This document shows, one piece after another, positions 1 through 64,000 of a stretch of 64,000 bases of DNA. Positions within the stretch are counted from its first letter, which is position 1; each line of letters opens with the position of its first letter. This stretch comes from Desulfoferula mesophila (lineage in GTDB: Bacteria; Desulfobacterota; Desulfarculia; Desulfarculales; Desulfarculaceae), in NCBI RefSeq assembly GCF_037076455.1, contig NZ_AP028679.1:1131501-1195500 (forward strand). Direction: 5' to 3'. The position numbers and the translations under genes are program-made. Below the pieces are notes generated by a model. It worked only from the letters and a program-made list of their open reading frames with translations, had not been told where the DNA came from and did not search any database.

Positions 1-643
1 GACCTATCGAATCGGCGACCTGGCCGTGGAGGTGCTCCGGGGGGTGGATCTTTCCGTGGAGCCCGGCGAGCTTTTGGCCATCATGGGCGAGAGCGGCGGC
101 GGCAAATCCACCCTGATGAACATTATCGGTTTTCTGGACAGTCCCAGCGGGGGCGGCTACCGCTTCGAGGGCCAGGACGCCGGGCATCTCGACGACAACC
201 AGTTGGCCCGCATCCGCAACCAGAAGATCGGCTTCATATTTCAGCAGTTCAACCTGCTGCCCCGCCTCACGGCCCTGGAAAACGTGATGCTGCCCTTGGT
301 GTACCGGGGAGTGCCCCCGCGCGAGCGAGAGCGGGTGGCCCGCAAGATGCTGGAGCGGGTGGGCATGGCCCAGCGCATGACCCACCGTCCTCCCGAGCTG
401 TCCGGCGGCCAGCAGCAAAGGGTGGCCATCGCCCGGGCCCTGTCCGGCAACCCCGCCCTGATTCTGGCCGACGAGCCCACCGGGGCCCTGGATTCCCAGG
501 TGAGTCAGGAGATAATGGACATATTCCTGGAGCTGAACCGCGACAACAAGATCACCACGGTGATGGTCACCCATGACCCCAGGGTGGGCAAGCAGTGCCG
601 CCGCACGGTGCGCATGGCCGACGGCATGGTGGTGGAGGTTTGA
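1..643 (+). CDS. MacB-like ABC transporter ATPase (5' end outside window)
   Basis: ATPase subunit of a MacB/LolD-type tripartite exporter. It powers the permease encoded next to it and does not itself translocate substrate. The reading frame is open from base 2, and the residues before the GTG at 26 (TYRIGDLA) match the usual N-terminal strand of this family, so the gene starts upstream of the window. Visible are Walker [10 protein letters not shown], the Q-loop [10 protein letters not shown], signature LSGGQQQR, Walker [13 protein letters not shown] and the H-loop MVTHD. A membrane-fusion protein gene is expected just upstream. The stop lies 7 bases before the permease ATG. The exported substrate cannot be told from the sequence. 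Confidence 0.93.
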
Positions 644-650
644 CGCCGTG

Positions 651-1856
651 ATGCCCCTGGGTGAAATAGTGCGCGAGGCCCTCAAGAGCCAGGCCGCGGC
701 CAAGCAGCGCACCATCTTGGCCCTTGTCGGCATCGTCATCGGCATAGGCTCGGTGATCGCCCTGGTCACGGTGGGCGAGATGGTGCAGCTTACCTCCGAA
801 CAGCAGTTCCGCCAGATGGGCACCAACATCATCACCATCCAGCCCGGCTACGGCAGCCCCCAGGGCGGCAACAACCAGGCCGACAGCCAGCCCAGGCAAA
901 TCACCTGGGCCGAGGCCCAGGGCCTGTCGCGCAAGGTGGCGGGGCTGGAGGCGGTGGCGCCCTACACCAATGCCTGGGGCCGTCCCTTGATGGACGACAA
1001 GCCCTTGGACATGCCCTTGCTGGGGGTGACCGGCAGCTTCGCGGATATCAACAAGCTTACCCTGGCCAAGGGGCGTTTTGTCAGCGACCTGGACGGCTAC
1101 GCCTTTTTCGGGGTGCTGGGCGCGGGTGCCGCGGCCAAGCTGGCCCGCATGGGGATCAAGGAGCCCTTGGGCAAGACGGTATATTTCAAAAACCGTGGCT
1201 TCAAGATAATCGGGGTGCTCAAAAGGGTGGACGAAGGCGGCATGCGGCCCTTTGAGATCAACCCCGGAATGATGATTCCCCTGCAAACCTCCTTTTTGTT
1301 CAAGCCGGAGCGCAACATCAACGCGATCATGGCCCGCCTCAAACCCAAAGCCGATCGCCACCGGGTAAAAGCCGCGATAGAGCGCTACTTCAAGGGCGAT
1401 CTGCCGGGCGCCGGCGTCCAGGTGCGCAGCGCCGAGCAGTTGATCGCCGAGATGGCCAAGCAAAGCCGCCTGTTCACCCTGCTGTTGGGGGCCATCGGGA
1501 GTATCTCCCTGCTGGTGGGGGGCATCGGGGTTATGAACGTGATGCTGGTGGCGGTGAGCGAACGCCGCAAGGAGATCGGGGTGCGCCGGGCCCTGGGGGC
1601 CATGCAGGCCGACGTCAAGGCCCAGTTCCTGGTGGAGTCGGTTATCCTGTGCCTGGCCGGCGGTTTGATCGGCATCGCCCTGGGGGTGGGCGCGGCCTAT
1701 GTCCTGGCCAAGGTCAACGGTTGGATATTCTTCGTGTCCGGCTTGGGTCTGACCCTGGGGGTGGGGGTTTCCAGCGCCATCGGGGTGTCCTTCGGCTATT
1801 TCCCGGCCCGCCAGGCCAGCCGCCTGGACCCCATCCTGGCTCTACGGGACCAATGA
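651..1856 (+). CDS. MacB/FtsX-type ABC transporter permease
   Basis: Inner-membrane permease paired with the preceding ATPase. It has the MacB layout: one N-terminal membrane segment (residues about 20-42), a periplasmic domain of about 240 residues, then three C-terminal membrane segments. The loop EIGVRRALGA is the characteristic ATPase-coupling region of the FtsX/MacB family. At about 401 residues it is of normal size for the short MacB type. Start: GGTGGAGG at 631-638 precedes both GTG 648 (9 bases away) and ATG 651 (12 bases). I list ATG, but GTG 648 is equally possible. The family exports lipoproteins, peptides or antibiotics, and the specificity here is unknown. Confidence 0.9.
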   Translation: MPLGEIVREALKSQAAAKQRTILALVGIVIGIGSVIALVTVGEMVQLTSEQQFRQMGTNIITIQPGYGSPQGGNNQADSQPRQITWAEAQGLSRKVAGLEAVAPYTNAWGRPLMDDKPLDMPLLGVTGSFADINKLTLAKGRFVSDLDGYAFFGVLGAGAAAKLARMGIKEPLGKTVYFKNRGFKIIGVLKRVDEGGMRPFEINPGMMIPLQTSFLFKPERNINAIMARLKPKADRHRVKAAIERYFKGDLPGAGVQVRSAEQLIAEMAKQSRLFTLLLGAIGSISLLVGGIGVMNVMLVAVSERRKEIGVRRALGAMQADVKAQFLVESVILCLAGGLIGIALGVGAAYVLAKVNGWIFFVSGLGLTLGVGVSSAIGVSFGYFPARQASRLDPILALRDQ

Positions 1857-2054
1857 GGTCAAAGCGCACTTCGGTTTTGTGGTTTTTTTGAAACAATCCT
1901 TGCCAGACCCTGATAAAAACAGGTATATGGGTAGCCGGGCCGCACGGCGCGGGCCCAGGAAAAAAACCATCCCCGCAAGGGGAGCTGAGGATCACAACGT
2001 TCTCCTCCTGCCCTCTAATTCTGGAGTTCCTATCGCGTTGAAAGGATTGAAACC

Positions 2055-2435
2055 ATGAAACGATCCCTGAAGATTTTCACCGTGGCGGCCCTGGGGGCCC
2101 TTCTTTTGGCCGGCGCTTCCGTGGCCCTGGCCGGTAACCTCACCGGCAACTGGAACGGCAACTGGACCTGCCCCGACGGCGAGATCAAAAACGGCAAGCT
2201 GCACGGCAATCTCACTCAAAACGGCGACAAGGTCAGCGGCACCTGGACTCTGGTCGGCACGATCAAGGGCAACATCAGCGGCCCCCTGACCGGCACCGCC
2301 AAGGGCGGCATGTTCATCGGCGACCTGAAGGCCGGCGGTAAAAACGTGCACTTCGACGGCCACTACACCGACAACAAGATCACCGGTAATTACTCTTCGC
2401 CCATCGGCAACGGCGGCTTCACCGTCACCAAATAG
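2055..2435 (+). CDS. Small secreted glycine/asparagine-rich protein
   Basis: A 126-residue exported protein of unknown function. Residues 1-26 form a clear Sec signal peptide ending in VALA. The mature part is a run of short strands with repeated Gly-x-Trp and Gly-x-Ile patterns (NLTGNWNGNW, KVSGTWTLVG, KITGNYSS), which suggests a small all-beta barrel. There is one mature cysteine (WTC). An AAAGGA box about 10 bases upstream supports the ATG. It is followed by a strong hairpin at 2445 and stands alone between the exporter genes and a sigma-54 activator. No catalytic motif is visible. Confidence 0.75.
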   Translation: MKRSLKIFTVAALGALLLAGASVALAGNLTGNWNGNWTCPDGEIKNGKLHGNLTQNGDKVSGTWTLVGTIKGNISGPLTGTAKGGMFIGDLKAGGKNVHFDGHYTDNKITGNYSSPIGNGGFTVTK

Positions 2436-2444
2436 CTTCGGCTC

Positions 2445-2475
2445 GGGGCCCGTGGGACGCTCCCACGGGCCCCGG
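2445..2475 (+). terminator. Perfect 14-bp hairpin without a T tract
   Basis: A 14-bp perfect inverted repeat (13 bp of it GGGGCCCGTGGGA) with a CGC loop starts 9 bases after the stop of the small secreted protein. There is no T run on either side, so it may act as a transcript 3'-end or protection element and not as a classical intrinsic terminator. Confidence 0.6.
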
Positions 2476-2616
2476 CCTGTCGCCGCGCCTCGCCCCCGGC
2501 CCGACATCTACCGCCACTCGTAATTACCGTGATTCAGTCCGCCGCCGAGAAATGGTACATTGAGGTGGGCGCCCGCGGGGCAAGCCCGTATCCTTCGGCG
2601 CACGGCGGAGATTTGC

Positions 2617-3999
2617 ATGGCCACGACCCCTCCTACCAAAGACACCCAATCCAAGGGCCGGGTTCTGGTGGTGGACGATGAGCTGACCACCCTCAAGAAC
2701 CTCCGCCGTATTTTGGAAAAAGAGGGCTACCAGGTTTCCACCTACAGCAATCCGGTGCGGGCCCTGGAGCTTTTGAAGCAAGAGTCCTTCGACGTCCTGC
2801 TAAGCGATCTTCGCATGCCCCACCTGGACGGCCTGGAGCTGCTGGACCAGGCCAAGCTCATCGCGCCGGGCCTGGAGGTGATCATCATCACCGGCTACGC
2901 CAGTCTGGACGGAGCGGTGGAGGCCACCAAAAAGGGGGCTTATCATTTCCTGGCCAAGCCCTTCACTCCCGAGCAGGTGCGCCGGGTGGTCAGCGAGGCC
3001 CTGAGCCTGAAGCAGACCAGGGACGACGCCCACAGGCTGGAGGCGCCGCTGGGCCATGCCGAAGAGGGATCCCTGGTCATCGGACGCAGCCCCCAGATGC
3101 GCCGGGTGGCCGAGGTTATCGCCCAGATCGCCCCCACGGATTGCAACGTTTTGATCCTGGGAGAGTCCGGCACCGGCAAGGAACTGGCCGCCCGGGCCAT
3201 CCACGCTCAGAGCGCCTGCTCCGCCGGGCCCTTCGTGGCCTTCAATTGCGCGGCGCTCAACGCCGAGCTCATGGAGAACGAGCTTTTCGGCCACGAGAAG
3301 GGGGCATTTACCGGGGCGGAGCAGGAGAAGATGGGGCTCTTGGAGGCGGCTCAGGGCGGCACCATCTTCCTGGACGAGATCGGCGAGATGCCCCCGTCCA
3401 TGCAGGTTAAGCTTTTGCGCGCCCTGCAGGAGCGGGAGGTTCTGCGGGTGGGAGGCACCAAGCCGGTGAGCCTCCGGGTGCGGGTGGTGGCGGCCACCGC
3501 CCGGGACCTGAAGGCCGAAGTGAGCCAGGGCACTTTTCGCCAGGACCTCTACTTTCGCCTCAACGTGGTGAGCTTGGTATTGCCCCGCCTGGCCGAGCGC
3601 GGCGCGGACGTGCAACTTTTGGCCTACTATTTCCTGGGGTTGTTCAACCGGCGCATGGGCAAGCAGGTGAGTGGCATCTCCCCCCAGGCCCTGGACCTGC
3701 TGACCAGCTACGCCTATCCGGGCAACGTGCGCGAGCTGGCCAACATCGTGGAGCGGGCGGTGGCCCTGTGCCGCCAGGAGATGATCACCGAGCGCGACCT
3801 GCCCGCCGATCTGGCCGCCGTGGAACTGGCCAGCTTTTCCCGGCCCGACAGCGAGGCCTTCACCCTGGAAGAGATGGAGCGCCGCTACATCGAGCACATT
3901 TTGGAGCTCACCGGCGGGGTGCGCACCAGGGCGGCGGATATCCTGGGCATCGACCGGGTCAGCCTGTGGCGCAAAATCAAAAAGTACGGAATGGAATAG
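2617..3999 (+). CDS. Sigma-54 activator response regulator (NtrC family)
   Basis: Transcription activator of sigma-54 RNA polymerase. A receiver domain spans residues 14-130 (acidic pair D20/D21, phosphoacceptor D64 in LLSDLRMP, K114). The AAA+ domain follows (residues about 153-385), with Walker A GESGTGKE at 182-189 and the sigma-54 contact loop GAFTGA at 229-234. A Fis-type helix-turn-helix lies at the C-terminus ([17 protein letters not shown]). The start ATG 2617 has GGAG 7 bases upstream; an in-frame extension to 2560 lacks this. A sigma-54-like promoter and palindromes lie just downstream, ahead of the USP/SLC13 genes, so that operon is the likely target. A kinase gene sits at the far end of that operon (8704). 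Confidence 0.95.
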
Positions 4000-4002
4000 G
4001 CC

Positions 4003-4108
4003 GTTGCGTTAGCGTTACGCCGCGTTGCGTTTGCGCAACAAAGCGTTCTTTGGCCCTGTTTTTGGCCTTCGCATGAGCTTTTCGGCACCATATCATTGCG
4101 ATTCGCAA
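4003..4108 (+). promoter_or_regulatory. Cluster of TTGCG/CGCAA palindromes, candidate activator sites
   Basis: Two clear inverted repeats occur: GTTGCG-TTTG-CGCAAC at 4024-4039 and TTGCG-ATT-CGCAA at 4096-4108. A degenerate copy (TTGCG-TTAG-CGTTA) lies at 4004-4017. Relative to the sigma-54-like promoter at 4186-4201 they sit roughly 110 to 200 bases upstream of the expected start site, which is where enhancer-binding proteins normally bind. The adjacent activator gene at 2617 is the obvious candidate binder. This is an inference from position and symmetry. Confidence 0.55.
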
Positions 4109-4185
4109 CAAATCGATCCCGCATTCCGGCCGCGCCTATATTTGAATAACCTAGTTAAATAAGCTGGTTACCCAAAGGCCTTGTT

Positions 4186-4201
4186 TGGTATGGCCTTTGC
4201 T
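4186..4201 (+). promoter_or_regulatory. Sigma-54-type -24/-12 promoter
   Basis: TGGTAT-GGCCT-TTGCT keeps the invariant GG (4187-4188) and GC (4199-4200) exactly 10 bases apart, against the consensus TGGCAC-N5-TTGCA. Transcription would start near 4212, and the USP ATG is at 4231. Together with the activator gene and upstream palindromes it makes a coherent sigma-54 control region. Confidence 0.65.
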
Positions 4202-4230
4202 TTTCCTCTGGGATGGGAAAGGCGAGGTCC

Positions 4231-4671
4231 ATGTTCAAACGCGTTCTCGTAGTAATGGAAAACGAAGAGGTCAACTCCCAGGCGATCTACTACGCCCGGG
4301 AGCTGGCCCAGCGCATGGACGCCGAGGTCTCTTTCCTGATGCTGGTGGAAATGTCCGCCCTGGATCGCACCTGGCTGGGCAGCAGCCGCAGCGCTATATC
4401 CAATCTGGACGATCGGGCGGGGCGGCAGATGGCCGAGCTGAGCGAGCAGTTTTTGCGCGCGGGCATCGCCACCAGCGCGGCGCTTCGGGTGGGGGACCCC
4501 AAGCAGGAGCTGTTCAAGTTCCTGGCCGAGCGCCCTCCCTTCCAGGTCTTGATCTGGGGAAGCCACGAAGAACTGCCCGGCGGCGCGTCGCGAGGCCATT
4601 GGTTGAACACGGCCGCGGCCTCGCTGGAGTGCCCCCTGTGGACCGTCAGCAGCCGGCGTCCGCCCGGATGA
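4231..4671 (+). CDS. Universal stress protein (UspA family)
   Basis: A single USP domain of 146 residues. It begins with the expected first strand MFKRVLVVMENEE and ends with ASLECPLWTVSS, where the family usually has the last strand of its alpha/beta fold. The usual ATP-binding GxxxxGxxGS(V) element is only loosely kept (GSHEELPGGASRGHW), so nucleotide binding is uncertain. ATG 4231 is preceded by GGCGAGG; an in-frame ATG at 4213 would fall on the predicted transcription start. It is the first gene of the sigma-54-type operon and probably acts as a regulator or partner of the SLC13 transporter that follows. Confidence 0.85.
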   Translation: MFKRVLVVMENEEVNSQAIYYARELAQRMDAEVSFLMLVEMSALDRTWLGSSRSAISNLDDRAGRQMAELSEQFLRAGIATSAALRVGDPKQELFKFLAERPPFQVLIWGSHEELPGGASRGHWLNTAAASLECPLWTVSSRRPPG

Positions 4672-4729
4672 GGGACGCTTTGGCCGGGAAGCGCAAACCG
4701 ATTATTCAAACCGCGCAAGGTGACTTTTC

Positions 4730-6541
4730 ATGCCTACACTGACTACTGACATGATTCTGGTCATGATGATGATCGGGGTCGCGGTGTTCCTGTTCATAGT
4801 CGAATGGGTGCGGGTGGACGTGGTGGCCATCTTGATGATGGTGACCCTGCCCCTGTTGCATCTGGTAACCCCGGCCCAGGCCTTTTCCGGCCTGTCCAGC
4901 AACGCGGTGGTGTCGATCATCGCGGTGATTATCATCGGGGCGGGCCTGGACAAGACCGGCGTGGTCAACCGGCTGGTGGGGCCCATACTCAAGGTGGCGG
5001 GCAACAGCCAGTCGCGCATAATCATCTTCATATCCCTGACCGTGGCCGGCATCTCCAGCTTCATGCAAAACATCGGGGCCGCGGCCCTGTTTTTGCCGGC
5101 GGTGCAGCGCATCAGCAAAAACTTACATATACCTATCGGCAAGCTACTCATGCCCATCGGCTTCTCGGCCATCCTGGGCGGCACGGTAACCCTGGTGGGC
5201 TCCAGCCCCCTGATCCTGTTGAACGACCTGATGATTCCCTTCAAGCTCAAACCCTTCGGCCTGTTCGACGTAACCCCGGTGGGCCTGGCCCTGGTGGCCG
5301 CGGGCATCGCCTGTTTCGTCTTCTTCGGCCGTTTCATCCTGCCCGGGGGGGGCAAGACCGAGGAGGCCGGCCCGGCCGCCGAGGAGCGGGCGGAAGAAAA
5401 CCACGTCATGGACGAGTTGGGCCGCCCCTGGGAGCTAACCACCCCCGAGGACTTCACCCATTACCGCGAGCCGGTGACCGTGGACTCCCTGCGCCGGCGC
5501 TACCTGGTCAACGTGGTGGGAGTGGTGGAGCCGCCGGACTTCAAGGTGATGGGGCCCGCGCCCGAGCAGGAAATCCGTTCCGGGGTGGATCTGGTGGTCT
5601 ACGGCCAGGAAAAGGACGTGCGCCGCATGGCCTCGGAAGAGGGCATGGAGCTCAAGGATGAGCTGACGGTGTTCAAGGGCGAGCTGGCCGACCACGCCAG
5701 CGGCACGGTGGAGGCGGTGGTGGCGCCCCGCTCCAATCTGGCGGGCAAGACCCTCAACCAGGTGGACCTGGCCGACCGCTTCCAGGTGGCCCCCCTGGCG
5801 GTGTACCGCCAGGGCGTGGTCTACCGGGCCGAGCTGGGCGACCTGCCGCTGAGGGTGGGCGACGCCTTGCTGCTCCACGGCACCTGGAAGCGCCTGGAGC
5901 TGTTGCACGCCGAGGGTAACCTGCTGTTCACCACCCCCCTGGACGCGGACCAGCTAAGACCGGAAAAGGCCGTATTCGCGGGCATCTGGCTGGCCGTGGC
6001 CCTTATAATGGTCATAGTGTTCAAGATTCAGCTGTCGGTGTGTCTGATGACGGGAGCCCTGGGCATGATCATAACCCGAGTGCTGTCGGTGGATGAGGCC
6101 TACCAGGCGGTGGACTGGCGCACCGTGTTCCTGCTGGCCGGGCTCATCCCCTTGGGCATCGCCACCGAGAAGACGGGCGCCGCCGCCTGGATCGCCCACA
6201 CCGTGCTGGGGGCCATCGGCACCGTGGAGCCCATCGTGCTCCTGGCGGTGATCGGGCTGCTGGCCACCGTGTTCACTCTGGTCATCTCCAACGTGGGGGC
6301 CACGGTGCTTCTGGTGCCTCTGGTGGTGAACATGGCCATCGCGGCCAACGCCGACCCGCGCATGGCCGCTCTGGTGGTGGGCCTGGCCACCAGCAACTCC
6401 TTTATCCTGCCCACCCACCAAGTCAACGCCCTCTACATGGGTCCGGGCCGTTATAAAAGCGTGGATTTCATGAAAGCAGGCACCGTGGTAAGCATCATCT
6501 TCCTGGTGGTGATGATAGCCATGCTTTACCTGTTCTACTAG
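4730..6541 (+). CDS. SLC13-family anion:sodium symporter with TrkA-C domains
   Basis: Inner-membrane transporter of the divalent anion:Na+ symporter group (sulfate or di/tricarboxylate type), 603 residues. Two membrane halves (residues about 5-205 and 410-603) flank a cytoplasmic loop with two TrkA-C-like domains (about 240-395). The half-signatures are MQNIGAAALFLP in the first half and ISNVGATVLLVP with TSNSFILPTHQ in the second. A paralogue lies at 30209, but this copy lacks its periplasmic domain. The gene follows the USP gene and precedes two kinase-like genes 14 bases downstream, so all are probably cotranscribed. The anion is not deducible; sulfate fits the sulfur-rich surroundings. 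Confidence 0.9.
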   Translation: MPTLTTDMILVMMMIGVAVFLFIVEWVRVDVVAILMMVTLPLLHLVTPAQAFSGLSSNAVVSIIAVIIIGAGLDKTGVVNRLVGPILKVAGNSQSRIIIFISLTVAGISSFMQNIGAAALFLPAVQRISKNLHIPIGKLLMPIGFSAILGGTVTLVGSSPLILLNDLMIPFKLKPFGLFDVTPVGLALVAAGIACFVFFGRFILPGGGKTEEAGPAAEERAEENHVMDELGRPWELTTPEDFTHYREPVTVDSLRRRYLVNVVGVVEPPDFKVMGPAPEQEIRSGVDLVVYGQEKDVRRMASEEGMELKDELTVFKGELADHASGTVEAVVAPRSNLAGKTLNQVDLADRFQVAPLAVYRQGVVYRAELGDLPLRVGDALLLHGTWKRLELLHAEGNLLFTTPLDADQLRPEKAVFAGIWLAVALIMVIVFKIQLSVCLMTGALGMIITRVLSVDEAYQAVDWRTVFLLAGLIPLGIATEKTGAAAWIAHTVLGAIGTVEPIVLLAVIGLLATVFTLVISNVGATVLLVPLVVNMAIAANADPRMAALVVGLATSNSFILPTHQVNALYMGPGRYKSVDFMKAGTVVSIIFLVVMIAMLYLFY

Positions 6542-6555
6542 AAGGAGGCTTGACC

Positions 6556-7371
6556 ATGGCGATTATTACCATATCCCGCGGCTCCTACAGCAAGGGGCGC
6601 GAAGTGGCCGAAGAGGTGGCCCAGCGCATGGGCTATGAGGTGGTGAGCCGCGACGTGCTCCTGGAGGCGTCGGAGAGATTCCACACCCCCGAGGTCAAGC
6701 TGGTAAGGGCCATTCACGACGCCCCCTCCATCCTGGAGCGTTTCTCCCAGGGCAGGTACTGCTACATGGCCTATATCAAGGCGGCCCTGACCGAGCGGGC
6801 GGTGAGCGACAACCTGGTCTACCACGGCCTGGCCGGGCACCTGCTGCTAAAGGGGGTTCCCCACGTGGTCAAGGTGCGCATCATCGCCGACCTGGAGGCC
6901 AGGGTGGCCGCGGAGATGAAACGCGAAAACCTGAGCCAGAGCCAGGCCCGCAGCCTTTTGCTCAAGGACGACGCCGAGCGCCGCAAGTGGACCCAGAGCC
7001 TCTACGGCGTGGACCCCTGGGACGCCTCGCTCTACGACCTGGTGATTCACATCGACCGGCTCACCGTGGACGACGCGGTGGACTTCATCGTGCAGGCCGC
7101 TGGGCGCGAGTGCTTCAAGACCACGCCCGAGGCCCAGCAAAAGATGGAGGACATAGCCCTGGCCTGTAAGGTGAAGGCGGCGTTGGCCGAGGAGGATTGC
7201 CTGGACCTGGCGGTGACCAGCGAGTTCGGCAATGTCCTGGTCTATCTAAAGCAGGACGACCGCCGGGCCCACCGCAAGGAAGAAAAGCTCAAAGTTCTGG
7301 CCCAGAAGGTGACCGAAATAAACCACCTGGAGGTGCGCACCGGCCAGCCCTTCCCGGATGAGGCGTGTTAA
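6556..7371 (+). CDS. Cytidylate-kinase-like protein with C-terminal BON-like domain (copy 1)
   Basis: Residues 1-200 resemble the cytidylate-kinase-like family (Cytidylate_kin2). The N-terminal strand and loop read TISRGSYSKGREVAEEVA, a P-loop-like element of that family, followed by GYEVVSRDVL. Residues about 200-271 look like a BON domain (ACKVKAALAEED then TSEFGNVLVYL and INHLEVRTG). I do not know this fusion as a characterised protein. ATG 6556 has AAGGAGG 7 bases upstream. It follows the SLC13 gene directly and is followed by a diverged paralogue. It may be a nucleotide-dependent regulator of the transporter, but that is inference. Confidence 0.78.
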   Translation: MAIITISRGSYSKGREVAEEVAQRMGYEVVSRDVLLEASERFHTPEVKLVRAIHDAPSILERFSQGRYCYMAYIKAALTERAVSDNLVYHGLAGHLLLKGVPHVVKVRIIADLEARVAAEMKRENLSQSQARSLLLKDDAERRKWTQSLYGVDPWDASLYDLVIHIDRLTVDDAVDFIVQAAGRECFKTTPEAQQKMEDIALACKVKAALAEEDCLDLAVTSEFGNVLVYLKQDDRRAHRKEEKLKVLAQKVTEINHLEVRTGQPFPDEAC

Positions 7372-7407
7372 CAACGGCCCCACACGGCCGCCAGAGAGGG
7401 ATAAGCT

Positions 7408-8229
7408 ATGCCGTTGATCATAATATCAGCCGATGAATTCAAGCAAGGCGACGAGATAGGCCAGAAGGTGGCCGGCGTCATGGGCTACCGCTATCTGGGG
7501 CGCGATTTGCTGCACACGGTGGCCCAGGAGCACCAGCTTAACGAACAAGAGCTGATCCAGGCCCTGGACGACCCGCCGGGGCTGCTGAGCCGGCGGGCCC
7601 GCCGCCAGCGGCTGCTGGGCTACATCGAGGCGGCCTGCCTGGAGGCGCTCTTGGACGACGACGCGGTGTGCTTCGGCCTGGCCGCCCACATGTACGTGCG
7701 CGCGGTGTCCCACGCCCTGAAGGTGCGCATCATCAACGAGCCCGAGCAACGGGCCGCGGACCTGGCCCAGGCCGAGGGCATGACCCTGGACAAGGCCCGC
7801 AAGCAGGTGTTGCGCCAAACCAAGGACGAGCGCCGTTGGTCCGAGGACGCCTACCAACTGGACCAGACCGACGCCTCGCTCTACGACCTGGTCATCAGCC
7901 TGGGCACCCTGGAGCTCGCCAAGGCGGTGGATATAATCTGCGACACGGTGGCTTACCGCAAATTCCAGCCCATGACCTACTCGCGCAAGCTGATGCAGGA
8001 CAAGGCCCTGGCCGCCCAGGTGCGCCTGGCGCTCATGGAGCATTTCCCGGATGTGCGGGTGGAGGCCAACGACGGGACGGTGGCCGCTTACATCCAAAGC
8101 CTGAAAAAGGACCAGCGCAAAAAGCAGGAGCTGGTGCGTCAAATCGCCGGTGAGATGCCGGGCGTGCGCCACGTGGAGGTGCACGTAATCCGGGATCTGG
8201 TGGGCCAGGCGGCCCAGAGCACGCGCTGA
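7408..8229 (+). CDS. Cytidylate-kinase-like protein with BON-like domain (copy 2, P-loop lost)
   Basis: Paralogue of the preceding gene with the same order of parts and 273 residues. Residues 1-200 align with the kinase-like fold (GYRYLGRDLL, CFGLAAHMYVRAVSHALKVRI, DASLYDLVI). The loop that should hold phosphates reads SADEFKQGDEIG and lacks the Ser/Gly/Lys pattern seen in copy 1. Catalysis is therefore unlikely, and a pseudokinase or binding role is more plausible. The C-terminal 70 residues again look BON-like (LAAQVRLALMEHF, NDGTVAAYIQ, MPGVRHVEVHV). A purine-rich box (GAGAGGG) precedes the ATG. Same operon, 36 bases after copy 1. Confidence 0.75.
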   Translation: MPLIIISADEFKQGDEIGQKVAGVMGYRYLGRDLLHTVAQEHQLNEQELIQALDDPPGLLSRRARRQRLLGYIEAACLEALLDDDAVCFGLAAHMYVRAVSHALKVRIINEPEQRAADLAQAEGMTLDKARKQVLRQTKDERRWSEDAYQLDQTDASLYDLVISLGTLELAKAVDIICDTVAYRKFQPMTYSRKLMQDKALAAQVRLALMEHFPDVRVEANDGTVAAYIQSLKKDQRKKQELVRQIAGEMPGVRHVEVHVIRDLVGQAAQSTR

Positions 8230-8291
8230 GCCCGACCAAGTCCTTGACCGGCGCGCCCCGTCTGGGGCAACGTCACTTAGGAGGTGGATCA

Positions 8292-8711
8292 ATGTCAGAT
8301 AACTTGCAGGTGCTGCTTCTGGACGACGAGCCAATCGTGGGGCGGCGTCTCAAGCCCGCCCTGGCCAAGATAGGCTGCGAGGTGGAGGTCTTCGAAGACC
8401 CCGAGGCGGCCTTGGCCAGGATGGCCCAAAAGGAATTCGACGTGGTGGTCACCGATATCCGCATGGATCAGATCGACGGCATGCAGGTGCTGGAGTTCGT
8501 GCGGGATCGCTGGCCCCGCAGCAAGGTGATCATGATAACCGGCTACGCCATGATGTCCCTGGCCCGCGAAGCCATGGAAAAGGGCGCCTTCGACTTCATC
8601 GCCAAGCCCTTCAAGCCCGACGACCTGCGCCGGGTAATCGCCAAGGCGGCCAAGGCCCTGGGGTCGTCCCTGGACTTCGAAGCGGTGGAGATGGAAAAGG
8701 CCAATGGTTGA
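8292..8711 (+). CDS. Single-domain response regulator (CheY-like receiver)
   Basis: A stand-alone receiver of 139 residues with no output domain. It has the acidic pair in LLLDDEP, the phosphoacceptor aspartate in VVTDIRMD, Thr in MITGYA and Lys in IAKPFKP. AGGAGGTG at 8279-8286, five bases before ATG 8292, fixes the start; the longer in-frame version lacks a ribosome site. It overlaps the histidine kinase gene by 8 bases, so the two are translationally coupled. It could be a phosphate shuttle or sink between that kinase and the sigma-54 activator encoded at 2617. Confidence 0.93.
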   Translation: MSDNLQVLLLDDEPIVGRRLKPALAKIGCEVEVFEDPEAALARMAQKEFDVVVTDIRMDQIDGMQVLEFVRDRWPRSKVIMITGYAMMSLAREAMEKGAFDFIAKPFKPDDLRRVIAKAAKALGSSLDFEAVEMEKANG

Positions 8712-10296
8712 CAGCCCCGGCAAGGGCAACGGCGCCAACTCTTCCGAGATGGAGCAGAACAGCTACGAGGAAGTGGAGGCGCAGGGGCGCCTGGGCCTGG
8801 CCCGCGATTCCGAGCAGGCCCGCAAGGCCCTGCTCAGCCGTCCCCGCTTCAGCCTGCGCTTGCAGATATTTCTGGGCAACGCGCTGGCCTTTGCCATCGC
8901 CATCGCCATTGCCATCGCCCTGGTGGCCAGCTTCCACCGCGTGGAAGGCAAGGTCCGCTTTCTGGAGATAGTCAACGATTATGTGATGGAGGTGGAGCAG
9001 GCGCGGCGCTTTGAGAAGAACTTTTTCCTCTACGGCACCAACCTGAGCGACGCCCAGGACAACGTCTTCAGCGCCGAAACCATCCTCAACCGCAACGGAG
9101 AGGAACTGGCCGCCATCCTGGGGCCCGGCTGGCGCGCCCAGATGCTGCCCAACCTGCACCGCTACCAACAGCTTCTGGAAAAGCTCACCCCCCAGGAGCA
9201 GACCGGCCGGGCCCTGGGCAAGAACGAGCGGGGCCTGTTGCAGAACCAGGTGCGCATCCAGGGACAGCAGATGGTGTCCGCCGCCCTGGCGCTGCTCAGC
9301 AAGGAAAAGGCGGCCCTTGCCGAGGTGTTGGACCGCTCCCGCCAGTTGATGTTGTATTCGGTGGGCCTGTTGCTCTTGTGCATGGCCCTGAGCGCCTACC
9401 TGCTGGGCAGCCGCATGTTGGGCTCCATCAACCGCTTCGGCCAGTACGCCCATCGTATCGCCTCTGGCGACTTCACCCCCATAACCCCCACCAGGCGCTA
9501 CAGCGACGAGTTCACCCAGCTGGCCCTGGCCATCAACAGCATGATCCAGGAGCTGGAAAACCGCGAGGCGGTCCTGGTGCAGTCGCACAAGATGCGCGCG
9601 GTGGGCACCCTCACCGCCGGGGTGGCCCACGAGCTCAACAACCCCATGAACAACATCACCCTCACCGCCCACATGCTCCAGGAAGACTACGCGAATCTGG
9701 ACGACGACGAGCGCATGGAGATGATCGGCGACGTGGTGGGCGAGGCGGAGCGGGCCAAGAAGATCATCAGCAACCTGCTGGACTTCGCCCGCGAAAGCGG
9801 CAGCCAGCTGGAGCCTCTGGACCTGCCGGAGCTGCTCAAGGAGACCATCGCCCTGGCCGGCAACCAGATCAAGCTATCGGGCATCAAGATAGATTTTCAG
9901 GCCTCGGGCAACCTGCCCCGGGTGCACGGCGACAGCCAGCAGCTGCGCCAGGTCTTCTTGAACCTCATCCTCAACGCCATCGACGCCTCCTCCAAGGGGG
10001 GCCATATCCAGGTTTTGGTGCTGCCCGCCGACGAGCCCAACTATTTGGCCGTGAAGGTGATGGACGAGGGCGCCGGCATTCCGGCCCACATCCTGCCCTC
10101 CATCTTCGACCCCTTCTTCACCACCAAGGGCAAGGGCAAGGGAACCGGCCTGGGGCTCAGCGTGTCCCAGGGAATCGTGGCCAAGCACGGCGGCCGCATC
10201 ATGGTCAGCAGCCAGGAAAAAGAAGGCACCACCTTCACCGTGGTGCTGCCGGTGACCACCATACCCGCCGAGTTGGGGCACCAAAAACAGGTCTGA
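8704..10296 (+). CDS. Membrane sensor histidine kinase
   Basis: A 530-residue sensor kinase. Membrane segments lie at about 53-76 (built on an Ala-Ile repeat) and 217-238, enclosing a helical periplasmic sensor of about 140 residues, followed by a HAMP linker and a HisKA domain with phosphorylated H309 in AHELNNPMNN. The HATPase domain shows the N box (NLILNAIDA), G1 (DEGAGI), F box (IFDPFFTTK) and G2 (GTGLGLS). It is cotranscribed with the single receiver it overlaps. No other kinase lies near the sigma-54 activator, so this is the best candidate for its partner. It ends 9 bases before a convergent USP gene. Confidence 0.94.
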   Translation: MVDSPGKGNGANSSEMEQNSYEEVEAQGRLGLARDSEQARKALLSRPRFSLRLQIFLGNALAFAIAIAIAIALVASFHRVEGKVRFLEIVNDYVMEVEQARRFEKNFFLYGTNLSDAQDNVFSAETILNRNGEELAAILGPGWRAQMLPNLHRYQQLLEKLTPQEQTGRALGKNERGLLQNQVRIQGQQMVSAALALLSKEKAALAEVLDRSRQLMLYSVGLLLLCMALSAYLLGSRMLGSINRFGQYAHRIASGDFTPITPTRRYSDEFTQLALAINSMIQELENREAVLVQSHKMRAVGTLTAGVAHELNNPMNNITLTAHMLQEDYANLDDDERMEMIGDVVGEAERAKKIISNLLDFARESGSQLEPLDLPELLKETIALAGNQIKLSGIKIDFQASGNLPRVHGDSQQLRQVFLNLILNAIDASSKGGHIQVLVLPADEPNYLAVKVMDEGAGIPAHILPSIFDPFFTTKGKGKGTGLGLSVSQGIVAKHGGRIMVSSQEKEGTTFTVVLPVTTIPAELGHQKQV

Positions 10297-10305
10297 GCGG
10301 ACCCT

Positions 10306-10812
10306 CTAAAGGGAGCAGGCCTGGGGCCAGGAACAGAAGGAAGGGGGCACCACCACCACCGGTATGGGCAGCCCGTCGCGGGAGATGTTGCGGATGAGTT
10401 TTTCCGTGGTGGAGCCCAGTATGTGCCGGTCGTGGTATCCCCTGCCGTAGCTGCCCACCACCAGCATGGCCACCTCCTCCTTGCCCTTCAGGTACTCCAA
10501 AATCGCCTGGTGGGAGCGGTGCTTGCCGGCCTCGCGCATCACCGTGCGCACCTTGACCCCCCGCTGGCGTCCCAGGTCGCGGGCTTTTTCGAACACCACC
10601 TCGATATTGGAGGCCTGCTCCACCAGCAGCTGTTCGTCCACGAAGGCGTAGAAATATCCCACGCTGCGCCCCCCCAGCACAGTGATGACCTCCACCGTGA
10701 GGCCCAGATGGGCCGCCAAATGCACCGCGTAGTTGAAAGCGTCCCAACTGGCTTCGGAACCGTCCATGGCCGCGATTATCGGGCCTCCGCGGCTCTCTAT
10801 CGTGGGTTGCAT
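10306..10812 (-). CDS. Universal stress protein (UspA family)
   Basis: A USP domain of 168 residues starting PIIAAMDGSEASWDAFNYA. It keeps the ATP-binding signature better than the copy at 4231: VVGSYGRGYHDRHILGSTTEKLIRN carries the G-x2-G-x9-G-S/T spacing. The start overlaps the stop of the upstream TIGR02186-type gene by one base (TAATG), so translation is coupled. It is the last gene of a TauE/SafE, TIGR02186, USP operon and probably responds to energy state or stress linked to the exporter. Confidence 0.93.
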   Translation of the reverse strand: MQPTIESRGGPIIAAMDGSEASWDAFNYAVHLAAHLGLTVEVITVLGGRSVGYFYAFVDEQLLVEQASNIEVVFEKARDLGRQRGVKVRTVMREAGKHRSHQAILEYLKGKEEVAMLVVGSYGRGYHDRHILGSTTEKLIRNISRDGLPIPVVVVPPSFCSWPQACSL

Positions 10813-11615
10813 TAGTGGGACCCTCCCCGCTTGAAGATCAGCCCCACGCCCAGACCGGCCAGGCAAGAGGCCAACACCGCGCCGATGCCGTAGAAAAGGG
10901 GCTCTTGGCGGGCCTCCTGGGTCAGCCAGGCCTGCAGGCCGACTTTTTGGATCGTCACTTGGTGGCGCCCATAGCCCACTACCCGGCCGTTGTGCAGCGC
11001 GTAGGTCTCCGCCACATATACCCCCTCCGTGGCGGTGGGGGGAAATGAAAAATGGTGCATATAGAGCTGGCGCTCTATGGTGCGCAGCCGGTCCGGCCGG
11101 ATGTAGATATGATATAGCCCCTGGGCCTCCTTGAGGCTGATAAGCGCCTGGCGCACCTTTTGTTCCTCGCCCGGCACCTTTTCCCCGCGCACCAGTTGAA
11201 TCTGTACCTTGTCCATGAGCGCGGCGTATCCCAAGCCCAGTTTTTCGGCCTGTTGGGGGCTCATCAGCTTGTCCAGGGGCACGGCGGATATGACCTTGTA
11301 CATCAGCGGCGCCCCGACGACCTTGTACTGACGCTTGGCCATCCACACCGGCCCGAAGCGGTCCTTTACGCTAAGGAGCACTTCCGGCTTCACCTGGGAA
11401 ACCAGCTTCACGACCAACTGGGCCTCCGGGTCCGGGTTTAGCCCGAAAAAGACGATGCGGTCTCCGTCGTAGGACAGGGAGATGTCTATGGTGCTCTTGT
11501 GGCTGGACATCACCACCCGGTTACCCGCGGAGTGGCCGTCGCCGCGCAAGGGCAGGGCCAGGAGCAGGGCCAGGACGGCCGTCAAAATGCCCGCGTATCT
11601 CATTCGCCGCGTCAT
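10812..11615 (-). CDS. TIGR02186-family membrane-anchored protein (Alph_Pro_TM-like)
   Basis: A 267-residue exported protein of unknown biochemical role. It has a signal peptide (about 1-25), a beta-rich periplasmic part (residues 35-235, starting with STIDISLSYDGDRIVFFG) and one C-terminal membrane segment (YGIGAVLASCLAGLGVGLIF) with a short basic tail. This matches the TIGR02186/PF09608 family as I remember it, which is often found beside TauE/SafE exporters, as here. The ATG lies one base after the exporter stop codon; a second Met four codons in is possible. It is likely an accessory factor of the exporter. Confidence 0.8.
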   Translation of the reverse strand: MTRRMRYAGILTAVLALLLALPLRGDGHSAGNRVVMSSHKSTIDISLSYDGDRIVFFGLNPDPEAQLVVKLVSQVKPEVLLSVKDRFGPVWMAKRQYKVVGAPLMYKVISAVPLDKLMSPQQAEKLGLGYAALMDKVQIQLVRGEKVPGEEQKVRQALISLKEAQGLYHIYIRPDRLRTIERQLYMHHFSFPPTATEGVYVAETYALHNGRVVGYGRHQVTIQKVGLQAWLTQEARQEPLFYGIGAVLASCLAGLGVGLIFKRGGSH

Positions 11616-11616
11616 T

Positions 11617-12552
11617 TCAGTGCCCCAATTCCACGGGAGTCAAAAAGATCGGTTGGCTGGGGGTGAGAGCCAAGTCCAGGAACAGCTTCACCGTCACCGC
11701 CAACACGCAGGCGGCCAAGAGGACCCGCAGGTGCTCGCCCTTGAGGCGCAGGCTGACCATGGCTCCCAGCTGGGCGCCCACCGCGGAGGCGGCCAACAGC
11801 AACAGGGCCAGGAGCACGTCCACGGTCTGGTTGTAATAGGCCTGCTGGATGGCCACGTTGGCCGAGGAGAGGACCATCTGAAACAAATCGGTGCCGATGG
11901 CCACCAGGGTGGGCATGCGGATGATGTAGATCATGGCGGGCACCATGATGAAGCCGCCGCCCACGCCCAGAAGGGCGGAGAGCAGGCCCACCAGCCCCCC
12001 GATGAAAAACGGAAACAGCACCGAGGTGGACAGGCCGCTTTTCTCAAAGTTGACGTGCCAGGGCAGCTTGTAGCACAGCTTGCTCCACAGCCCCTCGCTG
12101 ATCTCGGCCAGCTCGGCGGCCGCTTCCCCGCGGCCCTTGCGCAGCGAGTGCACGCTCTCCAGCAGCATGGCCCCGCCCACGCCGCCCAGCATGATCACGT
12201 AGATGATCTTCATGACGAACTCGAAGTTGCCCAGGGCCCGCAGTTCTCCCACCAACTGCACGCCCGCCGTTCCGCCGACCAGGCCGCCGGCCAGGATGAC
12301 GCCCCCCATCTTGAAGTCGACGTTGCCCATGCGCCAATGGGCGAAGGCGGCCGAGGCGGCCGTGCCCACCATCTGGTTGGAGCCGGTGGCGGCGGCCACC
12401 GCCGGGGGGATGCCCACCATCATCATCAGGGGGGTGAGCAGAAAGCCGCCCCCCACGCCGAACAGGCCCGAAAGGAAACCCACCACCCCTCCGATGCCCA
12501 AGACCATGAACAGGTTGAGAGGCAGGCCGGCGATGGGAAAGTAGATGTCCAT
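11617..12552 (-). CDS. TauE/SafE-family sulfite/sulfonate exporter
   Basis: Polytopic membrane protein of 311 residues with about eight segments and the duplicated family motif: GFLSGLFGVGGGFLLTPLM near the N-terminus and GLLSALLGVGGGFIMVPAM in the second half. Members export sulfite, sulfoacetate or related organosulfur anions; the substrate here is unproved. It is the first gene of a three-gene operon with a TIGR02186-type protein and a USP. Three direct TTGTGC repeats lie 80-105 bases upstream of its ATG. Confidence 0.93.
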   Translation of the reverse strand: MDIYFPIAGLPLNLFMVLGIGGVVGFLSGLFGVGGGFLLTPLMMMVGIPPAVAAATGSNQMVGTAASAAFAHWRMGNVDFKMGGVILAGGLVGGTAGVQLVGELRALGNFEFVMKIIYVIMLGGVGGAMLLESVHSLRKGRGEAAAELAEISEGLWSKLCYKLPWHVNFEKSGLSTSVLFPFFIGGLVGLLSALLGVGGGFIMVPAMIYIIRMPTLVAIGTDLFQMVLSSANVAIQQAYYNQTVDVLLALLLLAASAVGAQLGAMVSLRLKGEHLRVLLAACVLAVTVKLFLDLALTPSQPIFLTPVELGH

Positions 12553-12631
12553 GTTTTAAGACCGCAATGGCTATGGGGGTGGTTGTTTGCTGGCCTAATT
12601 ATATGATGGGCCGGACGCGCGGGCCAGCCAC

Positions 12632-12655
12632 TTGTGCGCTTGTGCACCTTTGTGC
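12632..12655 (-). repeat. Three direct TTGTGC repeats upstream of the TauE/SafE operon
   Basis: TTGTGC occurs at 12632, 12640 and 12650 (spacing 8 and 10 bases) in the intergenic space between the TauE/SafE gene and the rubredoxin gene. The near-helical spacing suggests a regulator-binding array, but no regulator is identified. Confidence 0.35.
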
Positions 12656-12782
12656 TTTCTCCCCGAAAGCACCCGCATTTGGACCAAACCTATAGGCAAG
12701 AGTCCGTTTTTAGGGCATAGTTAGACAATCCGGCGCGCCTTGGTCGGCGCCGCCTCAACCCTAAAGCGGGAAGACATCGGAG

Positions 12783-12956
12783 ATGAGCGATTACGACGAC
12801 GCCAAGTACGAATGCCCCTGCGGCTACGTCTACGATCCGGCGGAGGGAGACTACGAGCGCGGGGTGATGCCCGCCACCGCCTTCGGCGACCTGCCGGCGG
12901 ATTGGGTCTGCCCTCTGTGCGGCTCGGAGAAGCAATACTTCGAGCGAGTGGACTAA
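12783..12956 (+). CDS. Rubredoxin with a CxC first knuckle
   Basis: A 57-residue one-iron electron carrier. The body is typical: Tyr-rich first hairpin ([15 protein letters not shown]), then [11 protein letters not shown] and a short acidic tail. The first iron ligand pair reads ECPCGY, that is C-x-C, where classical rubredoxins have C-x2-C; the second pair C-x2-C is normal. The sequence is unambiguous at this point and the frame stays open on both sides. GGAG immediately before the ATG serves as ribosome site. It stands alone ahead of glf and may serve oxygen or superoxide detoxification or sulfur-cycle oxidoreductases. Confidence 0.9.
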
Positions 12957-13071
12957 CCCCGCGCTCCTTAGGCGGCGCGCTTTGGCGCGGCCGCTCGCCG
13001 CAACGGCGGGCGGCTTACCACGGGCGGGTGTGCGCCCGGCCCAACCCCTGTAGTGTTTCCAAGGAGAACCG

Positions 13072-14238
13072 ATGTACGACGCCCTGGTGGTCGGAGCGGG
13101 CCTTTCCGGTTTGGTGATGGCCGAGAGGCTGTGCACCCAACTGGGTTGGAAATGCCTGCTCATAGACCGGCGGGAACACATCGGGGGCAACTGTTACGAC
13201 GCGCCCGACGCCAACGGTGTCTTGACCCACCTCTACGGGCCGCACTATTTCCGCAGCAATTATCCGGAGGCGATCGCCTATCTGAGCGCTTTCACCACCT
13301 GGCGCGAAATCCGCTACCGGGTCAGCTCCTTTACCGACGGCAGGCACTGGAGCTTTCCCATAAACCTGCGCACCTTCGAGCAACTCATCGGTAGGGAATC
13401 GAGCCCGGAGGAGTTCCGCGGCTGGCTGGACCGCCGCAGGATGTCCTTTGGCGAGCCCCAAAATTCCGAAGAGGCGATGCTGGCCTCGGTGGGGCCGGAG
13501 CTGTACGAAAAGTTCTTCAAAGGCTACACCCAGAAGCAGTGGAACAAGCATCCGCGGGATTTGCATCCCTCGGTTTGCCGCCGCATACCCATCCGCACCA
13601 CCCGCGACGAGGCCTACTTTGACGACAGCTTCCAGGCCATGCCCCAAGAGGGATACACGGCACTGTTCCAACGCATGCTTCAGGCCTGCGGCAACAACCT
13701 CGATCTGCGGCTGGGCCTGGATTTCTCGGAGGCCCGGAACCGCTTCGCCTACGGGCACCTGATCTACACCGGGCCCATAGACGAATACTTCGGCACCGGC
13801 CTGGGGCGGCTGGAATACCGCTCGCTGCGTTTCGAGCTGGAATCCTACTCCTCGCGGGATCTGGCGCGGCTGGGCAGGCAAGGCTTTCGGCAACCCTATC
13901 TGCAGGTCAACTACCCCAATTCCCAGCCCTACACCCGTATCGTGGAGATCAAGCACGCCACGGGCCAGGACACCCCGCACACCAACCTGATGCGTGAGTA
14001 TCCCCAGGAGTGCGCCCCGGGACGCGAGCCCTATTATCCCGTGCTCACCCCGCCCAACCTGGCTCTGTACCAAAAATACCTCGGGCTGGCCGCCAAGGAG
14101 AGGGGGGTCACCTTCCTGGGGCGTTTGGCCACCTATACCTACCTCAACATGGACCAGGCGGTGGAGCGGGCCCTGCGGGTCTTCCAGGGCAAGTTCGCGG
14201 CCGGCGTCTATGGCGCGGGCCGTGAGCGGAGGGCCTGA
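13072..14238 (+). CDS. glf: UDP-galactopyranose mutase
   Basis: FAD enzyme converting UDP-galactopyranose to UDP-galactofuranose, the donor for galactofuranose in surface glycans. 388 residues, the normal length. The N-terminal dinucleotide fold reads VVGAGLSGLVMAERL, followed by the family signature IGGNCYD and the HLYGPHYFRS loop. The substrate region FFKGYTQKQW is well kept. AAGGAG lies 6 bases before the ATG. A glycosyltransferase gene begins 2 bases after its stop, so the pair probably adds galactofuranose or a related sugar to a cell-surface polymer. Confidence 0.95.
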   Translation: MYDALVVGAGLSGLVMAERLCTQLGWKCLLIDRREHIGGNCYDAPDANGVLTHLYGPHYFRSNYPEAIAYLSAFTTWREIRYRVSSFTDGRHWSFPINLRTFEQLIGRESSPEEFRGWLDRRRMSFGEPQNSEEAMLASVGPELYEKFFKGYTQKQWNKHPRDLHPSVCRRIPIRTTRDEAYFDDSFQAMPQEGYTALFQRMLQACGNNLDLRLGLDFSEARNRFAYGHLIYTGPIDEYFGTGLGRLEYRSLRFELESYSSRDLARLGRQGFRQPYLQVNYPNSQPYTRIVEIKHATGQDTPHTNLMREYPQECAPGREPYYPVLTPPNLALYQKYLGLAAKERGVTFLGRLATYTYLNMDQAVERALRVFQGKFAAGVYGAGRERRA

Positions 14239-14240
14239 GC

Positions 14241-15428
14241 ATGGCCGCGCCCGGAACCAAAGGGCCGCTTGTCGTCTACTTCGCCCCCTGGAGCTATTGG
14301 GAGCGGGAAAACCGCAGCCAGCCCCTGGCCCGGGCCCTGGCCGAATTGGGCCACCAGGTGCTCTATCTCAACTATCCCCTGGGGAGGCGCCTGGGCAGCC
14401 GTTTCAAGCGATTGCTGGTCCGGCGCACCCACCAGTTGGAGCAACCGGGCCTGCATCTGAGCGTGGGGGGGCCGTTCTGGCGCACCTATCATTGGCCGGA
14501 CATGATCTACGTTTCCCCGCAAGGGCTTTCGTCACGGCAAAAGGCCTACGTGGATTTTCTGCTGCGCCTTATTCAAGAGGAGCCGTTTCGGGGGCGCGAG
14601 CTGGTGGTGCTCTCCAGCCGCATGATCTCCCAGCCCTTTGTACGCCGGACGCGGCCCCGCATGTACGCCTTGGACCTGGAGGATCCCTGGTCCCATTTCC
14701 AGGAGGTGTGGAGCACCTCGCGTGAGGATCTGGTCCCCGCCCTGCGGGGATTCTGCCGCGAAGCCCAGTTGGTTTTCGCCAACGGCCGCAAGATAGCCGA
14801 AGGCGCCCAAGGGACCTTTCTGGAACAAGAGCCGCAGATTTTGCTCAACGGGGTGGACCCGGACAAATTCCATCCGGACCCCAGCGTGCCCCGGCCGGCG
14901 GACTATCCCCCCGGGCCCAGCGTGTTGTATTCGGGCATGGTGAACGAGCGCCTCGACTTCGAGCTGTTGGAAAAGGTGTTTTCGGCCCTGCGGCAGGTTA
15001 ATTTTGTCTTTCTGGGAGGCATTTATTCCCATTTTGTGCCCACCATCCGCCAATTGATGGAGTGTTATCCCAACGTCCATTTCCTGGGTCACCGCCCGGT
15101 GGAGGAACTTTTTGCCTATTTGCAGCAGGCCGACCTGTTCATGATCCCCTCTTGCCAGGACGAGGCCTGGACCCGCGCCTTCCCAGCCAAGGTGTTTGAG
15201 TATTTCATGTTCGGCAAGCAGAGCGTCTCCACCTTTCCCTTGGAGGACATACCGGAGCAGTACCGCTTTGCCATCCGGGTGGCCCAAGACGCCGAGAGCT
15301 TCGTCCGCCAGGTACAGGAGGGTCTGACAGGGGAATCGCGCGGCCAGGAAATCACGGCCTACGGCCGGCGGCAGACCTGGAGCTCCCGGGCGGAGCAGGT
15401 GGCGCGGGCCCTGGGGCTGGGTGGGTGA
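14241..15428 (+). CDS. Glycosyltransferase (GT-B fold, GT1/GT4-like)
   Basis: A 395-residue cytoplasmic glycosyltransferase. The N-terminal half starts with VVYFAPWSYWERENRSQPLARAL, a substrate-binding Rossmann half of the type seen in teichuronic-acid-like transferases. The linker motif ILLNGVDPDKFHP and the C-terminal donor half (VLYSGMVNERLDFELLEK, IPSCQDEAWTRAFPAKVFEYF) are typical of GT-B enzymes. GGAGGG lies 8 bases before the ATG, inside the end of glf. It is coupled to glf, suggesting a galactofuranosyl or related transfer to a surface glycan. Donor and acceptor are unproved. Confidence 0.85.
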   Translation: MAAPGTKGPLVVYFAPWSYWERENRSQPLARALAELGHQVLYLNYPLGRRLGSRFKRLLVRRTHQLEQPGLHLSVGGPFWRTYHWPDMIYVSPQGLSSRQKAYVDFLLRLIQEEPFRGRELVVLSSRMISQPFVRRTRPRMYALDLEDPWSHFQEVWSTSREDLVPALRGFCREAQLVFANGRKIAEGAQGTFLEQEPQILLNGVDPDKFHPDPSVPRPADYPPGPSVLYSGMVNERLDFELLEKVFSALRQVNFVFLGGIYSHFVPTIRQLMECYPNVHFLGHRPVEELFAYLQQADLFMIPSCQDEAWTRAFPAKVFEYFMFGKQSVSTFPLEDIPEQYRFAIRVAQDAESFVRQVQEGLTGESRGQEITAYGRRQTWSSRAEQVARALGLGG

Positions 15429-15446
15429 GGCCTGCGCCGGCCTCAC
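15425..15446 (+). terminator. 8-bp hairpin overlapping the glycosyltransferase stop
   Basis: GTGAGGCC and GGCCTCAC pair perfectly around a 6-base loop. The left arm includes the TGA stop codon. There is no T tract, so termination strength is uncertain. Confidence 0.4.
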
Positions 15447-15467
15447 GGTGCAACCCGGCCCGGCGGC

Positions 15468-15496
15468 TTGACATTCCGACGGACCCGGCTTAATCT
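15468..15496 (+). promoter_or_regulatory. Sigma-70-type promoter of the liv-type operon
   Basis: TTGACA (15468-15473), a 17-base spacer and TAATCT (15491-15496) give a near-consensus vegetative promoter. Transcription would start about 15503, leaving a leader of about 130 bases before the substrate-binding protein ATG. Confidence 0.75.
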
Positions 15497-15632
15497 TGGC
15501 CGATATTTGCCGGTGTAACTATCTACAAAAACGTAACTTTGGGTGCGCGTTCCGCACTCGAATACGGTTTGTTTTTTGTTAGCAACCCCCGAGACCCTTA
15601 ATTTCAGATTTCGCCTTAAGGAGGATTTGACC

Positions 15633-16793
15633 ATGAAGTCGAGCAAGATTCTATGCCTGGTCCTGGGGCTCATGATGGCCCTGGCGGCCACCCCCGCCCT
15701 GGCCAAGGACACCGTCCAGGTGGCCTTTATCGGCCCCCTTACCGGCGGCGTGTCGGCCATCGGCGTGGGCGGGCGCAACTCGGCCGACCTGGCGGTGAGG
15801 CTGCGCAACGCGGACCCCAAGGCCAAGTACAAATATGAGCTGGTGGTGCTGGACGACGAGTGCAAGCCCAACGCCGGCGTGCAGGTGGCCACCAAGGCCG
15901 CGGCCGACAAGAAGATCATCGCCGCGGCCACCCAGTACTGCTCCGTGGTGGCCCTGGCCGCCGTGGACGTGTACCACCGCTTCGGCCTGCCGGTGATCGT
16001 GTGGGGCGCGGTGCATCCGGGCATCACCTACGGCAACACCTACAAGGAAGTCCACCGCATCAACGGCACCATGATCAACCAAAACGAGGTGGCCGCCAAG
16101 TTCGTGACCGGCCTGGGCTACAAGACCTGGGTGCTGCTTTATGACACCACCGATTACGGCAAGGGCATGTACGAGTACTTCTCCAAGTACTTGAAGCAAA
16201 ACGGCGGCAAGGTGCTGGGCAGCTTCGGGGTCAACGCCGACCAGCAGGACTTCACCGCCGAGCTGACCCAGGCCAAGAAGCTCAATCCCGACGTGATCTG
16301 GTTCGGCGGCCTGACTCCCCTGGGCGTGCGCATCCGTTTGCAGATGGACAAGCTGGGCATCAAATCCCAGTTCCAGAGCTGCTCGGGCATCATCTCCGAC
16401 GCCTTCATTACCGGCGCGGGTGAGCTGGCCGAGGGCACCATCGCCTTCCGCGAGGGCGAGCCGGTGGAAGACCTGCCCGGCGGCAAGTGGTTCCTGAAGG
16501 AATACGAGAAAGCCGGCTATAAGGAGGCTCCGGACGCTTTTGGTCCCTTCGCTTTCGCGGCCATGAACATGATCCTGGACGGCATCGAGGCGGCCGGCCC
16601 CAACCGCAAGGCGGTGGTCAAGTGGCTGTCCAACATCAAGGACTACAAGACCATCGTGGGCCAGGTCACCTTTGACGATCACGGCCAGAACATTTCGCCG
16701 GCTATCACCAAGTACGTGGTACAGGACGGCAAGTGGGTTCCCTGGAAGAGCTCCGAGTACGCCAGCGGAAAGCGCAAGCTCAAGAACCGCTAA
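15633..16793 (+). CDS. Branched-chain-amino-acid/amide-type ABC substrate-binding protein
   Basis: Periplasmic ligand-binding protein of the LivJ/Peripla_BP_6 family, 386 residues. A signal peptide (1-24, ending TPALA) precedes two alpha/beta lobes; the first strand VQVAFIGPLTGGVSAIG is characteristic. AAGGAGG 8 bases before ATG 15633 fixes the start, and an in-frame extension to 15543 has no such site. It heads an operon encoding two permeases, two ATPases, an M20 peptidase and a hydrolase. Members bind branched amino acids, amides, urea or aromatic acids; the ligand here is unknown. A hairpin after the gene probably keeps its message abundant. Confidence 0.92.
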   Translation: MKSSKILCLVLGLMMALAATPALAKDTVQVAFIGPLTGGVSAIGVGGRNSADLAVRLRNADPKAKYKYELVVLDDECKPNAGVQVATKAAADKKIIAAATQYCSVVALAAVDVYHRFGLPVIVWGAVHPGITYGNTYKEVHRINGTMINQNEVAAKFVTGLGYKTWVLLYDTTDYGKGMYEYFSKYLKQNGGKVLGSFGVNADQQDFTAELTQAKKLNPDVIWFGGLTPLGVRIRLQMDKLGIKSQFQSCSGIISDAFITGAGELAEGTIAFREGEPVEDLPGGKWFLKEYEKAGYKEAPDAFGPFAFAAMNMILDGIEAAGPNRKAVVKWLSNIKDYKTIVGQVTFDDHGQNISPAITKYVVQDGKWVPWKSSEYASGKRKLKNR

Positions 16794-16813
16794 CTGTTAT
16801 AATTGACCACCTG

Positions 16814-16840
16814 GGGGCGGCGCCGGTTCGGCGCCGCCCC
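16814..16840 (+). promoter_or_regulatory. Intercistronic hairpin after the binding-protein gene
   Basis: GGGGCGGCGCC and GGCGCCGCCCC form an 11-bp perfect stem with a 5-base loop between the binding-protein and first permease genes. There is no T tract. Such hairpins commonly raise the level of the binding-protein message above that of the membrane genes. Confidence 0.6.
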
Positions 16841-16887
16841 TCCGATGCGTACCGCCTGTAACCTATCAACCGCGAGATTGGCTTCCG

Positions 16888-17808
16888 ATGGATTTTGGAC
16901 TGATCGCCCAGCATATAGCCAACGGACTGATGATGGGGCTGATCTACGCTCTGGTGGCCGTGGGCTTCACCCTGTTCTTCGGGGTGCTGGACATCATAAA
17001 ATTCTCCCACGGCGACGTGCTTACCTGGGGCGTATTCACGGCCTTTTCCATGTACCTGTTGCTCACCTGGATGGGCCTGGGGCACCCGGTGGTGATTCTG
17101 GTCATCGTGGCCGTGGTGGCCATGGCGGCCATCGCCCTATTGGGCGCGGGCATCGCCAAGGTGCTGATCATCCCCTTGAAGGGCGCTCCGCCGCTCAACG
17201 TGCTCTTGATCACCCTCATGCTGGGCACGGTGCTGCGCGAGTCCATCCGCCTGTTCTATCCCGACGGGGCCAACCCCAAGCACTTCCCGGCCCTCTTGCC
17301 CGACTGGAGCTATAGCTGGGGTAACTTCACCTTGCGCTTCGACAACACGGTGATGCTCATCTCCGGCTTGCTCATGATCGTGCTGGTGCAGCTGCTCATC
17401 AAGCGCACCAAGCTGGGCATGGCCATCCGCGCGGTGTCTCAGGACGAGGAAACGGCCCGGCTCATGGGCATCAACTTCAACCTGGTGGTCTACATCACCT
17501 TTGCCCTGGGCTCGGCCCTGGCCGCCTTTGCCGGGGTGGCCTACGGCCTGTACTACAACGAGATAAACTTCAACATAGGCCTGTTGCTGGGGGCAATCGG
17601 CTTCAGCGCCGCGGCGGTGGGCGGTTTCGGCAACATCTACGGAGCCATCGTGGGCGGCTTCCTCTTCGCCCTGCTCCAGACCATAGGCGCGGCGGCCCTG
17701 CCTTTTGCCAGCGCCTACAAAGACGTTTTCGCCTTCGGGGTGGTCATCATCATCATGGCCATCAAGCCCACCGGGCTGTTGGGCGAAAAGGAAACGGAGA
17801 GGGTGTAG
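16888..17808 (+). CDS. LivH-type ABC permease
   Basis: First membrane subunit of the uptake system, 306 residues and about eight membrane segments. It shows the LivH hallmarks GLIYALVAVGFTLFFGVL near the N-terminus and the cytoplasmic coupling loop IRAVSQDEETARLMGIN (EAA-like). It lies 94 bases after the binding-protein gene, separated by the hairpin, and 2 bases before the second permease gene. It forms the translocation pore with that protein. Confidence 0.93.
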   Translation: MDFGLIAQHIANGLMMGLIYALVAVGFTLFFGVLDIIKFSHGDVLTWGVFTAFSMYLLLTWMGLGHPVVILVIVAVVAMAAIALLGAGIAKVLIIPLKGAPPLNVLLITLMLGTVLRESIRLFYPDGANPKHFPALLPDWSYSWGNFTLRFDNTVMLISGLLMIVLVQLLIKRTKLGMAIRAVSQDEETARLMGINFNLVVYITFALGSALAAFAGVAYGLYYNEINFNIGLLLGAIGFSAAAVGGFGNIYGAIVGGFLFALLQTIGAAALPFASAYKDVFAFGVVIIIMAIKPTGLLGEKETERV

Positions 17809-17810
17809 GC

Positions 17811-18971
17811 ATGACCGGTAGCACCCGCACCCCCGTATCCTTCCTGCCCGCCCTGGTGAGCATCCTCCTGGGCGCGGTGTACATGGTTTTCTTCCTGGCC
17901 GGCGAGTCCCAGTTGGAGATTTTCGGGCTGTTGCTGGGCGCCTGCCTGGTCCTGCTCCTGCTGCGCCGCTTCAAGATTTTGGAGCGGGTGGGCCGAAGCG
18001 CCAAGGACCACAGCATGGCCTTCGGCGCGGCGGCGGTGGCCGCCACGGTAGCCATCAGCCTGTACTTCTACGACGACAACTTCGTGCTGTTTTTGGTGGC
18101 TACGGTTTTGGTCTACACCCTGACCTGCCTGGGGCTCAACATCCAGTTCGGCTTCGTGGGGGTGGTCAACTTCGCGGGGGCCTCCTTCTTCGGGGTGGGC
18201 TGCTACACCGCGGCCATCCTGACCAAGCACACCGCCACTCCCCACCTTTTGGTGCTGCTGTTGGGCGGGCTGGCCGCGGCGGCCCTGGGCTTCATCGTGC
18301 TGGTGCCGGTGCTCAAGACCAGGGGACACTATTCCGCCCTGGTGACCATCGCCTTCGCCCTGCTGTTCAAGACCTTTTTGGAGGTCAACGACACCCTGGG
18401 CGGCCCCCAGGGGCTCAAGTGCGACGGCCTCAATCTCTTCGGCTGGAACGTTAACCAGGACATCGTCATCGGCTCCTTCGAGGGCTCTTTTTACCTGGGC
18501 TACATCGCGGTGGCCCTGGCCTTGTGCGTGCTGGGTTTCATCCTGGCCCGGCGCCTGGAAGACTCCTGGGTGGGCCTGAACATGGACGCGGTGCGCCTAG
18601 ACGAGACGGTGAGCGCCTGCTTCGGCCAGTCCATACCCAAGGCCAAGATCACCGCCTTCACCCTGGGCAACTTCTACTGCGGGGTGGCCGGGGCGCTGTT
18701 CGCCATGATGCTGGGTTACATCGCGCCCACCAACTTCACCTTCGGCGACTCGTTGATCCTGCTGTCCATAGTCATCCTGGGCGGCCTGGGCTCGCTGTGG
18801 GGGTCGGTGGCCGCCACCACCATCATCATCATCATGCCCGAGAAGTTCCAGATGCTCCAGGAATACCGCTTCCTGCTCTTCGCGGCCCTGGTCATCGCCA
18901 TCCTGTTGTTCCGGCCCCAGGGGCTTCTGCCGCGCCCCTTGCGCGCCTTCCTCACCCTGCGGTCTAGGTAG
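17811..18971 (+). CDS. LivM-type ABC permease
   Basis: Second membrane subunit, 386 residues. It is longer than LivH because of extra N-terminal membrane segments (residues about 10-80), as usual for LivM. The core shows TCLGLNIQFGFVGVVNFAGA and the C-terminal GGLGSLWGSVAATTIII. The coupling loop normally reading like RALRDNE is diverged here (LNMDAVRLDETVSACFGQS). It lies 2 bases after the LivH-type gene and 5 bases before the LivG-type gene. Confidence 0.92.
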   Translation: MTGSTRTPVSFLPALVSILLGAVYMVFFLAGESQLEIFGLLLGACLVLLLLRRFKILERVGRSAKDHSMAFGAAAVAATVAISLYFYDDNFVLFLVATVLVYTLTCLGLNIQFGFVGVVNFAGASFFGVGCYTAAILTKHTATPHLLVLLLGGLAAAALGFIVLVPVLKTRGHYSALVTIAFALLFKTFLEVNDTLGGPQGLKCDGLNLFGWNVNQDIVIGSFEGSFYLGYIAVALALCVLGFILARRLEDSWVGLNMDAVRLDETVSACFGQSIPKAKITAFTLGNFYCGVAGALFAMMLGYIAPTNFTFGDSLILLSIVILGGLGSLWGSVAATTIIIIMPEKFQMLQEYRFLLFAALVIAILLFRPQGLLPRPLRAFLTLRSR

Positions 18972-18976
18972 TTCCC

Positions 18977-19759
18977 ATGGAAGCAACCCAAAGCCTTCTC
19001 AGCATAAAGGGCCTGAGCAAGAACTTCGGCGGGGTGCGCGCCCTGGACGGCCTGGACCTGGAGGTGAGGCGCAACCGCATCATGGGCCTCATCGGGCCCA
19101 ACGGTTCGGGCAAGACCACCTTCTTCAACGTGGTCACCGGCATCTATCCGGCCAGCGCGGGCAGCGTGGTCTTGGAAGGCGAGGACATAACCAGCTTCTC
19201 GCCCCAACGGGTGTACCGCCGGGGGGTGGCCCGCACCTTCCAGCGCTCGCGCCTGCTGCTGCCCCTGTCCATCCTGGACAACATCACCCTGGGCGATCAT
19301 TCCCGGGTGAACAACGGGCTCATGTTCAACCTGTTCCGGCGAAAAGCCCTGACCCGCGAGTTTGAGCGCAGCCTGGAAAAGGCCCGGGAGCTTATCGGCA
19401 TCTTCGACCCGGAGTTGGCCTCCAACATTTTCGATCCGGTGGAGACCCTGCCCATGATCTCCCGGCGGCGCATCGAGATCTGCCGGGCGCTGATCGGCCA
19501 CCCCAAGCTCTTGCTGCTGGACGAACCCTCGGCGGGCATGACCCACGACGAGACTTTCCGGCTCATCGACGACATCCTGGAGATCAAGGAAAAGATCGAG
19601 GACTTGACCATAATCATCATCGAGCACGAGATGACGGTGATGGAGCGCATAACCGATCATTGCGCCGTGCTCAACTTCGGCGAGAAGATCTGCGAGGGCA
19701 GCTACCAGGAAGTGGCCGGCGACCCGCAGGTGCAAGAAGCCTACCTGGGGGTGGACTGA
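18977..19759 (+). CDS. LivG-type ABC ATPase
   Basis: ATPase of 260 residues. Walker A is GPNGSGKTTF and Walker B LLLDEPSAGM followed by the LivG-type helix THDETFRLIDDI. The ABC signature is unusual: where LivG proteins have LSYGxQR, this one reads MISRRRIEICRAL. The H-loop IIEHEMTVM is intact. The second ATPase has a normal signature, so the heterodimer can still form one complete catalytic site. The stop overlaps the next start by one base (TGATG). Confidence 0.92.
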   Translation: MEATQSLLSIKGLSKNFGGVRALDGLDLEVRRNRIMGLIGPNGSGKTTFFNVVTGIYPASAGSVVLEGEDITSFSPQRVYRRGVARTFQRSRLLLPLSILDNITLGDHSRVNNGLMFNLFRRKALTREFERSLEKARELIGIFDPELASNIFDPVETLPMISRRRIEICRALIGHPKLLLLDEPSAGMTHDETFRLIDDILEIKEKIEDLTIIIIEHEMTVMERITDHCAVLNFGEKICEGSYQEVAGDPQVQEAYLGVD

Positions 19760-20478
19760 TGGACCGGACGCAAGCCGCCCTGAGCATCGCCAACATCTAC
19801 ACGGCCTACGACCGGGCCGACGTGCTGGAGGATCTCTCCCTGGAGGTGGCCCCCGGTTCCATCACCTGCCTCTTGGGTTCCAACGGCTCGGGCAAGACCA
19901 GCCTGATCCGCTCCATCCTGGGCCTCACTCCCTGCCGGGCGGGCAAGATCACCCTCTACGGCCAAGACATCACCCGCCTGGCCACCCACAAGATCGTGCG
20001 CCTGGGCGTGGCCAGCATTCCCGAGGGGCGCAAGGTGTTTCCAGCCATGACCGTGGAGGAGAACCTGAGGCTGGGGGGCTATCAGGAGGACGACAAGGCG
20101 GTGGTCGCCCAGCGCCTGGAAAAGGTCTACGAGGTGTTTCCGCGCCTTTCCGAGCGGGCGGGCCAGCTGGCGGGCACCATGTCCGGCGGCGAGCAGGCCA
20201 TGGTCTCCATCGGCCGGGGCCTCATGGGAGCGCCCAAGCTGATGATCGTGGACGAGCCCTCCCTGGGGCTGTCGCCCCTATTGGTCAAGGAGAACTTCCG
20301 CATCATCCGCCAGATCAACGACCAGGGCATCACCGTGTTCCTGGTTGAGCAAAACGTGCGCCAGACCCTGGCCATAGCCCATTACGGCTACGTCCTTTCC
20401 AAGGGGCGGGTGGTGGCCCAGGGCAGCGCTCAATCCCTTCGAGACAATAGCGAGGTGCAGGAGGCCTACTTCGGCTGA
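19759..20478 (+). CDS. LivF-type ABC ATPase
   Basis: Second ATPase, 239 residues. Walker A is GSNGSGKTS, signature MSGGEQAMV, Walker B LMIVDEPSLGLSP and H-loop LVEQNVRQTL, all typical of LivF. ATG 19759 shares its A with the LivG-type stop codon, so translation is coupled; an upstream in-frame codon at 19660 lies inside livG and is not used. It is followed after 21 bases by the M20 peptidase gene. Confidence 0.93.
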   Translation: MDRTQAALSIANIYTAYDRADVLEDLSLEVAPGSITCLLGSNGSGKTSLIRSILGLTPCRAGKITLYGQDITRLATHKIVRLGVASIPEGRKVFPAMTVEENLRLGGYQEDDKAVVAQRLEKVYEVFPRLSERAGQLAGTMSGGEQAMVSIGRGLMGAPKLMIVDEPSLGLSPLLVKENFRIIRQINDQGITVFLVEQNVRQTLAIAHYGYVLSKGRVVAQGSAQSLRDNSEVQEAYFG

Positions 20479-20499
20479 GCCGCGCCCGGGAGCCAGAAA

Positions 20500-21630
20500 A
20501 TGTGTCCCATGCCCGACCCGGTAAAGATCGCCACCGACCTGATTTGCCTGGACACCATCAATCCCCCCGGCGGGGAGGAGGCCGCGGCCCGTTATCTGGG
20601 CGACCTGCTGGCCCAGCGCGGGCTGGCCACCGAGTATTACCAGCTGGAGCCCCATAGGTCCGGTTTGGTGGCCACGCTGGCCGGCACGGGAGGCCGCCCG
20701 GCCCTGGTGTTCACCGGCCACCTGGACACGGTGCCCCTGGGCAACGCGGCCTGGAGCTTCGGGCCCCATTGCGGCGAGGTGAAGGACGGCCGCCTGTTGG
20801 GCCGCGGCGCCTCGGACATGAAGAGCGGGGTGGCGGCCATGGCCGCCGCGGCCGCCGCCCTGGCCGAGGAGTGGGCGGGCGAGGCCGACCTGGTGTTCGT
20901 GTTCACCGCCGCCGAGGAGACCGGCTGTCAGGGGGCCGAGCAGATGGCCGCCGGCGGCAAGCTGCCCGCCCAGGCCGGGGCTCTTTTGGTGGCCGAGCCC
21001 ACCAACAACGTGCCCTTCCTGGGGCACAAGGGCGCCCTGTGGCTGGAGGCCACGGCCAGGGGCAAATCGGCCCACGGCTCCATGCCCGACATGGGCGACA
21101 ACGCCATCTACAAGGCGGCCCGGGCCGCCGCCGGGTTGGAGCAGCTATTCGCCGAGGCCCCGGCCCATACCCAGTTGGGCAAGCCCACGGTGAACGTGGG
21201 CACCTTCCACGGGGGCAGCAAGATCAACATGGTGCCCGACCAGGCGGTGTTCCAGGTGGACCTGCGCACCGTGCCCGGCGTGGAGCACGACGAACTGTTC
21301 GCGCGGGTGGCCGGCCAATTGGGCCCGGACATCGCCCTCGAGCGCCTCATCGACCTGCCCGGCTTCCTCACCCCGGCCGAGGAGCCCTGGGCCGCCCGGG
21401 TGCTGGCCCTGCTGGAGCGCGAGCAGGGCAGGCCTCCCCAGCCGGGATATGTCAACTACTTCACCGACGCCTCGGTGTTGCGGCCCGCCCTGGGCAACCC
21501 GCCCACGGTGATCCTGGGCCCGGGCCTGCCCGGCCAGGCCCACCAGACCAACGAGTTCTGCGAGACGGCCAAGATCGTCGAGGCCGCCGGGCTGTACCTG
21601 GCCCTGGCCCGCGAATGGCAGGGCCGCTAG
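20500..21630 (+). CDS. M20-family metallopeptidase (ArgE/DapE-like)
   Basis: Cytoplasmic two-zinc hydrolase of 376 residues. Metal ligands and catalytic residues are visible: His in FTGHLDTVPLG with the catalytic Asp two residues on, Asp in RGASDMKSGVAAM, the Glu pair in TAAEETG, Asp/Glu in VAEPTN and the late His in QAHQTNEF. The dimerisation lid lies about 180-290. M20 enzymes cleave N-acyl amino acids, carbamoyl groups or dipeptides. Its place 21 bases after the ABC genes suggests it deacylates the imported compound. ATG 20509 is an alternative start. Confidence 0.9.
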   Translation: MCPMPDPVKIATDLICLDTINPPGGEEAAARYLGDLLAQRGLATEYYQLEPHRSGLVATLAGTGGRPALVFTGHLDTVPLGNAAWSFGPHCGEVKDGRLLGRGASDMKSGVAAMAAAAAALAEEWAGEADLVFVFTAAEETGCQGAEQMAAGGKLPAQAGALLVAEPTNNVPFLGHKGALWLEATARGKSAHGSMPDMGDNAIYKAARAAAGLEQLFAEAPAHTQLGKPTVNVGTFHGGSKINMVPDQAVFQVDLRTVPGVEHDELFARVAGQLGPDIALERLIDLPGFLTPAEEPWAARVLALLEREQGRPPQPGYVNYFTDASVLRPALGNPPTVILGPGLPGQAHQTNEFCETAKIVEAAGLYLALAREWQGR

Positions 21631-21653
21631 GCCCGGCAAGTATAGGGGGGAAT

Positions 21654-22421
21654 ATGTGGCCTTCCACCTGGCAAGCTGAATCCGTGGGCCTGGCTACGCC
21701 GGACGCGGCCTTTGACCCCAACCTGCCCGATCTGCTGTGCGTGCACGGCTCCGGGGGGCGGGGGGCGGAGTTTCTGCCCCTGCTGGAGAGCCTGGTGGGC
21801 GCGGCCAACGGCGCGGGCATAGACCTGCCCGGCCACGGCGACACCCCCGGTCCGGGACGGGAGCGGGTGGAGGACTACGTGGCCTGGCTGGCTGAGCGCC
21901 TGGAGCAGGGCCGACGGCGGCCGGTGGTGCTGGGAAACTCCCTGGGCGGGGCCATCGCCCTGGGCCTGGCCCTGGAGCGGCCGGAGCTGATCGGCGGCAT
22001 CGTGCTCTGGGGCACCGGGGCCCGCCTGCGGGTGCTGCCCAAGATCCTGGAAGGCCTGGCCAAGGATTTCCAGCCCACGGTGGCCTTCCTGGCCCAGATG
22101 GCCTACGCCGAGGTCACCGACCCCCAGCGCAAGGAGACGGGCCGCTGGGCCATGGCCCGGACCGCGCCGGCCGTGCTTCTGGGCGACTACACCGCTTGCG
22201 ACCGTTTCGACGTTATGGAGCGCCTGGGCGAGATCGACTTGCCCTGTCTGGTGGTGTGCGGCGACGGCGACAGGCTCACCCCCCTCAAGTACAGCCAGTA
22301 CCTGACCGAGCACATCAAGGGCGCCCGCCTGGCGGTGATACCCGGCGCGGGCCACCTGATCCACGAGGAGCAGCCCTCGGCCGGGGCCAAGGTATTGGCC
22401 GAGTTTTTGGCCACCCTGTAA
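21654..22421 (+). CDS. Alpha/beta hydrolase
   Basis: A 255-residue alpha/beta-hydrolase. The oxyanion-hole region is LLCVHGSGGRGAEF, the nucleophile S96 is in GNSLGG, the acid is D206 (or D204) in GDGDRLTPL and the base is H234 in GAGHLIHEE. A GGGGGG box precedes ATG 21654; the long open frame running back to 20769 is the antisense-phase shadow of the peptidase gene. As last gene of the operon it may hydrolyse an ester, lactone or amide taken up by the transporter. It ends 12 bases from a convergent gene with no terminator visible. Confidence 0.88.
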   Translation: MWPSTWQAESVGLATPDAAFDPNLPDLLCVHGSGGRGAEFLPLLESLVGAANGAGIDLPGHGDTPGPGRERVEDYVAWLAERLEQGRRRPVVLGNSLGGAIALGLALERPELIGGIVLWGTGARLRVLPKILEGLAKDFQPTVAFLAQMAYAEVTDPQRKETGRWAMARTAPAVLLGDYTACDRFDVMERLGEIDLPCLVVCGDGDRLTPLKYSQYLTEHIKGARLAVIPGAGHLIHEEQPSAGAKVLAEFLATL

Positions 22422-22433
22422 GCCGGGCGCGAA

Positions 22434-24281
22434 TCAGTCCCCGTCCTCCGGAAAAGCCAGGCTACGGGCGAACAGCGTGTTGAACAGCGGTTCGCCGGAT
22501 AGCTCCACGTAACGGGCCTTGGCCGGGATCTCGGCGGCCCGTTGCCGGGCCTCCAGGTTGTTGAGCACCTGTTGGGCCCCCCGGCCCGCCGCATTGCCCA
22601 CCTGGGCGTACTTGGCCCCGGCCACGGCGGGGATCAGGCCGATGCGCTTGGCGGTGTCCACGTCGATGTGGCTGCCAAAGGAACCGGCCAGCACCACCTC
22701 GGAAAGATCGGAAGGCTCCAGCCCGGCCAGGGAGAGCAGGGTGGCGGCGGCCGCGCAGATGGCCGCCTTGGCCAGCTGCACCTGGCTGATGTCCGCCTGG
22801 GTGACCACGATGTCCTGGCCCGTGGCCGAGCGCTCGGCCGGCACCAGCACGTAGCTGATGTTGCGGCCGTCGCGGCGTACCTGGGGCAGTGAGCGGTCCA
22901 GGTGGCCCCGGGAGTTGATGACCCCGGCCCGGAGCATCTCGGCCACCGCGTCGATGATGCCCGAACCGCACACCCCGGCGGGATCGGATCCGTCGATGGT
23001 GGTGCACACCGGCTCCTGCTCCGCCGTAAGGCGCACCTGGGAGATGGCCCCGGTCATGGCCCGCATGCCCGAGCTGAGGTGGGCGCCCTCGAAGGTGGGG
23101 CCCGAGGGGGCCGAGGCGATGAACAGGGGATGGCGGTGGCCCGGCGCGGTCACCACCACCTCGGTGTTGGTGCCGATGTCCAGGCCCAGGCGGCAGGGGC
23201 CGGGCCGGTCCAGGTCCGCGCCCATGATCATGGCCACGTTGTCCGCGCCCACGAAACCGCCCACCAGGGGAGGCAGGTGCACGTAGGCCCCGGGGGCCAG
23301 GCTCAGGCCCAGCTCCCTCGCCTTGACGTCCACCGCTTGATCCAGGCAGGCCACAAAGGGCGGCGCGCCCAGCTGCTCCAGGGGCAGGCCCAGCAGCAGG
23401 TGGGTCATGGCGCTGTTGCCCACCAGGCTCATCTCGGCTATGCGGCCGGTATCGGCCCCCACCGCGGCGGCCAGGTCCTGGGCCAGGCCGTTCAGGGCGC
23501 GGCGCACCAGGTCGGTGAGCCGTCTCCCCTCCTTGGGCTGGCTAATGGCCAGCTGCAAGCGGGTGACCACGTCGGCCCCGAAGGCGACCTGGGGGTTGAG
23601 GCGTCCCCGGGAGGCGATGATTTCGCCGGTGGCCAGGTCCACCAAATAGGCGGCCAGCTTGGTGGAGCCCAGGTCCACGGCCAGGCCCAAGGGGCCTTGG
23701 CCCGGCCCGGCCACGCCCACCAATTCCTCGCCGCGTTGATACAGGCTCAGGCTCCAGGCATGCTCGCGGGCCGCGCGGGTGATCCCGGCGGCGGTGGCCA
23801 GATCGGCCCGGGAAGCGGGCGACTCCTCGTGCTCGCCCAACGTCTCCAGCACCCGGCGCAGGTCGCCCCGAGGGTCTTGCAGGGTGGGCTCGGGCGCTTG
23901 GCACTCCACGGCGGTGATCACCGGGCTGCCCATGGGTACGGGCTCCAGATCGCCCTGGTCGATGCGCCAACTGCTGTCGGCGCTCTCGTGGGTGTCGGGC
24001 ACCGCGACTTCCAGCGAGCCCAAAACCTGGGTCTGGCAGGCCAGACGCCAGCCCCCGGCCAACTGCTCCGAATCCAGCAGGCGCTCCTCCGCCTGGTTGG
24101 GCGGCGACACCTCGCCCCGCACCGACACCAGACAACGGCCGCAGGTGCCCTTGCCTCCGCAATCCAGGGGCAAAAAGATGCCCGCTTGGAGCATGGCCTC
24201 GGTGATGAGGGTGCCCCGGGGCACCGAGGCGCTCTGCCCCGAAGGCTTGAATACGACGTTTAACTTGGCTGGAGCGCTCAA
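22434..24281 (-). CDS. Corrinoid reductive activator (RACo/RamA-type, 2Fe-2S plus ASKHA domain)
   Basis: ATP-dependent activator that reduces Co(II) corrinoid protein back to the active Co(I) state. The N-terminal plant-type 2Fe-2S domain has C41, C47, C50 and C82 (CGGKGTCGRC then LACQ). A linker follows, then a large ASKHA-like ATPase domain of DUF4445 type (LAVDLGSTKLAAYLVDL, GNSAMTHLLL, LDIGTNTEVVV, VCGSGIIDAVAEML). Start: a TTG at 24281 has GGGAGG 6 bases upstream; an ATG at 24308 is poorly spaced, and the open frame back to 24389 runs into a terminator hairpin. It serves the methyltransferase operon upstream. Confidence 0.93.
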   Translation of the reverse strand: MSAPAKLNVVFKPSGQSASVPRGTLITEAMLQAGIFLPLDCGGKGTCGRCLVSVRGEVSPPNQAEERLLDSEQLAGGWRLACQTQVLGSLEVAVPDTHESADSSWRIDQGDLEPVPMGSPVITAVECQAPEPTLQDPRGDLRRVLETLGEHEESPASRADLATAAGITRAAREHAWSLSLYQRGEELVGVAGPGQGPLGLAVDLGSTKLAAYLVDLATGEIIASRGRLNPQVAFGADVVTRLQLAISQPKEGRRLTDLVRRALNGLAQDLAAAVGADTGRIAEMSLVGNSAMTHLLLGLPLEQLGAPPFVACLDQAVDVKARELGLSLAPGAYVHLPPLVGGFVGADNVAMIMGADLDRPGPCRLGLDIGTNTEVVVTAPGHRHPLFIASAPSGPTFEGAHLSSGMRAMTGAISQVRLTAEQEPVCTTIDGSDPAGVCGSGIIDAVAEMLRAGVINSRGHLDRSLPQVRRDGRNISYVLVPAERSATGQDIVVTQADISQVQLAKAAICAAAATLLSLAGLEPSDLSEVVLAGSFGSHIDVDTAKRIGLIPAVAGAKYAQVGNAAGRGAQQVLNNLEARQRAAEIPAKARYVELSGEPLFNTLFARSLAFPEDGD

Positions 24282-24339
24282 GGTATTCCTCCCTGCGGCT
24301 ATAGTCATATCCCTCTTGGGGGAATGGGGCAAGAAAAGG

Positions 24340-24391
24340 AAATGGCCCGCCAAACTAGAGAGGAGGGTAGAGAGGGTCTGGCGGGCCATTT
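24340..24391 (-). terminator. Rho-independent-type terminator of the methyltransferase operon
   Basis: AAATGGCCCGCCA and TGGCGGGCCATTT form a 13-bp perfect stem with a 26-base loop. On the minus strand it is followed by CCTTTTCTTG. It separates the URO-D-type methyltransferase gene from the activator gene, so the activator may be partly uncoupled or expressed by read-through. Confidence 0.6.
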
Positions 24392-24532
24392 GATCGGCTC
24401 GGGGAGGCGAGCCGTTTTGGGTCGTCGCTGCTTGGTTGATAACCGGTCCGGGGAGGCGCGCCGCCCTGATGAACTATACAAGGCTGCTGGTGCGGCGGGC
24501 GCGCGTCCCGCCCCGGGCCGGGTGTTTGGTTC

Positions 24533-25867
24533 CTAGTACTTGCCGTAATGTTTGCCGGCCTCTATGAAGGCCTGCATGGTGGCGTCCTTGGCCTCGTCCA
24601 TGGCGCAGCCGATGCTGAGCATGTAGCCCTTGTCGCCGGCCGCGTCGTCGATGAGCTTCTTGGTCGCTTCCTTGACCTGCTCCGGGGTGCCGGTGAGGAT
24701 CAGGGAAATGGGGAAGCCGCCGGCGATGCACACCTTGCCGCCCAAAACTTCGCGGGCCTTGGCCATGTCGGTGCGGTCGAACAGGTACATGCTGCGGATG
24801 TCGCTGGTGTCGGCCAGGTATTCCAGGCGCTGGTTGTAGGCGCCCTCCACGAAGCAACAAGGCACGCAGCCGGCGTCGGCCAGCCCGTACATGACCTCCT
24901 TCAAGGTGGGCCAGTAGAACTTCTGGAACTGCTCGTCGGACATGAAGCCGTCGGCACCCTTGTGCAGGGGGATGAACACCAGGGGGTTGCCGTTGGCCAC
25001 CGCGCCGTCCACGCCGTTTTTGATCATGGGCGGCACCAGGCGCTCCACCGCTTCCAGCACCTTTTCGGGGCGCCGGTACATGTCCATCATCAGGGAGGTG
25101 GTGCCGCGGAAGGAGTCGCTGAGGGTGTCGAAGGGGGCCTTGGTGGCGCCGCCCGCCCCGAAGGGGAAGCCCGCGGCCATGATTTGGGCCATGTAGGCGC
25201 CCATGGCGTTGATCCACTCGAAGTACTGCTTACCGGCCTTGAGCAGGGCCTGCATGGCCTCCTGCACCGGCGGGGTGCCCAGGGAGATGAGCCATGGGCT
25301 GAGCATGGGCAGCTCCATGCTGCCGTATACCGGCTGCAGGTCGGCCAGGGGGGCCAGGGCGCCCATGGTCTTGGGAATCCAGGAGCGCAGCCAGAAGTCC
25401 GTGGGGTCGTTGATCAGGTGATCGTACTCCTCGGCCTTCATGTACTCTTTTTCGTTGAACTGGTAGGAGAGGTTTTCGGCCACTCCGTGGCCCGGCCACT
25501 TGTACAGGTGGTAGTCCAGGGTGTCCAGGGCCTGACCGCAACCCAGCATGGGGGCGGCGCCGGCGGTGTCGGGCTGGTACTTGTTGCAGAAATCCACGTA
25601 GGCCTGGCCCGCCTTGTCCGGGTCGTACATGGCGTCGCGGCCGCTGACCCCGGCCAGCATGGTGGGGGCGAAGGTGGTCAGGGGCATGATGGGCACCCGC
25701 TTGATGCCCTGATCGATTTTAAGGGCCGAAGCCACCAGTCCGGCGCGCTCCTTATAGGCGGCCTTGGCCTCCTCGCCGGCGAACTCGATGCCGTCCGCCG
25801 AGACCCACATGTCCAAAAAGGCGTCCTGACGCTCGATGGACGTGAGTTTGTCGAATCCTTCAAACAT
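24533..25867 (-). CDS. URO-D-family corrinoid methyltransferase
   Basis: A 444-residue protein of the uroporphyrinogen-decarboxylase fold, the family that includes MtaA/MtbA and the vanillate methyltransferase MtvB. It probably moves a methyl group from an outside donor to the corrinoid protein encoded upstream. Visible landmarks are FPFGAGGATKAPFDTLSDSF, the FVEGAYNQRLEYL motif of methyltransferase-type members and KVCIAGGFP near the C-terminus. Cysteines in GCVPCCFVEG and KVCIAGG are candidate zinc ligands. It sits 39 bases after the corrinoid gene and ends the operon. Which methyl donor is used (methoxyaromatic or other) cannot be read from sequence. Confidence 0.85.
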   Translation of the reverse strand: MFEGFDKLTSIERQDAFLDMWVSADGIEFAGEEAKAAYKERAGLVASALKIDQGIKRVPIMPLTTFAPTMLAGVSGRDAMYDPDKAGQAYVDFCNKYQPDTAGAAPMLGCGQALDTLDYHLYKWPGHGVAENLSYQFNEKEYMKAEEYDHLINDPTDFWLRSWIPKTMGALAPLADLQPVYGSMELPMLSPWLISLGTPPVQEAMQALLKAGKQYFEWINAMGAYMAQIMAAGFPFGAGGATKAPFDTLSDSFRGTTSLMMDMYRRPEKVLEAVERLVPPMIKNGVDGAVANGNPLVFIPLHKGADGFMSDEQFQKFYWPTLKEVMYGLADAGCVPCCFVEGAYNQRLEYLADTSDIRSMYLFDRTDMAKAREVLGGKVCIAGGFPISLILTGTPEQVKEATKKLIDDAAGDKGYMLSIGCAMDEAKDATMQAFIEAGKHYGKY

Positions 25868-25906
25868 GATTCCCTCCGGGAAAGTGTGGTTTGCGCGAAC
25901 GTCCGG

Positions 25907-26551
25907 TTAGCTCAGCCAGCCCTTGATGTAGTTGACGCCCACCACGGCGTCGGTGACGTAGGCGTCGGCGCCCACGTAGTTGCACACCTGCTCGTCCATC
26001 TGGCCGCCGCCGATGAGCACCTTGATCTTGTCCCTGAGGCCCTGCTCCTCGAGCTTGTCCACCACCGCCTTCATGGGGTCGAAGGCCAGGGTCAACAGGC
26101 CGCTGAGGCCGATTACGTCGGCGCCGAAAGCCTGGGCCTCGGCAATGATGGTTTCGGCCGGCACGTCCACCCCGATGTCCTTGACCTCCAGGCCGTTCAA
26201 GTCGAGCATCATGGAGGCGATGTTCTTGCCGATGTCGTGGATGTCGCCCTGCACGGTGGCCATGAGCACCTTGCCCAGCTTCTTCTGACCGCCACTGGCC
26301 GAGGTCTCCTCGGACAAATGGGGCTTGAGAATCTCCGAGGCGGCCTTCATCATCTCGCCGGACATGATCAGCTCGGGGATGAAGTAAAGCTGCTTTTCAA
26401 AGCGCTTGCCGATCTCCTCCAATGCTTCCTGGTAGCAGTTGAATATGTCCAACGCCGGGACGCCCTCGTCCAGGTATTTGTTGGTCAATTCCATGGCGGT
26501 GTCTTCTTGCATTTCCACCACCGCGGTGAATAGATCCTTCAAATCAGCCAT
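25907..26551 (-). CDS. Corrinoid (B12-binding) methyl-carrier protein
   Basis: Methyl carrier of the MtaC/MtvC type, 214 residues. A four-helix cap (residues 1-88) precedes the B12-binding Rossmann domain. The lower cobalt ligand is H95 in GDIHDIGKN; other cofactor motifs are VIGLSGLLT and LIGGGQMD. It lies between the pterin methyltransferase gene (18 bases upstream) and the URO-D-type methyltransferase gene, the usual order for three-part methyl-transfer systems. A second carrier is encoded at 29106. Confidence 0.94.
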   Translation of the reverse strand: MADLKDLFTAVVEMQEDTAMELTNKYLDEGVPALDIFNCYQEALEEIGKRFEKQLYFIPELIMSGEMMKAASEILKPHLSEETSASGGQKKLGKVLMATVQGDIHDIGKNIASMMLDLNGLEVKDIGVDVPAETIIAEAQAFGADVIGLSGLLTLAFDPMKAVVDKLEEQGLRDKIKVLIGGGQMDEQVCNYVGADAYVTDAVVGVNYIKGWLS

Positions 26552-26569
26552 TACAACCCTCCAAATGGT

Positions 26570-27379
26570 CTAGTCGTTTTTCGGTCCGATACGGCCGGAG
26601 CGATAGGCCCGGCTGAAATTTTGGCAGTACTTGTCCTTGCCCATGAGCATCTCCGAGGCCAACAACACGCTCATCAGGTTGCGGTCGTTGGGGTCGATGA
26701 TGGCGCTGTCGAGGCCCACCTGGATGCACATGGCCATGAAAGTCTGGTTGATCAAGGAGCGCAGAGGCATGCCAAAGGATATGTTGCTCAGTCCGCAGGT
26801 GATGTGCGCCTTGGGATATGCCGCGCGGGTCTGCGCGATGCTGTCGTAGGTCACCAGGGCGTTGTCGGTGCCCGTGCTGATGGCCGTTACCAACGGGTCC
26901 ACGAAAAGCTGCTCTTCGGCCAATCCGCCGTCCTTGGCCAGGCCCACCAGCCGGTGCACGATCTCCATGCGCTCGGCCGCGGTGTCGGCGATGCCCACCT
27001 GGTCGTCCAGGGCCAGGAGGATCAGGCCGGTCTTGTGTTCCAGGGCCAGGGGCAGGACGTTTTCGATGCGGGGCTTCTCCCCGCTGACCGAGTTGATGAT
27101 GGGGGTTTTGTTGACCAGTTCCAGCCCGGCCTTGAGGGCCGCGGGGTTGGCGCTGTCCAAACAAAGGGGCGCCTCGGTGGCCTCTTGGATGGTGTTCACC
27201 AGCCAGGCCATGTCCTCGGGCTCGCGCTCGGGGGAGGTGCCGGCGTTCACGTCCAGGTAGTTGCTGCCCGCCTCCACCTGGCTCTGGGCCAAGTCCTTGA
27301 TGAACTGGGCGTCACGCTCTCTTATGGCCGCGCTTACCTTTTTGCGGGTGCCGTTTATCTTTTCGCCGATGATTATCAT
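26570..27379 (-). CDS. Methyltetrahydrofolate:corrinoid methyltransferase (AcsE/MtvA-like)
   Basis: Pterin-binding TIM-barrel enzyme of 269 residues. It would move the methyl group between the corrinoid protein and tetrahydrofolate, feeding the Wood-Ljungdahl methyl branch. Family motifs in order: IIIGEKINGTRKKV, NYLDVNAGTS, PLCLDSANPAAL, PIINSVSGEK, LFVDPLVTAIST and CGLSNISFGMPLR, whose Asn corresponds to the pterin-activating Asn of AcsE. Length and motifs are complete. It is second in the operon after DUF1638. Confidence 0.92.
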   Translation of the reverse strand: MIIIGEKINGTRKKVSAAIRERDAQFIKDLAQSQVEAGSNYLDVNAGTSPEREPEDMAWLVNTIQEATEAPLCLDSANPAALKAGLELVNKTPIINSVSGEKPRIENVLPLALEHKTGLILLALDDQVGIADTAAERMEIVHRLVGLAKDGGLAEEQLFVDPLVTAISTGTDNALVTYDSIAQTRAAYPKAHITCGLSNISFGMPLRSLINQTFMAMCIQVGLDSAIIDPNDRNLMSVLLASEMLMGKDKYCQNFSRAYRSGRIGPKND

Positions 27380-27397
27380 CTATATTCCTCGCTCTCG

Positions 27398-28045
27398 CTA
27401 GAACATGGGGATGGGAGTGCCGGGCGGGGCCACGATGAACTCCGGCCCGTCCCATGGCCCATGCAGCAATTTATCCAATAGCCCCAACTCCTTGGTCAGG
27501 CGGGCGAAGCCCATGTCGTGGGCCTGGGCCAGATGGCGACAGCGCTCTTCGGCCTCGGGGTCGGATTCTTCGCCGTCCAAGAGCACCAGACGATCGTAGT
27601 GCTTCAGGGCCACCTTGAGCAGTTGCGCGCGCCGCTCTTGGGGAATATGGTCCAGGCCCTTTTTGATCTGATCAAAGATGTTCAGCTCGGTGTCGAGCCA
27701 GCGCGGGTCCAGGAAGTAGCTGCCGGGGTGTTGGTTCAGGACCTGCCGGTGCCGGTCGCGCGAACCCAGGAGCATGCCCACGCAGTCGTCCACCTTGGGC
27801 AGAACCAGGGTGCTCTTTTGCGATTGCACTCCTTCCAAGGCGCGGCCGCACAAGCCATAGCCCATGAGGATGGTCCCGCCCTCGTGCTCCAGATCGGCCA
27901 CGGTTTGCATCAACACCTGGCGCAGCCGTTCGGGTTGCAGGTGCAGGGCGATGTCCAACTGGGTGATGGCTTCGTCGCCGCCCAAGAGCCCGGCCACCAC
28001 CGGGGCCAAGGCCCGACAAGTAATTATTTGGTGCTCAAAAGGCAT
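27398..28045 (-). CDS. DUF1638-family protein
   Basis: A 215-residue soluble protein matching the DUF1638 pattern as I recall it: an early Cys (IITCRAL), the YGLCGRALEG loop and a Cys in DDCVGMLLGS, followed by PGSYFLDPRW. Function is unknown. In methanogens and sulfate reducers such genes often sit beside corrinoid methyltransferase genes, as here. It is the first gene of the operon, divergent from the GntR gene, and 18 bases ahead of the pterin methyltransferase gene. The conserved cysteines suggest metal or thiol chemistry. Confidence 0.78.
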   Translation of the reverse strand: MPFEHQIITCRALAPVVAGLLGGDEAITQLDIALHLQPERLRQVLMQTVADLEHEGGTILMGYGLCGRALEGVQSQKSTLVLPKVDDCVGMLLGSRDRHRQVLNQHPGSYFLDPRWLDTELNIFDQIKKGLDHIPQERRAQLLKVALKHYDRLVLLDGEESDPEAEERCRHLAQAHDMGFARLTKELGLLDKLLHGPWDGPEFIVAPPGTPIPMF

Positions 28046-28071
28046 CGCGCGTTTCTCTCTGGTGTATCCTT

Positions 28072-28105
28072 GACTCTTATATTATTATAGTCTTATAGAA
28101 GAGTC
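28072..28105 (-). promoter_or_regulatory. AT-rich inverted repeat, candidate GntR operator/promoter
   Basis: GACTCTT (28072-28078) and AAGAGTC (28099-28105) are inverted repeats flanking a TATAAT-containing core read on the minus strand. The element lies 27-60 bases upstream of the DUF1638 ATG, inside an otherwise GC-rich region and opposite the GntR gene. This is a likely regulated promoter for the methyltransferase operon. The -35 is weak. Confidence 0.45.
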
Positions 28106-28318
28106 CACCCCAAAAATGAAAAAAGTGAGGCTCCATTCATGGCCTGGAAGGTATTTGTGTGATAAGGTATTGTAAAATATGGTCTTTAAAGGATAGGCGA
28201 TTTTGTATGTATTTTCCAAGGGGGGGAGGGGAAGCGCGGCTAGGCCGTGGTTTCGCTGTTGCAAGGCCGGCCGGGCAGGCTATCGTGGCCGCCTTGCCGG
28301 GCTACCTATGGAGCGCTG

Positions 28319-29113
28319 GTGTTGAAAGCGGATTCTAAAAAGGGCCCCAACGGCGTGAGCGCCCCCCTGGTGGTCGCCAAGGCCATCGACAAAAGCTCGC
28401 GCATGCCCGCCTACGCCCAGATGGCCGACATCCTGCGCTCCAGCATCTCCCAAGGCGAATATCCCCCCGGCGCCAGGCTCCCCGCCGAGTCGGCCCTGGC
28501 CAAGGCCTACGGAGTGAGCGCCATGACCGCCCGTCAGGCGGTGAGCGTGCTGGAAGAGGAAGGGCTGGTGCGCCGGGTCCAGGGCAGCGGCACCTACGTG
28601 CGCAAGGTGGGCGTGGCGGCCAGCAACTTCGGCCTGGAGGCCCTGGGCGGCATTCTGGCGGACCGGGACAACCTCCAGGTGCGCATCGTCAAGGCCGCGG
28701 TGAAGAAGACGCCGGGGGTGGAAAAGGAAGTCTTGGGCCTGAAGCCCAACGAGCCGGTAATCGTGGTGGAAAGGGTGATTTCCCACCGCAACGAGCCCTT
28801 CACGCTGCATATTTCCTACACCAGCTTCGATCCCACCTCGCCCACCGTGGAGTCCATGCTGGACACCGTGGTGCTTACCGGGCTCATCTTCCAAGAGGGC
28901 TATTCCAAATTCAAACGGGGAGCCCTGCGCCTGATGCCCGCCCTGTTGGACGCCCGGGAGGCCGGGCTGTTGAAGTTGCCGGAGGGCGCGCCGGTTTTCA
29001 AGTTGGAGCATCTTTTCTACGACTTTGACAACCGGCCCACCGCTTTTGGCTGGTTCCTGGTAAGCCACGAAAAAATGCCCCTTTTAAGCAAGGTAGGAGT
29101 CTGGGATGAATGA
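28319..29113 (+). CDS. GntR-family regulator with UTRA domain (HutC subfamily)
   Basis: DNA-binding effector sensor, 264 residues. A winged helix (about 25-100: MADILRSSISQGEYPPGARL, AKAYGVSAMTARQAVSVLE, VQGSGTYV) is followed by a UTRA ligand domain (about 115-260). GGAG 5 bases before GTG 28319 supports that start; TTG 28322 is possible. It diverges from the methyltransferase operon and overlaps the following corrinoid protein gene by 8 bases. It probably controls both directions and senses the methylated substrate or a product. Confidence 0.9.
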   Translation: MLKADSKKGPNGVSAPLVVAKAIDKSSRMPAYAQMADILRSSISQGEYPPGARLPAESALAKAYGVSAMTARQAVSVLEEEGLVRRVQGSGTYVRKVGVAASNFGLEALGGILADRDNLQVRIVKAAVKKTPGVEKEVLGLKPNEPVIVVERVISHRNEPFTLHISYTSFDPTSPTVESMLDTVVLTGLIFQEGYSKFKRGALRLMPALLDAREAGLLKLPEGAPVFKLEHLFYDFDNRPTAFGWFLVSHEKMPLLSKVGVWDE

Positions 29114-29807
29114 CGTGCCCGAGCGCCGGGAGCTTGAACCGCGGCTTGAGCGGCTGGTAACCATGGTTACGCAGTTGCGCGAGGAAGACTGCCTTGCCGA
29201 GTTGCAGAAAATGCTGGACCAGGGGGTGGATCCCAAGATCCTTCTGGAATGCTTCATGGAGGGCATGCGCCGCATCGGCGCGGAATTCGAGGCGGGCAAC
29301 TATTTCATCGCCGCGCTGATCATGGCCGGGGAGATCATGCGCTCGGCCATGGAGTTATTGAGCCCCTATCTGGCCTCCGATCAAACGGAAGCCCAAGGGG
29401 GGACCATCGTCCTGGGCACCATCCAGGGCGATATCCACGACCTGGGCAAGAACCTCTTCGCCCTGCTGCTCCAGTGCCACGGGTTCAAGGTCGTCGACCT
29501 GGGGGTGGACGTGCCCGGTGAGGAGTTTCTGCGCAAGGCCTTGGAGACGGGGCCCGAGGTGGTGGGCATAAGCTGCGTTTTGACCACCAGCGTGGAGAAC
29601 CTCAAAGAGGCGGTGGCCCTTTTGAAGCGCGAGTTGCCCCAGCCCCAGCCGGCCATCGTGATCGGGGGCACCTGCCTGGACGAGCAGATGGCCCGCTACG
29701 TGGGCTCGGCCCTGTGGGCCAGCGATGCCGCCGCCGGTTTGAAGATCTGCCAAAAAGTCCTGCGCGAGCCCGCCCCAGGCGGCGGGGTGATCGCCTTTCA
29801 GGATTAG
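29106..29807 (+). CDS. Second corrinoid (B12-binding) protein
   Basis: A 233-residue corrinoid protein of the MtaC/MtvC type. Helical cap 1-95, B12 domain with H111 in GDIHDLGKN, then VVGISCVLTTS and IVIGGTCLD. It is diverged from the carrier at 25907 and has no partner methyltransferase of its own. The ATG lies inside the end of the GntR gene (ATGAATGA, 8-base overlap), so translation is coupled to the regulator. It could be an alternative methyl carrier or a cobalamin-state sensor working with GntR. Confidence 0.92.
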   Translation: MNDVPERRELEPRLERLVTMVTQLREEDCLAELQKMLDQGVDPKILLECFMEGMRRIGAEFEAGNYFIAALIMAGEIMRSAMELLSPYLASDQTEAQGGTIVLGTIQGDIHDLGKNLFALLLQCHGFKVVDLGVDVPGEEFLRKALETGPEVVGISCVLTTSVENLKEAVALLKRELPQPQPAIVIGGTCLDEQMARYVGSALWASDAAAGLKICQKVLREPAPGGGVIAFQD

Positions 29808-30208
29808 CCCGGCGCGGCCGGGTAGCCGCCCGCTTAAGCCACACGCCGTGACGGCCCCCACCAGGGCGGCCGGCCCATCCAAGAGCGGATCAAGCTAACG
29901 CCCTGCAACATTTTGGAATATAGGCTTGCCCCAACTCTCCAAGCCGAGAACCCTGCAAGGCCGATTTGCCCCATGGGGTCAAAAGGACTACCATTGCCTA
30001 CAGGCGGGAAACGGTTGTTCCCGCCTGCAATGCGCTTGCACCTCCCAACGGCACGGGGCCAATCTTCTATTTGACGCCGCCCAACCGCACCAACCCGCTG
30101 CGCCCGCACCGGCATCGCCCCTTGGAGGTAAACGCGGCTCCGGCCGCCTGAACAGGCAACAGGGTGAGGACAGACGATAGCAAGGTTGATCAGGGGGCGT
30201 CCGCTCGC
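29808..30208. other. Intergenic region with a perfect hairpin
   Basis: About 400 bases between the second corrinoid gene and the SLC13 gene. I see no convincing gene. It holds a 10-bp perfect hairpin (CAGGCGGGAA with TTCCCGCCTG, 30001-30027, 7-base loop) that could be a terminator or leader structure. A near sigma-54 element at 29914-29930 has its GG and GC 11 bases apart, not the 10 required. Confidence 0.4.
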
Positions 30209-32647
30209 ATGAAACAATTCAAACGCTGTTGGTTGGGGTTGGGCCTGGCGGCCCTGATGATTCTCCTGGGTGGTTCCGCATTGGCCGACCCGGTGGCGGC
30301 CGCTCCCGCTTCCGGCGCTTCCCCGCCCGGCAATAGCGCGGAGCGTCCCGTGGCCAAGTCCTCCCGCGCTCCCCGCCACGTCAGCATCCGCCTGGAGCAT
30401 CCCGAGCGGGTGCTGGTGGCCGGCGAGACCGGCTACCTCGACCTGGAAGCGCGCTTGATCACGCCCCAAGGCGCCGCGGGCCCCGCCCTTACCTGGGACA
30501 CGGGGGAAAAAGGGCCGGTCACCCTGTATATCGCCTCTTCCAGCGGCAGCGGCATCGCCTTTTTGGACAAGGCCCATCCCGAGCGGCCCCATCAACACAT
30601 CCTGGTGCAATTCAAAAGGCCGGAGGGCAACCTGGCCCAGCCCCTGCGGACCCGAGTGGAGTACACGGTGACCAGCCGCACCAAGGCCGGCAAGCACAGT
30701 TTTTGGCTGGACATCTTCGCCGAGTTGAAAACCCCGGACGGCACCCTGGTGCACGATGCCGGGGCCATGCGCCTGCCCTTCGAGGTGGACACCCACCTGC
30801 GCACCAAGCTGCTCATGCTGGCCGTGGTGGCGGCGGCGGTGTTTTTGTTCATCGTGGAGTGGGTGCGGGTGGACGTGGTGGCCATCGTGATGATGGTGCT
30901 CCTGCCCGAGCTGGGCCTATTAAATTCCGCCGACACCTTCCGGGGGCTGAGCAGCAACGCGGTGGTGGCCATCATCGGGGTGATGATAATCAGCTACGGC
31001 CTCAACCGGGCCGGTTTGGTGCATCGCATCATCCAGCCCATCCTGGGCTTTGTCAGCAAAAGCCCCTCGCGCCTGGTGGTGACCTTCTCCTCGCTCATCG
31101 CGGCCATCTCCGGGGTAATGCAAAACACCGGGGCCGCGGTGCTGTTTTTGCCCGCCGTGCGCTCGGTTACTTTCCAGAAGCTCAAGGTGCCCATCTCCCG
31201 GGTGCTCATGCCCATAGGCATGGCCGCCATCCTGGGCGGCACCCTGACCATGATCGGCACCAGCCCCCTGATCCTGCTCAACGACATCCTTCCGCCGGGC
31301 ATGGCCAAGTTCGGCTTCCTGGAACTCACCCCCATCGGCCTGGCCCTGGCCCTGGCGGGCATCGCCTATCTCTCCACCGGCGGCATGAAGATGCTGGCCA
31401 AGATTTCCGCCCGGCAATCGGATCTGTCCAACGGCTCGGCCAACGGAGGCGAGCCAAGCTTTCTCAGCTCCTATCCCCTGATCCAGGGCCCCTATGAGAT
31501 CCTGGTCCCCGAGGGCTACCGCCCGGGGGAGGGCCCCCAGGAGCTGGTGCACATCAGGCGGCGTTTCCTGGTGAACATCGTGGCCGTGTCCAAGAACGGC
31601 GGCGCGTGCGATTCCTCGCCCCTGCCCGGTACCGCCCTGCGGGCCGGCATGGTCCTGTGCGCCTATGGCCCCAAGGATGAGGTGGCGGCCTTTGTGTCGC
31701 AGTACGGCCTGGTGCTCCGGGACGGCCCTCAGGTGTTCAAGGACAACATGTTCAACCCCAACCTGGCGGGCATCGTGGAGGGGGTGGTTTCGCCCCGTTC
31801 CAGCCTTATCGGCCAGACCATCAAGGACATCCGTTTCCGCGAGACCTTTGGGGTGAGCCCCCTGGCGGTGCACCAGGGCGGGCGCACCTATTACCAGGAG
31901 CTGGCCGACCTGCCCCTGCAGTCGGGCGACACCCTGCTGTTGCACGGCACCTGGGAAAAATTCGAGGCCTTGCAGGCGTTCCACCAAAACTTCATCATCA
32001 TCACCCCCTTTGACCAGGAATTCCACAAGCCGGAAAAGGCCAAGTGGGCCCTCATCTGCTTTTTGGTGGCCCTGGCCATGATGATCGTCTCCAGCTTCTA
32101 TTTTCAGAATCTGCCCTACAACCCCATCCCCCTGTCGGTCTGCCTGATGGTGGGGGCGGTGGGCATGGTGCTCAGCAAGGTCATCACCATCAGCGAGGCC
32201 TACCATGCGGTGGACTGGCGCACCGTGTTTTTGCTGGGCGGCCTTATTCCCCTGGGCATGGCCGTGGACCAGACCGGCACGGCCAACTGGATCGCCAAGG
32301 GCATCGTCTTGGGCCTGGGCAGCCTCATGTCCCCGCTGCTGCTGCTGTTGGTCTTGGCCCTGCTCAGCGCCGCCTTCACCCTGGTGATCTCCAACGTGGG
32401 CGCGGCCACCCTGCTGGTGCCCTTGGGCATCTCCATCGCCCACCATATAGGTATCGACCCCCGGGTGGCCGCCATCGTGGTGGGCCTGGGGGTGTCCAAC
32501 TCCTTTTTGCTGCCCACCCACCAGGTCAACGCCTTGTACATGGGCCCCGGCGAGTACAAGACCCGGGACTACATCAGCATCGGCGGCATCCTGAGCGTTA
32601 TCTACATCGTGGTGCTGGTGGCCATGACTTACCTGTTCTACCTGTAG
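30209..32647 (+). CDS. SLC13-family anion transporter with N-terminal periplasmic domain
   Basis: An 812-residue paralogue of the transporter at 4730. A signal sequence (MKQFKRCWLGLGLAALMILL, cleavage after SALA) leads an extra beta-rich domain of about 170 residues (about 35-205) that would lie in the periplasm. The SLC13 core follows: FLFIVEWVRVDVVAIVMM, MQNTGAAVLFLP, TrkA-C-like loop (about 430-605), ISNVGAATLLVP and SNSFLLPTHQVNALYMGPG. ATG 30209 is chosen for the signal peptide; GTG 30164 is in frame but would bury it. The substrate is likely sulfate or a dicarboxylate. A secreted rhodanese gene follows. Confidence 0.88.
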   Translation: MKQFKRCWLGLGLAALMILLGGSALADPVAAAPASGASPPGNSAERPVAKSSRAPRHVSIRLEHPERVLVAGETGYLDLEARLITPQGAAGPALTWDTGEKGPVTLYIASSSGSGIAFLDKAHPERPHQHILVQFKRPEGNLAQPLRTRVEYTVTSRTKAGKHSFWLDIFAELKTPDGTLVHDAGAMRLPFEVDTHLRTKLLMLAVVAAAVFLFIVEWVRVDVVAIVMMVLLPELGLLNSADTFRGLSSNAVVAIIGVMIISYGLNRAGLVHRIIQPILGFVSKSPSRLVVTFSSLIAAISGVMQNTGAAVLFLPAVRSVTFQKLKVPISRVLMPIGMAAILGGTLTMIGTSPLILLNDILPPGMAKFGFLELTPIGLALALAGIAYLSTGGMKMLAKISARQSDLSNGSANGGEPSFLSSYPLIQGPYEILVPEGYRPGEGPQELVHIRRRFLVNIVAVSKNGGACDSSPLPGTALRAGMVLCAYGPKDEVAAFVSQYGLVLRDGPQVFKDNMFNPNLAGIVEGVVSPRSSLIGQTIKDIRFRETFGVSPLAVHQGGRTYYQELADLPLQSGDTLLLHGTWEKFEALQAFHQNFIIITPFDQEFHKPEKAKWALICFLVALAMMIVSSFYFQNLPYNPIPLSVCLMVGAVGMVLSKVITISEAYHAVDWRTVFLLGGLIPLGMAVDQTGTANWIAKGIVLGLGSLMSPLLLLLVLALLSAAFTLVISNVGAATLLVPLGISIAHHIGIDPRVAAIVVGLGVSNSFLLPTHQVNALYMGPGEYKTRDYISIGGILSVIYIVVLVAMTYLFYL

Positions 32648-33014
32648 GCCTCTTATCCAGGGGAGCCCCTTTTCCCCTTGCCCAAACGCCATGGAGACGT
32701 TGGGGCGGGTGGGGGGTTGGCATCACGCCGAACGGGCTCTTTACCGGGGCCTAATAGGGTGTGGCCCTCATTTACGGCTTACCTACGCGCCGATTTATAA
32801 TCGCTGACAAGCTAGAGTAGTTTGGTGCTCGCCCGGGCCCGGCCCGGACGACGCAACGGTGCCCCCCTCCACCATCACCCAGGGGAAAGCTTGATAACCC
32901 CGCATCCGATTTCTGCAAGGCAAGCGCGACGGTAGTAGAGCCAGCTGTGGGAGGCGCCCCAGCGGCGCCAAGAAAAAGGTTTCGCTGCAAAGCACCTAGT
33001 GAGGAGGACATCCC
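32648..33014. other. Intergenic region upstream of the rhodanese gene
   Basis: 367 bases without a gene. A TATAAT at 32796-32801 has only a weak -35. A small GGCGCC-CCAGC-GGCGCC hairpin lies at 32953-32969. The long structured leader between them does not match a riboswitch I can recognise (checked by eye against cobalamin, TPP, SAM, Moco and cyclic-di-GMP types). Confidence 0.35.
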
Positions 33015-34781
33015 GTGAGGAATTTTGATCGTAGCGGCAAACGCCCGAGAGCTCGGTTGGGCCTGACGCTGGTAATCATGGTTTGCGGCTTGTTGTTGGC
33101 CGGCACCGCCTGGGCTGCTCCCCCAGCGACGGACCAGGGACGGCTGGTCAGCGCCAAGTGGCTGCAACAGCACCAGAACGAGGCCAACCTGGTGCTCATC
33201 GACGCGTCCCCCACCCAGGATTATCTCAAAGGTCACATCAAGGGAGCGGTGAGCTGCTCCTTTGACAAGGACCATTACATGTCCTACGGCATCAACACCT
33301 CTTACGGCGGCAACGATCTGATCAACAGCCCCACCGATCCCCTGCCTTGGCAGGACGGCCCCACCCCCTACATCCAGCAGGTGATGCGCTCCCTGGGCAT
33401 CAACAACAATTCCAAGGTGGTGGTCTACGACAACGGCGGCCATTTCCGGGCCGCCCGTTTTTATTGGACCCTCACCCACAACGGCGCCAAGGACGCCTAT
33501 ATCCTGGACGGCGGGTTGGCCAAGTGGAAGGCCATGGGCCTGCCCACGGTGACCGAGGTGGCCAAGGCCAAGCCCGGCGATTTCGTGGCCAAGCCGGTGG
33601 GCGACGCCGCCATAGCTACCACCGATTACATCCTGTCCAAGCAGTTCAAGCCCGATACGGTCCTGGTCTACGCGGTGACTCCGGTTTGGTTTTACGGGCC
33701 TTACCAAGCCTATTCCAAGCTGGGCCACATCCCGGGCTCGGTGATGGTCTCCTATCCCGACTACTTCCAAAAGGACAAGACCTGGAAGTCCAAGGAGGAG
33801 TTGCAGCGGCTTTTCGCCTCGGTGGGGGCCACCCCGGACAAGGAGACCATTTGCTATTGCGGCGGCAACCCGGCCGCCTCCTGCCTGTACTTCACCCTGA
33901 AGCACGTGTTGGGCTATCCCAAGGTGCGTTACTACTATCAAGGCTCCACCATGGGCTGGCTCGACGATCCCCGCGACCTGCCCCTGCACACCTATTGGAA
34001 CCAGCACCTGCTGCGCGATCCCTATTTCGTGCGGTGGTGGGGCGGCAAGCGCATTCAATACCTGGTGGGCGACTCCCAGGTGCTGACCGTGGATGTGCGT
34101 TCTCCCCAGGCCTATCAGGCCGGGCACATCCCCTACGCGGTGAACGTGCCGGTGAGCGATCTCACCGGCAAGCTGGGAGCCGACCCGGCCAAGTGGGCCC
34201 AGCTCCTGGGCGACAAGGGAGCGGCGGATTTCAAGCAACTGGTGATCGTGGACGACACCTCCACCCCCAACGCCTGCCTGATGTTCTGGCTGGCCGAGTA
34301 CATGGGACGCCCCAAGGTCTCGGTGCTCAACGGCGGCATGAAGGCCTGGCAGGACCACAAGTTGAAGGTGACCGACAAGCCCACCGTAATCGCGCCAGCC
34401 AAGACCAAGTATGATGTGGCCATCCAACCAGCCAAGATAAAGGCGCGCCCCCAAGCGGCGGTGCGTCTGGCCGATGCCGGGCAAAAGCCCGATTTCCTGG
34501 GCTACCCCAGGGTGTACATCAACGCTTCGGCCAACAGTGCCCAGCTTCCTTTTGATCCGGCGGGCGCCAAGGTAGTGAATATTCCCGCCGGAAAGAACTT
34601 CAATGAATACGGAATATTAGATTTCGCCTCCAATTTGATTAAACTGTACGAGGATGCCGGGGTCTACAAGCAAGCCGAAGTGGTTTGCTACTCCGACAAG
34701 CCCGAAGAAGCTGCGGCGGCCTATTATGCGCTGAGGACCCTGGGCTACCCCAAGGTCATGGTGTATTACCCCGCCAAGTAG
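33015..34781 (+). CDS. Secreted protein with four rhodanese-like domains
   Basis: A periplasmic sulfurtransferase-like protein of 588 residues. A signal peptide (cleaved near residue 35) precedes four rhodanese folds, about 42-178, 195-330, 345-465 and 490-588. In domains 1 and 3 the catalytic Cys position holds Asp (VVVYDNGG; LVIVDDTST). Domains 2 and 4 keep a Cys: C282 in CYCGGNPA and C558 in VCYSDKPEE. It looks like two tandem copies of a normal two-domain thiosulfate sulfurtransferase. GTG 33015 has GAGGAGG 7 bases upstream. It follows the SLC13 gene and probably handles thiosulfate or sulfane sulfur in the periplasm. Confidence 0.88.
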   Translation: MRNFDRSGKRPRARLGLTLVIMVCGLLLAGTAWAAPPATDQGRLVSAKWLQQHQNEANLVLIDASPTQDYLKGHIKGAVSCSFDKDHYMSYGINTSYGGNDLINSPTDPLPWQDGPTPYIQQVMRSLGINNNSKVVVYDNGGHFRAARFYWTLTHNGAKDAYILDGGLAKWKAMGLPTVTEVAKAKPGDFVAKPVGDAAIATTDYILSKQFKPDTVLVYAVTPVWFYGPYQAYSKLGHIPGSVMVSYPDYFQKDKTWKSKEELQRLFASVGATPDKETICYCGGNPAASCLYFTLKHVLGYPKVRYYYQGSTMGWLDDPRDLPLHTYWNQHLLRDPYFVRWWGGKRIQYLVGDSQVLTVDVRSPQAYQAGHIPYAVNVPVSDLTGKLGADPAKWAQLLGDKGAADFKQLVIVDDTSTPNACLMFWLAEYMGRPKVSVLNGGMKAWQDHKLKVTDKPTVIAPAKTKYDVAIQPAKIKARPQAAVRLADAGQKPDFLGYPRVYINASANSAQLPFDPAGAKVVNIPAGKNFNEYGILDFASNLIKLYEDAGVYKQAEVVCYSDKPEEAAAAYYALRTLGYPKVMVYYPAK

Positions 34782-34804
34782 CGGCCCGCACGGTTGGTGA
34801 TCCA

Positions 34805-34830
34805 GGGGGCCGGGCTCACGCCCGGCCCCC
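34805..34830 (+). terminator. Rho-independent-type terminator after the rhodanese gene
   Basis: GGGGGCCGGGC and GCCCGGCCCCC form an 11-bp perfect stem with a TCAC loop, followed by ATTTT. It lies between convergent genes. Confidence 0.75.
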
Positions 34831-34870
34831 ATTTTGCGTAAGGAAGGGTTTTTCAGGCGGGGCCGGGGCC

Positions 34871-35428
34871 TCAGGGCACCAGCTTGGTCTGATCATGACA
34901 TTGGGCGCAGTAGTTCTCGCTCTTGGCATGAACGTGGTGGCACATTTCGCAGTCCAACTCCGTGCCGTAATGGGGAGAGTCGTGCGGGTTGCGGTGCTTC
35001 TTGTCCTGGGGCACGGTCAGCTTGGCCACGGCCTCGCCGGAGGTGTGGCACTCCAGGCACTTGGCCGTGCCCACCGTGGAGCGCTCACCGGTGTCGTGGC
35101 AATCCGCGCAGGACACCCCCTCCAGGGCGTGCATATGCCCCAAGGGCAATTTGCTTCGCAGCAGGGGGGCTTTCTTGCCGTCGTGGCACTCGCGGCATTG
35201 CCCCATATCCTGGCCCTTGGTGGCCGCGTGGTCCTTGGGCAATACCGGCGCCGGCCCGTGGCAGGCCGCGCAGTCGCCGGCCGGGGCGTTTTCCAATTGT
35301 TTGGGAGGGCTGCCCGGCGCGGCGCCGGTTTCGGGGGCGCCCCAGGCAACGACGAGCAGGGCCGCCAGGATGCTCAAGCCCGGCAAGAGCCATCTACAGC
35401 CCAAGCGGCGTTGGTGTGAGCTTCTCAT
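34871..35428 (-). CDS. Periplasmic six-heme cytochrome c
   Basis: An exported multiheme cytochrome of 185 residues. A signal peptide (about 1-36) is followed by six CxxCH heme sites: CAACH, CRECH, CADCH, CLECH, CEMCH and CAQCH, with extra histidines that can serve as second axial ligands. The compact spacing resembles cytochromes of the c3/NapC-like small tetraheme group but with six hemes. It lies downstream of the flavoprotein gene in the same operon, so it probably delivers electrons to that enzyme, as the heme domain does in flavocytochrome c fumarate reductases. Confidence 0.93.
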   Translation of the reverse strand: MRSSHQRRLGCRWLLPGLSILAALLVVAWGAPETGAAPGSPPKQLENAPAGDCAACHGPAPVLPKDHAATKGQDMGQCRECHDGKKAPLLRSKLPLGHMHALEGVSCADCHDTGERSTVGTAKCLECHTSGEAVAKLTVPQDKKHRNPHDSPHYGTELDCEMCHHVHAKSENYCAQCHDQTKLVP

Positions 35429-35460
35429 GATTCCATATCCGTTTCCCGTGGGCGGATTGG

Positions 35461-35493
35461 CGGAAGCCCGGGCCGCGGTGGCCCGGACTTCCG
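35461..35493 (-). promoter_or_regulatory. Intercistronic hairpin between flavoprotein and cytochrome genes
   Basis: CGGAAG-C-CCGGGCC pairs with GGCCCGG-A-CTTCCG around a 5-base loop (13 pairs, one mismatch). There is no T tract. It likely adjusts the ratio of the two messages. Confidence 0.45.
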
Positions 35494-35530
35494 GTTGGGT
35501 CGGCTGGAGTCGGCCTAATATGGCGTCCGA

Positions 35531-37081
35531 TCAGCCGCGGGACTTCTCCTTGGCCGCGTTGGCCCCGGCGATACGGCCGAAGACCAGGCAGTCGGTGGTG
35601 GCGTTGCTGCCCAGGCGCACCGCGCCGTGCACGCCGCCGGTTACCTCGCCGGCCGCGTAGATGCCCGGCACCACCATGCCGTTCAGGTCCAGGAGCTGGG
35701 CCTTGGAGTTGATCTGCACGCCGCCCATGGTGTGGTGCACCTTGGGCCACAGGTACATGCCGTAGAAGGGGGGCTTGGCAATGGGTTGGGAGCTGGCGCG
35801 GAAAGGCTTGCCGAACTCCTCGTCCTTGCCCTTGGCCAAGAAGGCGTTGTAGCGCTTCACCTGCTCCTGCAACCCGGCCGAGTCCACCTTGAAGGCCTGG
35901 GCCAACTCATCCAGGGTGTTGAACTGCTTGACGGTGCCCCTGGCCAGCATCTTGTCCAGACCGTCCACGTACTTGGCCCCGTTCTGGTCGGCGACGCCCA
36001 CCGCCCAGTGGCCGGTCTTGATGATGGCGTCGGCGCGCACCTTGCGGTCGGCCAACTCGTTGACGAAACGCTTGCCGGTCTTGGGATCGACCATGACCCC
36101 AAAGGGGAAGCATCCGCTGATGGCGAAAATGTAACCGATGCCCATGCCCTTTTCCTGGGGGCATCCCCAGGGACCGAGCTGGATCCAGGAGGGCTGCACG
36201 GGAGTGGCCCCGATGCGCAGAAGCTCGACGAGGCCCTCGGCGGTGGCGCCGGGGTGATTGGTGCAATCCAGCGTCTTGTCCAAACGGGGGTCCTGGATCA
36301 TGCGGAAGGGTATGTCGTAGGAGAAGCCGCCGTTGGCCATGATCACGGCCTTGTTGGCCTTGATGAAGGTCTTCTTGCCGCTGCCCGCCTTGGGGAAGGC
36401 GTAGCCGCTCAGGACCTCCACCCCCACCACGCCGTTGGACCCATCCACGATCAAGTGCTCCAGGTAGGTCCTCTTCTGGAGCGGGATGCCTTCCTCCTTG
36501 ACCTTCTTCAACTCCTGGCGAACGATGCCCGCGCCGGAGCGCACGTCGGTCAGGTAGCTGCGGGGCACCGAATGGCCCCCCAAGTGGGTAACCCGGCCCT
36601 TGTAGTCCACGTTCAGATAGTCCAGGGTCCACATCAAGGCGTCCAGAGACTGATCGGCCACCATCATGGCCAGCTCCGGATGGTTCATGTGCAGGCCCGC
36701 CTTGAGCATGTCTTTGTACATCAGCTCGGGGGAGTCCTTGATCCCCTCCTTGGCCTGGAGGGGAGAACCGGTGGCGGCTATGAGGCCGCCGTTGATGATG
36801 CTATTGCCGCCGGGAACCGGCATCTTCTCCAAGATCACGACGTTGGCTCCGGCCTTCTTGGCCTCCAAGGCGGCGGCCAGACCGGCGAACCCGCTGCCGA
36901 TCACGATGACATCGGCTGTTTGGTCCCATTTCTTGGGCAGTTCGGCTGCGTCGGCGGAGGTGGCCTTGCTCAAAAGGCCCGAAGTGGCCAAGCCTACGGC
37001 CGCGGCCGCCCCTCCCGCTTGCTTAAGGAAACTCCGTCTTGATGTTGCGTTCTTGCTGTGGTCCTTTGCCTTGTCGCCCAT
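35531..37081 (-). CDS. Tat-exported FAD reductase of the flavocytochrome c/fumarate reductase family
   Basis: A periplasmic FAD enzyme of 516 residues. A twin-arginine signal (SRRSFLK, residues 14-20) precedes the FAD fold DVIVIGSGFAGLAAALEA. Active-site landmarks of the family are present: TNHPGATAEG, FVNELADR, VHHTMGGV and GEVTGGVHGAVRLGSNA (substrate-binding Arg). The fumarate-binding His in the QAHPT motif of Shewanella FccA is replaced: here the stretch reads WIQLGPWGCP, with Gly at about residue 303. A different unsaturated acid or ketone is therefore likely. GAGGAG 6 bases before ATG 37081 fixes the start. Electrons probably come from the six-heme cytochrome. Confidence 0.9.
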   Translation of the reverse strand: MGDKAKDHSKNATSRRSFLKQAGGAAAAVGLATSGLLSKATSADAAELPKKWDQTADVIVIGSGFAGLAAALEAKKAGANVVILEKMPVPGGNSIINGGLIAATGSPLQAKEGIKDSPELMYKDMLKAGLHMNHPELAMMVADQSLDALMWTLDYLNVDYKGRVTHLGGHSVPRSYLTDVRSGAGIVRQELKKVKEEGIPLQKRTYLEHLIVDGSNGVVGVEVLSGYAFPKAGSGKKTFIKANKAVIMANGGFSYDIPFRMIQDPRLDKTLDCTNHPGATAEGLVELLRIGATPVQPSWIQLGPWGCPQEKGMGIGYIFAISGCFPFGVMVDPKTGKRFVNELADRKVRADAIIKTGHWAVGVADQNGAKYVDGLDKMLARGTVKQFNTLDELAQAFKVDSAGLQEQVKRYNAFLAKGKDEEFGKPFRASSQPIAKPPFYGMYLWPKVHHTMGGVQINSKAQLLDLNGMVVPGIYAAGEVTGGVHGAVRLGSNATTDCLVFGRIAGANAAKEKSRG

Positions 37082-37433
37082 TTTCATCTCCTCGCTAAAT
37101 GAGCCTTGAGCATTGCGATCCACCCTGATGCGCTCCACCTCCCTTCTCGTAACCGTGTGGATGGCGCGCCAAGGTATAACCTTAGTCCACCATAAACCGC
37201 CCGGTGCGGCCGCCGATATGGGCCGCAGGCACCGTTTTGGCTAGGAGGCGGCACTATTGGCCATAGGGTGGAAACCCTAGCGGCGACGCGCGGTGACTTG
37301 CAGGGCGGGAAGGCCCTGTCTTTAACGGGGGATCGGGAGGGAAGCAAAAAGGCTGGCCTCGGCCCCGGGGAAGAGGGGGCCAAGCCCAGCCCTAAAAAAA
37401 AATCCACGTCCCTGGGGACGGGGAAGCGCAGGC
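37082..37433. other. Intergenic region upstream of the flavoprotein gene
   Basis: About 350 bases without a gene. It holds the terminator of the SHOCT lipoprotein gene (listed separately), a small AGGGT-GGAA-ACCCT hairpin (37265-37278) and a short palindrome AAGGT-ATA-ACCTT (37171-37183), roughly 90-100 bases before the flavoprotein ATG, overlapping a possible -10. The palindrome is a weak operator candidate. Confidence 0.35.
37351..37391 (-). terminator. Rho-independent terminator of the SHOCT lipoprotein gene
   Basis: On the minus strand GGCTGG pairs with CCAGCC and an inner CTTGGCCCC with GGGGCCGAG, followed by TTTTT. It begins about 43 bases after the stop codon. Confidence 0.75.
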
Positions 37434-37646
37434 TTACTTGCGGTTGAGCACCTTGGCCTTTTGCTGCTCGTACTGCTCTTTGGTGATGGCTCCGGCCTCA
37501 TAGGCCTTTTGCAGGTCGATGAGCTGCTGGCCCTCGGAAACGGTGGTGGTGGTGTTCTGGGTCTGGACGTCGGCTCCGCCGCAACCGGCCAGAGCGATGG
37601 AAAGGCCAAACATGGCCACGAAAATCATGGTGTAAAGGGTCTTCAT
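37434..37646 (-). CDS. Small SHOCT-domain lipoprotein
   Basis: A 70-residue lipoprotein. The signal ends in the lipobox LAGC (lipidated Cys near residue 22). A short Thr-rich linker leads to a SHOCT domain at the C-terminus (QQLIDLQKAYEAGAITKEQYEQQK), a short oligomerisation motif usually found at the end of larger proteins. It stands alone with its own terminator. Function is unknown; it probably sits in the outer membrane. Confidence 0.85.
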   Translation of the reverse strand: MKTLYTMIFVAMFGLSIALAGCGGADVQTQNTTTTVSEGQQLIDLQKAYEAGAITKEQYEQQKAKVLNRK

Positions 37647-37799
37647 TACTTAGTCCTCCAAATAGTGCGCCGGTCTTGCGTTGGGTTGCGACCAAACTCA
37701 AATGGTTAGGCTGCCATGGTCGTTCATTGGCGACATGGTAGCGTGATTTCATCGGGTTGGCAACGATTGCCGCTCTCCCTGGCCAACCTTCCCGGCAAC

Positions 37800-38396
37800 C
37801 TAATTTACCTCCAGAAGGCCTTTGTCTTGCAGGGTGCGCAGTAGATGGGCCATGCACTGGTCATAGGGCTGGTTTTCGGTGTCCACCACGATTTCCGAGC
37901 ACTCGGAGGCCTCGAAGGGCGAGCCTATGCCGGTCATGTCCGGGATCTCCCCCTTGCGCGCCCTGGCGTACAGGCCCTTGGGGTCGCGCAGCTCGCAGGT
38001 GTCCAGGGAGCACTTCACAAAGCACTCGCAGTAGTTGTGCCCTTCCAATATCTCGCGCACCATGGCCCGGTTGGACTCCAGGGGGGTGATGAAGGAGACG
38101 ATGACCAGGGAGCCGGATTTGGCCATGAGGCGGGCGATCTCCGCCGCCCGGCGCAGGTTTTCGGTGCGGTCGGCCTCGCTGAAGCCCAGGTCGCGGTTCA
38201 GGCGCTTGCGCACCTGGTCGCCGTCCAAAAAACTGACCCAGTTGTCATGCTTTTTGAGCAGGTCTCTGAGGGCGCCGGCCAGGGTGGATTTGCCGCTGCC
38301 CGGCATGCCGAAAAACCAGATCACGCCGCTTTTGGTGGCAATGTTCCGCGCAAGAATATCCGGGCAAGCGCTGGTTGGTAATTCTTGGGTACTCAT
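37800..38396 (-). CDS. cysC: Adenylylsulfate kinase (APS kinase)
   Basis: Phosphorylates APS to PAPS, the universal sulfate donor. 198 residues, a normal single-domain length. P-loop GMPGSGKST (30-38), the APS-binding stretch DGDQVRKRLNRDLGFSEADR and RTENLRR, IVSFITPLESNR, and KGLYARARKGEIPDMTGI are all present. It ends an operon with a PAPS sulfotransferase 39 bases upstream, so the PAPS is most likely made for sulfation and not for assimilation. No PAPS reductase is visible in the window. Confidence 0.95.
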   Translation of the reverse strand: MSTQELPTSACPDILARNIATKSGVIWFFGMPGSGKSTLAGALRDLLKKHDNWVSFLDGDQVRKRLNRDLGFSEADRTENLRRAAEIARLMAKSGSLVIVSFITPLESNRAMVREILEGHNYCECFVKCSLDTCELRDPKGLYARARKGEIPDMTGIGSPFEASECSEIVVDTENQPYDQCMAHLLRTLQDKGLLEVN

Positions 38397-38435
38397 TAAT
38401 TCACCTGTTTGCCGTATCCAGGGGGTGGTTGGAGT

Positions 38436-39926
38436 TTATTGCCGCGCTGGGCCCTGGGCCGGCGCGTCCGCCATGGCCCGGTGGCGCAACGCCTGGTGCA
38501 CCCGCTGGGCCCAGGCCAGCGCCGTGGGGCCCACCTCGGGGTGGTCGTGGCGGGTGGAGCTTTGCACCTTGCTGAAAAAGGGCTCCAGTTGCTCCTTGTC
38601 CAATTGCAGGATGGGGGCCAGCTCTTCCAGGCAGGCCGCCGGCTGGCGGCAGAAACGGTCGTAGTCGAACAACACGATGTCCTGGGCGTGGTCGTTCAGC
38701 ACGTTTTCATAAACGCAGCTCCAGTAGCGCACCCAGTAGGAGAACTCGGCTATCTCCTCGGGGCAGCGGGGCATGGCGTCGTTGTTGAATCGGAAGGGCT
38801 TGAGGTTGGCCCCGAATTCGTGGTGCCCCAGCCAGTTCATGTATTTCAGGGAAAAGGGGTCTTCCTGGTGCGTTTTCAAAAACCGCTGGTGTTGCGCCAT
38901 CAGGGACTTGGCGTGGTCCAGCGGGTTACGGAAAGGCACCAGGATGATCGCCTCGGGAAAGGCCCTTTTCAGGGAGGCGATGCGCAGCAGGTTGTTGTTG
39001 TTCTTGGCCAGATAGCGCAGGGGCGTCTTGCCCGAGTCCTTGGCGATGATGTTGTGCACGTAGCGGCGGTAGTTGACGAGCACCTCGCGCGGCGGCTTGT
39101 GGGGAGACAGGTGATGCTCGCGCACGTAGGCATCCCGGTCAAAGGTCATCCAGAAGATTTCCTCAAAGGCCTCGGGGCTGTCGTAGTTGACCAGCAGGCG
39201 GTCCTTGTGGGCCCTTTCCTTGGCCTCGGCGTATTGCCGCCGCCCGGCGGAGATGGAGTTCCACAAGTTGGGCGCGGTGATGAAAGGCATGTCCCTGTAG
39301 GTGAGGGTGGCGAAGCGCCCGCTGGCGTAGATCGCTTCCAGGAGTATGGTGGTGCCCGCCCGGGCCAGTCCGGCGACATACACCGGCGGGCCGGGAGGCG
39401 TGGGCAGCTTGCGCCTGGCGGCCAGGGAACAGTCCAGGTCAAAGGCCGCCTTGCGCACCAGGCGGCTGTCCAGGGCCAGATGGTGCAGCAGCCGCGAGCC
39501 CAGGTGGTAGTCGCCTTCCCCCTCGGGGGTCAGCTTTACCCGCAGGACGGCGTAGAGGGCGCCCAGGGCGGCGGCGATGATCTGCACCGAGGGCTCCAGC
39601 AGCAGGGCCGCCGTGGCGGCGAAGCCGCCCAGGAACCACATGCCCACCAGAATGAAGGCCAGGGCGAAACCAGCGGCCATGATGGCCAGGTAGAGCAAGT
39701 TGAGCAGGCTGGCCGCCAAGATGGCGCCCGCGTAGTGGGGGAGGATCTTTTCTTTCCAGTGGTCGGAGGTGTGGGGAGAGCGCACCACCCGCATGACCTT
39801 TTGGGTGGTCGCTTGCAGGTACTTGAGGTTGGCCATCAGCGGCAGGGCGCGGAACAACTCCACGAACACCACCGCCCCCGGCAAACAGGCCAGGGCCTGG
39901 AGCCCCCAATCAGTCCAGGGGGTCAT
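38436..39926 (-). CDS. Membrane-anchored PAPS-dependent sulfotransferase
   Basis: A 496-residue protein. Hydrophobic segments lie at about 8-30, 65-90 and 92-125, then a cytoplasmic sulfotransferase domain (Sulfotransfer_3 type). The 5'-phosphosulfate loop is VAGLARAGTT (184-193) and the 3'-phosphate site ILVPFRNPLDHAKSL. The last part (LFDYDRFCRQPAACLEELAPIL) matches the family's C-terminal helix. It overlaps the small membrane protein gene by 17 bases and precedes cysC. It probably sulfates a membrane-associated lipid or glycan; the acceptor is unknown. Confidence 0.88.
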   Translation of the reverse strand: MTPWTDWGLQALACLPGAVVFVELFRALPLMANLKYLQATTQKVMRVVRSPHTSDHWKEKILPHYAGAILAASLLNLLYLAIMAAGFALAFILVGMWFLGGFAATAALLLEPSVQIIAAALGALYAVLRVKLTPEGEGDYHLGSRLLHHLALDSRLVRKAAFDLDCSLAARRKLPTPPGPPVYVAGLARAGTTILLEAIYASGRFATLTYRDMPFITAPNLWNSISAGRRQYAEAKERAHKDRLLVNYDSPEAFEEIFWMTFDRDAYVREHHLSPHKPPREVLVNYRRYVHNIIAKDSGKTPLRYLAKNNNNLLRIASLKRAFPEAIILVPFRNPLDHAKSLMAQHQRFLKTHQEDPFSLKYMNWLGHHEFGANLKPFRFNNDAMPRCPEEIAEFSYWVRYWSCVYENVLNDHAQDIVLFDYDRFCRQPAACLEELAPILQLDKEQLEPFFSKVQSSTRHDHPEVGPTALAWAQRVHQALRHRAMADAPAQGPARQ

Positions 39927-40134
39927 CTTCCCGGTCTTCCTGCTTTTTCTTGCCTATGCCAAAGAGCCGTTTGATGGGATACCAAAAAAAGGCCAGGATG
40001 GCCAGGATCACGGAGAATATGACCCCCAAAATGGCGCCGATGGCCCCCAGCCCCAACCCGGGACCCACATAGGCCTGGGCAATGCCGGGTGCCAGGAAGA
40101 GCAGGGCGGCGATGAGCGGCAGGGCTATTCGCAT
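39910..40134 (-). CDS. Small membrane protein of the sulfation operon
   Basis: A 74-residue protein with a signal-like first segment (ending AQA), a second long hydrophobic segment (GLGLGAIGAILGVIFSVILAILAFFW) and a charged cytoplasmic tail (KKKQEDREDDP). I do not recognise a family. It overlaps its upstream neighbour by 10 bases and its downstream neighbour by 17, so it is tightly coupled in translation and may bring the two sulfotransferases together. Confidence 0.72.
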   Translation of the reverse strand: MRIALPLIAALLFLAPGIAQAYVGPGLGLGAIGAILGVIFSVILAILAFFWYPIKRLFGIGKKKQEDREDDPLD

Positions 40135-41690
40135 TTGGGCAACTCCTTGAAATAGTCCAAGGGCAAGGCTTTGGCTTCGGAAACGCTCAGGAAGCGGTTC
40201 TTGTCGTCATAGGTGTTGAGGAATTCAAAGACCACCTTGCCGTTTTTATCCACCTCGAAGACCCGCCCCTGTTGCGGGGAGGTTATCAACATCCCGCCAT
40301 CGGGCAGCATTTGGTGCTTACCCTGAATGTGGCTGTAAAAATTGTACTTGGCCCCCGGCAGCAGCACCTTGCTTTTATAGGTCTTGGGGTCGATTTCGAT
40401 GATGCGCGAAACGCCGCGGTGCATGTTGTTGTCAAACACCGTGATGGTTCCCCGCTGGTTCCAGTCGGGGTCGTGTTGGCGCCGGGTCTGGCCTTGGCGC
40501 CACCATTTAACCTTGAGGGTGACCGGATCCATCACCATCACCAGGTCCACCGAGCGCAGGGAGAGCAACAGGTCGCCCGCCTTGAAGCCGGGGTAATGGG
40601 GGGCCAGGTCCTTGGGCAGGGGATCGATGTCGTTGGGGTGCCACTTGCCGCCGCCGTCCAATACCCAGGTGGAACGCGAGTGCTCGTCCAACTGGCGGAT
40701 GCCCATAATATCCAGGCCCGGATTGGCGTCGACCACCGCCTGCAAAGGGATGATTTTCAGGATTTTGCCGCTGGACGCCTCGATCTGCACCAGGCAGTCC
40801 TTGCGCATGGGGTTGTCGGCGGTGGGGCCCCACACCCACAGGGTGCCGTCGTCGCCCAGGGTGATGGAGTGGTGGTAGCCTCCCCTTAGGCGCCAGACGA
40901 GGTTGCCGCACCAGTCGTATTTGGTCAGGGAGTTGCCGTTGTCGTAAGCCACGTAGATGGAGCCGTCGGGGCCGATGTCAAAGCCGTGGGGGAACACGTT
41001 GGCGTCGTCGCGGTGCTCCCAGGGGACGTCTTCCTGGCTGGGCTTCCACAGGTGCTTCACCTTGCCGTCCGGTCCCAGCAAAACCACCCCGTAGCGCTTG
41101 TCGTCAAAATCGAAGGCCCCGAAGATGACCCGGTACATCTTGGGGGCGTCCGGGGACAGGTACATCCTGGGGGGCAGCCTGCGCGAGCGAATGGGCAGGC
41201 CTTCCAGGTTCTGGTATTCGCGGTTGCCGGGGGCCTTGAAGTCCATGGTCACCAGATGCCGGGAAGGCACGATGTCCAAATCGTTGGCCAGCTTTTCTTC
41301 CCAGGTGGTGTTGCCCTCGCCCTGGAACCAGGCCTCCAATTGCTGCACTATGGGATAGGGCCAGGCGCGGGTGGAGTAGACGTACAGGCCCGCGCCGAAA
41401 CCGACCAACAGCACCAGCCACCCGGCGGTTACCACCCGCCAGAAGGCGGCGCGGAAAACAAAGGGCCAGAAGCGGGCCACCCATCCCCAGAAATCGCGCC
41501 CCTTGCGGCGCGCCGGCCAGGCCAGCAACTCGCCGAGGAGCCAAAAGACCACCCCGCCGCCCACCGCCCCCGCCGGCAGGCGCACCGCGGCCTCGCCCCA
41601 GCCGTGATGACTCAACCAAAGTAATTGGGTAATCGCGCCGATGAAGGCGCCCAGCAGGGCCAGCGGGAGACGGGAAAAAAACGCGCGCAT
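40125..41690 (-). CDS. Arylsulfotransferase (ASST)-family membrane protein
   Basis: A 521-residue protein. Three membrane segments (about 8-28, 40-60, 80-107) are followed by a large beta-propeller-like domain of ASST type. Histidine-containing motifs fit the family: FPHGFDIGPDGS, GYHHSITLGDDG, KWHPNDIDPL, QHDPDWNQRG and SHIQGKHQMLPDGGMLI. ASST enzymes move sulfate between aryl esters without PAPS, through a catalytic His. It is first in the operon, followed by the small membrane protein, a PAPS sulfotransferase and APS kinase. The C-terminal domain should face the periplasm. Confidence 0.82.
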   Translation of the reverse strand: MRAFFSRLPLALLGAFIGAITQLLWLSHHGWGEAAVRLPAGAVGGGVVFWLLGELLAWPARRKGRDFWGWVARFWPFVFRAAFWRVVTAGWLVLLVGFGAGLYVYSTRAWPYPIVQQLEAWFQGEGNTTWEEKLANDLDIVPSRHLVTMDFKAPGNREYQNLEGLPIRSRRLPPRMYLSPDAPKMYRVIFGAFDFDDKRYGVVLLGPDGKVKHLWKPSQEDVPWEHRDDANVFPHGFDIGPDGSIYVAYDNGNSLTKYDWCGNLVWRLRGGYHHSITLGDDGTLWVWGPTADNPMRKDCLVQIEASSGKILKIIPLQAVVDANPGLDIMGIRQLDEHSRSTWVLDGGGKWHPNDIDPLPKDLAPHYPGFKAGDLLLSLRSVDLVMVMDPVTLKVKWWRQGQTRRQHDPDWNQRGTITVFDNNMHRGVSRIIEIDPKTYKSKVLLPGAKYNFYSHIQGKHQMLPDGGMLITSPQQGRVFEVDKNGKVVFEFLNTYDDKNRFLSVSEAKALPLDYFKELPKCE

Positions 41691-41755
41691 GGTGCGAGAA
41701 ATTCCTCAGGGGATGGAGATGGTACGATTTGCCATCGTTATCAAAGCGATACCAG

Positions 41756-41776
41756 GGCCTCCCGCCAAGGGAGGCC
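41756..41776 (-). terminator. 8-bp hairpin between the ECF operon and the sulfation operon
   Basis: GGCCTCCC and GGGAGGCC pair perfectly around a 5-base loop, 40 bases after the ECF operon's last stop. There is no T tract on either strand, so termination efficiency is uncertain. Confidence 0.45.
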
Positions 41777-41815
41777 AGCAGCTAATCTATCATTTTTATC
41801 AGAGATAGCAAACGC

Positions 41816-42346
41816 TCAGGCGATGAGGCCGGAGCTTTGCAGGCGCTTGATCACCGGCGGCACCAACAGCCCGCCCGCCGCGCCGAAGGCCATGTTCATG
41901 GCCGAGTTGAGCAGCACGTGCTGAATCATCACCGCCGTCTCCATGCCCGCCATGAGGTCGGCCACCGCCAGGAACAGTCCCCTGGTCAGCGCCGCCGCCG
42001 CGCCGCAGACGAAGCAGGCCACGTAGCTGTAGGCCAGGCGCGGGTACAGGGCAAAGCCCAGATCCACGATCAGTCCCAACAGGCCGTAGCGCACGATGAG
42101 CAGCGGGCCGTCCTTGCCCAGGCCCAGGAACATGCACAACAGCCCGGCCACCACCCCGGCCAGGGTGGCCGCCCCGAAACGCCGCACCACCCCGCGGGCC
42201 AGCAGCAGGAAGAACAGGTTGAAGAACATGGAGTGGCCGGTGAGGTGCAAATGCATACGCAGGGCCGCCCGGGCGATGACGATGAAGGTGCCGCAAAAGC
42301 CCAGGTAGAGCCCGTCGCGCAGGCTGAAACGCTGCCAGATCATCAT
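41816..42346 (-). CDS. Membrane protein, candidate ECF transporter S component
   Basis: A 176-residue protein with about five or six hydrophobic segments (YLGFCGTFIVIARAALRM, SMFFNLFFLLLARGVV, AATLAGVVAGLLCMFLGLG, LIVDLGFALYP). Size and topology fit the substrate-binding S subunit of an energy-coupling-factor transporter, and it is coded with the EcfT and fused EcfA genes. I cannot place it in a named S family, so the ligand is unknown. Its ATG overlaps the stop of the TiaS-like gene (ATGA). It is the last gene of the operon. Confidence 0.65.
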   Translation of the reverse strand: MMIWQRFSLRDGLYLGFCGTFIVIARAALRMHLHLTGHSMFFNLFFLLLARGVVRRFGAATLAGVVAGLLCMFLGLGKDGPLLIVRYGLLGLIVDLGFALYPRLAYSYVACFVCGAAAALTRGLFLAVADLMAGMETAVMIQHVLLNSAMNMAFGAAGGLLVPPVIKRLQSSGLIA

Positions 42347-43080
42347 TTTTTGGCGGCCTTTTTCTTCTTTTTGCCCTCGGGTTGCCACACCCCGTCGCGC
42401 TCGACCACCACCAGCACCGGCTTGCCGCGCCTGAGCATGGGCCTGATCCAGTCCAGGGTGTCCACCCGCTCCTCGGGGCCCAGCTCCTGTCCCTGCTCGC
42501 TCACCACCGCCGCGACCGCGGTCCGGGAGATGATCTCCCCCACGCGGAGCACCCCGCCTACCTCGCGGATGCCTGGCAGGTCGATGAAGCGCCCGTCGTC
42601 GGCGGTGTTGCGCAGTCCCACCCCGGACAGGGCCCCGATGATGCCCTGGCCGGTGGGGCCGTGCCGCCAGGTGAACAGGCCCGGCGTCTCGGCCAGGACG
42701 TAGCCCTCCTCCACCTGGAGCACCTGGGTCTGGGCCCGGCGGCCCAACTCGGCCAGGGCGGCGGGCACCGCCCCCTTCGGGGCCAGGCACAGACCGGGGT
42801 TGGCCTCCTCGTGCAGGTTGGCCAGCATGAACTCCTTGGCCGCGGCGAACACCTCCGCAGGCTCGGCCAGGCTCTCGGCCTGAAGGCAGGCGCTGCTGTT
42901 GTGGGAGGTGTAGGGGATGTCCGGGTGCACCAGGAACTGGTGGCGGGTCACGTCGGCCCCGGCGATGAGCCCCCGGGCGGTCAGCTCGGCCGCCAGGTTG
43001 CGCGACAGGCGGCCGGTGCCGATGGTGTGAGGGTTGTCGGTGTCGTCTATGGCGATGAACAGTTTCAACTCAGGTCTCAC
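42343..43080 (-). CDS. TiaS-like (TCKD/DUF1743-type) protein
   Basis: A 245-residue protein with the opening LFIAIDDTDNPHTIGTGRL, then FLVHPDIPYTSHNSSACLQ, resembling the catalytic domain of archaeal tRNA-Ile2 agmatidine synthetase (TiaS). It lacks the extra DNA/RNA-binding domains of that enzyme. The C-terminus is Lys-rich (KKKKKAAKK). Bacteria do not make agmatidine, so the role is unknown; an ATP-using step on a ligand or RNA is possible. GTG 43080 overlaps the EcfT stop (GTGA), placing it inside a transporter operon. Confidence 0.65.
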   Translation of the reverse strand: MRPELKLFIAIDDTDNPHTIGTGRLSRNLAAELTARGLIAGADVTRHQFLVHPDIPYTSHNSSACLQAESLAEPAEVFAAAKEFMLANLHEEANPGLCLAPKGAVPAALAELGRRAQTQVLQVEEGYVLAETPGLFTWRHGPTGQGIIGALSGVGLRNTADDGRFIDLPGIREVGGVLRVGEIISRTAVAAVVSEQGQELGPEERVDTLDWIRPMLRRGKPVLVVVERDGVWQPEGKKKKKAAKK

Positions 43081-43772
43081 TTTCGCGCGGCGCGGGCGGC
43101 GGGTTTGTCCGCGCCGCCCAGGTTCAGTCCCCGGGCTTGGGCCGAGTCGGCGGCCTCGCCGGCGGTTTGCAGGGCCCGCACCATCAGGGGCAACAGGAGG
43201 CAGTTTACCAGATCGGGCCAGTTGCGCGGCTTGGCCAGTTGGCGGGGGCTCAGGGCCGCGCCCCGCATGCGCTGGGTCAGGGCGATCTCGCGAATCTCCC
43301 TGGCGAAAAAGGGCACGAAGCGCAGGCTGGTGAACACCACGAAGGAAATTTGGCGGGGCAGCAGCCAGCCCATCTCCCGGCTCATGCGGCTCATCTGGCT
43401 GGTGCGCAAAACCAGGGCCCCGGGCAAGAAGAACAGCATGATCTTGAGCCCCACCTTGAGCCCCGGCGCGAAGCCCTCCGCGTAGCCGTAGCGCAGCAAA
43501 AACAGCCCCAGCACCAGGGCTATCTGCACCAGCAGCCAGCGGCCGTCGCGCCACAGGGCCCGCCAGCCCAGCCCGGCCAGGAAATATAGCCCCGCGTCCA
43601 GAGCCAGCAGGCCCAGGAGCCACCCCCAGGCCTCCAGGTACACCGCCGCCAGGATCAACAGCAGGGTGAGCAGCAGCTTGAGCCCTCCGTGCAGGCGGTG
43701 CAGGGGGGAGTCGCCCGCCTGATAGGCCCAGGCCGGCTCCGCGAAACCGCCTCCGCGTCTATCCCTGGACAA
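43077..43772 (-). CDS. EcfT/CbiQ-type energy-coupling transmembrane protein
   Basis: Transmembrane scaffold of an ECF importer, 231 residues, with membrane segments at about 30-70, 80-105 and 195-215. The two coupling helices carry the Ala-Arg-Gly-type motifs ALTQRMRGA and AQARGL that contact the ATPases. Start: AGGAGG lies 6 bases before TTG 43772; ATG 43802 is in frame but lacks a site. It overlaps the fused ATPase gene by 14 bases and the TiaS-like gene by 4. Confidence 0.85.
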   Translation of the reverse strand: MSRDRRGGGFAEPAWAYQAGDSPLHRLHGGLKLLLTLLLILAAVYLEAWGWLLGLLALDAGLYFLAGLGWRALWRDGRWLLVQIALVLGLFLLRYGYAEGFAPGLKVGLKIMLFFLPGALVLRTSQMSRMSREMGWLLPRQISFVVFTSLRFVPFFAREIREIALTQRMRGAALSPRQLAKPRNWPDLVNCLLLPLMVRALQTAGEAADSAQARGLNLGGADKPAARAARK

Positions 43773-45108
43773 GGCGGCCCTCCTGGAGCAGCAGGCGCTC
43801 ATGGGCCCACTCGGGCTGCATCAGGGGATCGTGGGAGGCCAGGAGCACCGTGGAGCCGTGCTCGGCGCTCAGGCGGGCCAGCACCCCCAGCAGGTGGCGG
43901 CGCTGGTCCCAGTCCAGCCCGGCCATGGGCTCGTCGCAGAGCAGCAGGCGGGGCCGGGGGGCCAAAACCGCGGCCAGGGCCACCCGGTGCTGCTCGCCCC
44001 AGCTAAGGGTCAGGGGCGGACGCTGGGCCAAATGGGAGGCCTGGCACAGCTCCAGGGCCACCGCTACCCGTTCGTCTACCTCGGCCGGGGGCAGGCCCAT
44101 GCGCCGGGGGGTGAAGGCCACCTCGGCCCACACCGTTTCCTCGAAGAGCTGGCGCTGGGGGTTTTGCATCAGATAAGCCACTTGGCCGAAGATGGTCTCG
44201 GGCCGGGGCGGGCTTTGCCCCACCACCTCCAGACGGCCTTGCTGGGGCCGCAGCATGCCGGTGAGGCAGCGCAGCAGGGAGCTTTTGCCCGCGCCGTTGG
44301 GTCCGAAAAGATGCACCCGGCGTCCGGGGGCCAGGCTCAGGTCCGCGCCGTTTAGCACCGGTCCGTCGCGCCCCTGGAGGGCCAGGCCTTGGGCCAGGGC
44401 CACGGGGGGTCCGCCCACGGCCGGAGGCTCGGGGGGCAGAGGCAAGGGCTGGGGATGGATGGGCGGCTGAGGGCTCACCCCCTGCCAGCGGCCCTTGTCG
44501 TCCAGTTGGCCGTAGCCGTCGGCCAGGGGAGCCAGGGGCTCGGTGTTGTGCTCGCTGATCAGCAGGGCGTGACCGGCCCGCTTGAGCTGCCCCAGGGTAT
44601 CCACCAGGGCCTGACGCCCGCTTTGGTCCAGCTGGGCCATGGGCTCGTCCAACAGCAGCAGGCGGGGCTCCATGGCCAGCACGGCGGCCAGGCACACCCG
44701 CTGCTTTTGCCCGGCGCTGAGCTCCTCCACGTTGCGCCGGGTCAGGGCCGTGAGCCCCACCGCGGCCAGGGCCCGGTCGCGGCGCAGGCGCACCTCCGCC
44801 CGGCTTAGCCCCAGGTTTTGCGGGGCAAAGGCCACCTCGTCGGCCACCGTGGTGCACAGAAGCTGGGTGTCCACGTTTTGCATGACCATGCCCGGCCGGG
44901 GGCCGGCCAACTCCAGGCGTCCGTTCAATTGGCCGTTTTCCAACAGGCCCTGCACCGCCCGGAGCAGGGTGGTCTTGCCGCAGCCCGAGGGCCCGCACAG
45001 GCACAGGCACTCTCCGGCCCCCAGGGAAAAACCCACCCCGGACAGGGCCTCTCGGGCCCCGCCGGGGTAGGTGTAGCTCAGGTTGTCTATGGTCAGAAGG
45101 GCGCTCAT
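43759..45108 (-). CDS. Fused double ATPase of an ECF transporter (EcfA-EcfA')
   Basis: Two ABC domains in one 449-residue chain. The first (about 5-215) has Walker A GPSGCGKTT, signature LSAGQKQR and Walker B LLLLDEPMAQLD. The second (about 240-449) has GPNGAGKSS, LSWGEQHR and LLLCDEPMAGLD. A Pro-rich linker (about 222-236) joins them. It powers uptake through the EcfT protein. The gene lies 33 bases after the TonB-dependent receptor gene, so outer- and inner-membrane steps are probably coexpressed. Confidence 0.92.
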   Translation of the reverse strand: MSALLTIDNLSYTYPGGAREALSGVGFSLGAGECLCLCGPSGCGKTTLLRAVQGLLENGQLNGRLELAGPRPGMVMQNVDTQLLCTTVADEVAFAPQNLGLSRAEVRLRRDRALAAVGLTALTRRNVEELSAGQKQRVCLAAVLAMEPRLLLLDEPMAQLDQSGRQALVDTLGQLKRAGHALLISEHNTEPLAPLADGYGQLDDKGRWQGVSPQPPIHPQPLPLPPEPPAVGGPPVALAQGLALQGRDGPVLNGADLSLAPGRRVHLFGPNGAGKSSLLRCLTGMLRPQQGRLEVVGQSPPRPETIFGQVAYLMQNPQRQLFEETVWAEVAFTPRRMGLPPAEVDERVAVALELCQASHLAQRPPLTLSWGEQHRVALAAVLAPRPRLLLCDEPMAGLDWDQRRHLLGVLARLSAEHGSTVLLASHDPLMQPEWAHERLLLQEGRLVQG

Positions 45109-45141
45109 CGGCTGGTGTTTCGGCCCTCGGCGCCGCGACGG

Positions 45142-47151
45142 CTAGAAGCGGGCCTCCAGGCCGGCGTAGATGATCCTGCCGGGCGCGGGATAGCCGTAGG
45201 ATTCTTCGTAGTCCTGGTCAAAGACGTTGTCCGCTCCCAGATACACGCTGAACATGTTCTTGTAGAAGCTCTGGGCCAGCTTCAGATCCACCACCGCGTA
45301 GTTGCCCAGGGACTCCTGCTGCAGCGGTTCGGTCCGGGAATAGTACACCTGATCCGCGTAGTAGAGCACCCCGGCGTAGACGCTGAAGCCGAAGTCCCAG
45401 AGATATTGCCCCTGGAAGGCCAGCTTGTTGCGGGGCCGGTATTGCAGCTCGTCCTTCTCGCTGCCGCTGGAAAGGTCCTGGCTGTCCATGTAGGTGTAGC
45501 TGAAGGCCAGCCACAGGCCGTCGATGGGGCGGCTCTGCACCGCGAACTCGATGCCCTGGAAGCGGTACTTGTCGTGGTTCTGGAAGACGTCGTCGGTGTC
45601 TTTTTCGATGTAGTCCTGCACCTCGTTGTAAAAGCCGGTGAGGCTGGCCATGGTGTTGTAGGCGAACTGCTGCTCCACCGCCACCTCGAAGTTGTCCGAG
45701 CGTTCGGGCTCCAGGCTGTCGTTGCCGCCGTCCTCCTCGTAGAACTGGCGCAGGGAAGGGAAGCGGATCATGTGGGCGTAGGAGGCCTTGAGGGCGGTGC
45801 CGGTGCTGAAGCCGTAGCGGGCCCCGGCCATGTAGCCGGTGCCGTTGTCGCTGCCGCCGGAGTTCTTGTCCAGCCAGTTCTGGCTGATTCCGAAGGTCAT
45901 GTCCAGGGCGCTCAGGGGGGAGACCTGATACTCCAGAGCGGCGGTGTAGATGTTGAGGTCCTGGTTGTTGCTCACATCGCGCCAGGCGTATTTCTTGGTG
46001 CCGTTGATGCGTTTGTCGCGGGTCTGGCCCGACAGGTCCCATTTGTCCTGCTCGGCGGCCAGCCCCAGGGTCAGGGCGCCCCAGCGCTTGAAGTCGTAGG
46101 CGCTCTGGAAGTTGATGCCGTAGATGTCGGTCTTTTGTTCCAGGTTATAGGTTTTTACGGTGGGGTCGCTCATGGAGTTGTAGTTGGCGTTGTCGTAGCG
46201 CTTGGGGTCTTCCTTTAGGTAGTTGGCGTAGACCCAGGTGCGCATGCTGAAGGGGCTTTCACCCTGGTAGGACAAGGCCGCCTGGCCGTAGGCGCCCACG
46301 ATATTTTCCACCGCGTCGTATTTGGGGCTGTTGGCAAAGGCGTCCTTGTTGTTGTTGATGGTGCTGGGGGGCTGCTGGAAGTTGCCGCCCAGGCCGCCGG
46401 CGGCCACGCCCAGGTTCCAGTCGGGGGCCAGGTTGTACTGCAGGTCGGCGAAGAGGTTGCCGCGCTGCTTTTCGCTGCCCACCCGGGCCCCGTCGCCCTG
46501 CTCGCTGGTGGCCTGGAAGTTGTCGGACACCGGCCAGTTGTTGCGGTCGTTGTAGCTGCCGCTGGCGAAAACGTTGGCCTTTTCGCTGCCGCCGTAGACG
46601 TTGAAGCTGCCCAGGTAGTTGTCGCCCTGGGCCGCCTGGCCCTTGAGCGAGCCGCCCACGCCTTCGCCGCCGGCCTTGGTGATGATGTTGATCACGCCGG
46701 CCAGGCCGCCTTGGCCATAGAGCACCGAGTGGGTGCTGTAGCTTATCTTGATGCGGGCGATGTTCTCGGTGGGGATCATCGAGGGATCGAACTGCCCGTC
46801 AAAGGTGGAGTTGAAGGGCACGCCGTTGAGCAACAGCAGCACGTGGCGCGAACGGAAGCCGCGCATGTCCACCCGGGGCACGCCCTCGGCCCCGGAGCGC
46901 ACCACGATGCCGGGCACCATCTTGAGGGCCTGGTCCAGGGTGGTGGCGTTCATGGCCTCGATCTCGGCGGCGGTGATCTCGCGCACCGTTCCCACCGATT
47001 TGCCCTTGAAGGCGGGGGCTTCCACCACCACCTCGCCCAGGGAGTACTGGCCGGTGGCGGCGGGCTTGTCCTCGGCCCAGGCCGGGGCGGCCAGGGCCAG
47101 GATGCTGCAGGTAATGGCGGTCAATAGACCTGTGTAAACGCGGGAACGCAT
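45142..47151 (-). CDS. TonB-dependent outer-membrane receptor
   Basis: A 669-residue receptor with a signal peptide (1-26), a TonB-box-like stretch near EVVVEAPA, a plug domain (about 40-160, with VPRVDMRGFRSRHVLLLLNG and INIITKAGG) and a 22-strand barrel ending in Phe (LEARF). The BtuB-like plug and the downstream ECF genes suggest uptake of a chelated metal, corrinoid or other cofactor. I found no cobalamin riboswitch upstream, so B12 itself is not supported. A TATGTC palindrome lies about 115 bases upstream. Confidence 0.92.
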   Translation of the reverse strand: MRSRVYTGLLTAITCSILALAAPAWAEDKPAATGQYSLGEVVVEAPAFKGKSVGTVREITAAEIEAMNATTLDQALKMVPGIVVRSGAEGVPRVDMRGFRSRHVLLLLNGVPFNSTFDGQFDPSMIPTENIARIKISYSTHSVLYGQGGLAGVINIITKAGGEGVGGSLKGQAAQGDNYLGSFNVYGGSEKANVFASGSYNDRNNWPVSDNFQATSEQGDGARVGSEKQRGNLFADLQYNLAPDWNLGVAAGGLGGNFQQPPSTINNNKDAFANSPKYDAVENIVGAYGQAALSYQGESPFSMRTWVYANYLKEDPKRYDNANYNSMSDPTVKTYNLEQKTDIYGINFQSAYDFKRWGALTLGLAAEQDKWDLSGQTRDKRINGTKKYAWRDVSNNQDLNIYTAALEYQVSPLSALDMTFGISQNWLDKNSGGSDNGTGYMAGARYGFSTGTALKASYAHMIRFPSLRQFYEEDGGNDSLEPERSDNFEVAVEQQFAYNTMASLTGFYNEVQDYIEKDTDDVFQNHDKYRFQGIEFAVQSRPIDGLWLAFSYTYMDSQDLSSGSEKDELQYRPRNKLAFQGQYLWDFGFSVYAGVLYYADQVYYSRTEPLQQESLGNYAVVDLKLAQSFYKNMFSVYLGADNVFDQDYEESYGYPAPGRIIYAGLEARF

Positions 47152-47265
47152 GGCTGCACGCCTCCTACCTTGATGATGGGCTGGTGGCCCGATTCAAAAT
47201 TGTCGCTTATAGCCCGACCGCCACCAGGAGACCCAAATCCTACGTGACGGATGTCAAATGTGGCA

Positions 47266-47283
47266 TATGTCGGACTGGACATA
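47266..47283 (-). promoter_or_regulatory. TATGTC-N6-GACATA palindrome, candidate operator
   Basis: A perfect 6-bp inverted repeat with a 6-base spacer lies in the space upstream of the TonB receptor gene. It is a plausible repressor site for the receptor/ECF operon. The regulator is unidentified. Confidence 0.4.
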
Positions 47284-47398
47284 CTATGAATGGGTAAGGG
47301 TAGTCAAGCTTTGAGGTTGGCGTCGTGGATAATTCAAGGGATATGAGGCTGGGATCACCAATAGCCCGGGGCTGAACAGGGCATGCATCAAGCGTAAA

Positions 47399-47436
47399 GC
47401 GGCCCAGATCCCGTCGGCTTACGAGATCTGGGCCGC
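47399..47436 (-). terminator. 12-bp hairpin after the DUF362 gene
   Basis: GCGGCCCAGATC and GATCTGGGCCGC pair perfectly around a 14-base loop, starting 8 bases after the DUF362 stop on the minus strand and followed by TTTACG. A likely terminator separating this operon from the TonB receptor operon. Confidence 0.6.
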
Positions 47437-47444
47437 GTGGGCGT

Positions 47445-48515
47445 CTATTGCAACTGCATGGCCTGTTCGGGGCACATCTCCTGGCAGCAGAAACACACGA
47501 TGCACTTGTCCGGGTCCACCTTGGGCAGCTCCTCGTCAAAGGCCAGGGCCGAGGCGGGGCATTGCTCGATGCAAGCCCCGCAACCGGTGCACTTGTCCGG
47601 GTCGGCTTGGGGGCGCAATTGGGTGCGGCTTTCGATGAACTCCTGGATCTGGGTCGAGCGGGTGATGCTCTCGCCGCCCATGGGCGGCAGTTTGAAGTCG
47701 GGTATGGGCTTCAGCTCGCCGATGATCTCGGTGGCCGCCTCGCCGTACTCGCCCAGACCGGCCTTTTGGGCGGTGGCCAAAAAGCGCACCAGGCCTGGGT
47801 CATCCACCCCCATGAGCCGGGCGATGATCCCGTCCAGGGCCACGGCGTTGTCCGAGGCCAGGATCAGGCCCACGTCGCGCAGGTCGGTGGAGGCCGGGCC
47901 GTTGCCCTCCATGCCCACGATGCCGTCCACTATATATAGGTCCGGCACCCTCAGCTTGAACACCTCCACCAACAGATCGTTGAAGCGACCCGGCTCGCCG
48001 GCCAGCTTGTGCAGCCCGGCCTTTTGGGCGCCGGGCAGGATGCCGAAGCTGTTTTTGACGGCCCCGCTCAACACGGTGAGTCCGTGGGTCTTGAACTTGG
48101 GCAGCGAGACGATGACGTCCGCGTCCAGCACCGCCTTGGACACGCTCAGGGTTTCGCGGAAGGCGGGGTTGAAGGGCACTTCGCGCGATTCCGCCCCGAT
48201 GTTCAGATAATGGCCCCGGGAGGCCTCCATGAGGCCGGTGTCGCGGAAGGCCTTTTCGTTGGCCCCATAGGTGAACACGCCGGGGTTGTCGCCCACCACC
48301 AATTCGGCCGGGTTCATGCTCTCCAGCCGGGCCACCACCGCCTCCAGCACCGCCGGGTGGGTGGTTATGGCCTCCTCGGCCTTGGCGGTCCTGAGCACGT
48401 TGGGCTTGACCAAGACCTTCTTGCCCTCGATCTCGAGGGGAAACAGGTCAAAGGCCCGGTTCACGGCTTCCTGGCAGGTGGTGAAATCGGCCGGTTGGAT
48501 CATCACTCTGGACAT
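47445..48515 (-). CDS. DUF362 protein with two 4Fe-4S clusters
   Basis: A 356-residue protein. The DUF362 domain (about 1-285) includes KVLVKPNVL, VGDNPGVFTYG, SLPKFKTHGLTVLSGAVKN and YIVDGIVGMEGNGP. A C-terminal ferredoxin domain follows, with CTGCGACIEQC and CIVCFCCQEMC. AAGGAG lies 5 bases before the ATG. DUF362 proteins are frequent in anaerobes; the biochemical role is not established. It is downstream of the DUF364 and CGGC genes, with a 103-base gap before it. Confidence 0.9.
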   Translation of the reverse strand: MSRVMIQPADFTTCQEAVNRAFDLFPLEIEGKKVLVKPNVLRTAKAEEAITTHPAVLEAVVARLESMNPAELVVGDNPGVFTYGANEKAFRDTGLMEASRGHYLNIGAESREVPFNPAFRETLSVSKAVLDADVIVSLPKFKTHGLTVLSGAVKNSFGILPGAQKAGLHKLAGEPGRFNDLLVEVFKLRVPDLYIVDGIVGMEGNGPASTDLRDVGLILASDNAVALDGIIARLMGVDDPGLVRFLATAQKAGLGEYGEAATEIIGELKPIPDFKLPPMGGESITRSTQIQEFIESRTQLRPQADPDKCTGCGACIEQCPASALAFDEELPKVDPDKCIVCFCCQEMCPEQAMQLQ

Positions 48516-48618
48516 GGGCGCTCCTTCATGGAGAGATTGCCTGGGTTGGCGGCGCACAAGACCGCGTCGGCCTCTATTATAGGCCAACTTGCAAGCAAAC
48601 GCCCAACACCGGCCCGGC

Positions 48619-49395
48619 CTAGGCCAGGCGCAGATTCTTCTTGTCCACCATGGGGCTGAACTGGCGGGTGCCGCCCGCCTCGGCCACCACCTGCAAAAGC
48701 TCCGCGGCGTCGCGCACCACCATCCCGCTGAGCATGGTGACCGGGGTGCCGGCGAACAGCTCGGGGCACAGCGGCGTGCTGGGCCCCAGCAGGACCACCT
48801 CGCGGCAGCCGGCGCAGGCCTGCAGCAGGGGCTCCAGGGTGTGGTTGAGCAGGGTGGTGGCGCTGATGAGGGCAACCTGGCAGTCGGGCAACAGCTCCGC
48901 CGCCCGCTCCTGGGGCAACAGCTCTCCCTGGGGAAGCTCCACCCGCTCGAAGATGACCAGGCGCCGGGCCCGGCGGCGCACCTCGGGCGCCAGGGGGCCG
49001 AAGAACCCCACCATGCCCACCGAGTCCGTGGGCTCCAGGCCCACCTGCTCCAAGACGTCGCCCGCCACGGCCCGGCTGGGGCTGGGGGCCAGGAGGGCGT
49101 TGGCCACGGCCAGGCCCACCGCCGCCTCGATGGGGTCGCGGGAGGCGGCCAGGGCCAGCAGGGCGGCGGTCTCCTGCCCGGCCAGGGGGCGCTTGCCCCC
49201 AAAGGCCGCGCAGCCGCCCTTGGCCTGGTCGCGAAAGGTGTAGGCAACCCCGGCCCGGCCGTCTTCCAACCGGGCGGCGGTGTAGCCCAGGCCCACCACC
49301 ACCTGGGCCACCCGGCCCTGGGCCCGGGGAGCCAAATGCTCCACCAGGCCCCGGAGCAGGTGGCCGGACTCAGACAAAGATGTCCGCCGGGGCAT
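48619..49395 (-). CDS. DUF364/DUF4213-family protein (putative metal chelation)
   Basis: A 258-residue protein. An N-terminal half (DUF4213-like, VVVGLGYTAARL and DPIEAAVGLAVANALLA) precedes a Rossmann-like C-terminal half (SVGMVGFFGPLAP, VALISATTLLNHTLEPLLQ, VVLLGPSTPLCPELF). The DUF364 family is described as putative heavy-metal chelation proteins. ATG 49395 would overlap the CGGC gene by 26 bases; TTG 49377 is an alternative. Likely cotranscribed with the CGGC and DUF362 genes. Confidence 0.82.
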   Translation of the reverse strand: MPRRTSLSESGHLLRGLVEHLAPRAQGRVAQVVVGLGYTAARLEDGRAGVAYTFRDQAKGGCAAFGGKRPLAGQETAALLALAASRDPIEAAVGLAVANALLAPSPSRAVAGDVLEQVGLEPTDSVGMVGFFGPLAPEVRRRARRLVIFERVELPQGELLPQERAAELLPDCQVALISATTLLNHTLEPLLQACAGCREVVLLGPSTPLCPELFAGTPVTMLSGMVVRDAAELLQVVAEAGGTRQFSPMVDKKNLRLA

Positions 49396-49735
49396 AGGGA
49401 TGGGTGCCTTCGATCACCTCGATGCCGCTCTTGGCCTTGATCTTGGTGATGATGTCATCGGCGTGGGGGCAATGATCGCTCAGACAGGGGCCGATGTGGA
49501 TCTTGGTGGGCTTTTCCTCCATGGGCGCGTTCCACAGCTTGACCTGGGCCAGGCGGGTGACGATGGCCGCGCCGGGGCAGTCGCCGCAACTGAGCAGCCC
49601 CATGATCTGGGCCTCGCCTTCGGGATAGCGGGCGAACTCGCCGACGCGGCGGTTGAAGGCCACCAGACAGCGTGAACATCCGATGCAAACATCGTCCATG
49701 GCCTTTTTACAGCCGACAATCAAAATCTTTTCCAT
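49370..49735 (-). CDS. CGGC-domain metal-binding protein
   Basis: A 121-residue protein of the CGGC domain family. Cysteines occur in IVGCKKAMDDVCIGCSRCL, LSCGDCPG and GPCLSDHCPHAD, together with His residues suited to bind a metal or cluster. The SCGDCPGA element is the family hallmark (normally CGGC). It heads an operon with the DUF364 and DUF362 genes, a combination that suggests metal handling. The biochemical function is unknown. Confidence 0.88.
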   Translation of the reverse strand: MEKILIVGCKKAMDDVCIGCSRCLVAFNRRVGEFARYPEGEAQIMGLLSCGDCPGAAIVTRLAQVKLWNAPMEEKPTKIHIGPCLSDHCPHADDIITKIKAKSGIEVIEGTHPYAPADIFV

Positions 49736-49889
49736 GTGTTACCTCTCGATACCAATGACGGCGCCCGCATTCGGGGTGAGCGCCGGTTTTTAAAGCTCTA
49801 AATGTTATACATGATTTAGGTGATTAGCGACAGCTTGCAAGGCCAGACGGGAAGTGGCGATATTCAAAATTAATTCGGCTTGTGCGGAT

Positions 49890-51038
49890 CTAGAAGGCGG
49901 CGGTGACGCAGTTGCGCCCCGCCTTTTTGGAGGCATATAAGGCTTCATCGGCCCGTTTGATAAGCGCTTCCAGCAGCGCCTGGGCGGATTCTTTGGTTTC
50001 CGGCAGGTAGCTGAGGCAGGCCACCCCGGCGCTCATGGTGACCCCCACCAGATCTTCACCGATGTGCACGCAGGACAAGGTCAGAGTTTCCCGCAGACGC
50101 TCGGCCACCTCCGCCGCCCTGGAGGATTGGGTCTCCGGGAGCATGACCACGAACTCCTCGCCTCCCAGGCGGGCGCAAATGTCGATGGACCTGGTCAGGC
50201 TGCGCAACTCCAGGCCAACTTGGGCCAACACCTTGTCCCCCGCGTCATGGCCAAAGCGGTCGTTGATCCTTTTGAAGTCGTCCAGATCGATCATTATCAG
50301 GGAAAGATCGTGCCCATGGCGCAGGGCGCGCCTGATCTCGTTGGCGGCAAGCTGGTAAAAATGACGCCGGTTGTATAAGCCGGTGAGGTGGTCGGTGATG
50401 GCCATCTCCCGGTAGCGTCTTTCGCTGTCCCTGAGAGCCTGCTCCACCCGGCGGCGGCCCTGGACCTCCAGTTCAAGCTCCCGGTTTTTGGCCCGCAACT
50501 CGGTTTCCTTTTGCCGCAGATCTTCCAGGCTGGCGGCCAGGCGGCGAGTCATGGCGTTGAAGGCGGTGGCGAACTCGCCCATGAAATCCACCTGCTGGGT
50601 GAAGTCGCCTTCCGCCACCCGCTTGGTCTGCCAGGTGAGGTGCTTGAAATGGGCCTGCAGGGTCTTGAGGGAGCCGATCAAAAAGCCCTTGGCCTCTATT
50701 TTTACCGAGAGATCGCCGGAGGCCAGGGCCAGGGAGGCGGTCCTGACCACCTGAAGAGTGTCGAAGAGATTGCCCAGGGTTTGGTTGTCGCGCAGATCGT
50801 CGGGTAGCTCTTGCGCAGGATGGTTGTCGAAAACCAACGCGCTCAGAAGCTCCAGGGTCTCTTCCAATCCCGGCGGGGTCTCGGAGCCGGTAACCCTGCG
50901 CCCAAAACCGGCTTCAACCGCCACGCAGGCGGCCAGATAGGCCAGGTGCTCCTGCTGGTCGGGGCTGGGGTCGGGCCAGGCCTTTTCCAGCTCTTGGCGC
51001 AGGACGCCGAGTTTGTCCAGGAGCTTGGCGCGGTACAT
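49890..51038 (-). CDS. Diguanylate cyclase (GGDEF) with HAMP-like region
   Basis: Makes cyclic-di-GMP. 382 residues: an N-terminal helical region, a HAMP-like segment (about 105-165, FTQQVDFMGEFATAFNAMTRRL), a coiled coil and a GGDEF domain (about 215-382) with the active site RLGGEEF. The product-inhibition I-site RSID lies 5 residues before it, so feedback control is expected. No membrane segment is evident, so it is probably soluble. The start lies 3 bases after the V4R gene, indicating that the V4R protein acts as its sensor. Confidence 0.94.
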   Translation of the reverse strand: MYRAKLLDKLGVLRQELEKAWPDPSPDQQEHLAYLAACVAVEAGFGRRVTGSETPPGLEETLELLSALVFDNHPAQELPDDLRDNQTLGNLFDTLQVVRTASLALASGDLSVKIEAKGFLIGSLKTLQAHFKHLTWQTKRVAEGDFTQQVDFMGEFATAFNAMTRRLAASLEDLRQKETELRAKNRELELEVQGRRRVEQALRDSERRYREMAITDHLTGLYNRRHFYQLAANEIRRALRHGHDLSLIMIDLDDFKRINDRFGHDAGDKVLAQVGLELRSLTRSIDICARLGGEEFVVMLPETQSSRAAEVAERLRETLTLSCVHIGEDLVGVTMSAGVACLSYLPETKESAQALLEALIKRADEALYASKKAGRNCVTAAF

Positions 51039-51041
51039 GGC

Positions 51042-51557
51042 CTAGTCGATCACCTGGGCGGTGAAGCGGCAGGTGCGGTCGCCGGTGCACCAGCAGTCCA
51101 CTTCCTTGACCTTGAACTTGCGGCCGGTGAAGCTTTCCATGAGCCCGGCGATGAAACCTTCGTCATAGATGCATATCTCGTAGTCCAACTCCGGCAAACC
51201 GGAGCAGTCCAGGTCTTCGGACACGGTGACCACGAAAGAGCCCGTTTCGAGGTCGGCTTCCTCGACCCGCAGGATGCCCACACCCATTTCCTTGAGGGCG
51301 TTTTGCAGCGAGCGCACGAATTCGTTGAAATCGTCCTGCGGACCCAGAACGTTGTTGAAAAATTCGCTGCCAGCCAGGTAGCCGGCTTGGTAAAAGACCT
51401 CGTCCGCTTTTTGTTTGCCCAGGTTTTGCTCCAGCACGTCGCGCAGGCAAAATTGCATGAGGCGGTAGACCTCCAAGCGGGTGACCGGGCCCAGGTTGGG
51501 CCTGCCTTGCGAGATGTCCCCCAGCAAATCCCAAGAAAACTGATATTTTCTATCCAT
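51042..51557 (-). CDS. V4R-domain sensor protein
   Basis: A 171-residue protein made almost only of a V4R (4-vinyl reductase) domain, the fold that senses small hydrophobic or aromatic molecules in XylR-like regulators. Landmarks are YQAGYLAGSEFF, GVGILRVEEADLETGSFVVTV and the late Cys cluster VDCWCTGDRTCRF, typical of zinc-binding V4R domains. AGGGGAA precedes ATG 51557; an in-frame ATG at 51629 would add an atypical N-terminus. It is cotranscribed with the diguanylate cyclase gene that follows. Confidence 0.88.
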   Translation of the reverse strand: MDRKYQFSWDLLGDISQGRPNLGPVTRLEVYRLMQFCLRDVLEQNLGKQKADEVFYQAGYLAGSEFFNNVLGPQDDFNEFVRSLQNALKEMGVGILRVEEADLETGSFVVTVSEDLDCSGLPELDYEICIYDEGFIAGLMESFTGRKFKVKEVDCWCTGDRTCRFTAQVID

Positions 51558-51715
51558 GGTGCGTTCCCCTGTGAAGCCCTGCGGCGGGCTGCCCGGATAA
51601 CAGGGCAACTCGCGCATTAAAATGTCCAACTATGAGGGAGCAGGCGAGGTGCGACAAGCTTTGATGGCCAGTGTTGTACAATACCAGGCATGGTCTGACA
51701 AGCCTGGACGGACTA

Positions 51716-53149
51716 ATGAACAAGAAGCGTAAAGTGATGATATGCGGGGTGGGTCCGGTGACCCACGAATTGCTCAAGCGCCTCGGCGGCCGCTGGGAGG
51801 TGACCCTGGTGGGCGGGGATGCCTCCGCCCTGGAGCGGGCCCATGCCCTGTGCGGCAGTGAACTGATCACCGTGGAGGGCGACCCTTCCAGCCCGGTGGT
51901 GCTGGAGCAGGCGGGCCTGGCCGATCAGCAATACGTGGCCGCCCTGTCCGAGGACGACGCGGTGAACCTGGCCGTGGCCCAGGCGGCCCGCCAAGCCGGG
52001 GTGGCCCAGGTGCTGGTGGTTTATTACGAGGCCGCCGGCCGGGAGAGCTTCCAGGAGCTGGGGGTGGAGGCCCTGTTGGCCAGCGCCGCCCTGGCCCGCG
52101 AGGTGAACCACTTTCTGGAGGACCCGACGCTCACGGTGACCCGCCTGGGCCTGGGCCGGGGCGTGGTGATGGAACTCCAGGCCCAGGATCTGCCCCACCT
52201 GATGGGGCGGCGGGTGGATTCGGTGCGCGGCGAAAAGTGGCGGCTGGTGGGCCTGTTTCGCAGCCAGGAGCTGGTGCTGCCCGAGCCCCACACCCGCATC
52301 CAGAGCGGCGACCACCTGCTCTTGCTAGGCCCGCCGGACACCTGCGAGGAGGTGTGCTCCCGCCTGGATTGCGGCCTGCCCGGCTTCCCCCTGTCCTGGG
52401 GCCAGACCTTGCTGGTGGTCTTGAACCCCAAGGACCCCGACGAGCACGAGGGCCTGATGAACGAGGCCATGGCCTGGGCCATGGACAGCCGGGTGAACGA
52501 CACCATCATCCTGTGCCGCGAGGGCCAGTGCGATTTGCAGGCCCAGATCAACGAGTGGCCGGCCGCCTGTTCGGTGCGCGTGGAGCCGGTCGCCTCGGGC
52601 CTGTTGGAAAAGGCCCGGGAGTTGTGCCGCCAGGGCGAGGTGGGCTTGGTGGTGCTGGGCAAGTTCGAGCCCTCCCTGCTGGAGTCGCTGGCCAAGTCGG
52701 CCCTCATGAACCTGGCCGAGTCCCTGGGGGCTCCCCTGGTGCTGGCCGGGGGGACCGCTCCCTACCAGAAAATCCTGGTGCCCTTCAACGGCCGGGCTTG
52801 CTCCCTGGCTGCCCTGGAGGTGGCCGCCGAGGTGGCCGGCCAGACCGGCGGCGAGGTCAGTCTGGCCATGGTGGAAGAGCCCGAGTTCGTCCGCGGCGAG
52901 GACAGCGCCCCCTGGCTGGAACAGGTGCGGGCCACTGCCCGCGAGCAGGCCCACGCCCTCAAGCTGACCTTCCAGGAGGTGCTGCTCCAGGGCAACCCGG
53001 TGCGCCGCATCAGCGAGCTTTCGGGGGAATACGACCTCATGGTGGTGGGCGGCTCCAGCCGGGGGCGGGGGCTCTTGTCGCCCAACGTGGGCGAGCACCT
53101 GGCCGAAAAGGCGGGCTGCACGGTGCTGGTGGTGGCCAAGGAGGACTGA
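51716..53149 (+). CDS. TrkA-N/TrkA-C protein fused to two USP-like domains
   Basis: A 477-residue cytoplasmic regulator. TrkA-N Rossmann domain (about 5-120, VMICGVGPVTHELLKRL; the GxGxxG site reads GVGPVT), TrkA-C (about 135-215), then a degenerate USP-like region (230-345) and a USP domain (345-477, ILVPFNGRACSLAALEVA and VVGGSSRGRG). The antiporter gene follows after 5 bases. The protein probably gates that antiporter in response to nucleotide levels. ATG 51716 has a weak ribosome site. Confidence 0.85.
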   Translation: MNKKRKVMICGVGPVTHELLKRLGGRWEVTLVGGDASALERAHALCGSELITVEGDPSSPVVLEQAGLADQQYVAALSEDDAVNLAVAQAARQAGVAQVLVVYYEAAGRESFQELGVEALLASAALAREVNHFLEDPTLTVTRLGLGRGVVMELQAQDLPHLMGRRVDSVRGEKWRLVGLFRSQELVLPEPHTRIQSGDHLLLLGPPDTCEEVCSRLDCGLPGFPLSWGQTLLVVLNPKDPDEHEGLMNEAMAWAMDSRVNDTIILCREGQCDLQAQINEWPAACSVRVEPVASGLLEKARELCRQGEVGLVVLGKFEPSLLESLAKSALMNLAESLGAPLVLAGGTAPYQKILVPFNGRACSLAALEVAAEVAGQTGGEVSLAMVEEPEFVRGEDSAPWLEQVRATAREQAHALKLTFQEVLLQGNPVRRISELSGEYDLMVVGGSSRGRGLLSPNVGEHLAEKAGCTVLVVAKED

Positions 53150-53154
53150 GCCGG

Positions 53155-54351
53155 GTGGAGTTGTCCCAAGCCTATTCCCTGCTTTTGATCACCGTGGCCG
53201 CCGCCCTGTTGCCCGGGGTGGCCCGCCTGTTGCGTCTTCCCGCGCCGGTGCTGGAGATCATCTTCGGCATCATCCTGGGCAAGAGCCTGTTCAACCTGGA
53301 GCTCACCGGGCAGTGGATGCCCTTTTTGGCCCAGTTGGGCTTTTTGGTGCTGATGCTGCACGCGGGCATGGAGATCGACTTCAAGGCCCTGGGGCGCCAG
53401 CGCCCCGCCCAGCTGGCCTTCCAGCTTCTGGTGTTCGTCTGCACCGCCGGTTTGGCCCTGGCCGCCTGCCTGGCCCTGGGTCTGGGCGCCTTCATGGCCC
53501 TGGTGCTCTCCACCACCTCCCTGGGTCTGGTGCTGCCCATTCTCAAGGAAACGGGCCTGGTCAAGACCCCCCTGGCCCAAAGCATCCTGGTGGCCGCCAC
53601 CCTGGCCGATTTCCTCACCCTGCTGCTGTTGACCCTGTACAACTCCTGGCTGGTCAACGGGGTGAGCTGGCGGCTGGCCCTGCCGGTTCCCCTTTTCGTG
53701 GGCTTCGGCCTGTTGCTGTGGCTGGGCCGCCTGTGGTCCTGGTGGCATCCGGAAGCGGCGCAGCGCCTACTTTTGGCCGACGATCCCCAGGAGCAGGGGG
53801 TGCGCTTTTCCCTGGCCCTGCTGTTTCTGTTCGTGGCCATCAGCGAGCTGGCCGGACTGGAGCCGGTGCTGGGGGCTTTCATGGGCGGCTGCGTCATCTC
53901 CTTTGTGATGCGCCAGAAAGAGGCCCTGGAGAGCAAGCTTTCAGGCTTGGGCTTCGGCTTTTTGATCCCCATCTTTTTCATCCACGTGGGCATGCAGTTC
54001 GACCTGGGCAGCATCGCCGGGGCGGATCGCCTGGTCTCCAGCCTGCTCCTGCTGCTGGTGGCCCTGGGGGTGAAGCTCTTGCCCAGCTTGCTTTACACCT
54101 TGCAGGGGGTGGGGCTGCGCCAGGCGGTGCAGACCGGGTTTTTGCTTTCGGCCCGGCTCAGCCTTATCGTGGCCGCCGCCGCCATCGGCCTGGAGGCCGG
54201 ACTGCTCACCGCGGCGCAGAAAGACGCCATCGTCATGTTGGCCCTGCTCACCTGCTTCATCGGCCCCACGGCCTTCAAGCTCCTGCAGCCCAGTGAGAGC
54301 CCCCCGCCGGGCAAACAGCCCCTGCCCCAGACCCCGCGCACCCGGCTATAG
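53155..54351 (+). CDS. CPA2/Kef-type monovalent cation:proton antiporter
   Basis: A 398-residue membrane protein with about 11-12 segments of the Na+/H+ exchanger fold: FGIILGKSLFNLELTG, LGFLVLMLHAGMEIDFKAL, the ion-site region LVAATLADFLTLLLL and GFLIPIFFIHVGMQFDL. The regulatory domain usually attached to KefB/C is instead encoded by the gene before it. GTG 53155 has AAGGAGG 10 bases upstream; the open frame extending back to 52237 is a shadow of the upstream gene. Potassium or sodium extrusion is probable. Confidence 0.9.
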   Translation: MELSQAYSLLLITVAAALLPGVARLLRLPAPVLEIIFGIILGKSLFNLELTGQWMPFLAQLGFLVLMLHAGMEIDFKALGRQRPAQLAFQLLVFVCTAGLALAACLALGLGAFMALVLSTTSLGLVLPILKETGLVKTPLAQSILVAATLADFLTLLLLTLYNSWLVNGVSWRLALPVPLFVGFGLLLWLGRLWSWWHPEAAQRLLLADDPQEQGVRFSLALLFLFVAISELAGLEPVLGAFMGGCVISFVMRQKEALESKLSGLGFGFLIPIFFIHVGMQFDLGSIAGADRLVSSLLLLLVALGVKLLPSLLYTLQGVGLRQAVQTGFLLSARLSLIVAAAAIGLEAGLLTAAQKDAIVMLALLTCFIGPTAFKLLQPSESPPPGKQPLPQTPRTRL

Positions 54352-54541
54352 CCCCGGCTGGCCCGTCGGAGTCTTGGCGTCCGCTCGGGCCGGATCCGGT
54401 TCTCTGAAAAGCCGTCGCGATTAATCGTGCCGCAGGTTCAGCGTGGCCCAACTCCCGGGGCGCTTTCCAGAATTAACCCGCCCGGTCTATATTTATAACA
54501 ATCAGATTTAACTATATAATCATCAAAAATTCGCCTGCAGG

Positions 54542-54570
54542 TTGACAAGGCGGGACTAAATAAGTATTTT
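54542..54570 (+). promoter_or_regulatory. Sigma-70-type promoter of the Rrf2 operon
   Basis: TTGACA (54542-54547), 17-base spacer, TATTTT (54565-54570), in an AT-rich patch (54480-54600) directly ahead of the Rrf2 gene. Rrf2 proteins usually bind over their own promoter, so autoregulation is likely. Confidence 0.65.
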
Positions 54571-54592
54571 AATACCAGAATAACTTAATTGG

Positions 54593-55030
54593 ATGGTGAT
54601 GATGCAACATCTACTAAAGATATCCGAAGCGGCCTCCTTGGCCCTGCACACCATGGGGCTATTGGCCTCGCGGCCGGGAGACCGCGTCTCCACCCGCGAG
54701 TTGGCCGCCCGGCTCAAGGTTTCCGAGGCCCATTTGGCCAAAGTGATGCAGCGTTTGGGCCGAGCCGGTTTGGTGCGCTCGCAACGGGGCCCCAAGGGCG
54801 GCTTCAGCCTGCAGCGCAACCCCGATGATATCACCTTGCTGGAGGTGTACGAGGCCACCGAGGGGACTCTCAGGGAGCAGCGTTGCCTGCTGGGCAATCC
54901 CATCTGCAACGGCAACTGCATTTTAGGCGGCTTGCTGGAGAACGTGGGAGCCGAGGTGAGGGAGTATTTCTCCACCACCCGGCTGTCGGACCTCAGCGAC
55001 TCTTTTACTCAGGAGGCGGTCAATGCCTAG
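54593..55030 (+). CDS. Rrf2-family iron-sulfur-type regulator
   Basis: A 145-residue winged-helix regulator. HTH part VSTRELAARLKVSEAHLAKVMQRL and wing GPKGGFSL are typical. Three cysteines in RCLLGNPICNGNCILGG match the cluster-binding loop of IscR/NsrR-type members, so it probably senses NO, oxygen or sulfide through an Fe-S cluster. Start codons at 54593, 54599 and 54602 are all possible; there is no strong ribosome site. It overlaps the following ferredoxin gene by 8 bases. Confidence 0.9.
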   Translation: MVMMQHLLKISEAASLALHTMGLLASRPGDRVSTRELAARLKVSEAHLAKVMQRLGRAGLVRSQRGPKGGFSLQRNPDDITLLEVYEATEGTLREQRCLLGNPICNGNCILGGLLENVGAEVREYFSTTRLSDLSDSFTQEAVNA

Positions 55031-55802
55031 GATGAGGGGCATAATCCACATTGACGAGGAATTGTGCAACGGCTGCGGCCAGTGCATTTTGGACTGCACC
55101 GAGGGGGCCCTGCAACTGGTGGACGGCAAGGCCCGCCTGGTGGGCGAGATCTACTGCGACGGCCTGGGGGCCTGTTTGTCGGGCTGTCCCACCGGGGCTC
55201 TGACCATAGAAAAGCGCGAGGCCGAGGCCTTTGACGAAGAGGCGGTGGAGGAGCTTTTGGCCTCCCAGGACCAGCCCGCCCACCCCGAGCCGGTGGCTCC
55301 CACGGTGGCCCAGCCCATTATGGGCGGCGGCGGCTGCCAGGGCCACGCGGCCATGAGCCTGGAGCCCACGGCCCCCGTGGCCTCGGACGACGACTGGCCC
55401 ACCCCCAGCCAGCTGGGACACTGGCCCATCAAGCTGCAGCTGCTCTCGCCCCAGGCTCCGTTCCTAAAGGGCGCGGACCTGATCCTCCTGGCCGATTGCG
55501 CGGCGGCCGCCCTGCCGGATTTGCACCGGCGTTTTCTGCTCGGCCGGGCCGTGGCCTTGGCCTGTCCCAAGCTGGACGACGCCCAGGCCCACGTGGACAA
55601 GCTGGCCGAGCTCTTGGCCGGCGGCGGCATGCGCTCGCTGACCATCGTGCACATGGAGGTTCCCTGCTGCTCGGGTCTCAACTGGATCGTGGAGCAGGCC
55701 ATGCAACGCGCCGGGGCCAAGCTGCCGGTGGGCGAGATGGTCATCTCCCGCAACGGCACGGTGTTGGGCCAGCGCAACCTGCCCTGGAGCCTGGCGGCCT
55801 AA
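55023..55802 (+). CDS. Ferredoxin-domain protein of the Rrf2 operon
   Basis: A 259-residue protein. N-terminal 4Fe-4S region (1-65): LCNGCGQCILDC (normal spacing) and a second set with unusual spacing, CDGLGACLSGCP. Then an acidic linker and a C-terminal half (about 125-259: LKGADLILLADCAAAALPD, ALACPKLDDAQAHVDKLAELL, MEVPCCSGLNWIVEQA). This architecture is widespread in anaerobes near hybrid-cluster proteins, but no function is established. It is coupled to the Rrf2 gene and the reductase-like gene, and may pass electrons to the latter. Confidence 0.85.
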   Translation: MPRMRGIIHIDEELCNGCGQCILDCTEGALQLVDGKARLVGEIYCDGLGACLSGCPTGALTIEKREAEAFDEEAVEELLASQDQPAHPEPVAPTVAQPIMGGGGCQGHAAMSLEPTAPVASDDDWPTPSQLGHWPIKLQLLSPQAPFLKGADLILLADCAAAALPDLHRRFLLGRAVALACPKLDDAQAHVDKLAELLAGGGMRSLTIVHMEVPCCSGLNWIVEQAMQRAGAKLPVGEMVISRNGTVLGQRNLPWSLAA

Positions 55803-55803
55803 A

Positions 55804-56649
55804 ATGGCCGAGCGAGGCGGCATGGACTGGGCCCCGGAAGCGGCCCGGGCCCTCAAGGGGGTCCCCTTGGTGGTGCGCGCCCTGGCCCGCCGCAAGGTGG
55901 AACAGCGGGTGCGCGGCGAGGGCCGGGAGCTGGTGAGCCTGGCCGACTTCGCCGCCGCCGAGGCCCGCTTTCGGGCGGCCATGGGCGGCAAGAGCGAAAA
56001 GGAGCTGGCCCAACTTCTGCCCAGCGAAAACCGCCCCGGCGCCCAGATGGTGGTGCTGGAGTCCTGCCGGGCCCAACTCTCCGGCTGCCCCAACGCCCTG
56101 GTCGACACCGAGCCCTGGCGCGCGGCTCTGGAGCAATGGTTGGCGGACGAACAGGTGAGCGAGCGCCTCAGAGCCAAGGTGGCCGGCGACCAGGTGTTGT
56201 TCCACCACAAGCTGCGCCTGTCCCTGTCCGGCTGCCCCAACGGCTGCTCGCGGCCTCAGATAGCCGATCTGGCCCTGGTGGGTAGCGTGCGGCCGAGCTT
56301 TGACCCCGACGCTTGCACCGTTTGCGGCCAATGCGCCGCGGCCTGCCCCGACGGCGCAATCGCGGTGGACGAGGCGGTCTCTTGGGACCGCGACCTCTGC
56401 CTGGGCTGCCTGGGCTGCGCGGCGTCCTGCCCCAGCGAGGCGGTTCGCCTGGCCCAGCCGCAGATGCGCCTGATGATGGGCGGCAAGCTGGGCCGCCATC
56501 CCCACCTGGCTGTGGAAACGGCTCGGGTGGACGGCCCGGAGCAGGCGGTGGCCCTCGTGGCCGCCAGCGTGGACGACTACATCGACAACGCGCCCCAGGG
56601 CGAGCGCTTCGCCGCCTGGTGGGCCGCCAAGCATAAGGAGGGGGAGTGA
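55804..56649 (+). CDS. Small sulfite/nitrite-reductase-like protein with ferredoxin domain
   Basis: A 281-residue protein. The C-terminal region carries two 4Fe-4S motifs (CTVCGQCAAACPDG and CLGCLGCAASCPSE). Ahead of it are cysteine patterns like those that hold siroheme and 4Fe-4S in sulfite and nitrite reductases: SCRAQLSGCPN (C-x6-C, one residue longer than the usual x5) and LSGCPNGCSRP (C-x3-C). It is far shorter than DsrA or NirB, so it is a minimal member. ATG 55822 is an alternative start. It may reduce sulfite, nitrite or NO-derived species under Rrf2 control. Confidence 0.8.
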   Translation: MAERGGMDWAPEAARALKGVPLVVRALARRKVEQRVRGEGRELVSLADFAAAEARFRAAMGGKSEKELAQLLPSENRPGAQMVVLESCRAQLSGCPNALVDTEPWRAALEQWLADEQVSERLRAKVAGDQVLFHHKLRLSLSGCPNGCSRPQIADLALVGSVRPSFDPDACTVCGQCAAACPDGAIAVDEAVSWDRDLCLGCLGCAASCPSEAVRLAQPQMRLMMGGKLGRHPHLAVETARVDGPEQAVALVAASVDDYIDNAPQGERFAAWWAAKHKEGE

Positions 56650-57401
56650 TGGCCCAGACCATGTGCCCCGGTCAAGACACCAAGTTCTGGGGGCCCGGCG
56701 ACATCTTCGAAACCACCTGCGCCCACTGCGGAGCGGAGATCGAGTTCTTTAAGGACGATGCCTCGCGCCGCTGCCCCGGCTGCGGCCAGAAGGTGGCCAA
56801 CCCCAAGCTCAACCTGGGCTGCGCCCAGTGGTGCGAGCACGCCAAGGAGTGCCTGGGCTACGACCCCAAGGAGGCCCTGGCCGAGCACGCCGCCGCCGGG
56901 GGAGGGGGCGAGTCGCTTTTGGACCGCCTGCTCCAGGCCATGCAGGCCACCTTCGGCCGCGACGCCAAGCGCATCGAACACGCCCAGGCGGTGTTGGCCA
57001 ACGCCCAGGAGTTGATGAAGGCCGAGGGCGGCGACCCCAAGGTGATCCTGGCCGCGGCGGTGTTGCACGACATCGGCATCCAGGCGGCCGAGGCCAAGCA
57101 CGGCTCCGCGGCCGGGCGCTGGCAGGAGCTGGAAGGCCCGCCCATCGCCGAGGCCATCATGAAGGACCTGGACCTGGATATGGAGACCCGCGACCACGTG
57201 GGGCGCATCATCGCCAACCACCACTCGGCCAAGGACATCGACACCCTGGAGTTTCGCATCATCTGGGACAGCGACTGGCTGGTGAACATCCCCGAGGAGT
57301 TTCCCGGTCTCAGCGCCGAGAAGATGACCAAGCTCATCGACAAGGTCTTCAAGACCGCCACCGGCCGCAAGCTGGCCCGGCAGCGCTTTTTAGGCGCCTA
57401 G
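56649..57401 (+). CDS. HD-domain protein with zinc-ribbon-like N-terminus
   Basis: A 250-residue protein. N-terminal part (about 10-70) holds CAHCGAEI and CPGCGQKV (zinc ribbon) plus CAQWCEHAKEC. An HD phosphohydrolase domain follows (about 95-220), with RIEHAQ, VLHDIG and the later IIANHHSAKD and IIWDSDWL metal residues. The ATG overlaps the preceding stop by one base. The substrate (nucleotide or other phosphoester) is unknown; the place in an Rrf2 iron-sulfur operon suggests a stress-related signalling or repair role. Confidence 0.85.
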   Translation: MAQTMCPGQDTKFWGPGDIFETTCAHCGAEIEFFKDDASRRCPGCGQKVANPKLNLGCAQWCEHAKECLGYDPKEALAEHAAAGGGGESLLDRLLQAMQATFGRDAKRIEHAQAVLANAQELMKAEGGDPKVILAAAVLHDIGIQAAEAKHGSAAGRWQELEGPPIAEAIMKDLDLDMETRDHVGRIIANHHSAKDIDTLEFRIIWDSDWLVNIPEEFPGLSAEKMTKLIDKVFKTATGRKLARQRFLGA

Positions 57402-57427
57402 AGCGCCGCCCCCCCAACAAAAAATGC

Positions 57428-57456
57428 GGGCCGGGAGGGAATCGCCCTCCCGGCCC
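57428..57456 (-). terminator. Rho-independent terminator of the amtB-glnK operon
   Basis: GGGCCGGGAGGG and CCCTCCCGGCCC form a 12-bp perfect stem with a 5-base loop. On the minus strand it is followed by GCATTTTTT, about 40 bases after the glnK stop. It may also slow transcription from the convergent HD gene. Confidence 0.8.
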
Positions 57457-57494
57457 GTTAAGCGCCGCGCGTTGATGACTCGCTGGTGTGATTG

Positions 57495-57881
57495 CTAGGC
57501 GGCGCCCTTTTTCTTCTTGTCGTCGATGTCGCCGGGGTACACCACCGCCTCGTGGCCCCGCTCGCCGGTGCGGATGCGCACCGCCTCGTCCACGGGGTAG
57601 ACGAAGATCAGCCCGTCGCCCGCGTCGCCGGTGCGTCCGCCCTTGAGAATGGCGGCGATGGTCTCGTCCACGTTGTCTTCACTGAGGATGATGTTGATCT
57701 GCATCTTGGGCAGCATGTCCACCTGGTAGGTGCCCGAGCGTCCGGCCAGGGTGATGCCGCCCTGGCGGCCCTGGCCCCTGATCTCGAAGACGTTCATGCC
57801 CCGGATGCCCACTTCGTGCAAGGAGTCCTTGACGTCGTTGAGCTTGTCCTCGCGAATTATGGCTTCTATCTTCTTAAGCAT
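57495..57881 (-). CDS. glnK: Nitrogen regulatory P-II protein
   Basis: Senses 2-oxoglutarate and ATP/ADP and plugs the ammonium channel. 128 residues, slightly longer than usual through a Lys-rich tail. T-loop GRQGGITLAGRSGTYQVDMLPK region (starting about residue 37) keeps Q39, R47 (pore-blocking Arg) and Y51 (uridylylation site) but replaces K40, E44 and Y46 of E. coli P-II. C-terminal motifs AGDGLIFVYPVDEAVRIRTGE are canonical. It is cotranscribed after amtB. Confidence 0.95.
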   Translation of the reverse strand: MLKKIEAIIREDKLNDVKDSLHEVGIRGMNVFEIRGQGRQGGITLAGRSGTYQVDMLPKMQINIILSEDNVDETIAAILKGGRTGDAGDGLIFVYPVDEAVRIRTGERGHEAVVYPGDIDDKKKKGAA

Positions 57882-57913
57882 CGCTTTTTGTCTCCTTAAG
57901 TCCCGGCTCTAGC

Positions 57914-59134
57914 CTAGGAGTAGGCCCGTTCGCCGTGCTCGGAAAGGTCCAGGCCCACTTCTTCTTCCAGAGTCTCCACCCTGAGGCCCATGATACCGCC
58001 CAGAACCTTGGTCAGAATAAAGGTGACCAGGAACACGAAGCAGATGGTCACCGCCACGCTGACGGCCTGGATGCCGAACTGGCCGGGGTTGCCGTAGAAC
58101 AGGCCCACCGCCTCGTTCACCTCAGGGGCGGCGAACAGGCCGGTGGCCAGGGCGCCCCAGGTGCCGGCCATGCCGTGACAGGCCCACACGTCCAACGACT
58201 CGTCCAGGTTGCGCTTTTGGCGGAAGCGGATGGCGTAGTAGCTGATGGGCGCGGCGACGGCTCCGATGGCGATGGCGCTCAGGGGAGTCACGAAGCCCGC
58301 CGCCGGGGTGATGGCCACCAGGCCCACCACCGCGCCGGTGGCGATGCCCAAGACGCTGGGCTTGCCCGCGTCGGCCCAGGAGACCAGCATCCAGCTCACC
58401 GCCGCGGCGGCGGTGGCGGTGTTGGTGTTCACGAAGGCATAGGAGGCCAGGCCGTCGGCGGCCAGGGAGCTGCCCGCGTTGAAGCCGAACCAGCCGAACC
58501 ACAACAGACCCGCGCCCAGGACGGTGTAGGGGATGTTATGGGGCTCCATGGGGGCCTTGGGGAAGCCCTTGCGCGGCCCGATGGCGATGGCGAAGGCCAG
58601 GGCGCTGAAGCCGGCGGCGATGTGCACCACGGTGCCGCCCGCGAAGTCCAGGGCGCCCATGGCGCCCATCCAGCCGCCGTCGCCCCACACCCAGTGGCAC
58701 AGGGGATCGTAGACTATGGTGGCCCAGAGCACCGCGAAGACCAGGAAGGTCTTGAAGCGGATGCGCTCCACAAAGGCGCCGGTGATCAGCGCCGGGGTGA
58801 TTACCGCGAACATCATCTGAAAGGCGGCAAAGGCCAAATGGGGGATGTTGTCGGCGTAGGGCCCCGGCACGCCGGTGACCCCGCTGAAGCCCAGGTAGCT
58901 AAGGTCGCCGAAGAGACCGGCCACGTTTTTACCAAAGGCCAGGGTGTAGCCGTAGAGCACCCATTGCACCCCGATGACCCCCATCATGATGAACGACAGG
59001 TTCAGGGTGGAGAGGATGTTCTTTTTGCGGACCATGCCTCCATAGAAAAAGGCCAGGCCGGGGGTCATCAAAAGGACCATAGCCGAGCTGGTCAAGATCC
59101 AGGCAGTGTCGCCCGCGCTGATGGGGTTGGCCAT
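57914..59134 (-). CDS. amtB: Ammonium channel
   Basis: Amt/Rh-family channel of 406 residues with 11 membrane segments. The pore twin histidines lie in PLCHWVWGDGG and ACHGMAGTW; the NH4+ recruitment site region is AFFYGGMVRKKN. Start: GAGGAGGGAG 6 bases before ATG 59134; a longer version from 59158 lacks a site. It is followed by glnK and preceded by a sigma-54-type promoter, the classic nitrogen-limitation arrangement. Confidence 0.95.
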   Translation of the reverse strand: MANPISAGDTAWILTSSAMVLLMTPGLAFFYGGMVRKKNILSTLNLSFIMMGVIGVQWVLYGYTLAFGKNVAGLFGDLSYLGFSGVTGVPGPYADNIPHLAFAAFQMMFAVITPALITGAFVERIRFKTFLVFAVLWATIVYDPLCHWVWGDGGWMGAMGALDFAGGTVVHIAAGFSALAFAIAIGPRKGFPKAPMEPHNIPYTVLGAGLLWFGWFGFNAGSSLAADGLASYAFVNTNTATAAAAVSWMLVSWADAGKPSVLGIATGAVVGLVAITPAAGFVTPLSAIAIGAVAAPISYYAIRFRQKRNLDESLDVWACHGMAGTWGALATGLFAAPEVNEAVGLFYGNPGQFGIQAVSVAVTICFVFLVTFILTKVLGGIMGLRVETLEEEVGLDLSEHGERAYS

Positions 59135-59248
59135 GACTTGCTCCCTCCTCAGTAGCAAAAAATTGAACTTGCAAACCTCGAGTCATTATTCAAACCCGCC
59201 GCGAAGCCGGTCGGGCCTCCGCGGCGAGGTGATTTCGCGGTTGTTGAA

Positions 59249-59264
59249 CGCAACCTTGATGCCA
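59249..59264 (-). promoter_or_regulatory. Sigma-54-type promoter of amtB-glnK
   Basis: On the minus strand TGGCAT-CAAGG-TTGC keeps GG and GC exactly 10 bases apart (plus-strand GC 59250-59251, CC 59262-59263). Transcription would start near 59238, about 100 bases before the amtB ATG. No clear NtrC palindrome is seen further upstream. Confidence 0.72.
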
Positions 59265-59641
59265 AAAAAGGAAATTTCCTTAAAAAGCAGGAAAAAATGT
59301 AGGTTACGCGCTGAGTGTCACGCGAGGATGGCAGGATTAATAGTACCGTTTGGTAGCCTTGGCCCGCGCAAGATGGCCTGTTTTGAGGCGATGGAAAGAC
59401 CGGAAAGCGCCCCACCGCGTTTTTTTCGTTTTGGCCTAAAATTGGGTAATCACTAAAAAGTAAAATAAATCGGTGTGATACACGAAAAATATTAATCAGG
59501 CGTACCTCATGGTAGGCTGTAAGTATAAAACATACTGAATGGTACTTTTGCTGGAAGGCGCCGACCAAGGCGCAACATATTTGTAGCGCTAAGCTCGGTC
59601 GCAAGGTTGCAATTTGGTAAGGCGGCCTCCGGTCCCTTTTC
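59265..59641. other. Divergent intergenic region between amtB and hisS
   Basis: About 380 bases of lower-GC sequence between the two opposed promoters. I see no gene, RNA gene or clear repeat in it. Activator sites for the sigma-54-type amtB promoter are expected here but none stands out. Confidence 0.35.
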
Positions 59642-59670
59642 TTGACCACCATACAAATTCCGGGTATATA
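59642..59670 (+). promoter_or_regulatory. Sigma-70-type promoter of hisS-aspS
   Basis: TTGACC (59642-59647), 17-base spacer, TATATA (59665-59670). The leader to the hisS TTG would be about 58 bases, too short for a typical T-box. Confidence 0.7.
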
Positions 59671-59734
59671 TGCAAAATTCCTAGCTCGTCCCCCCGAGGG
59701 ACCAAAAAGCGAGACTTAGAAAGGCGGCGGCGTT

Positions 59735-60988
59735 TTGGCCATTCAGGCGGTCAGGGGCATGAAAGACCTGCTGCCCCCCGAGTCCCCCAAGTGGCGCTTC
59801 ATCGAGGCCACGGCCCGGGAGGTGTTCAGTTCCTTCGGTTTCAGCGAGATACGCACTCCCATCTTGGAACGCACCGAGTTGTTCTCTCGCTCCATCGGCG
59901 AGGAAACCGACATCGTTTCCAAGGAGATGTACACCTTCAGCGATCGCAGCGGCGACTCGCTGACCATGCGGCCCGAGGCCACGGCCGGGGTGGTGCGGGC
60001 CTTTTTGGAGAGCAAGCTCTACGCGGTGCCCGGACCGCACAAGCTTTTCACCATCGGCCCCATGTTCCGCCACGAGCGGCCCCAAAAAGGCCGCCTGCGC
60101 CAGTTTCACCAACTGGACTGCGAGGTCTTGGACGACGCCGGGCCCCAGGGCGATGCCGAGCTTCTGGTCCTGGCCCACCATCTGCTGGAGCGCCTGGGCG
60201 TGCGCCAGGTGACCCTGGTGCTCAACTCCCTGGGCTGCCCCGAGTGCCGCCCCGGCTTCAAGCAGGGCCTCATGGATTATTTCGAGAGCCGCCAGGGCGC
60301 CCTGTGCGAGGACTGCCGCCGCCGCCTGGCCAGCAACCCGCTCAGGGTATTGGACTGCAAGCAGGAGGGCTGCAGGGAGATTTCCCAGGGCGCGCCCCTG
60401 ATCAGCGGCTCCTGGTGCGAGGCCTGCGCCGAGCATTTCGAGGAGGTGAAGCGCCTGCTGACCATGGCCGGCGTGAGCTATGAGACCGATCCCAAGCTGG
60501 TGCGGGGCCTGGACTATTACACCCGCACCGCCTTTGAGTTCAAGACCAGCCAATTGGGGGCCCAGGATGCGGTGGGCGGCGGCGGGCGCTATGATGGGCT
60601 GATAGAGGTCCTGGGCGGCCCGGCCACCCCGGCCATCGGCTTCGCCCTGGGGGTGGAGCGCCTGGCCCTACTATTGGAAGACAACCCGGAGTGGCAAAAG
60701 GGCCCCGCTTTGTTCATCGCCGCCCTGGGCGACGAGCCCCGGGATTGGGCCTTTGGCGCGGCCCAAAAGCTGCGCCGGGCCGGGGTCTGGGTGGAGATGA
60801 GCGCGGCGTCGGCCAGCCTAAAGGCCCAGATGCGCCGGGCCAACAAATCGGGCGCCGCCCGGGTGCTCATCGTGGGCGGCGAGGAACTGACGGCGGGCAG
60901 GGCCCCTCTGAAGGACATGGCCACCGGGGAGCAGCAGGATCTGCCCCTGGAGGAGATAGTGAATCGCCTGATGGCGGCGGGAGCATAA
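59735..60988 (+). CDS. hisS: Histidyl-tRNA synthetase
   Basis: Class II synthetase charging tRNA-His, 417 residues, normal length. Motif 1 region IRTPILERTELFSRSIGEE, motif 2 FRHERPQKGRLRQFHQLDCE, histidine-binding LVRGLDYYTRTAFEF and motif 3 AIGFALGVERL are all present. The start is TTG 59735 (AAGGCGG upstream): the typical N-terminus xIQAVRGMKDLLP begins there, and ATG 59759 would delete it. aspS follows after 1 base. Confidence 0.95.
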   Translation: MAIQAVRGMKDLLPPESPKWRFIEATAREVFSSFGFSEIRTPILERTELFSRSIGEETDIVSKEMYTFSDRSGDSLTMRPEATAGVVRAFLESKLYAVPGPHKLFTIGPMFRHERPQKGRLRQFHQLDCEVLDDAGPQGDAELLVLAHHLLERLGVRQVTLVLNSLGCPECRPGFKQGLMDYFESRQGALCEDCRRRLASNPLRVLDCKQEGCREISQGAPLISGSWCEACAEHFEEVKRLLTMAGVSYETDPKLVRGLDYYTRTAFEFKTSQLGAQDAVGGGGRYDGLIEVLGGPATPAIGFALGVERLALLLEDNPEWQKGPALFIAALGDEPRDWAFGAAQKLRRAGVWVEMSAASASLKAQMRRANKSGAARVLIVGGEELTAGRAPLKDMATGEQQDLPLEEIVNRLMAAGA

Positions 60989-60989
60989 C

Positions 60990-62780
60990 TTGTCTGAACA
61001 ATTCGTATACGACCTGAAACGCACCCACTCCTGCGGCGAGTTGGGCCTCGAGGACGTGGGCAGCCAAGTGGTTCTCATGGGTTGGGCCATGCGCCGCCGC
61101 GACCATGGCGGGCTCATCTTCGTGGACCTCAGGGACCGCGAGGGCATCACCCAGGTGGTGTTCAACCCGGAGGTGGACGAAGGGGCCCACAGCGGGGCCC
61201 ACACCATCCGCAGCGAGTTCTGCATCGCCCTCAAGGGCACGGTGCGTGAACGGCCCGAGGGCATGACCAACCCCAACCTGGTCACCGGAGGCATCGAGGT
61301 CTACGTGGACCAGTTCGAGATCCTCAACCCCAGCAAGACCCCGCCGTTCATGCTGGAGGAGTGGATCGAGGTCAACGAGAACATCCGCCTGAAGTACCGC
61401 TATCTGGACCTGCGGCGGCCGGAGATGTACGCCAACCTGATGCTTCGCCACAAGGCGGCGGCGGCGGCCCGGCGTTATCTCAATGAAAACGGCTTCCTGG
61501 AGGTGGAGACCCCCTTCCTCACCAAATCCACCCCCGAGGGGGCCCGCGACTATCTGGTGCCCAGCCGGGTGAGCCCCGGCAGCTTTTACGCCCTGCCGCA
61601 GTCGCCCCAGCTTTTCAAGCAGCTTCTGATGATGGGCGGGGTGGAGCGCTATTACCAGATCGCTCGTTGCTTCCGCGACGAGGATCTCAGGGCCGACCGC
61701 CAGCCCGAGTTCACCCAGGTGGACCTGGAGATGAGCTTCGTGGCCGAGGACGACGTCATGGACCTCACCGAGGGCCTGGTGGCGAACATCGTCATGGAGG
61801 CCACCGGCCAGCAGGTGAGCCTGCCGGTGCCCCGCATGACCTACGACGAGGCCATCAGCCGCTACGGCCTGGACGCCCCGGACGTGCGCTTCGGCCTGGA
61901 GCTCACCGAGGTTACCGACCTGGTGGCCGGCGCCGAGTTCAAGCTGTTCGCCACCGCGGCGGCCAAGGGGCTTTTGGTCAAGGCCATCAACGGCAAGCAA
62001 ATGGCCGCCTTGAGCCGCAAGGACCTGGACGACCTGACCAGCTACGTGGCCGATTTCGGGGCCAAGGGCCTGGCCTGGGTGAAGATCAAGCCCCAGGGCG
62101 AATGGCAATCCCCCATCGCCAAGTTCTTCACCCCCGAACTGCAACAGGCCATCAACCAGCGCCTGGACGCGGTGGAGGGTGACATCCTGTTCTTCGGGGC
62201 CGACGTGCCCGCCGTGGTGCACGAGTCCCTGGGCCGCCTGCGCCTGGAACTGGCCCGGCGGTTCGAGCTGAACAAGGACAAGGGCCTGACCTTCTGCTGG
62301 GTCACCGAGTTCCCCATGGTGGAATACAACCAGGACGAGAAACGCTGGGAGGCCATGCACCATCCCTTTACCAGCCCGCGCCAGGAAGACCTGGAGCTTT
62401 TGACCAGCGATCCGGGCAAGGTTAAGGCCCGGGCCTATGACCTGGTGCTCAACGGCAGCGAGGTGGGCGGCGGCTCCATCCGTATCCACCGGCCGGACGT
62501 GCAGGCGCAGGTTTTCGCGGCCCTGGGCATTTCCGACGAGGAGGCCCAGGAGAAGTTCGGTTTCCTGTTGGAGGCGCTCACCTACGGAGCGCCGCCCCAT
62601 GGCGGTTTGGCCCTGGGTTTCGACCGGTTGGTGGCTATTTTGGCCGGAGAGCCCTCCATCCGCGAGGTAATAGCCTTTCCTAAAACCCAAAAGGCTTCTT
62701 GCCCCCTCACCGAGGCGCCCTCACGGGTCGCCGCGAGTCAACTTTTGGAGTTGGGGCTGCGCGTGGAAAAGGCGGATTGA
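60990..62780 (+). CDS. aspS: Aspartyl-tRNA synthetase, probably non-discriminating
   Basis: Class II synthetase of bacterial type, 596 residues, with the OB-fold anticodon domain, catalytic core (RYLDLRRPEMYANL; FRDEDLRADRQPEFTQVDLEM), inserted GAD domain and C-terminal motif 3 GLALGFDRLVAIL. The anticodon domain reads RRRDHGGLIFVDLRD: the His corresponds to H31 of Pseudomonas AspRS, which relaxes tRNA recognition (E. coli has Leu). Charging of tRNA-Asn as well as tRNA-Asp is therefore likely, with repair by GatCAB. The start is TTG 60990. Confidence 0.95.
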   Translation: MSEQFVYDLKRTHSCGELGLEDVGSQVVLMGWAMRRRDHGGLIFVDLRDREGITQVVFNPEVDEGAHSGAHTIRSEFCIALKGTVRERPEGMTNPNLVTGGIEVYVDQFEILNPSKTPPFMLEEWIEVNENIRLKYRYLDLRRPEMYANLMLRHKAAAAARRYLNENGFLEVETPFLTKSTPEGARDYLVPSRVSPGSFYALPQSPQLFKQLLMMGGVERYYQIARCFRDEDLRADRQPEFTQVDLEMSFVAEDDVMDLTEGLVANIVMEATGQQVSLPVPRMTYDEAISRYGLDAPDVRFGLELTEVTDLVAGAEFKLFATAAAKGLLVKAINGKQMAALSRKDLDDLTSYVADFGAKGLAWVKIKPQGEWQSPIAKFFTPELQQAINQRLDAVEGDILFFGADVPAVVHESLGRLRLELARRFELNKDKGLTFCWVTEFPMVEYNQDEKRWEAMHHPFTSPRQEDLELLTSDPGKVKARAYDLVLNGSEVGGGSIRIHRPDVQAQVFAALGISDEEAQEKFGFLLEALTYGAPPHGGLALGFDRLVAILAGEPSIREVIAFPKTQKASCPLTEAPSRVAASQLLELGLRVEKAD

Positions 62781-62825
62781 TAAAAAATTGTAGGCTTATA
62801 GTAACCTTTAAATTTGCACCATCTA

Positions 62826-62855
62826 TTGACTTGAGGTTGCTATCAGGCCTAAAAT
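62826..62855 (+). promoter_or_regulatory. Sigma-70-type promoter of the LysM lipoprotein gene
   Basis: TTGACT (62826-62831), 18-base spacer, TAAAAT (62850-62855), in an AT-rich patch after aspS. Predicted leader of about 120 bases. Confidence 0.6.
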
Positions 62856-62979
62856 TGCTTTTAGAGCTTAAAACGTGGCAACTTACGGCTGAGTAACTCT
62901 ACACACCGCTAATGGAAGCGGATAGGCAGCCGGACTCTGAACCTCGCTACTTGGGAGGAACAATAAGGAGGATATGGGA

Positions 62980-63438
62980 ATGACCAGGTTAAAAAAAGTG
63001 TTGCCCTGGATGGCCGTCTTGGCCGCTTTGGGCCTGCTGGGTGGTTGCGCCAACTTGTGTGGAGTGGAAAAGGCTCCGCCCCAGGCGCCCCCTCCGCCTC
63101 CCGCCGTTAAGAAGTGGAGTCCTCCCAAGCCCGCGCCTGTGACGGAAAAGCCCGCCCCCGCGCCTGCGTTGCCTACCACTTACACGGTGGAAAAGTGCGA
63201 CGACCTGTGGAGCATCTCCGCCAAGCCGCAGATTTACAACGATCCTTGGCTGTGGTGCTTGATCTACAACGCCAACAAAGACAAGATCAAAGACCCCAAC
63301 AAGCTTAAGGTTGGGACCGTGTTGACCGTGCCTCGTTCGATCAGCGACGCCGACAAGGCCGACGCGCGCAAGTGCTCCATGAAGTTCCCCAAGTATATGC
63401 CTCCCAAGGGAGCCAAGCGCTACTGCCCGCCTAAGTAA
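62980..63438 (+). CDS. LysM-domain lipoprotein
   Basis: A 152-residue lipoprotein. Signal with lipobox LGGC (lipidated Cys near 23), a Pro/Lys-rich linker (about 32-63) that may span the periplasm, then a LysM-like domain (about 64-117: YTVEKCDDLWSISAKPQIYNDPWLW, DPNKLKVGTVLTVP) for peptidoglycan binding. Cysteines in the domain may pair. ATG 62980 has AAGGAGG 8 bases upstream; ATG 62974 is only 2 bases from it. It has its own promoter and terminator and is probably abundant. Confidence 0.88.
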   Translation: MTRLKKVLPWMAVLAALGLLGGCANLCGVEKAPPQAPPPPPAVKKWSPPKPAPVTEKPAPAPALPTTYTVEKCDDLWSISAKPQIYNDPWLWCLIYNANKDKIKDPNKLKVGTVLTVPRSISDADKADARKCSMKFPKYMPPKGAKRYCPPK

Positions 63439-63457
63439 GCTCCGAACCGGATTCAGC

Positions 63458-63477
63458 GGGCCGCCTTCGGGCGGCCC
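63458..63477 (+). promoter_or_regulatory. UUCG-loop hairpin after the LysM lipoprotein gene
   Basis: GGGCCGCC-TTCG-GGCGGCCC, an 8-bp stem with the very stable UUCG tetraloop, 19 bases after the stop. There is no T run. It probably protects the message 3' end ahead of the true terminator. Confidence 0.5.
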
Positions 63478-63498
63478 GTTACTGCAAAGTACGACCCA

Positions 63499-63548
63499 TA
63501 CCGAAGGGAGCGCTCTTTGACGAGGGCGCTCCCTTCCGGTATTTTTTT
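63499..63548 (+). terminator. Strong rho-independent terminator
   Basis: TACCG plus AAGGGAGCGC pairs with GCGCTCCCTT plus CGGTA (15 bp with one bulged C) around a 12-base loop, followed by seven Ts. It ends the LysM lipoprotein transcript. Confidence 0.88.
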
Positions 63549-63587
63549 GCGGTGGGGAAACTTTATAGCACGCAAAAGAGGTGCGAG

Positions 63588-64000
63588 ATGGCGAACTGGA
63601 ACAATAGCCGCAGAGTGTTGGATCACAAACATCAGCCCGATTATTTAAAATTAGTGGACGTTGCCCAACCGCAATTATTTCGAGATATTTTCCCCTACGA
63701 CGAAGTGTGCCGCACTGATTTCGACCATAAGCTGCTGCCTCTGACCCCGGCCGACGAGTGGTTTATAACCGATACCACCTTCCGTGACGGCCAACAGGCT
63801 CGCCCGCCTTACAAGGCCAAACAGATCGTGGCCATCTACGATATGCTGCACAAATTGTCCGGGCCCAAGGGAATAATTCGCCAAAGCGAGTTCTTCCTTT
63901 ACAGCCAACGGGACAAGGAGGCGGTGGAAAAATGCCTGGCCCTGGGGCACCGCTTCCCGGAAATTACCGGCTGGGTGCGGGCCAAAAAGGAAGAATTGGC
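63588..64000 (+). CDS. HMGL-like acyltransferase, 2-isopropylmalate/homocitrate/Re-citrate synthase type (3' end outside window)
   Basis: The reading frame is open from ATG 63588 to the window end (137 codons seen). GAGGTG precedes the ATG. It contains the HMGL-like catalytic strand DTTFRDGQQARPPYKAKQ (metal-binding Asp, catalytic Arg and Gln), followed by IIRQSEFFLYSQRDKEA and ITGWVRAKKEE. These condense acetyl-CoA with a 2-oxo acid. The N-terminal extension and the RQSEFFLY element resemble what I recall of Re-citrate synthases of anaerobes (oxaloacetate as acceptor) more than LeuA. The rest of the gene is needed to decide. Confidence 0.82.
   Translation, partial: MANWNNSRRVLDHKHQPDYLKLVDVAQPQLFRDIFPYDEVCRTDFDHKLLPLTPADEWFITDTTFRDGQQARPPYKAKQIVAIYDMLHKLSGPKGIIRQSEFFLYSQRDKEAVEKCLALGHRFPEITGWVRAKKEEL

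Follow-up and report, generated by a model that had tools for sequence, protein, structure and literature searches.

A GntR regulator paired with a second corrinoid protein beside a predicted corrinoid-dependent demethylation operon of Desulfoferula mesophila

An operon of Desulfoferula mesophila, encoding a RACo-type activase, a DUF1638 protein, a first methyltransferase (MT1), a corrinoid protein (CP) and a second methyltransferase (MT2), is best explained as a corrinoid-dependent demethylation operon under a GntR regulator, with a second corrinoid protein (CP2) as corrinoid-binding co-regulator, a reading that we hold with modest confidence. Gene identities, locus conservation, a separate CP2 clade, GntR-CP2 coupling and a shared promoter motif were computed here; we infer the biochemical steps, the identity of the donor, the binding of DNA by GntR and the role of CP2 as a sensor. 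The enzyme set is of a known kind, and the GntR-CP2 pairing is the more novel part. Anaerobes hold many corrinoid methyltransferase sets, the regulation of which is described as largely unexplored in the available text of PMC13222342. The pair offers a concrete explanation, open to testing, of substrate or cofactor sensing by such operons and, with the candidate operator motif, a signature for finding further methyl-utilization gene sets. We found no paper describing a GntR-corrinoid protein pair, in a search that subscription papers and bioRxiv preprints mostly fell outside.

Results

The window analyzed is a 64,000-nucleotide stretch of contig NZ_AP028679.1, in which the open reading frame (ORF) listing gives five ORFs at 22434-28045, all on the minus strand; eight proteins were scanned with Pfam and NCBIfam profiles. 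The first operon gene (27398-28045) encodes the DUF1638 protein (PF07796, 1.3e-34) and is followed by MT2 (26570-27379), a methyl-H4folate:corrinoid protein methyltransferase by sequence family (PF00809 [Pterin_bind], 5.9e-24; PRK07535, 329.8 bits, above its cut-off of 259), CP (25907-26551; PF02310 and PF02607, with DxHxxG and GLRD motifs), the predicted methyl carrier, and MT1 (24533-25867; PF01208, 1.5e-20), a predicted methyl donor:corrinoid protein methyltransferase of the URO-D superfamily. Spacers between these four genes are 18, 18 and 39 nucleotides. The last gene (22434-24389) encodes a RACo/RACE-type ATP-dependent corrinoid reductive activase, assigned by sequence family (PF14574 [RACo_C_ter], 4.7e-75; PF17651, PF17650 and PF00111) and carrying an N-terminal 2Fe-2S (Fer2) domain; as listed, its ORF lies 143 nucleotides from MT1, and shorter relatives suggest that the true start is probably near 24308. 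The original prediction of a complete set of MT1, CP, MT2 and activator with DUF1638 in one run thus agrees with the profile families. Its interval held these five genes; it left out the shared promoter motif and two plus-strand genes, a GntR/HutC (UTRA) regulator transcribed away from the operon (28247-29113; PF00392, 4.2e-21; PF07702, 3.6e-12) and CP2 (29106-29807; PF02310, 2.1e-20; PF02607, 9.2e-15).

Relatives carry the same gene set in orthologous loci (URO-D identity, 72 to 85%), a recurrence that is not chance, and the divergent GntR is kept there, GntR and CP2 being part of the same conserved locus. Dethiosulfatarculus sandiegensis is among the bacteria with an orthologous operon. Distribution within the order is patchy, with a match in 9 of 21 genomes. 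Four orthologous loci have a PF13557 outer-membrane protein gene between MT1 and RACo, and in Desulfacinum one lies near MT1. The window operon is without it; outside the locus, the genome encodes outer-membrane proteins that match PF13557 less well, none adjacent to the operon. An Rfam scan of positions 14000-36000 at gathering thresholds returned no cobalamin riboswitch and no other RNA, and a simple scan of 28000-28360 returned no sigma-70-type promoter.

By sequence, the locus has every part of UroD-type three-component systems of the Mtv/Odm/Mto/Cdm kind, namely a URO-D MT1, a DxHxxG CP, MT2 and an activase. RACo would reduce the CP cobalt to Co(I) with the help of DUF1638, MT1 would methylate CP at the expense of a small donor, and MT2 would hand the methyl group from CP to tetrahydrofolate; methyl-H4F could then be oxidized via the reverse Wood-Ljungdahl pathway, with electrons passing to sulfate, or enter acetyl-CoA. 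The host genome has dsrA, FTHFS, MTHFR and acetyl-CoA synthase (ACS), so that coupling of methyl oxidation to sulfate reduction, as first proposed, is plausible.

DUF1638 is probably a helper of corrinoid (re)activation. The fitness of a Phaeobacter DUF1638 gene co-varies with a split methionine synthase and a RamA-like activator, according to the available text of PMC5764234. Residues H35, C66, D86, D87 and C88 were invariant across 20 homologues. The structural model (pLDDT, 91.4) gave no clear fold match (best Foldseek E value, 0.012; best VIA Z score, 5.7), so no function was drawn from the fold.

The PF01208 match of MT1 covers only profile positions 140-344. MT1 was rejected as HemE (TIGR01464, 24.5 bits against a cut-off of 302.95), the placement on which the original prediction would have fallen, and its family profile matched CdmB at 4.3e-65 and the best HemE at 2.2e-7. 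It was likewise rejected as a soluble coenzyme M methyltransferase or mlp protein (TIGR01463, 41.5 against 235.4 bits; MtaA and MtbA models, 26.8 against 400 and 26.2 against 600). MtaA and MtbA, earlier named among the donors for comparison, are acceptor-side coenzyme M methyltransferases by their NCBIfam names. In a URO-D tree with CdmB and HemE (46 rows after sequences >62% identical were thinned), the window protein fell inside a well-supported group of close kin; long branches leave the positions of CdmB and of the host's own paralogue unsure. The AlphaFold model of MT1 (pLDDT, 95.5) is predicted to share the fold of MtaA/MtbA/Mlp proteins (MtaA, 4ay8; Z, 27.5) and scored 27.4 against HemE. 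Clusters of the mlp type differ in that they exclude an H4F methyltransferase by definition; the window operon has one. A Sporomusa termitida plasmid match was rejected as an O-demethylase reference; its neighbors are FAD oxidoreductase and MFS genes, with no annotated CP or MT2.

No donor was found assigned to this URO-D family, and, as in the original prediction, the window protein could not be assigned to one. The most likely donor, tentatively, would be an O-methyl compound, for instance a methoxylated aromatic; for aromatic donors this choice is weakened by the absence of the outer-membrane gene from the window operon. A donor of a different kind (a quaternary amine, a compound with methylated sulfur or selenium, or some other methyl ester or ether) is possible, if on balance unlikely. 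Transporters near family members and GntR-CP2 pairs are varied (MFS, branched-chain-type binding proteins and TRAP), so donors probably differ between members, and the genome holds no MTTB-type MT1, which leaves quaternary amines without another known route. Within the family, H302 is present in 109 and E341 in 107 of 110 MT1 family members, and both are placed at barrel-strand ends in the model. The column holding E341 we take to be the HxC cysteine column, given the ligand positions of MtaA. A His-Cys-Cys zinc triad, the mark of S/Se-methyltransferases in the available text of PMC10418091, is not evident in MT1, in which C422 is not conserved; this argues against such a donor.

The CP2 gene starts 8 bp before the end of GntR, overlapping its stop. 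Across 395 genomes, GntR of this subfamily was followed by CP2 in 25 of 27 cases (two had none), against 0 of 19 weaker GntR matches, 5 of which lie <900 nucleotides from a contig end. Over all loci examined, 48 of 50 distinct GntR proteins were paired with CP2 (gap limit, -200 to 900 nucleotides; GntR identical over the last 150 residues counted once); a narrower gap limit without de-duplication gave 59 of 72. One clade (SH-aLRT, 100) held 43 of the 48 CP2s and none of the 81 catalytic CPs, the five CP2s outside it all being from Bacillota, and the CP2 and CP labels required 3 changes on the tree, compared with 38.6 in shuffles. GntR distances correlated with those of CP2 at r = 0.90 and with those of CP at r = 0.79, a small difference (0.11; jackknife standard error, 0.06).

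CP2 may be a sensor and not an enzyme part, that is, a corrinoid-binding GntR co-regulator that would report methyl or corrinoid state. The rival view, that CP2 is one more methyl carrier, serving this MT1 or a different one, and sits beside GntR because GntR autoregulates, we consider rather unlikely. CP2 retains the cobalamin-binding core, DxHxxG occurs in 45 of 48 (three lack it), and MT1 and MT2 are close by in many loci, all as a carrier would have it. Set against this are the separate clade without MT1-linked CPs, the near-obligate coupling to one GntR subfamily, a GLRD motif that catalytic CPs carry and CP2 has lost (present in 2 of 48 CP2s and 67 of 81 catalytic CPs) and the existence of pairs that have neither an MT1 nor an MT2 gene nearby, for example, at loci L135 and L138. 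Returning to the sensor reading, we put forward, with somewhat less than even confidence, the broader proposal that the CP2 clade and one GntR/UTRA subfamily represent a methyl carrier that anaerobes belonging to several phyla have turned to signaling, where it would read methylation or corrinoid state and switch methyl-donor operons on or off, including from pairs apart from methyltransferase genes.

GntR/UTRA would repress or activate the operon by binding at TCTTATA, within the promoter region that the two share. The candidate operator TATAGTCTTATAGA (28086-28099, plus strand) falls within the promoter region between the divergent genes, at 45 bp from where DUF1638 starts, and a second TCTTATA stands at 28075-28081, 16 nucleotides from it. 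Its only exact match in the genome is this site, and 100 window shuffles gave none. The motif is common to related GntR-operon promoters (46 upstream regions compared, those <200 nucleotides left out), mainly in Desulfobacterota loci. Over all loci, the loose motif was not enriched in total count (40, compared with 31 for the scrambled control), and allowing up to two mismatches yielded 3 sites in the genome, fewer than the 5 of the reversed pattern; the neighbors of a one-mismatch copy at G000:C1:4341825 match none of the models of this system. Support for the candidate operator is therefore the exact site and its position.

Discussion

The closest works-like model for CP2 comes from the B12 regulators AerR-CrtJ (PpaA-PpsR) and CarH. 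As in the AerR type, the GntR-CP2 pair includes a B12-binding protein that resembles MetH, stands free and is encoded together with a regulator of the DNA-binding kind; CrtJ is not known to be a GntR/UTRA protein. AerR, of MetH type, modulates its DNA-binding regulator and, unlike the proposed CP2, is a light sensor (PMC9144470, available text). If our reading is true, anaerobic methyl metabolism would have in this pair a regulatory module that is based on B12 and independent of light. In Eubacterium limosum SA11, MTTB genes are described as usually accompanied by genes for GntR regulators, transporters and B12-binding proteins; the available text of PMC4791908 gives GntR as neighborhood in one sentence and proposes no pairing, clade, operator or function.

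Among methyltransferase systems, the O-demethylases MtvABC (vanillate), OdmABCD and MtoABCD share the four-part architecture, a likeness of gene set that the original prediction drew with MtvABC. The Mto operon also has a transcriptional regulator, along with an MFS transporter (PMC8630106, available text), and the text available mentions, for Mtv, Odm or Mto, no additional corrinoid protein that goes together with a regulator. CdmBCA of Acetobacterium dehalogenans, which acts on chloromethane, likewise combines a URO-D-type MT1, a separate CP, an H4F-type MT2 and an external activating enzyme; the available text of PMC13222342 describes neither a GntR-CP2 pair nor DUF1638 for it.

That MT1 acts on haloalkanes such as chloromethane, as CdmB does, and not on an O-methyl donor, is improbable. 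In a comparison without MtvB, OdmB, VdmB and MtoB, CdmB was the nearest characterized relative found (phmmer, 8.4e-29), and the UroD superfamily may have gained haloalkane use several times (PMC13222342, available text). Identity is only 27% over 255 residues, however, and CdmB has W and Q at the positions of H302 and E341, its cavity being described in the same source as hydrophobic and metal-free. Its authors place CdmB beside MtoB and the O-demethylases, so that kinship leaves the donor unfixed. CdmB was absent among the matches listed in the structure searches; its entry may postdate the structure library.

Roseobacter split methionine synthase and MtgBCD resemble the window set in joining CP and an MT2-type protein with DUF1638 and a RACo/RamA-like activator, their fourth part being a homocysteine or glycine betaine methyltransferase and not a URO-D protein (PMC5764234 and PMC12478193, available text). 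Least probable of all is a role of the set in biosynthesis or in maintaining corrinoids and not in catabolism, as a split methionine synthase or RdhUVW-like cofactor system, for although Phaeobacter methionine synthesis needs DUF1638, RACo and CP (PMC5764234) and Desulfitobacterium RdhUVW, which accompanies organohalide respiration, comprises CP, URO-D and MT2 (PMC9888536, both in the text available), the eight proteins scanned include no homocysteine methyltransferase domain, the operon has a dedicated regulator and its distribution is patchy. Beyond the order, the URO-D family is widespread, with at least 384 relatives; the 80 retained are spread over Desulfobacterota, Bacillota, Chloroflexota, Asgard archaea and other groups.

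The corrinoid methyl-transfer gene run of the original prediction is real. In the complete Desulfoferula mesophila genome (4,479,191 bases), the minus-strand operon (22434-28045) encodes, in transcription order, DUF1638, a methyl-H4folate:corrinoid methyltransferase (MT2), a catalytic corrinoid protein (CP), a URO-D protein (MT1; 24533-25867), and an ATP-dependent activator (RACo), all five identified computationally by Pfam or NCBIfam. The locus is conserved in the relatives compared, with an MT1 match of 85% in Dethiosulfatarculus sandiegensis (same family as the host). DUF1638 (27398-28045) has invariant H35, C66, D86, D87, and C88 and a nearly invariant C10; the invariant His/Cys/Asp residues look like a metal site, and structure comparison gave no clear match for the fold. 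Tail to tail with the operon (15543-22421) lie genes for a branched-chain-type ABC transporter and an M20-like peptidase, both named by eye, together with one for an alpha/beta hydrolase; nothing observed links them to the operon.

Divergent from the operon is a GntR/UTRA regulator (GntR; 28247-29113, plus strand), whose stop codon is overlapped by 8 bp by the gene of a second corrinoid protein (CP2; 29106-29807, plus strand). This pair makes the enzyme set a new variant of UroD-type three-component systems. A profile from eight GntR proteins, searched against 395 genomes of the phylum irrespective of methyltransferase presence, found 46 places, all of which were examined; a corrinoid gene lay directly downstream of 25 of 27 GntR genes scoring at least 180 bits to the GntR model versus 0 of 19 weaker ones (5 of the 19 with <900 nt of contig remaining downstream). 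Among all loci gathered, 48 of 50 distinct GntR genes showed this coupling (exceptions, loci L030 and L150), and record titles assigned the loci to Desulfobacterota, Chloroflexota, Bacillota, and others. Some pairs had neither MT1 nor MT2 in the fetched stretch (e.g., loci L135 and L138), where a methyl carrier without a neighboring methyltransferase is odd but a regulatory module is not.

When 129 corrinoid proteins were placed in one tree (48 GntR linked, 81 MT1 linked), CP2 and CP were largely separate, with 3 label changes versus 38.6 in shuffles; one clade (SH-aLRT, 100) held 43 of the 48 CP2 and zero MT1-linked CP, and the remaining five CP2 were all from Bacillota. Both share the cobalamin core (DxHxxG in 45/48 CP2 and 78/81 CP), and GLRD occurred in 67/81 CP versus 2/48 CP2. 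GntR-linked CP2 of three loci from the host's class (L121, L122, and L123) lacked the DxHxxG cobalt-ligand motif, and no methyl-transfer system genes were recognized nearby. Where all four genes were present (28 loci), distances among GntR proteins correlated with those of CP2 (0.90; partial, 0.78), CP (0.79; partial, 0.46), and MT1 (0.52); that GntR tracks CP2 more than CP is only suggestive, because the difference was 0.11 (jackknife standard error, 0.06).

Computation also recovered a motif, GTCTTATAGA, in 9 of 46 GntR upstream regions (best 10-mer of ten shuffled sets, 3 or 4). The candidate operator TATAGTCTTATAGA (28086-28099) is separated from the start of DUF1638 by 45 bp, and TCTTATA recurs at a distance of 16 nt; the host genome has a single exact copy of the 14-mer, and orthologous loci carry the motif 22 to 75 bp before DUF1638. 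Locus L145 has its operons split and carries two copies, the first separating GntR-CP2 from DUF1638 and the second separating RACo from the MT2 operon, a pattern that a regulon would show. Counting against the operator, loose versions gave no clear excess over controls (40 versus 31 scrambled; 3 versus 5). The operator reported for SdhR, a HutC-type regulator, TCTTATGTCTTATATAAGACATAAGA (PMC4494728), includes the same element. GntR would control the operon from the shared promoter, and CP2 may bind corrinoid and signal donor or cofactor availability to GntR, by analogy with AerR and CrtJ, a works-like model (PMC9144470). In Eubacterium limosum, MTTB genes are described as commonly having B12-binding proteins and GntR regulators as neighbors (PMC4791908); the literature passages covered propose no paired function for a GntR regulator and a corrinoid protein.

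MT1 scored far under the named URO-D models (mtaA_cmuA, 41.5 bits [cut-off, 235]; MtaA, 26.8; MtbA, 26.2; HemE, 24.5 [cut-off, 303]) and was rejected as a member of any. Its placement outside heme-biosynthetic HemE was upheld by a nine-member family profile (chloromethane methyltransferase CdmB, 4.3e-65, versus best HemE, 2.2e-7), a wider gap than in the single-sequence search, where CdmB was the top match among solved structures (8.4e-29). The predicted model (pLDDT, 95.5) has the UroD/MtaA fold (Z, 27). Judged by sequence, the enzyme set is a new member of the UroD-type three-component systems. Among the matches listed, MT1 relatives on Jordarchaeum and Lokiarchaeota (Asgard) contigs (L051 and L052; 44% identity) adjoin corrinoid proteins.

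H302 and E341 occur in 109 and 107 of 110 MT1 family members, whereas CdmB has W and Q there and a cavity described as hydrophobic and metal-free (PMC13222342). Both residues directly follow strands of the predicted model (296-301 and 335-340), which would put them on the catalytic face of the TIM barrel; this polar pair, perhaps metal binding, would better suit an oxygen-bearing donor. At related loci (L016/L025, L017/L026, L018, and L027), MT1 and RACo are separated by a gene for an outer-membrane protein of PF13557, a family whose name refers to phenol degradation; in Desulfacinum infernum (L037) such a gene is near MT1. It was called by Pfam in three of these loci and by our own profile in the remainder, and the window operon lacks it. 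An O-methyl compound is a tentative suggestion for the donor.

The host genome carries dsrA (582.6 bits, over the cut-off), and profile searches found FTHFS, six MTHFR-like matches, and one acetyl-CoA synthase match; this gene complement fits the proposed coupling of methyl oxidation to sulfate reduction, which would thus be possible. No MTTB-type methyltransferase was found in the genome. It encodes five RACo-type activators and four proteins with a B12-binding_2 domain, two of them CP and CP2. The host contig also carries two near-identical copies (2738402-2742714 and 3395530-3399839; loci L002, L003, and L172) of another corrinoid system, composed of URO-D, an MT2-corrinoid fusion, and RACo, one copy with a shortened URO-D frame after an IS3-type transposase-like open reading frame (by eye) and a RACo match containing one TAA.

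Follow-up and report, generated by a model that had tools for sequence, protein, structure and literature searches.

The closest described system, as set out in PMC4257720 and PMC6731281, is the sulfation of caprazamycin. There the PAPS enzyme Cpz8 sulfates a triketide pyrone (Tang et al. 2013, cited in PMC4257720 and PMC6731281), and Cpz4, an arylsulfate sulfotransferase (ASST) from Streptomyces, moves sulfate from a phenolic carrier onto the nucleoside antibiotic (PMC6731281, PMC4257720). The two enzymes are encoded together, and the carrier comes from a dedicated type III PKS. The AssT of E. coli CFT073 (3ELQ) is a periplasmic propeller enzyme encoded with DsbL/DsbI, for which the 2026 review PMC13426309 names no PAPS sulfotransferase as partner; the roles of its residues H356, N358, R374 and H436 are described in the same review. 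For most bacterial ASSTs, that review states, neither the natural acceptor nor the physiological role is known (PMC13426309).

The window analysed here is a stretch of 64,000 nucleotides from Desulfoferula mesophila (NZ_AP028679.1, positions 1,131,501 to 1,195,500). From position 41690 down to 37800 it carries a cassette of four ORFs on the minus strand, coding in this order for an ASST-like enzyme, a small membrane protein, a sulfotransferase (ST) and an APS kinase. The ASST and small-protein genes overlap by 10 bases, the small-protein and ST genes by 17, and a gap of 39 bases separates ST from cysC; these positions and spacings had been given in the original prediction, and were confirmed on re-reading. 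The genes, and the sites predicted within them, are as follows.

40125..41690, minus strand: ASST-like enzyme, 521 aa
40632..40640, minus strand: H351-x-N353 of the ASST, aligned to H356-x-N358 of E. coli ASST, invariant in 56 of 56
40473..40475, minus strand: codon of His406 of the ASST, aligned to the transiently sulfated His436 of E. coli ASST, invariant in 56 of 56
39910..40134, minus strand: small membrane protein, 74 aa
38436..39926, minus strand: PAPS-type sulfotransferase (ST) with fused N-terminal membrane domain, 496 aa
39522..39926, minus strand: N-terminal membrane domain of ST, residues 1-135, with the SDHWKEK motif; a separate gene in relatives
39348..39371, minus strand: putative 5'-phosphosulfate-binding loop of ST, GLARAGTT, residues 186-193, near-invariant in the ST alignment
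38901..38936, minus strand: putative 3'-phosphate-binding motif of ST, R333...P335...S341 (R333 in 79 of 80 rows, P335 and S341 in 80 of 80)
37800..38396, minus strand: cysC, APS kinase, 198 aa

Like the Cpz8/Cpz4 pair, the cassette encodes an ASST-type enzyme together with a PAPS-dependent ST. The original prediction held that these two families are not usually coded side by side. This can no longer be maintained, because PMC6731281 and PMC4257720 provide a precedent, and because in the present ST family such pairing is the rule. Compared with the Cpz system as described there, the cassette differs in having both enzymes membrane-anchored, in the fixed presence of two extra membrane families, and in having no recurrent carrier gene at the locus. 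The cassette is a variant of a known two-step sulfation logic, occurring outside the caprazamycin system; no description of it was found among the open-licence papers searched.

The identities first assigned to the APS kinase, the PAPS sulfotransferase and the ASST-type enzyme are borne out by Pfam, alignments and structure models alike. The ASST matches PF14269 (Arylsulfotran_2, 121 bits) and PF05935 (Arylsulfotrans, 33.8 bits), and is composed of three N-terminal transmembrane (TM) helices, at approximately residues 8-104, followed by a β-propeller domain. Comparison of its structure model (pLDDT 90) by VIA gave Z 27.0 with Cpz4 (9kf6; 3.3 Å over 303 residues), in a near tie with E. coli ASST 3ets (Z 26.0). 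Other propellers fall below the ASSTs, the next being 3no2, of unknown function, at Z 22.4. Cpz4 is also the closest solved structure by sequence profile (46 bits, E 3e-11). The window ASST is thus predicted by the model to have the β-propeller fold of arylsulfate sulfotransferases (PF05935/PF14269).

In an alignment of 56 cassette-type ASSTs, reaching down to 19% identity with the window enzyme, H274, H351, N353, Q405, H406 and N421 are invariant, and R379 is kept in at least 90%. Equivalences to E. coli ASST (3ELQ) were obtained through chained alignments, from the cassette ASST profile to ordinary PF05935 enzymes (profile A3) and from there to 3ELQ; the profile was needed because a phmmer search with the PF05935 protein of the same genome matched no solved structure. 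By this route H351/N353 align with H356/N358, R379 with R374, and H406 with H436. H274 is likely to be the counterpart of H252, judged by its order rather than by direct alignment. The catalytic histidine, whose loss would have told against the original prediction, is kept in every one of the 56 relatives, and a dead propeller was ruled out by the invariant catalytic set. C261 and C520 are retained in 88% of the cassette ASSTs, and could form a disulfide bridge. The window ASST shares with E. coli AssT its modelled propeller fold and the equivalents of H356, N358, R374 and H436, and is itself predicted to be periplasmic; it differs in being membrane-tethered, in belonging mainly to PF14269, and in being encoded with an ST. 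It is worth adding that the same genome has two more PF05935 ASST-type enzymes (C1, at 1.93 Mb and 0.98 Mb; L001 1099-2541 and L002 1204-2640), with no evident signal peptide, which resemble one another far more closely than they do the window ASST.

The ST matches PF13469 (Sulfotransfer_3) at 46 bits, and its model (pLDDT 91.9) predicts a sulfotransferase fold. The best folds by VIA are 2z6v and 2zq5, the mycobacterial enzymes STF9 and STF1 (Z 16.8 each), of which 2zq5 is also matched by sequence profile; identity to the window ST is 11-15% over the aligned part. Tyrosylprotein sulfotransferases (TPST) rank after these, and the fold is nearer to STF1/STF9 and TPST (Z about 16) than to Cpz8 (Z 10.3). 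The sequence carries both the 5'-phosphosulfate-binding loop and the 3'-phosphate-binding motif of PAPS-dependent sulfotransferases: in the loop, A188, R189, G191 and T193 are found in all 78 alignment rows with letters, and T192 in 76. A second Sulfotransfer_3 protein is encoded in the same genome at C1:4449489-4450043 (L154, L155), unlinked to the cassette.

Three TM helices precede the catalytic domain of the ST, and the loop between TM1 and TM2, which bears the SDHWKEK motif, is positively charged. In 40 relatives this membrane domain is a gene of its own, of about 125 aa; about 22 others have it fused to the ST, as in the window. It constitutes a family without a Pfam or NCBIfam model.

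The 74-aa small protein likewise matched no Pfam or NCBIfam family. It has a signal-peptide-like start, an A-x-A|Y-[VI]-G-P-G motif, one TM helix, a WYPxKR sequence and a basic tail, and its hydropathy and charge predict an orientation with the YVGPG motif outside and the basic tail inside. Other genomes of the phylum encode long PF01663 proteins, like type I phosphodiesterases/pyrophosphatases, that have the motif at their N-terminus (L137 1450-3198, L139 1435-3180 and L140 271-2007). The domain in these proteins resembles the small protein in its signal-peptide-like start, A-Y-I-G-P-G-A-G, TM helix and aromatic-Pro-basic end. It differs in being the N-terminus of a long protein, with no ST cassette, whereas the cassette version is a free protein of 70-90 aa. 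The YVGPG domain, for which there is no family model, may serve generally as a membrane partner or anchor.

Lysine plus arginine counts along the segments of the ASST are 2/1/7/1, a positive-inside pattern that agrees with an N-in/C-out arrangement. The N-terminal membrane segments originally noted for both sulfotransferases are present in the models and in the hydropathy and charge analysis, and the predicted topology agrees with the placement first suggested, in which the ASST propeller is periplasmic and the ST domain cytoplasmic, on opposite faces of the membrane. A cytoplasmic ST is consistent with the production of PAPS in the cytoplasm.

CysC matches PF01583 (APS_kinase) at 178 bits, and NF003013 above its cut-off. 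Its gene adjoins the cassette in just 6 of the 80 loci. It is found there in the window, in the near relatives L046, L047 and L049, and in L076, L106 and L113; two sister species (G053 and G196) have no cysC beside the cassette, each carrying one elsewhere. On these grounds cysC was rejected as a core part; it is an optional companion that probably supplies PAPS. No PAPS reductase was found in the genome, the sole PAPS_reduct match being a PP-loop protein at 22 bits which scores higher as ATP_bind_3, so that on this point, an assimilatory use of cysC, the original prediction stands. The genome also has an ATP sulfurylase gene and, at C1:4134177-4134620, a second and more distant APS-kinase-like gene (L127, 114 bits). 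The presence of ATP sulfurylase and the absence of PAPS reductase imply that PAPS is not made here for assimilation, and cysC is best read as providing PAPS for sulfation. Strong APS kinases occur in 42 of the 44 genomes with the cassette and in 72 of 148 genomes of the phylum, two sets that differ in taxon make-up and whose rows are non-independent; this excess fits a role in PAPS supply.

Strong ST homologues are present in 4 of the 247 genomes of the phylum (the genome itself, two of the same genus and one of another family), and all four have an ASST beside the ST. The ST profile was run once against 84,980 species genomes and found 118 relatives, from which 80 loci were kept. These are mostly from Pseudomonadota, followed by Thermodesulfobacteriota and Bacteroidota, with single loci in Nitrospinota, Planctomycetota and Fibrobacterota. 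Genes in the relatives were called using a simple purpose-made gene finder and a six-frame HMM scan, and cassette partners were counted by the six-frame scan in the 53 loci whose flanks were long enough on either side. No more than 5 kb from the ST, an ASST was found in 52 of the 53, the YVGPG small protein in all 53 and the SDHWKEK domain in 51; the genome scan used the patterns SDHWKEK and LTYRDMPF, so the presence of the SDHWKEK domain is partly selected, and that of the ASST and small protein is not. The one locus with enough flank in which no ASST was seen is L102. The commonest order is ASST, small protein, SDHWKEK protein, ST. There are also loci in which the ST precedes the ASST and the small gene, and a few in which the ASST is on the opposite strand.

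The grouping of ASST, small protein and ST is more than chance. That the four genes adjoin by chance, cysC being there for sulfate assimilation, is hardly credible: cysC is indeed unlinked in most relatives, but the other genes are linked across phyla, and the genome is without a PAPS reductase. For the ASST, small protein and ST, chance is refuted outright by the counts from the 53 loci. Of the four genes in the original prediction, these three keep together in relatives, and cysC is not part of the conserved core. Every other neighbour is random: among 98 flanking proteins no further conserved neighbour was found, the largest Pfam family having four occurrences and not being a PKS. An apparent link to glycosyltransferases vanished on inspection.

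On the ST tree the phylum labels are intermingled: for each of the two large groups, well-supported branches force at least five label changes, the labels being taken from submitters' titles and therefore indicative only. Copies of the cassette are also found on plasmids, with independent NCBI annotation. The mixed labels and the plasmid copies agree with horizontal spread of the cassette as one unit. A patchy and mobile distribution of this kind, plasmids included, might also be expected if the ST served detoxification or secretion by sulfating phenols or hydrophobic toxins in the membrane, with other proteins exporting or moving the sulfate, and phenol sulfation is a known detoxification route. 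We nevertheless regard this as highly improbable, since no transporter is conserved with the cassette and the intact ASST site would be left unexplained.

The reading that we prefer, although we hold it to be evenly poised between right and wrong, is that of a self-contained, horizontally spread two-step sulfation cassette, in which a sulfo group is relayed from PAPS to a carrier and on to the ASST. CysC, in the operon here and encoded at a distance elsewhere, would make PAPS, and the ST, which its SDHWKEK domain would keep at the cytoplasmic face, would use it to sulfate an acceptor soluble in the membrane; the likeliest is a phenol or other activated carrier lipid already in the cell. The carrier ester would then reach the periplasmic face, perhaps aided by the small YVGPG protein, where the membrane-tethered ASST would take the sulfo group onto His406 and pass it to a periplasmic or surface acceptor (a glycan, lipid or other alcohol). 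The small protein may aid the crossing of the ester or may hold the enzymes together, and we favour neither. Such a relay would explain the near-constant co-encoding of the two enzymes, because an ASST needs an activated sulfate ester and an ST can make one. The two-step relay was already part of the original prediction, and by analogy with the biochemical precedent it is plausible; the flow of substrate from ST to ASST, the carrier, the acceptor, the transmembrane step and the role of the small protein are parts that we infer.

With no gene for making a carrier linked to the cassette, we expect the carrier to be a compound common in membranes, and our guess is a quinol or prenylphenol. The lack of a recurrent carrier gene beside the cassette, for example a type III PKS, also counts against the relay, as does a genome (G133) that has no ST and yet contains a related ASST. 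ASST propellers can, moreover, act as stand-alone phenol sulfotransferases, which again counts against it.

The STs are far more alike than the ASSTs: the median identity between loci is 42% for ST and 25% for ASST, with ST the higher in 94% of 1,711 pairs. Five loci (L055, L080, L081, L097 and L118) have two or three ASSTs for a single ST. Together these observations support a shared donor and diverse acceptors. The solitary ASST-like genes seen away from the cassette in Desulfatibacillum alkenivorans (G036; L043 8643-10019 and L044 8744-10057) point the same way, to one donor step and several acceptor steps. The distances between ASSTs and between STs are weakly correlated (Mantel rho 0.13), which does not support a tight specificity between the enzymes, although saturated distances could hide one. 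This low co-divergence would suit two enzymes that decorate one surface molecule independently, with no relay between them: in the cytoplasm the ST would sulfate a lipid- or glycan-linked precursor, and in the periplasm the ASST would add a second sulfate from environmental phenyl sulfates. Known ASSTs do accept aryl sulfates supplied from outside, pNPS and MUS among them (PMC13426309). Outside donors are, however, hard to square with the near-obligate linkage (52 of 53 loci), and no glycan or lipid gene set recurs near the cassette, so we consider this reading unlikely. Alternatively, the ASST could work in reverse, or as a hydrolase or recycler, removing or exchanging the sulfo group on the exported product of the ST for metabolite export, repair or signalling. 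Its ping-pong chemistry (PMC13426309) is in principle reversible, and a fixed cassette with no acceptor genes would suit a single self-made metabolite. Against this, the transferase-site residues are all kept, and Cpz4 works from donor carrier to acceptor; we judge it very unlikely.

Should the relay be real, molecules in the periplasm would receive sulfate while PAPS stayed in the cytoplasm. A compact cassette that pairs ASST and PAPS sulfotransferase across many phyla offers a direct and testable source of donor. A wider proposal, possible but doubtful, is that of a general Gram-negative sulfo-relay, in which PAPS-derived sulfo groups would cross the inner membrane as esters of a ubiquitous membrane phenol (for example a quinol or prenylphenol) and feed periplasmic ASSTs, which would use them to sulfate molecules of the periplasm or cell surface. 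This would give the ASSTs their missing physiological donor. The cassette also points to the YVGPG small protein and the SDHWKEK domain as two membrane families that Pfam and NCBIfam do not model.

The region just before the ASST gene in the direction of transcription (window 41816-45108, also minus strand) holds an apparent ECF-type transporter set, read from the sequences only as a substrate-binding membrane protein, a CbiQ-like permease and a double ATPase, and apparently unrelated to sulfation. At 34871-37138 a CxxCH-rich multiheme cytochrome c adjoins an FAD_binding_2 flavoprotein with a Tat-like signal, giving a fumarate reductase-like pair, and a rhodanese-like gene is its neighbour at 33015-34781.
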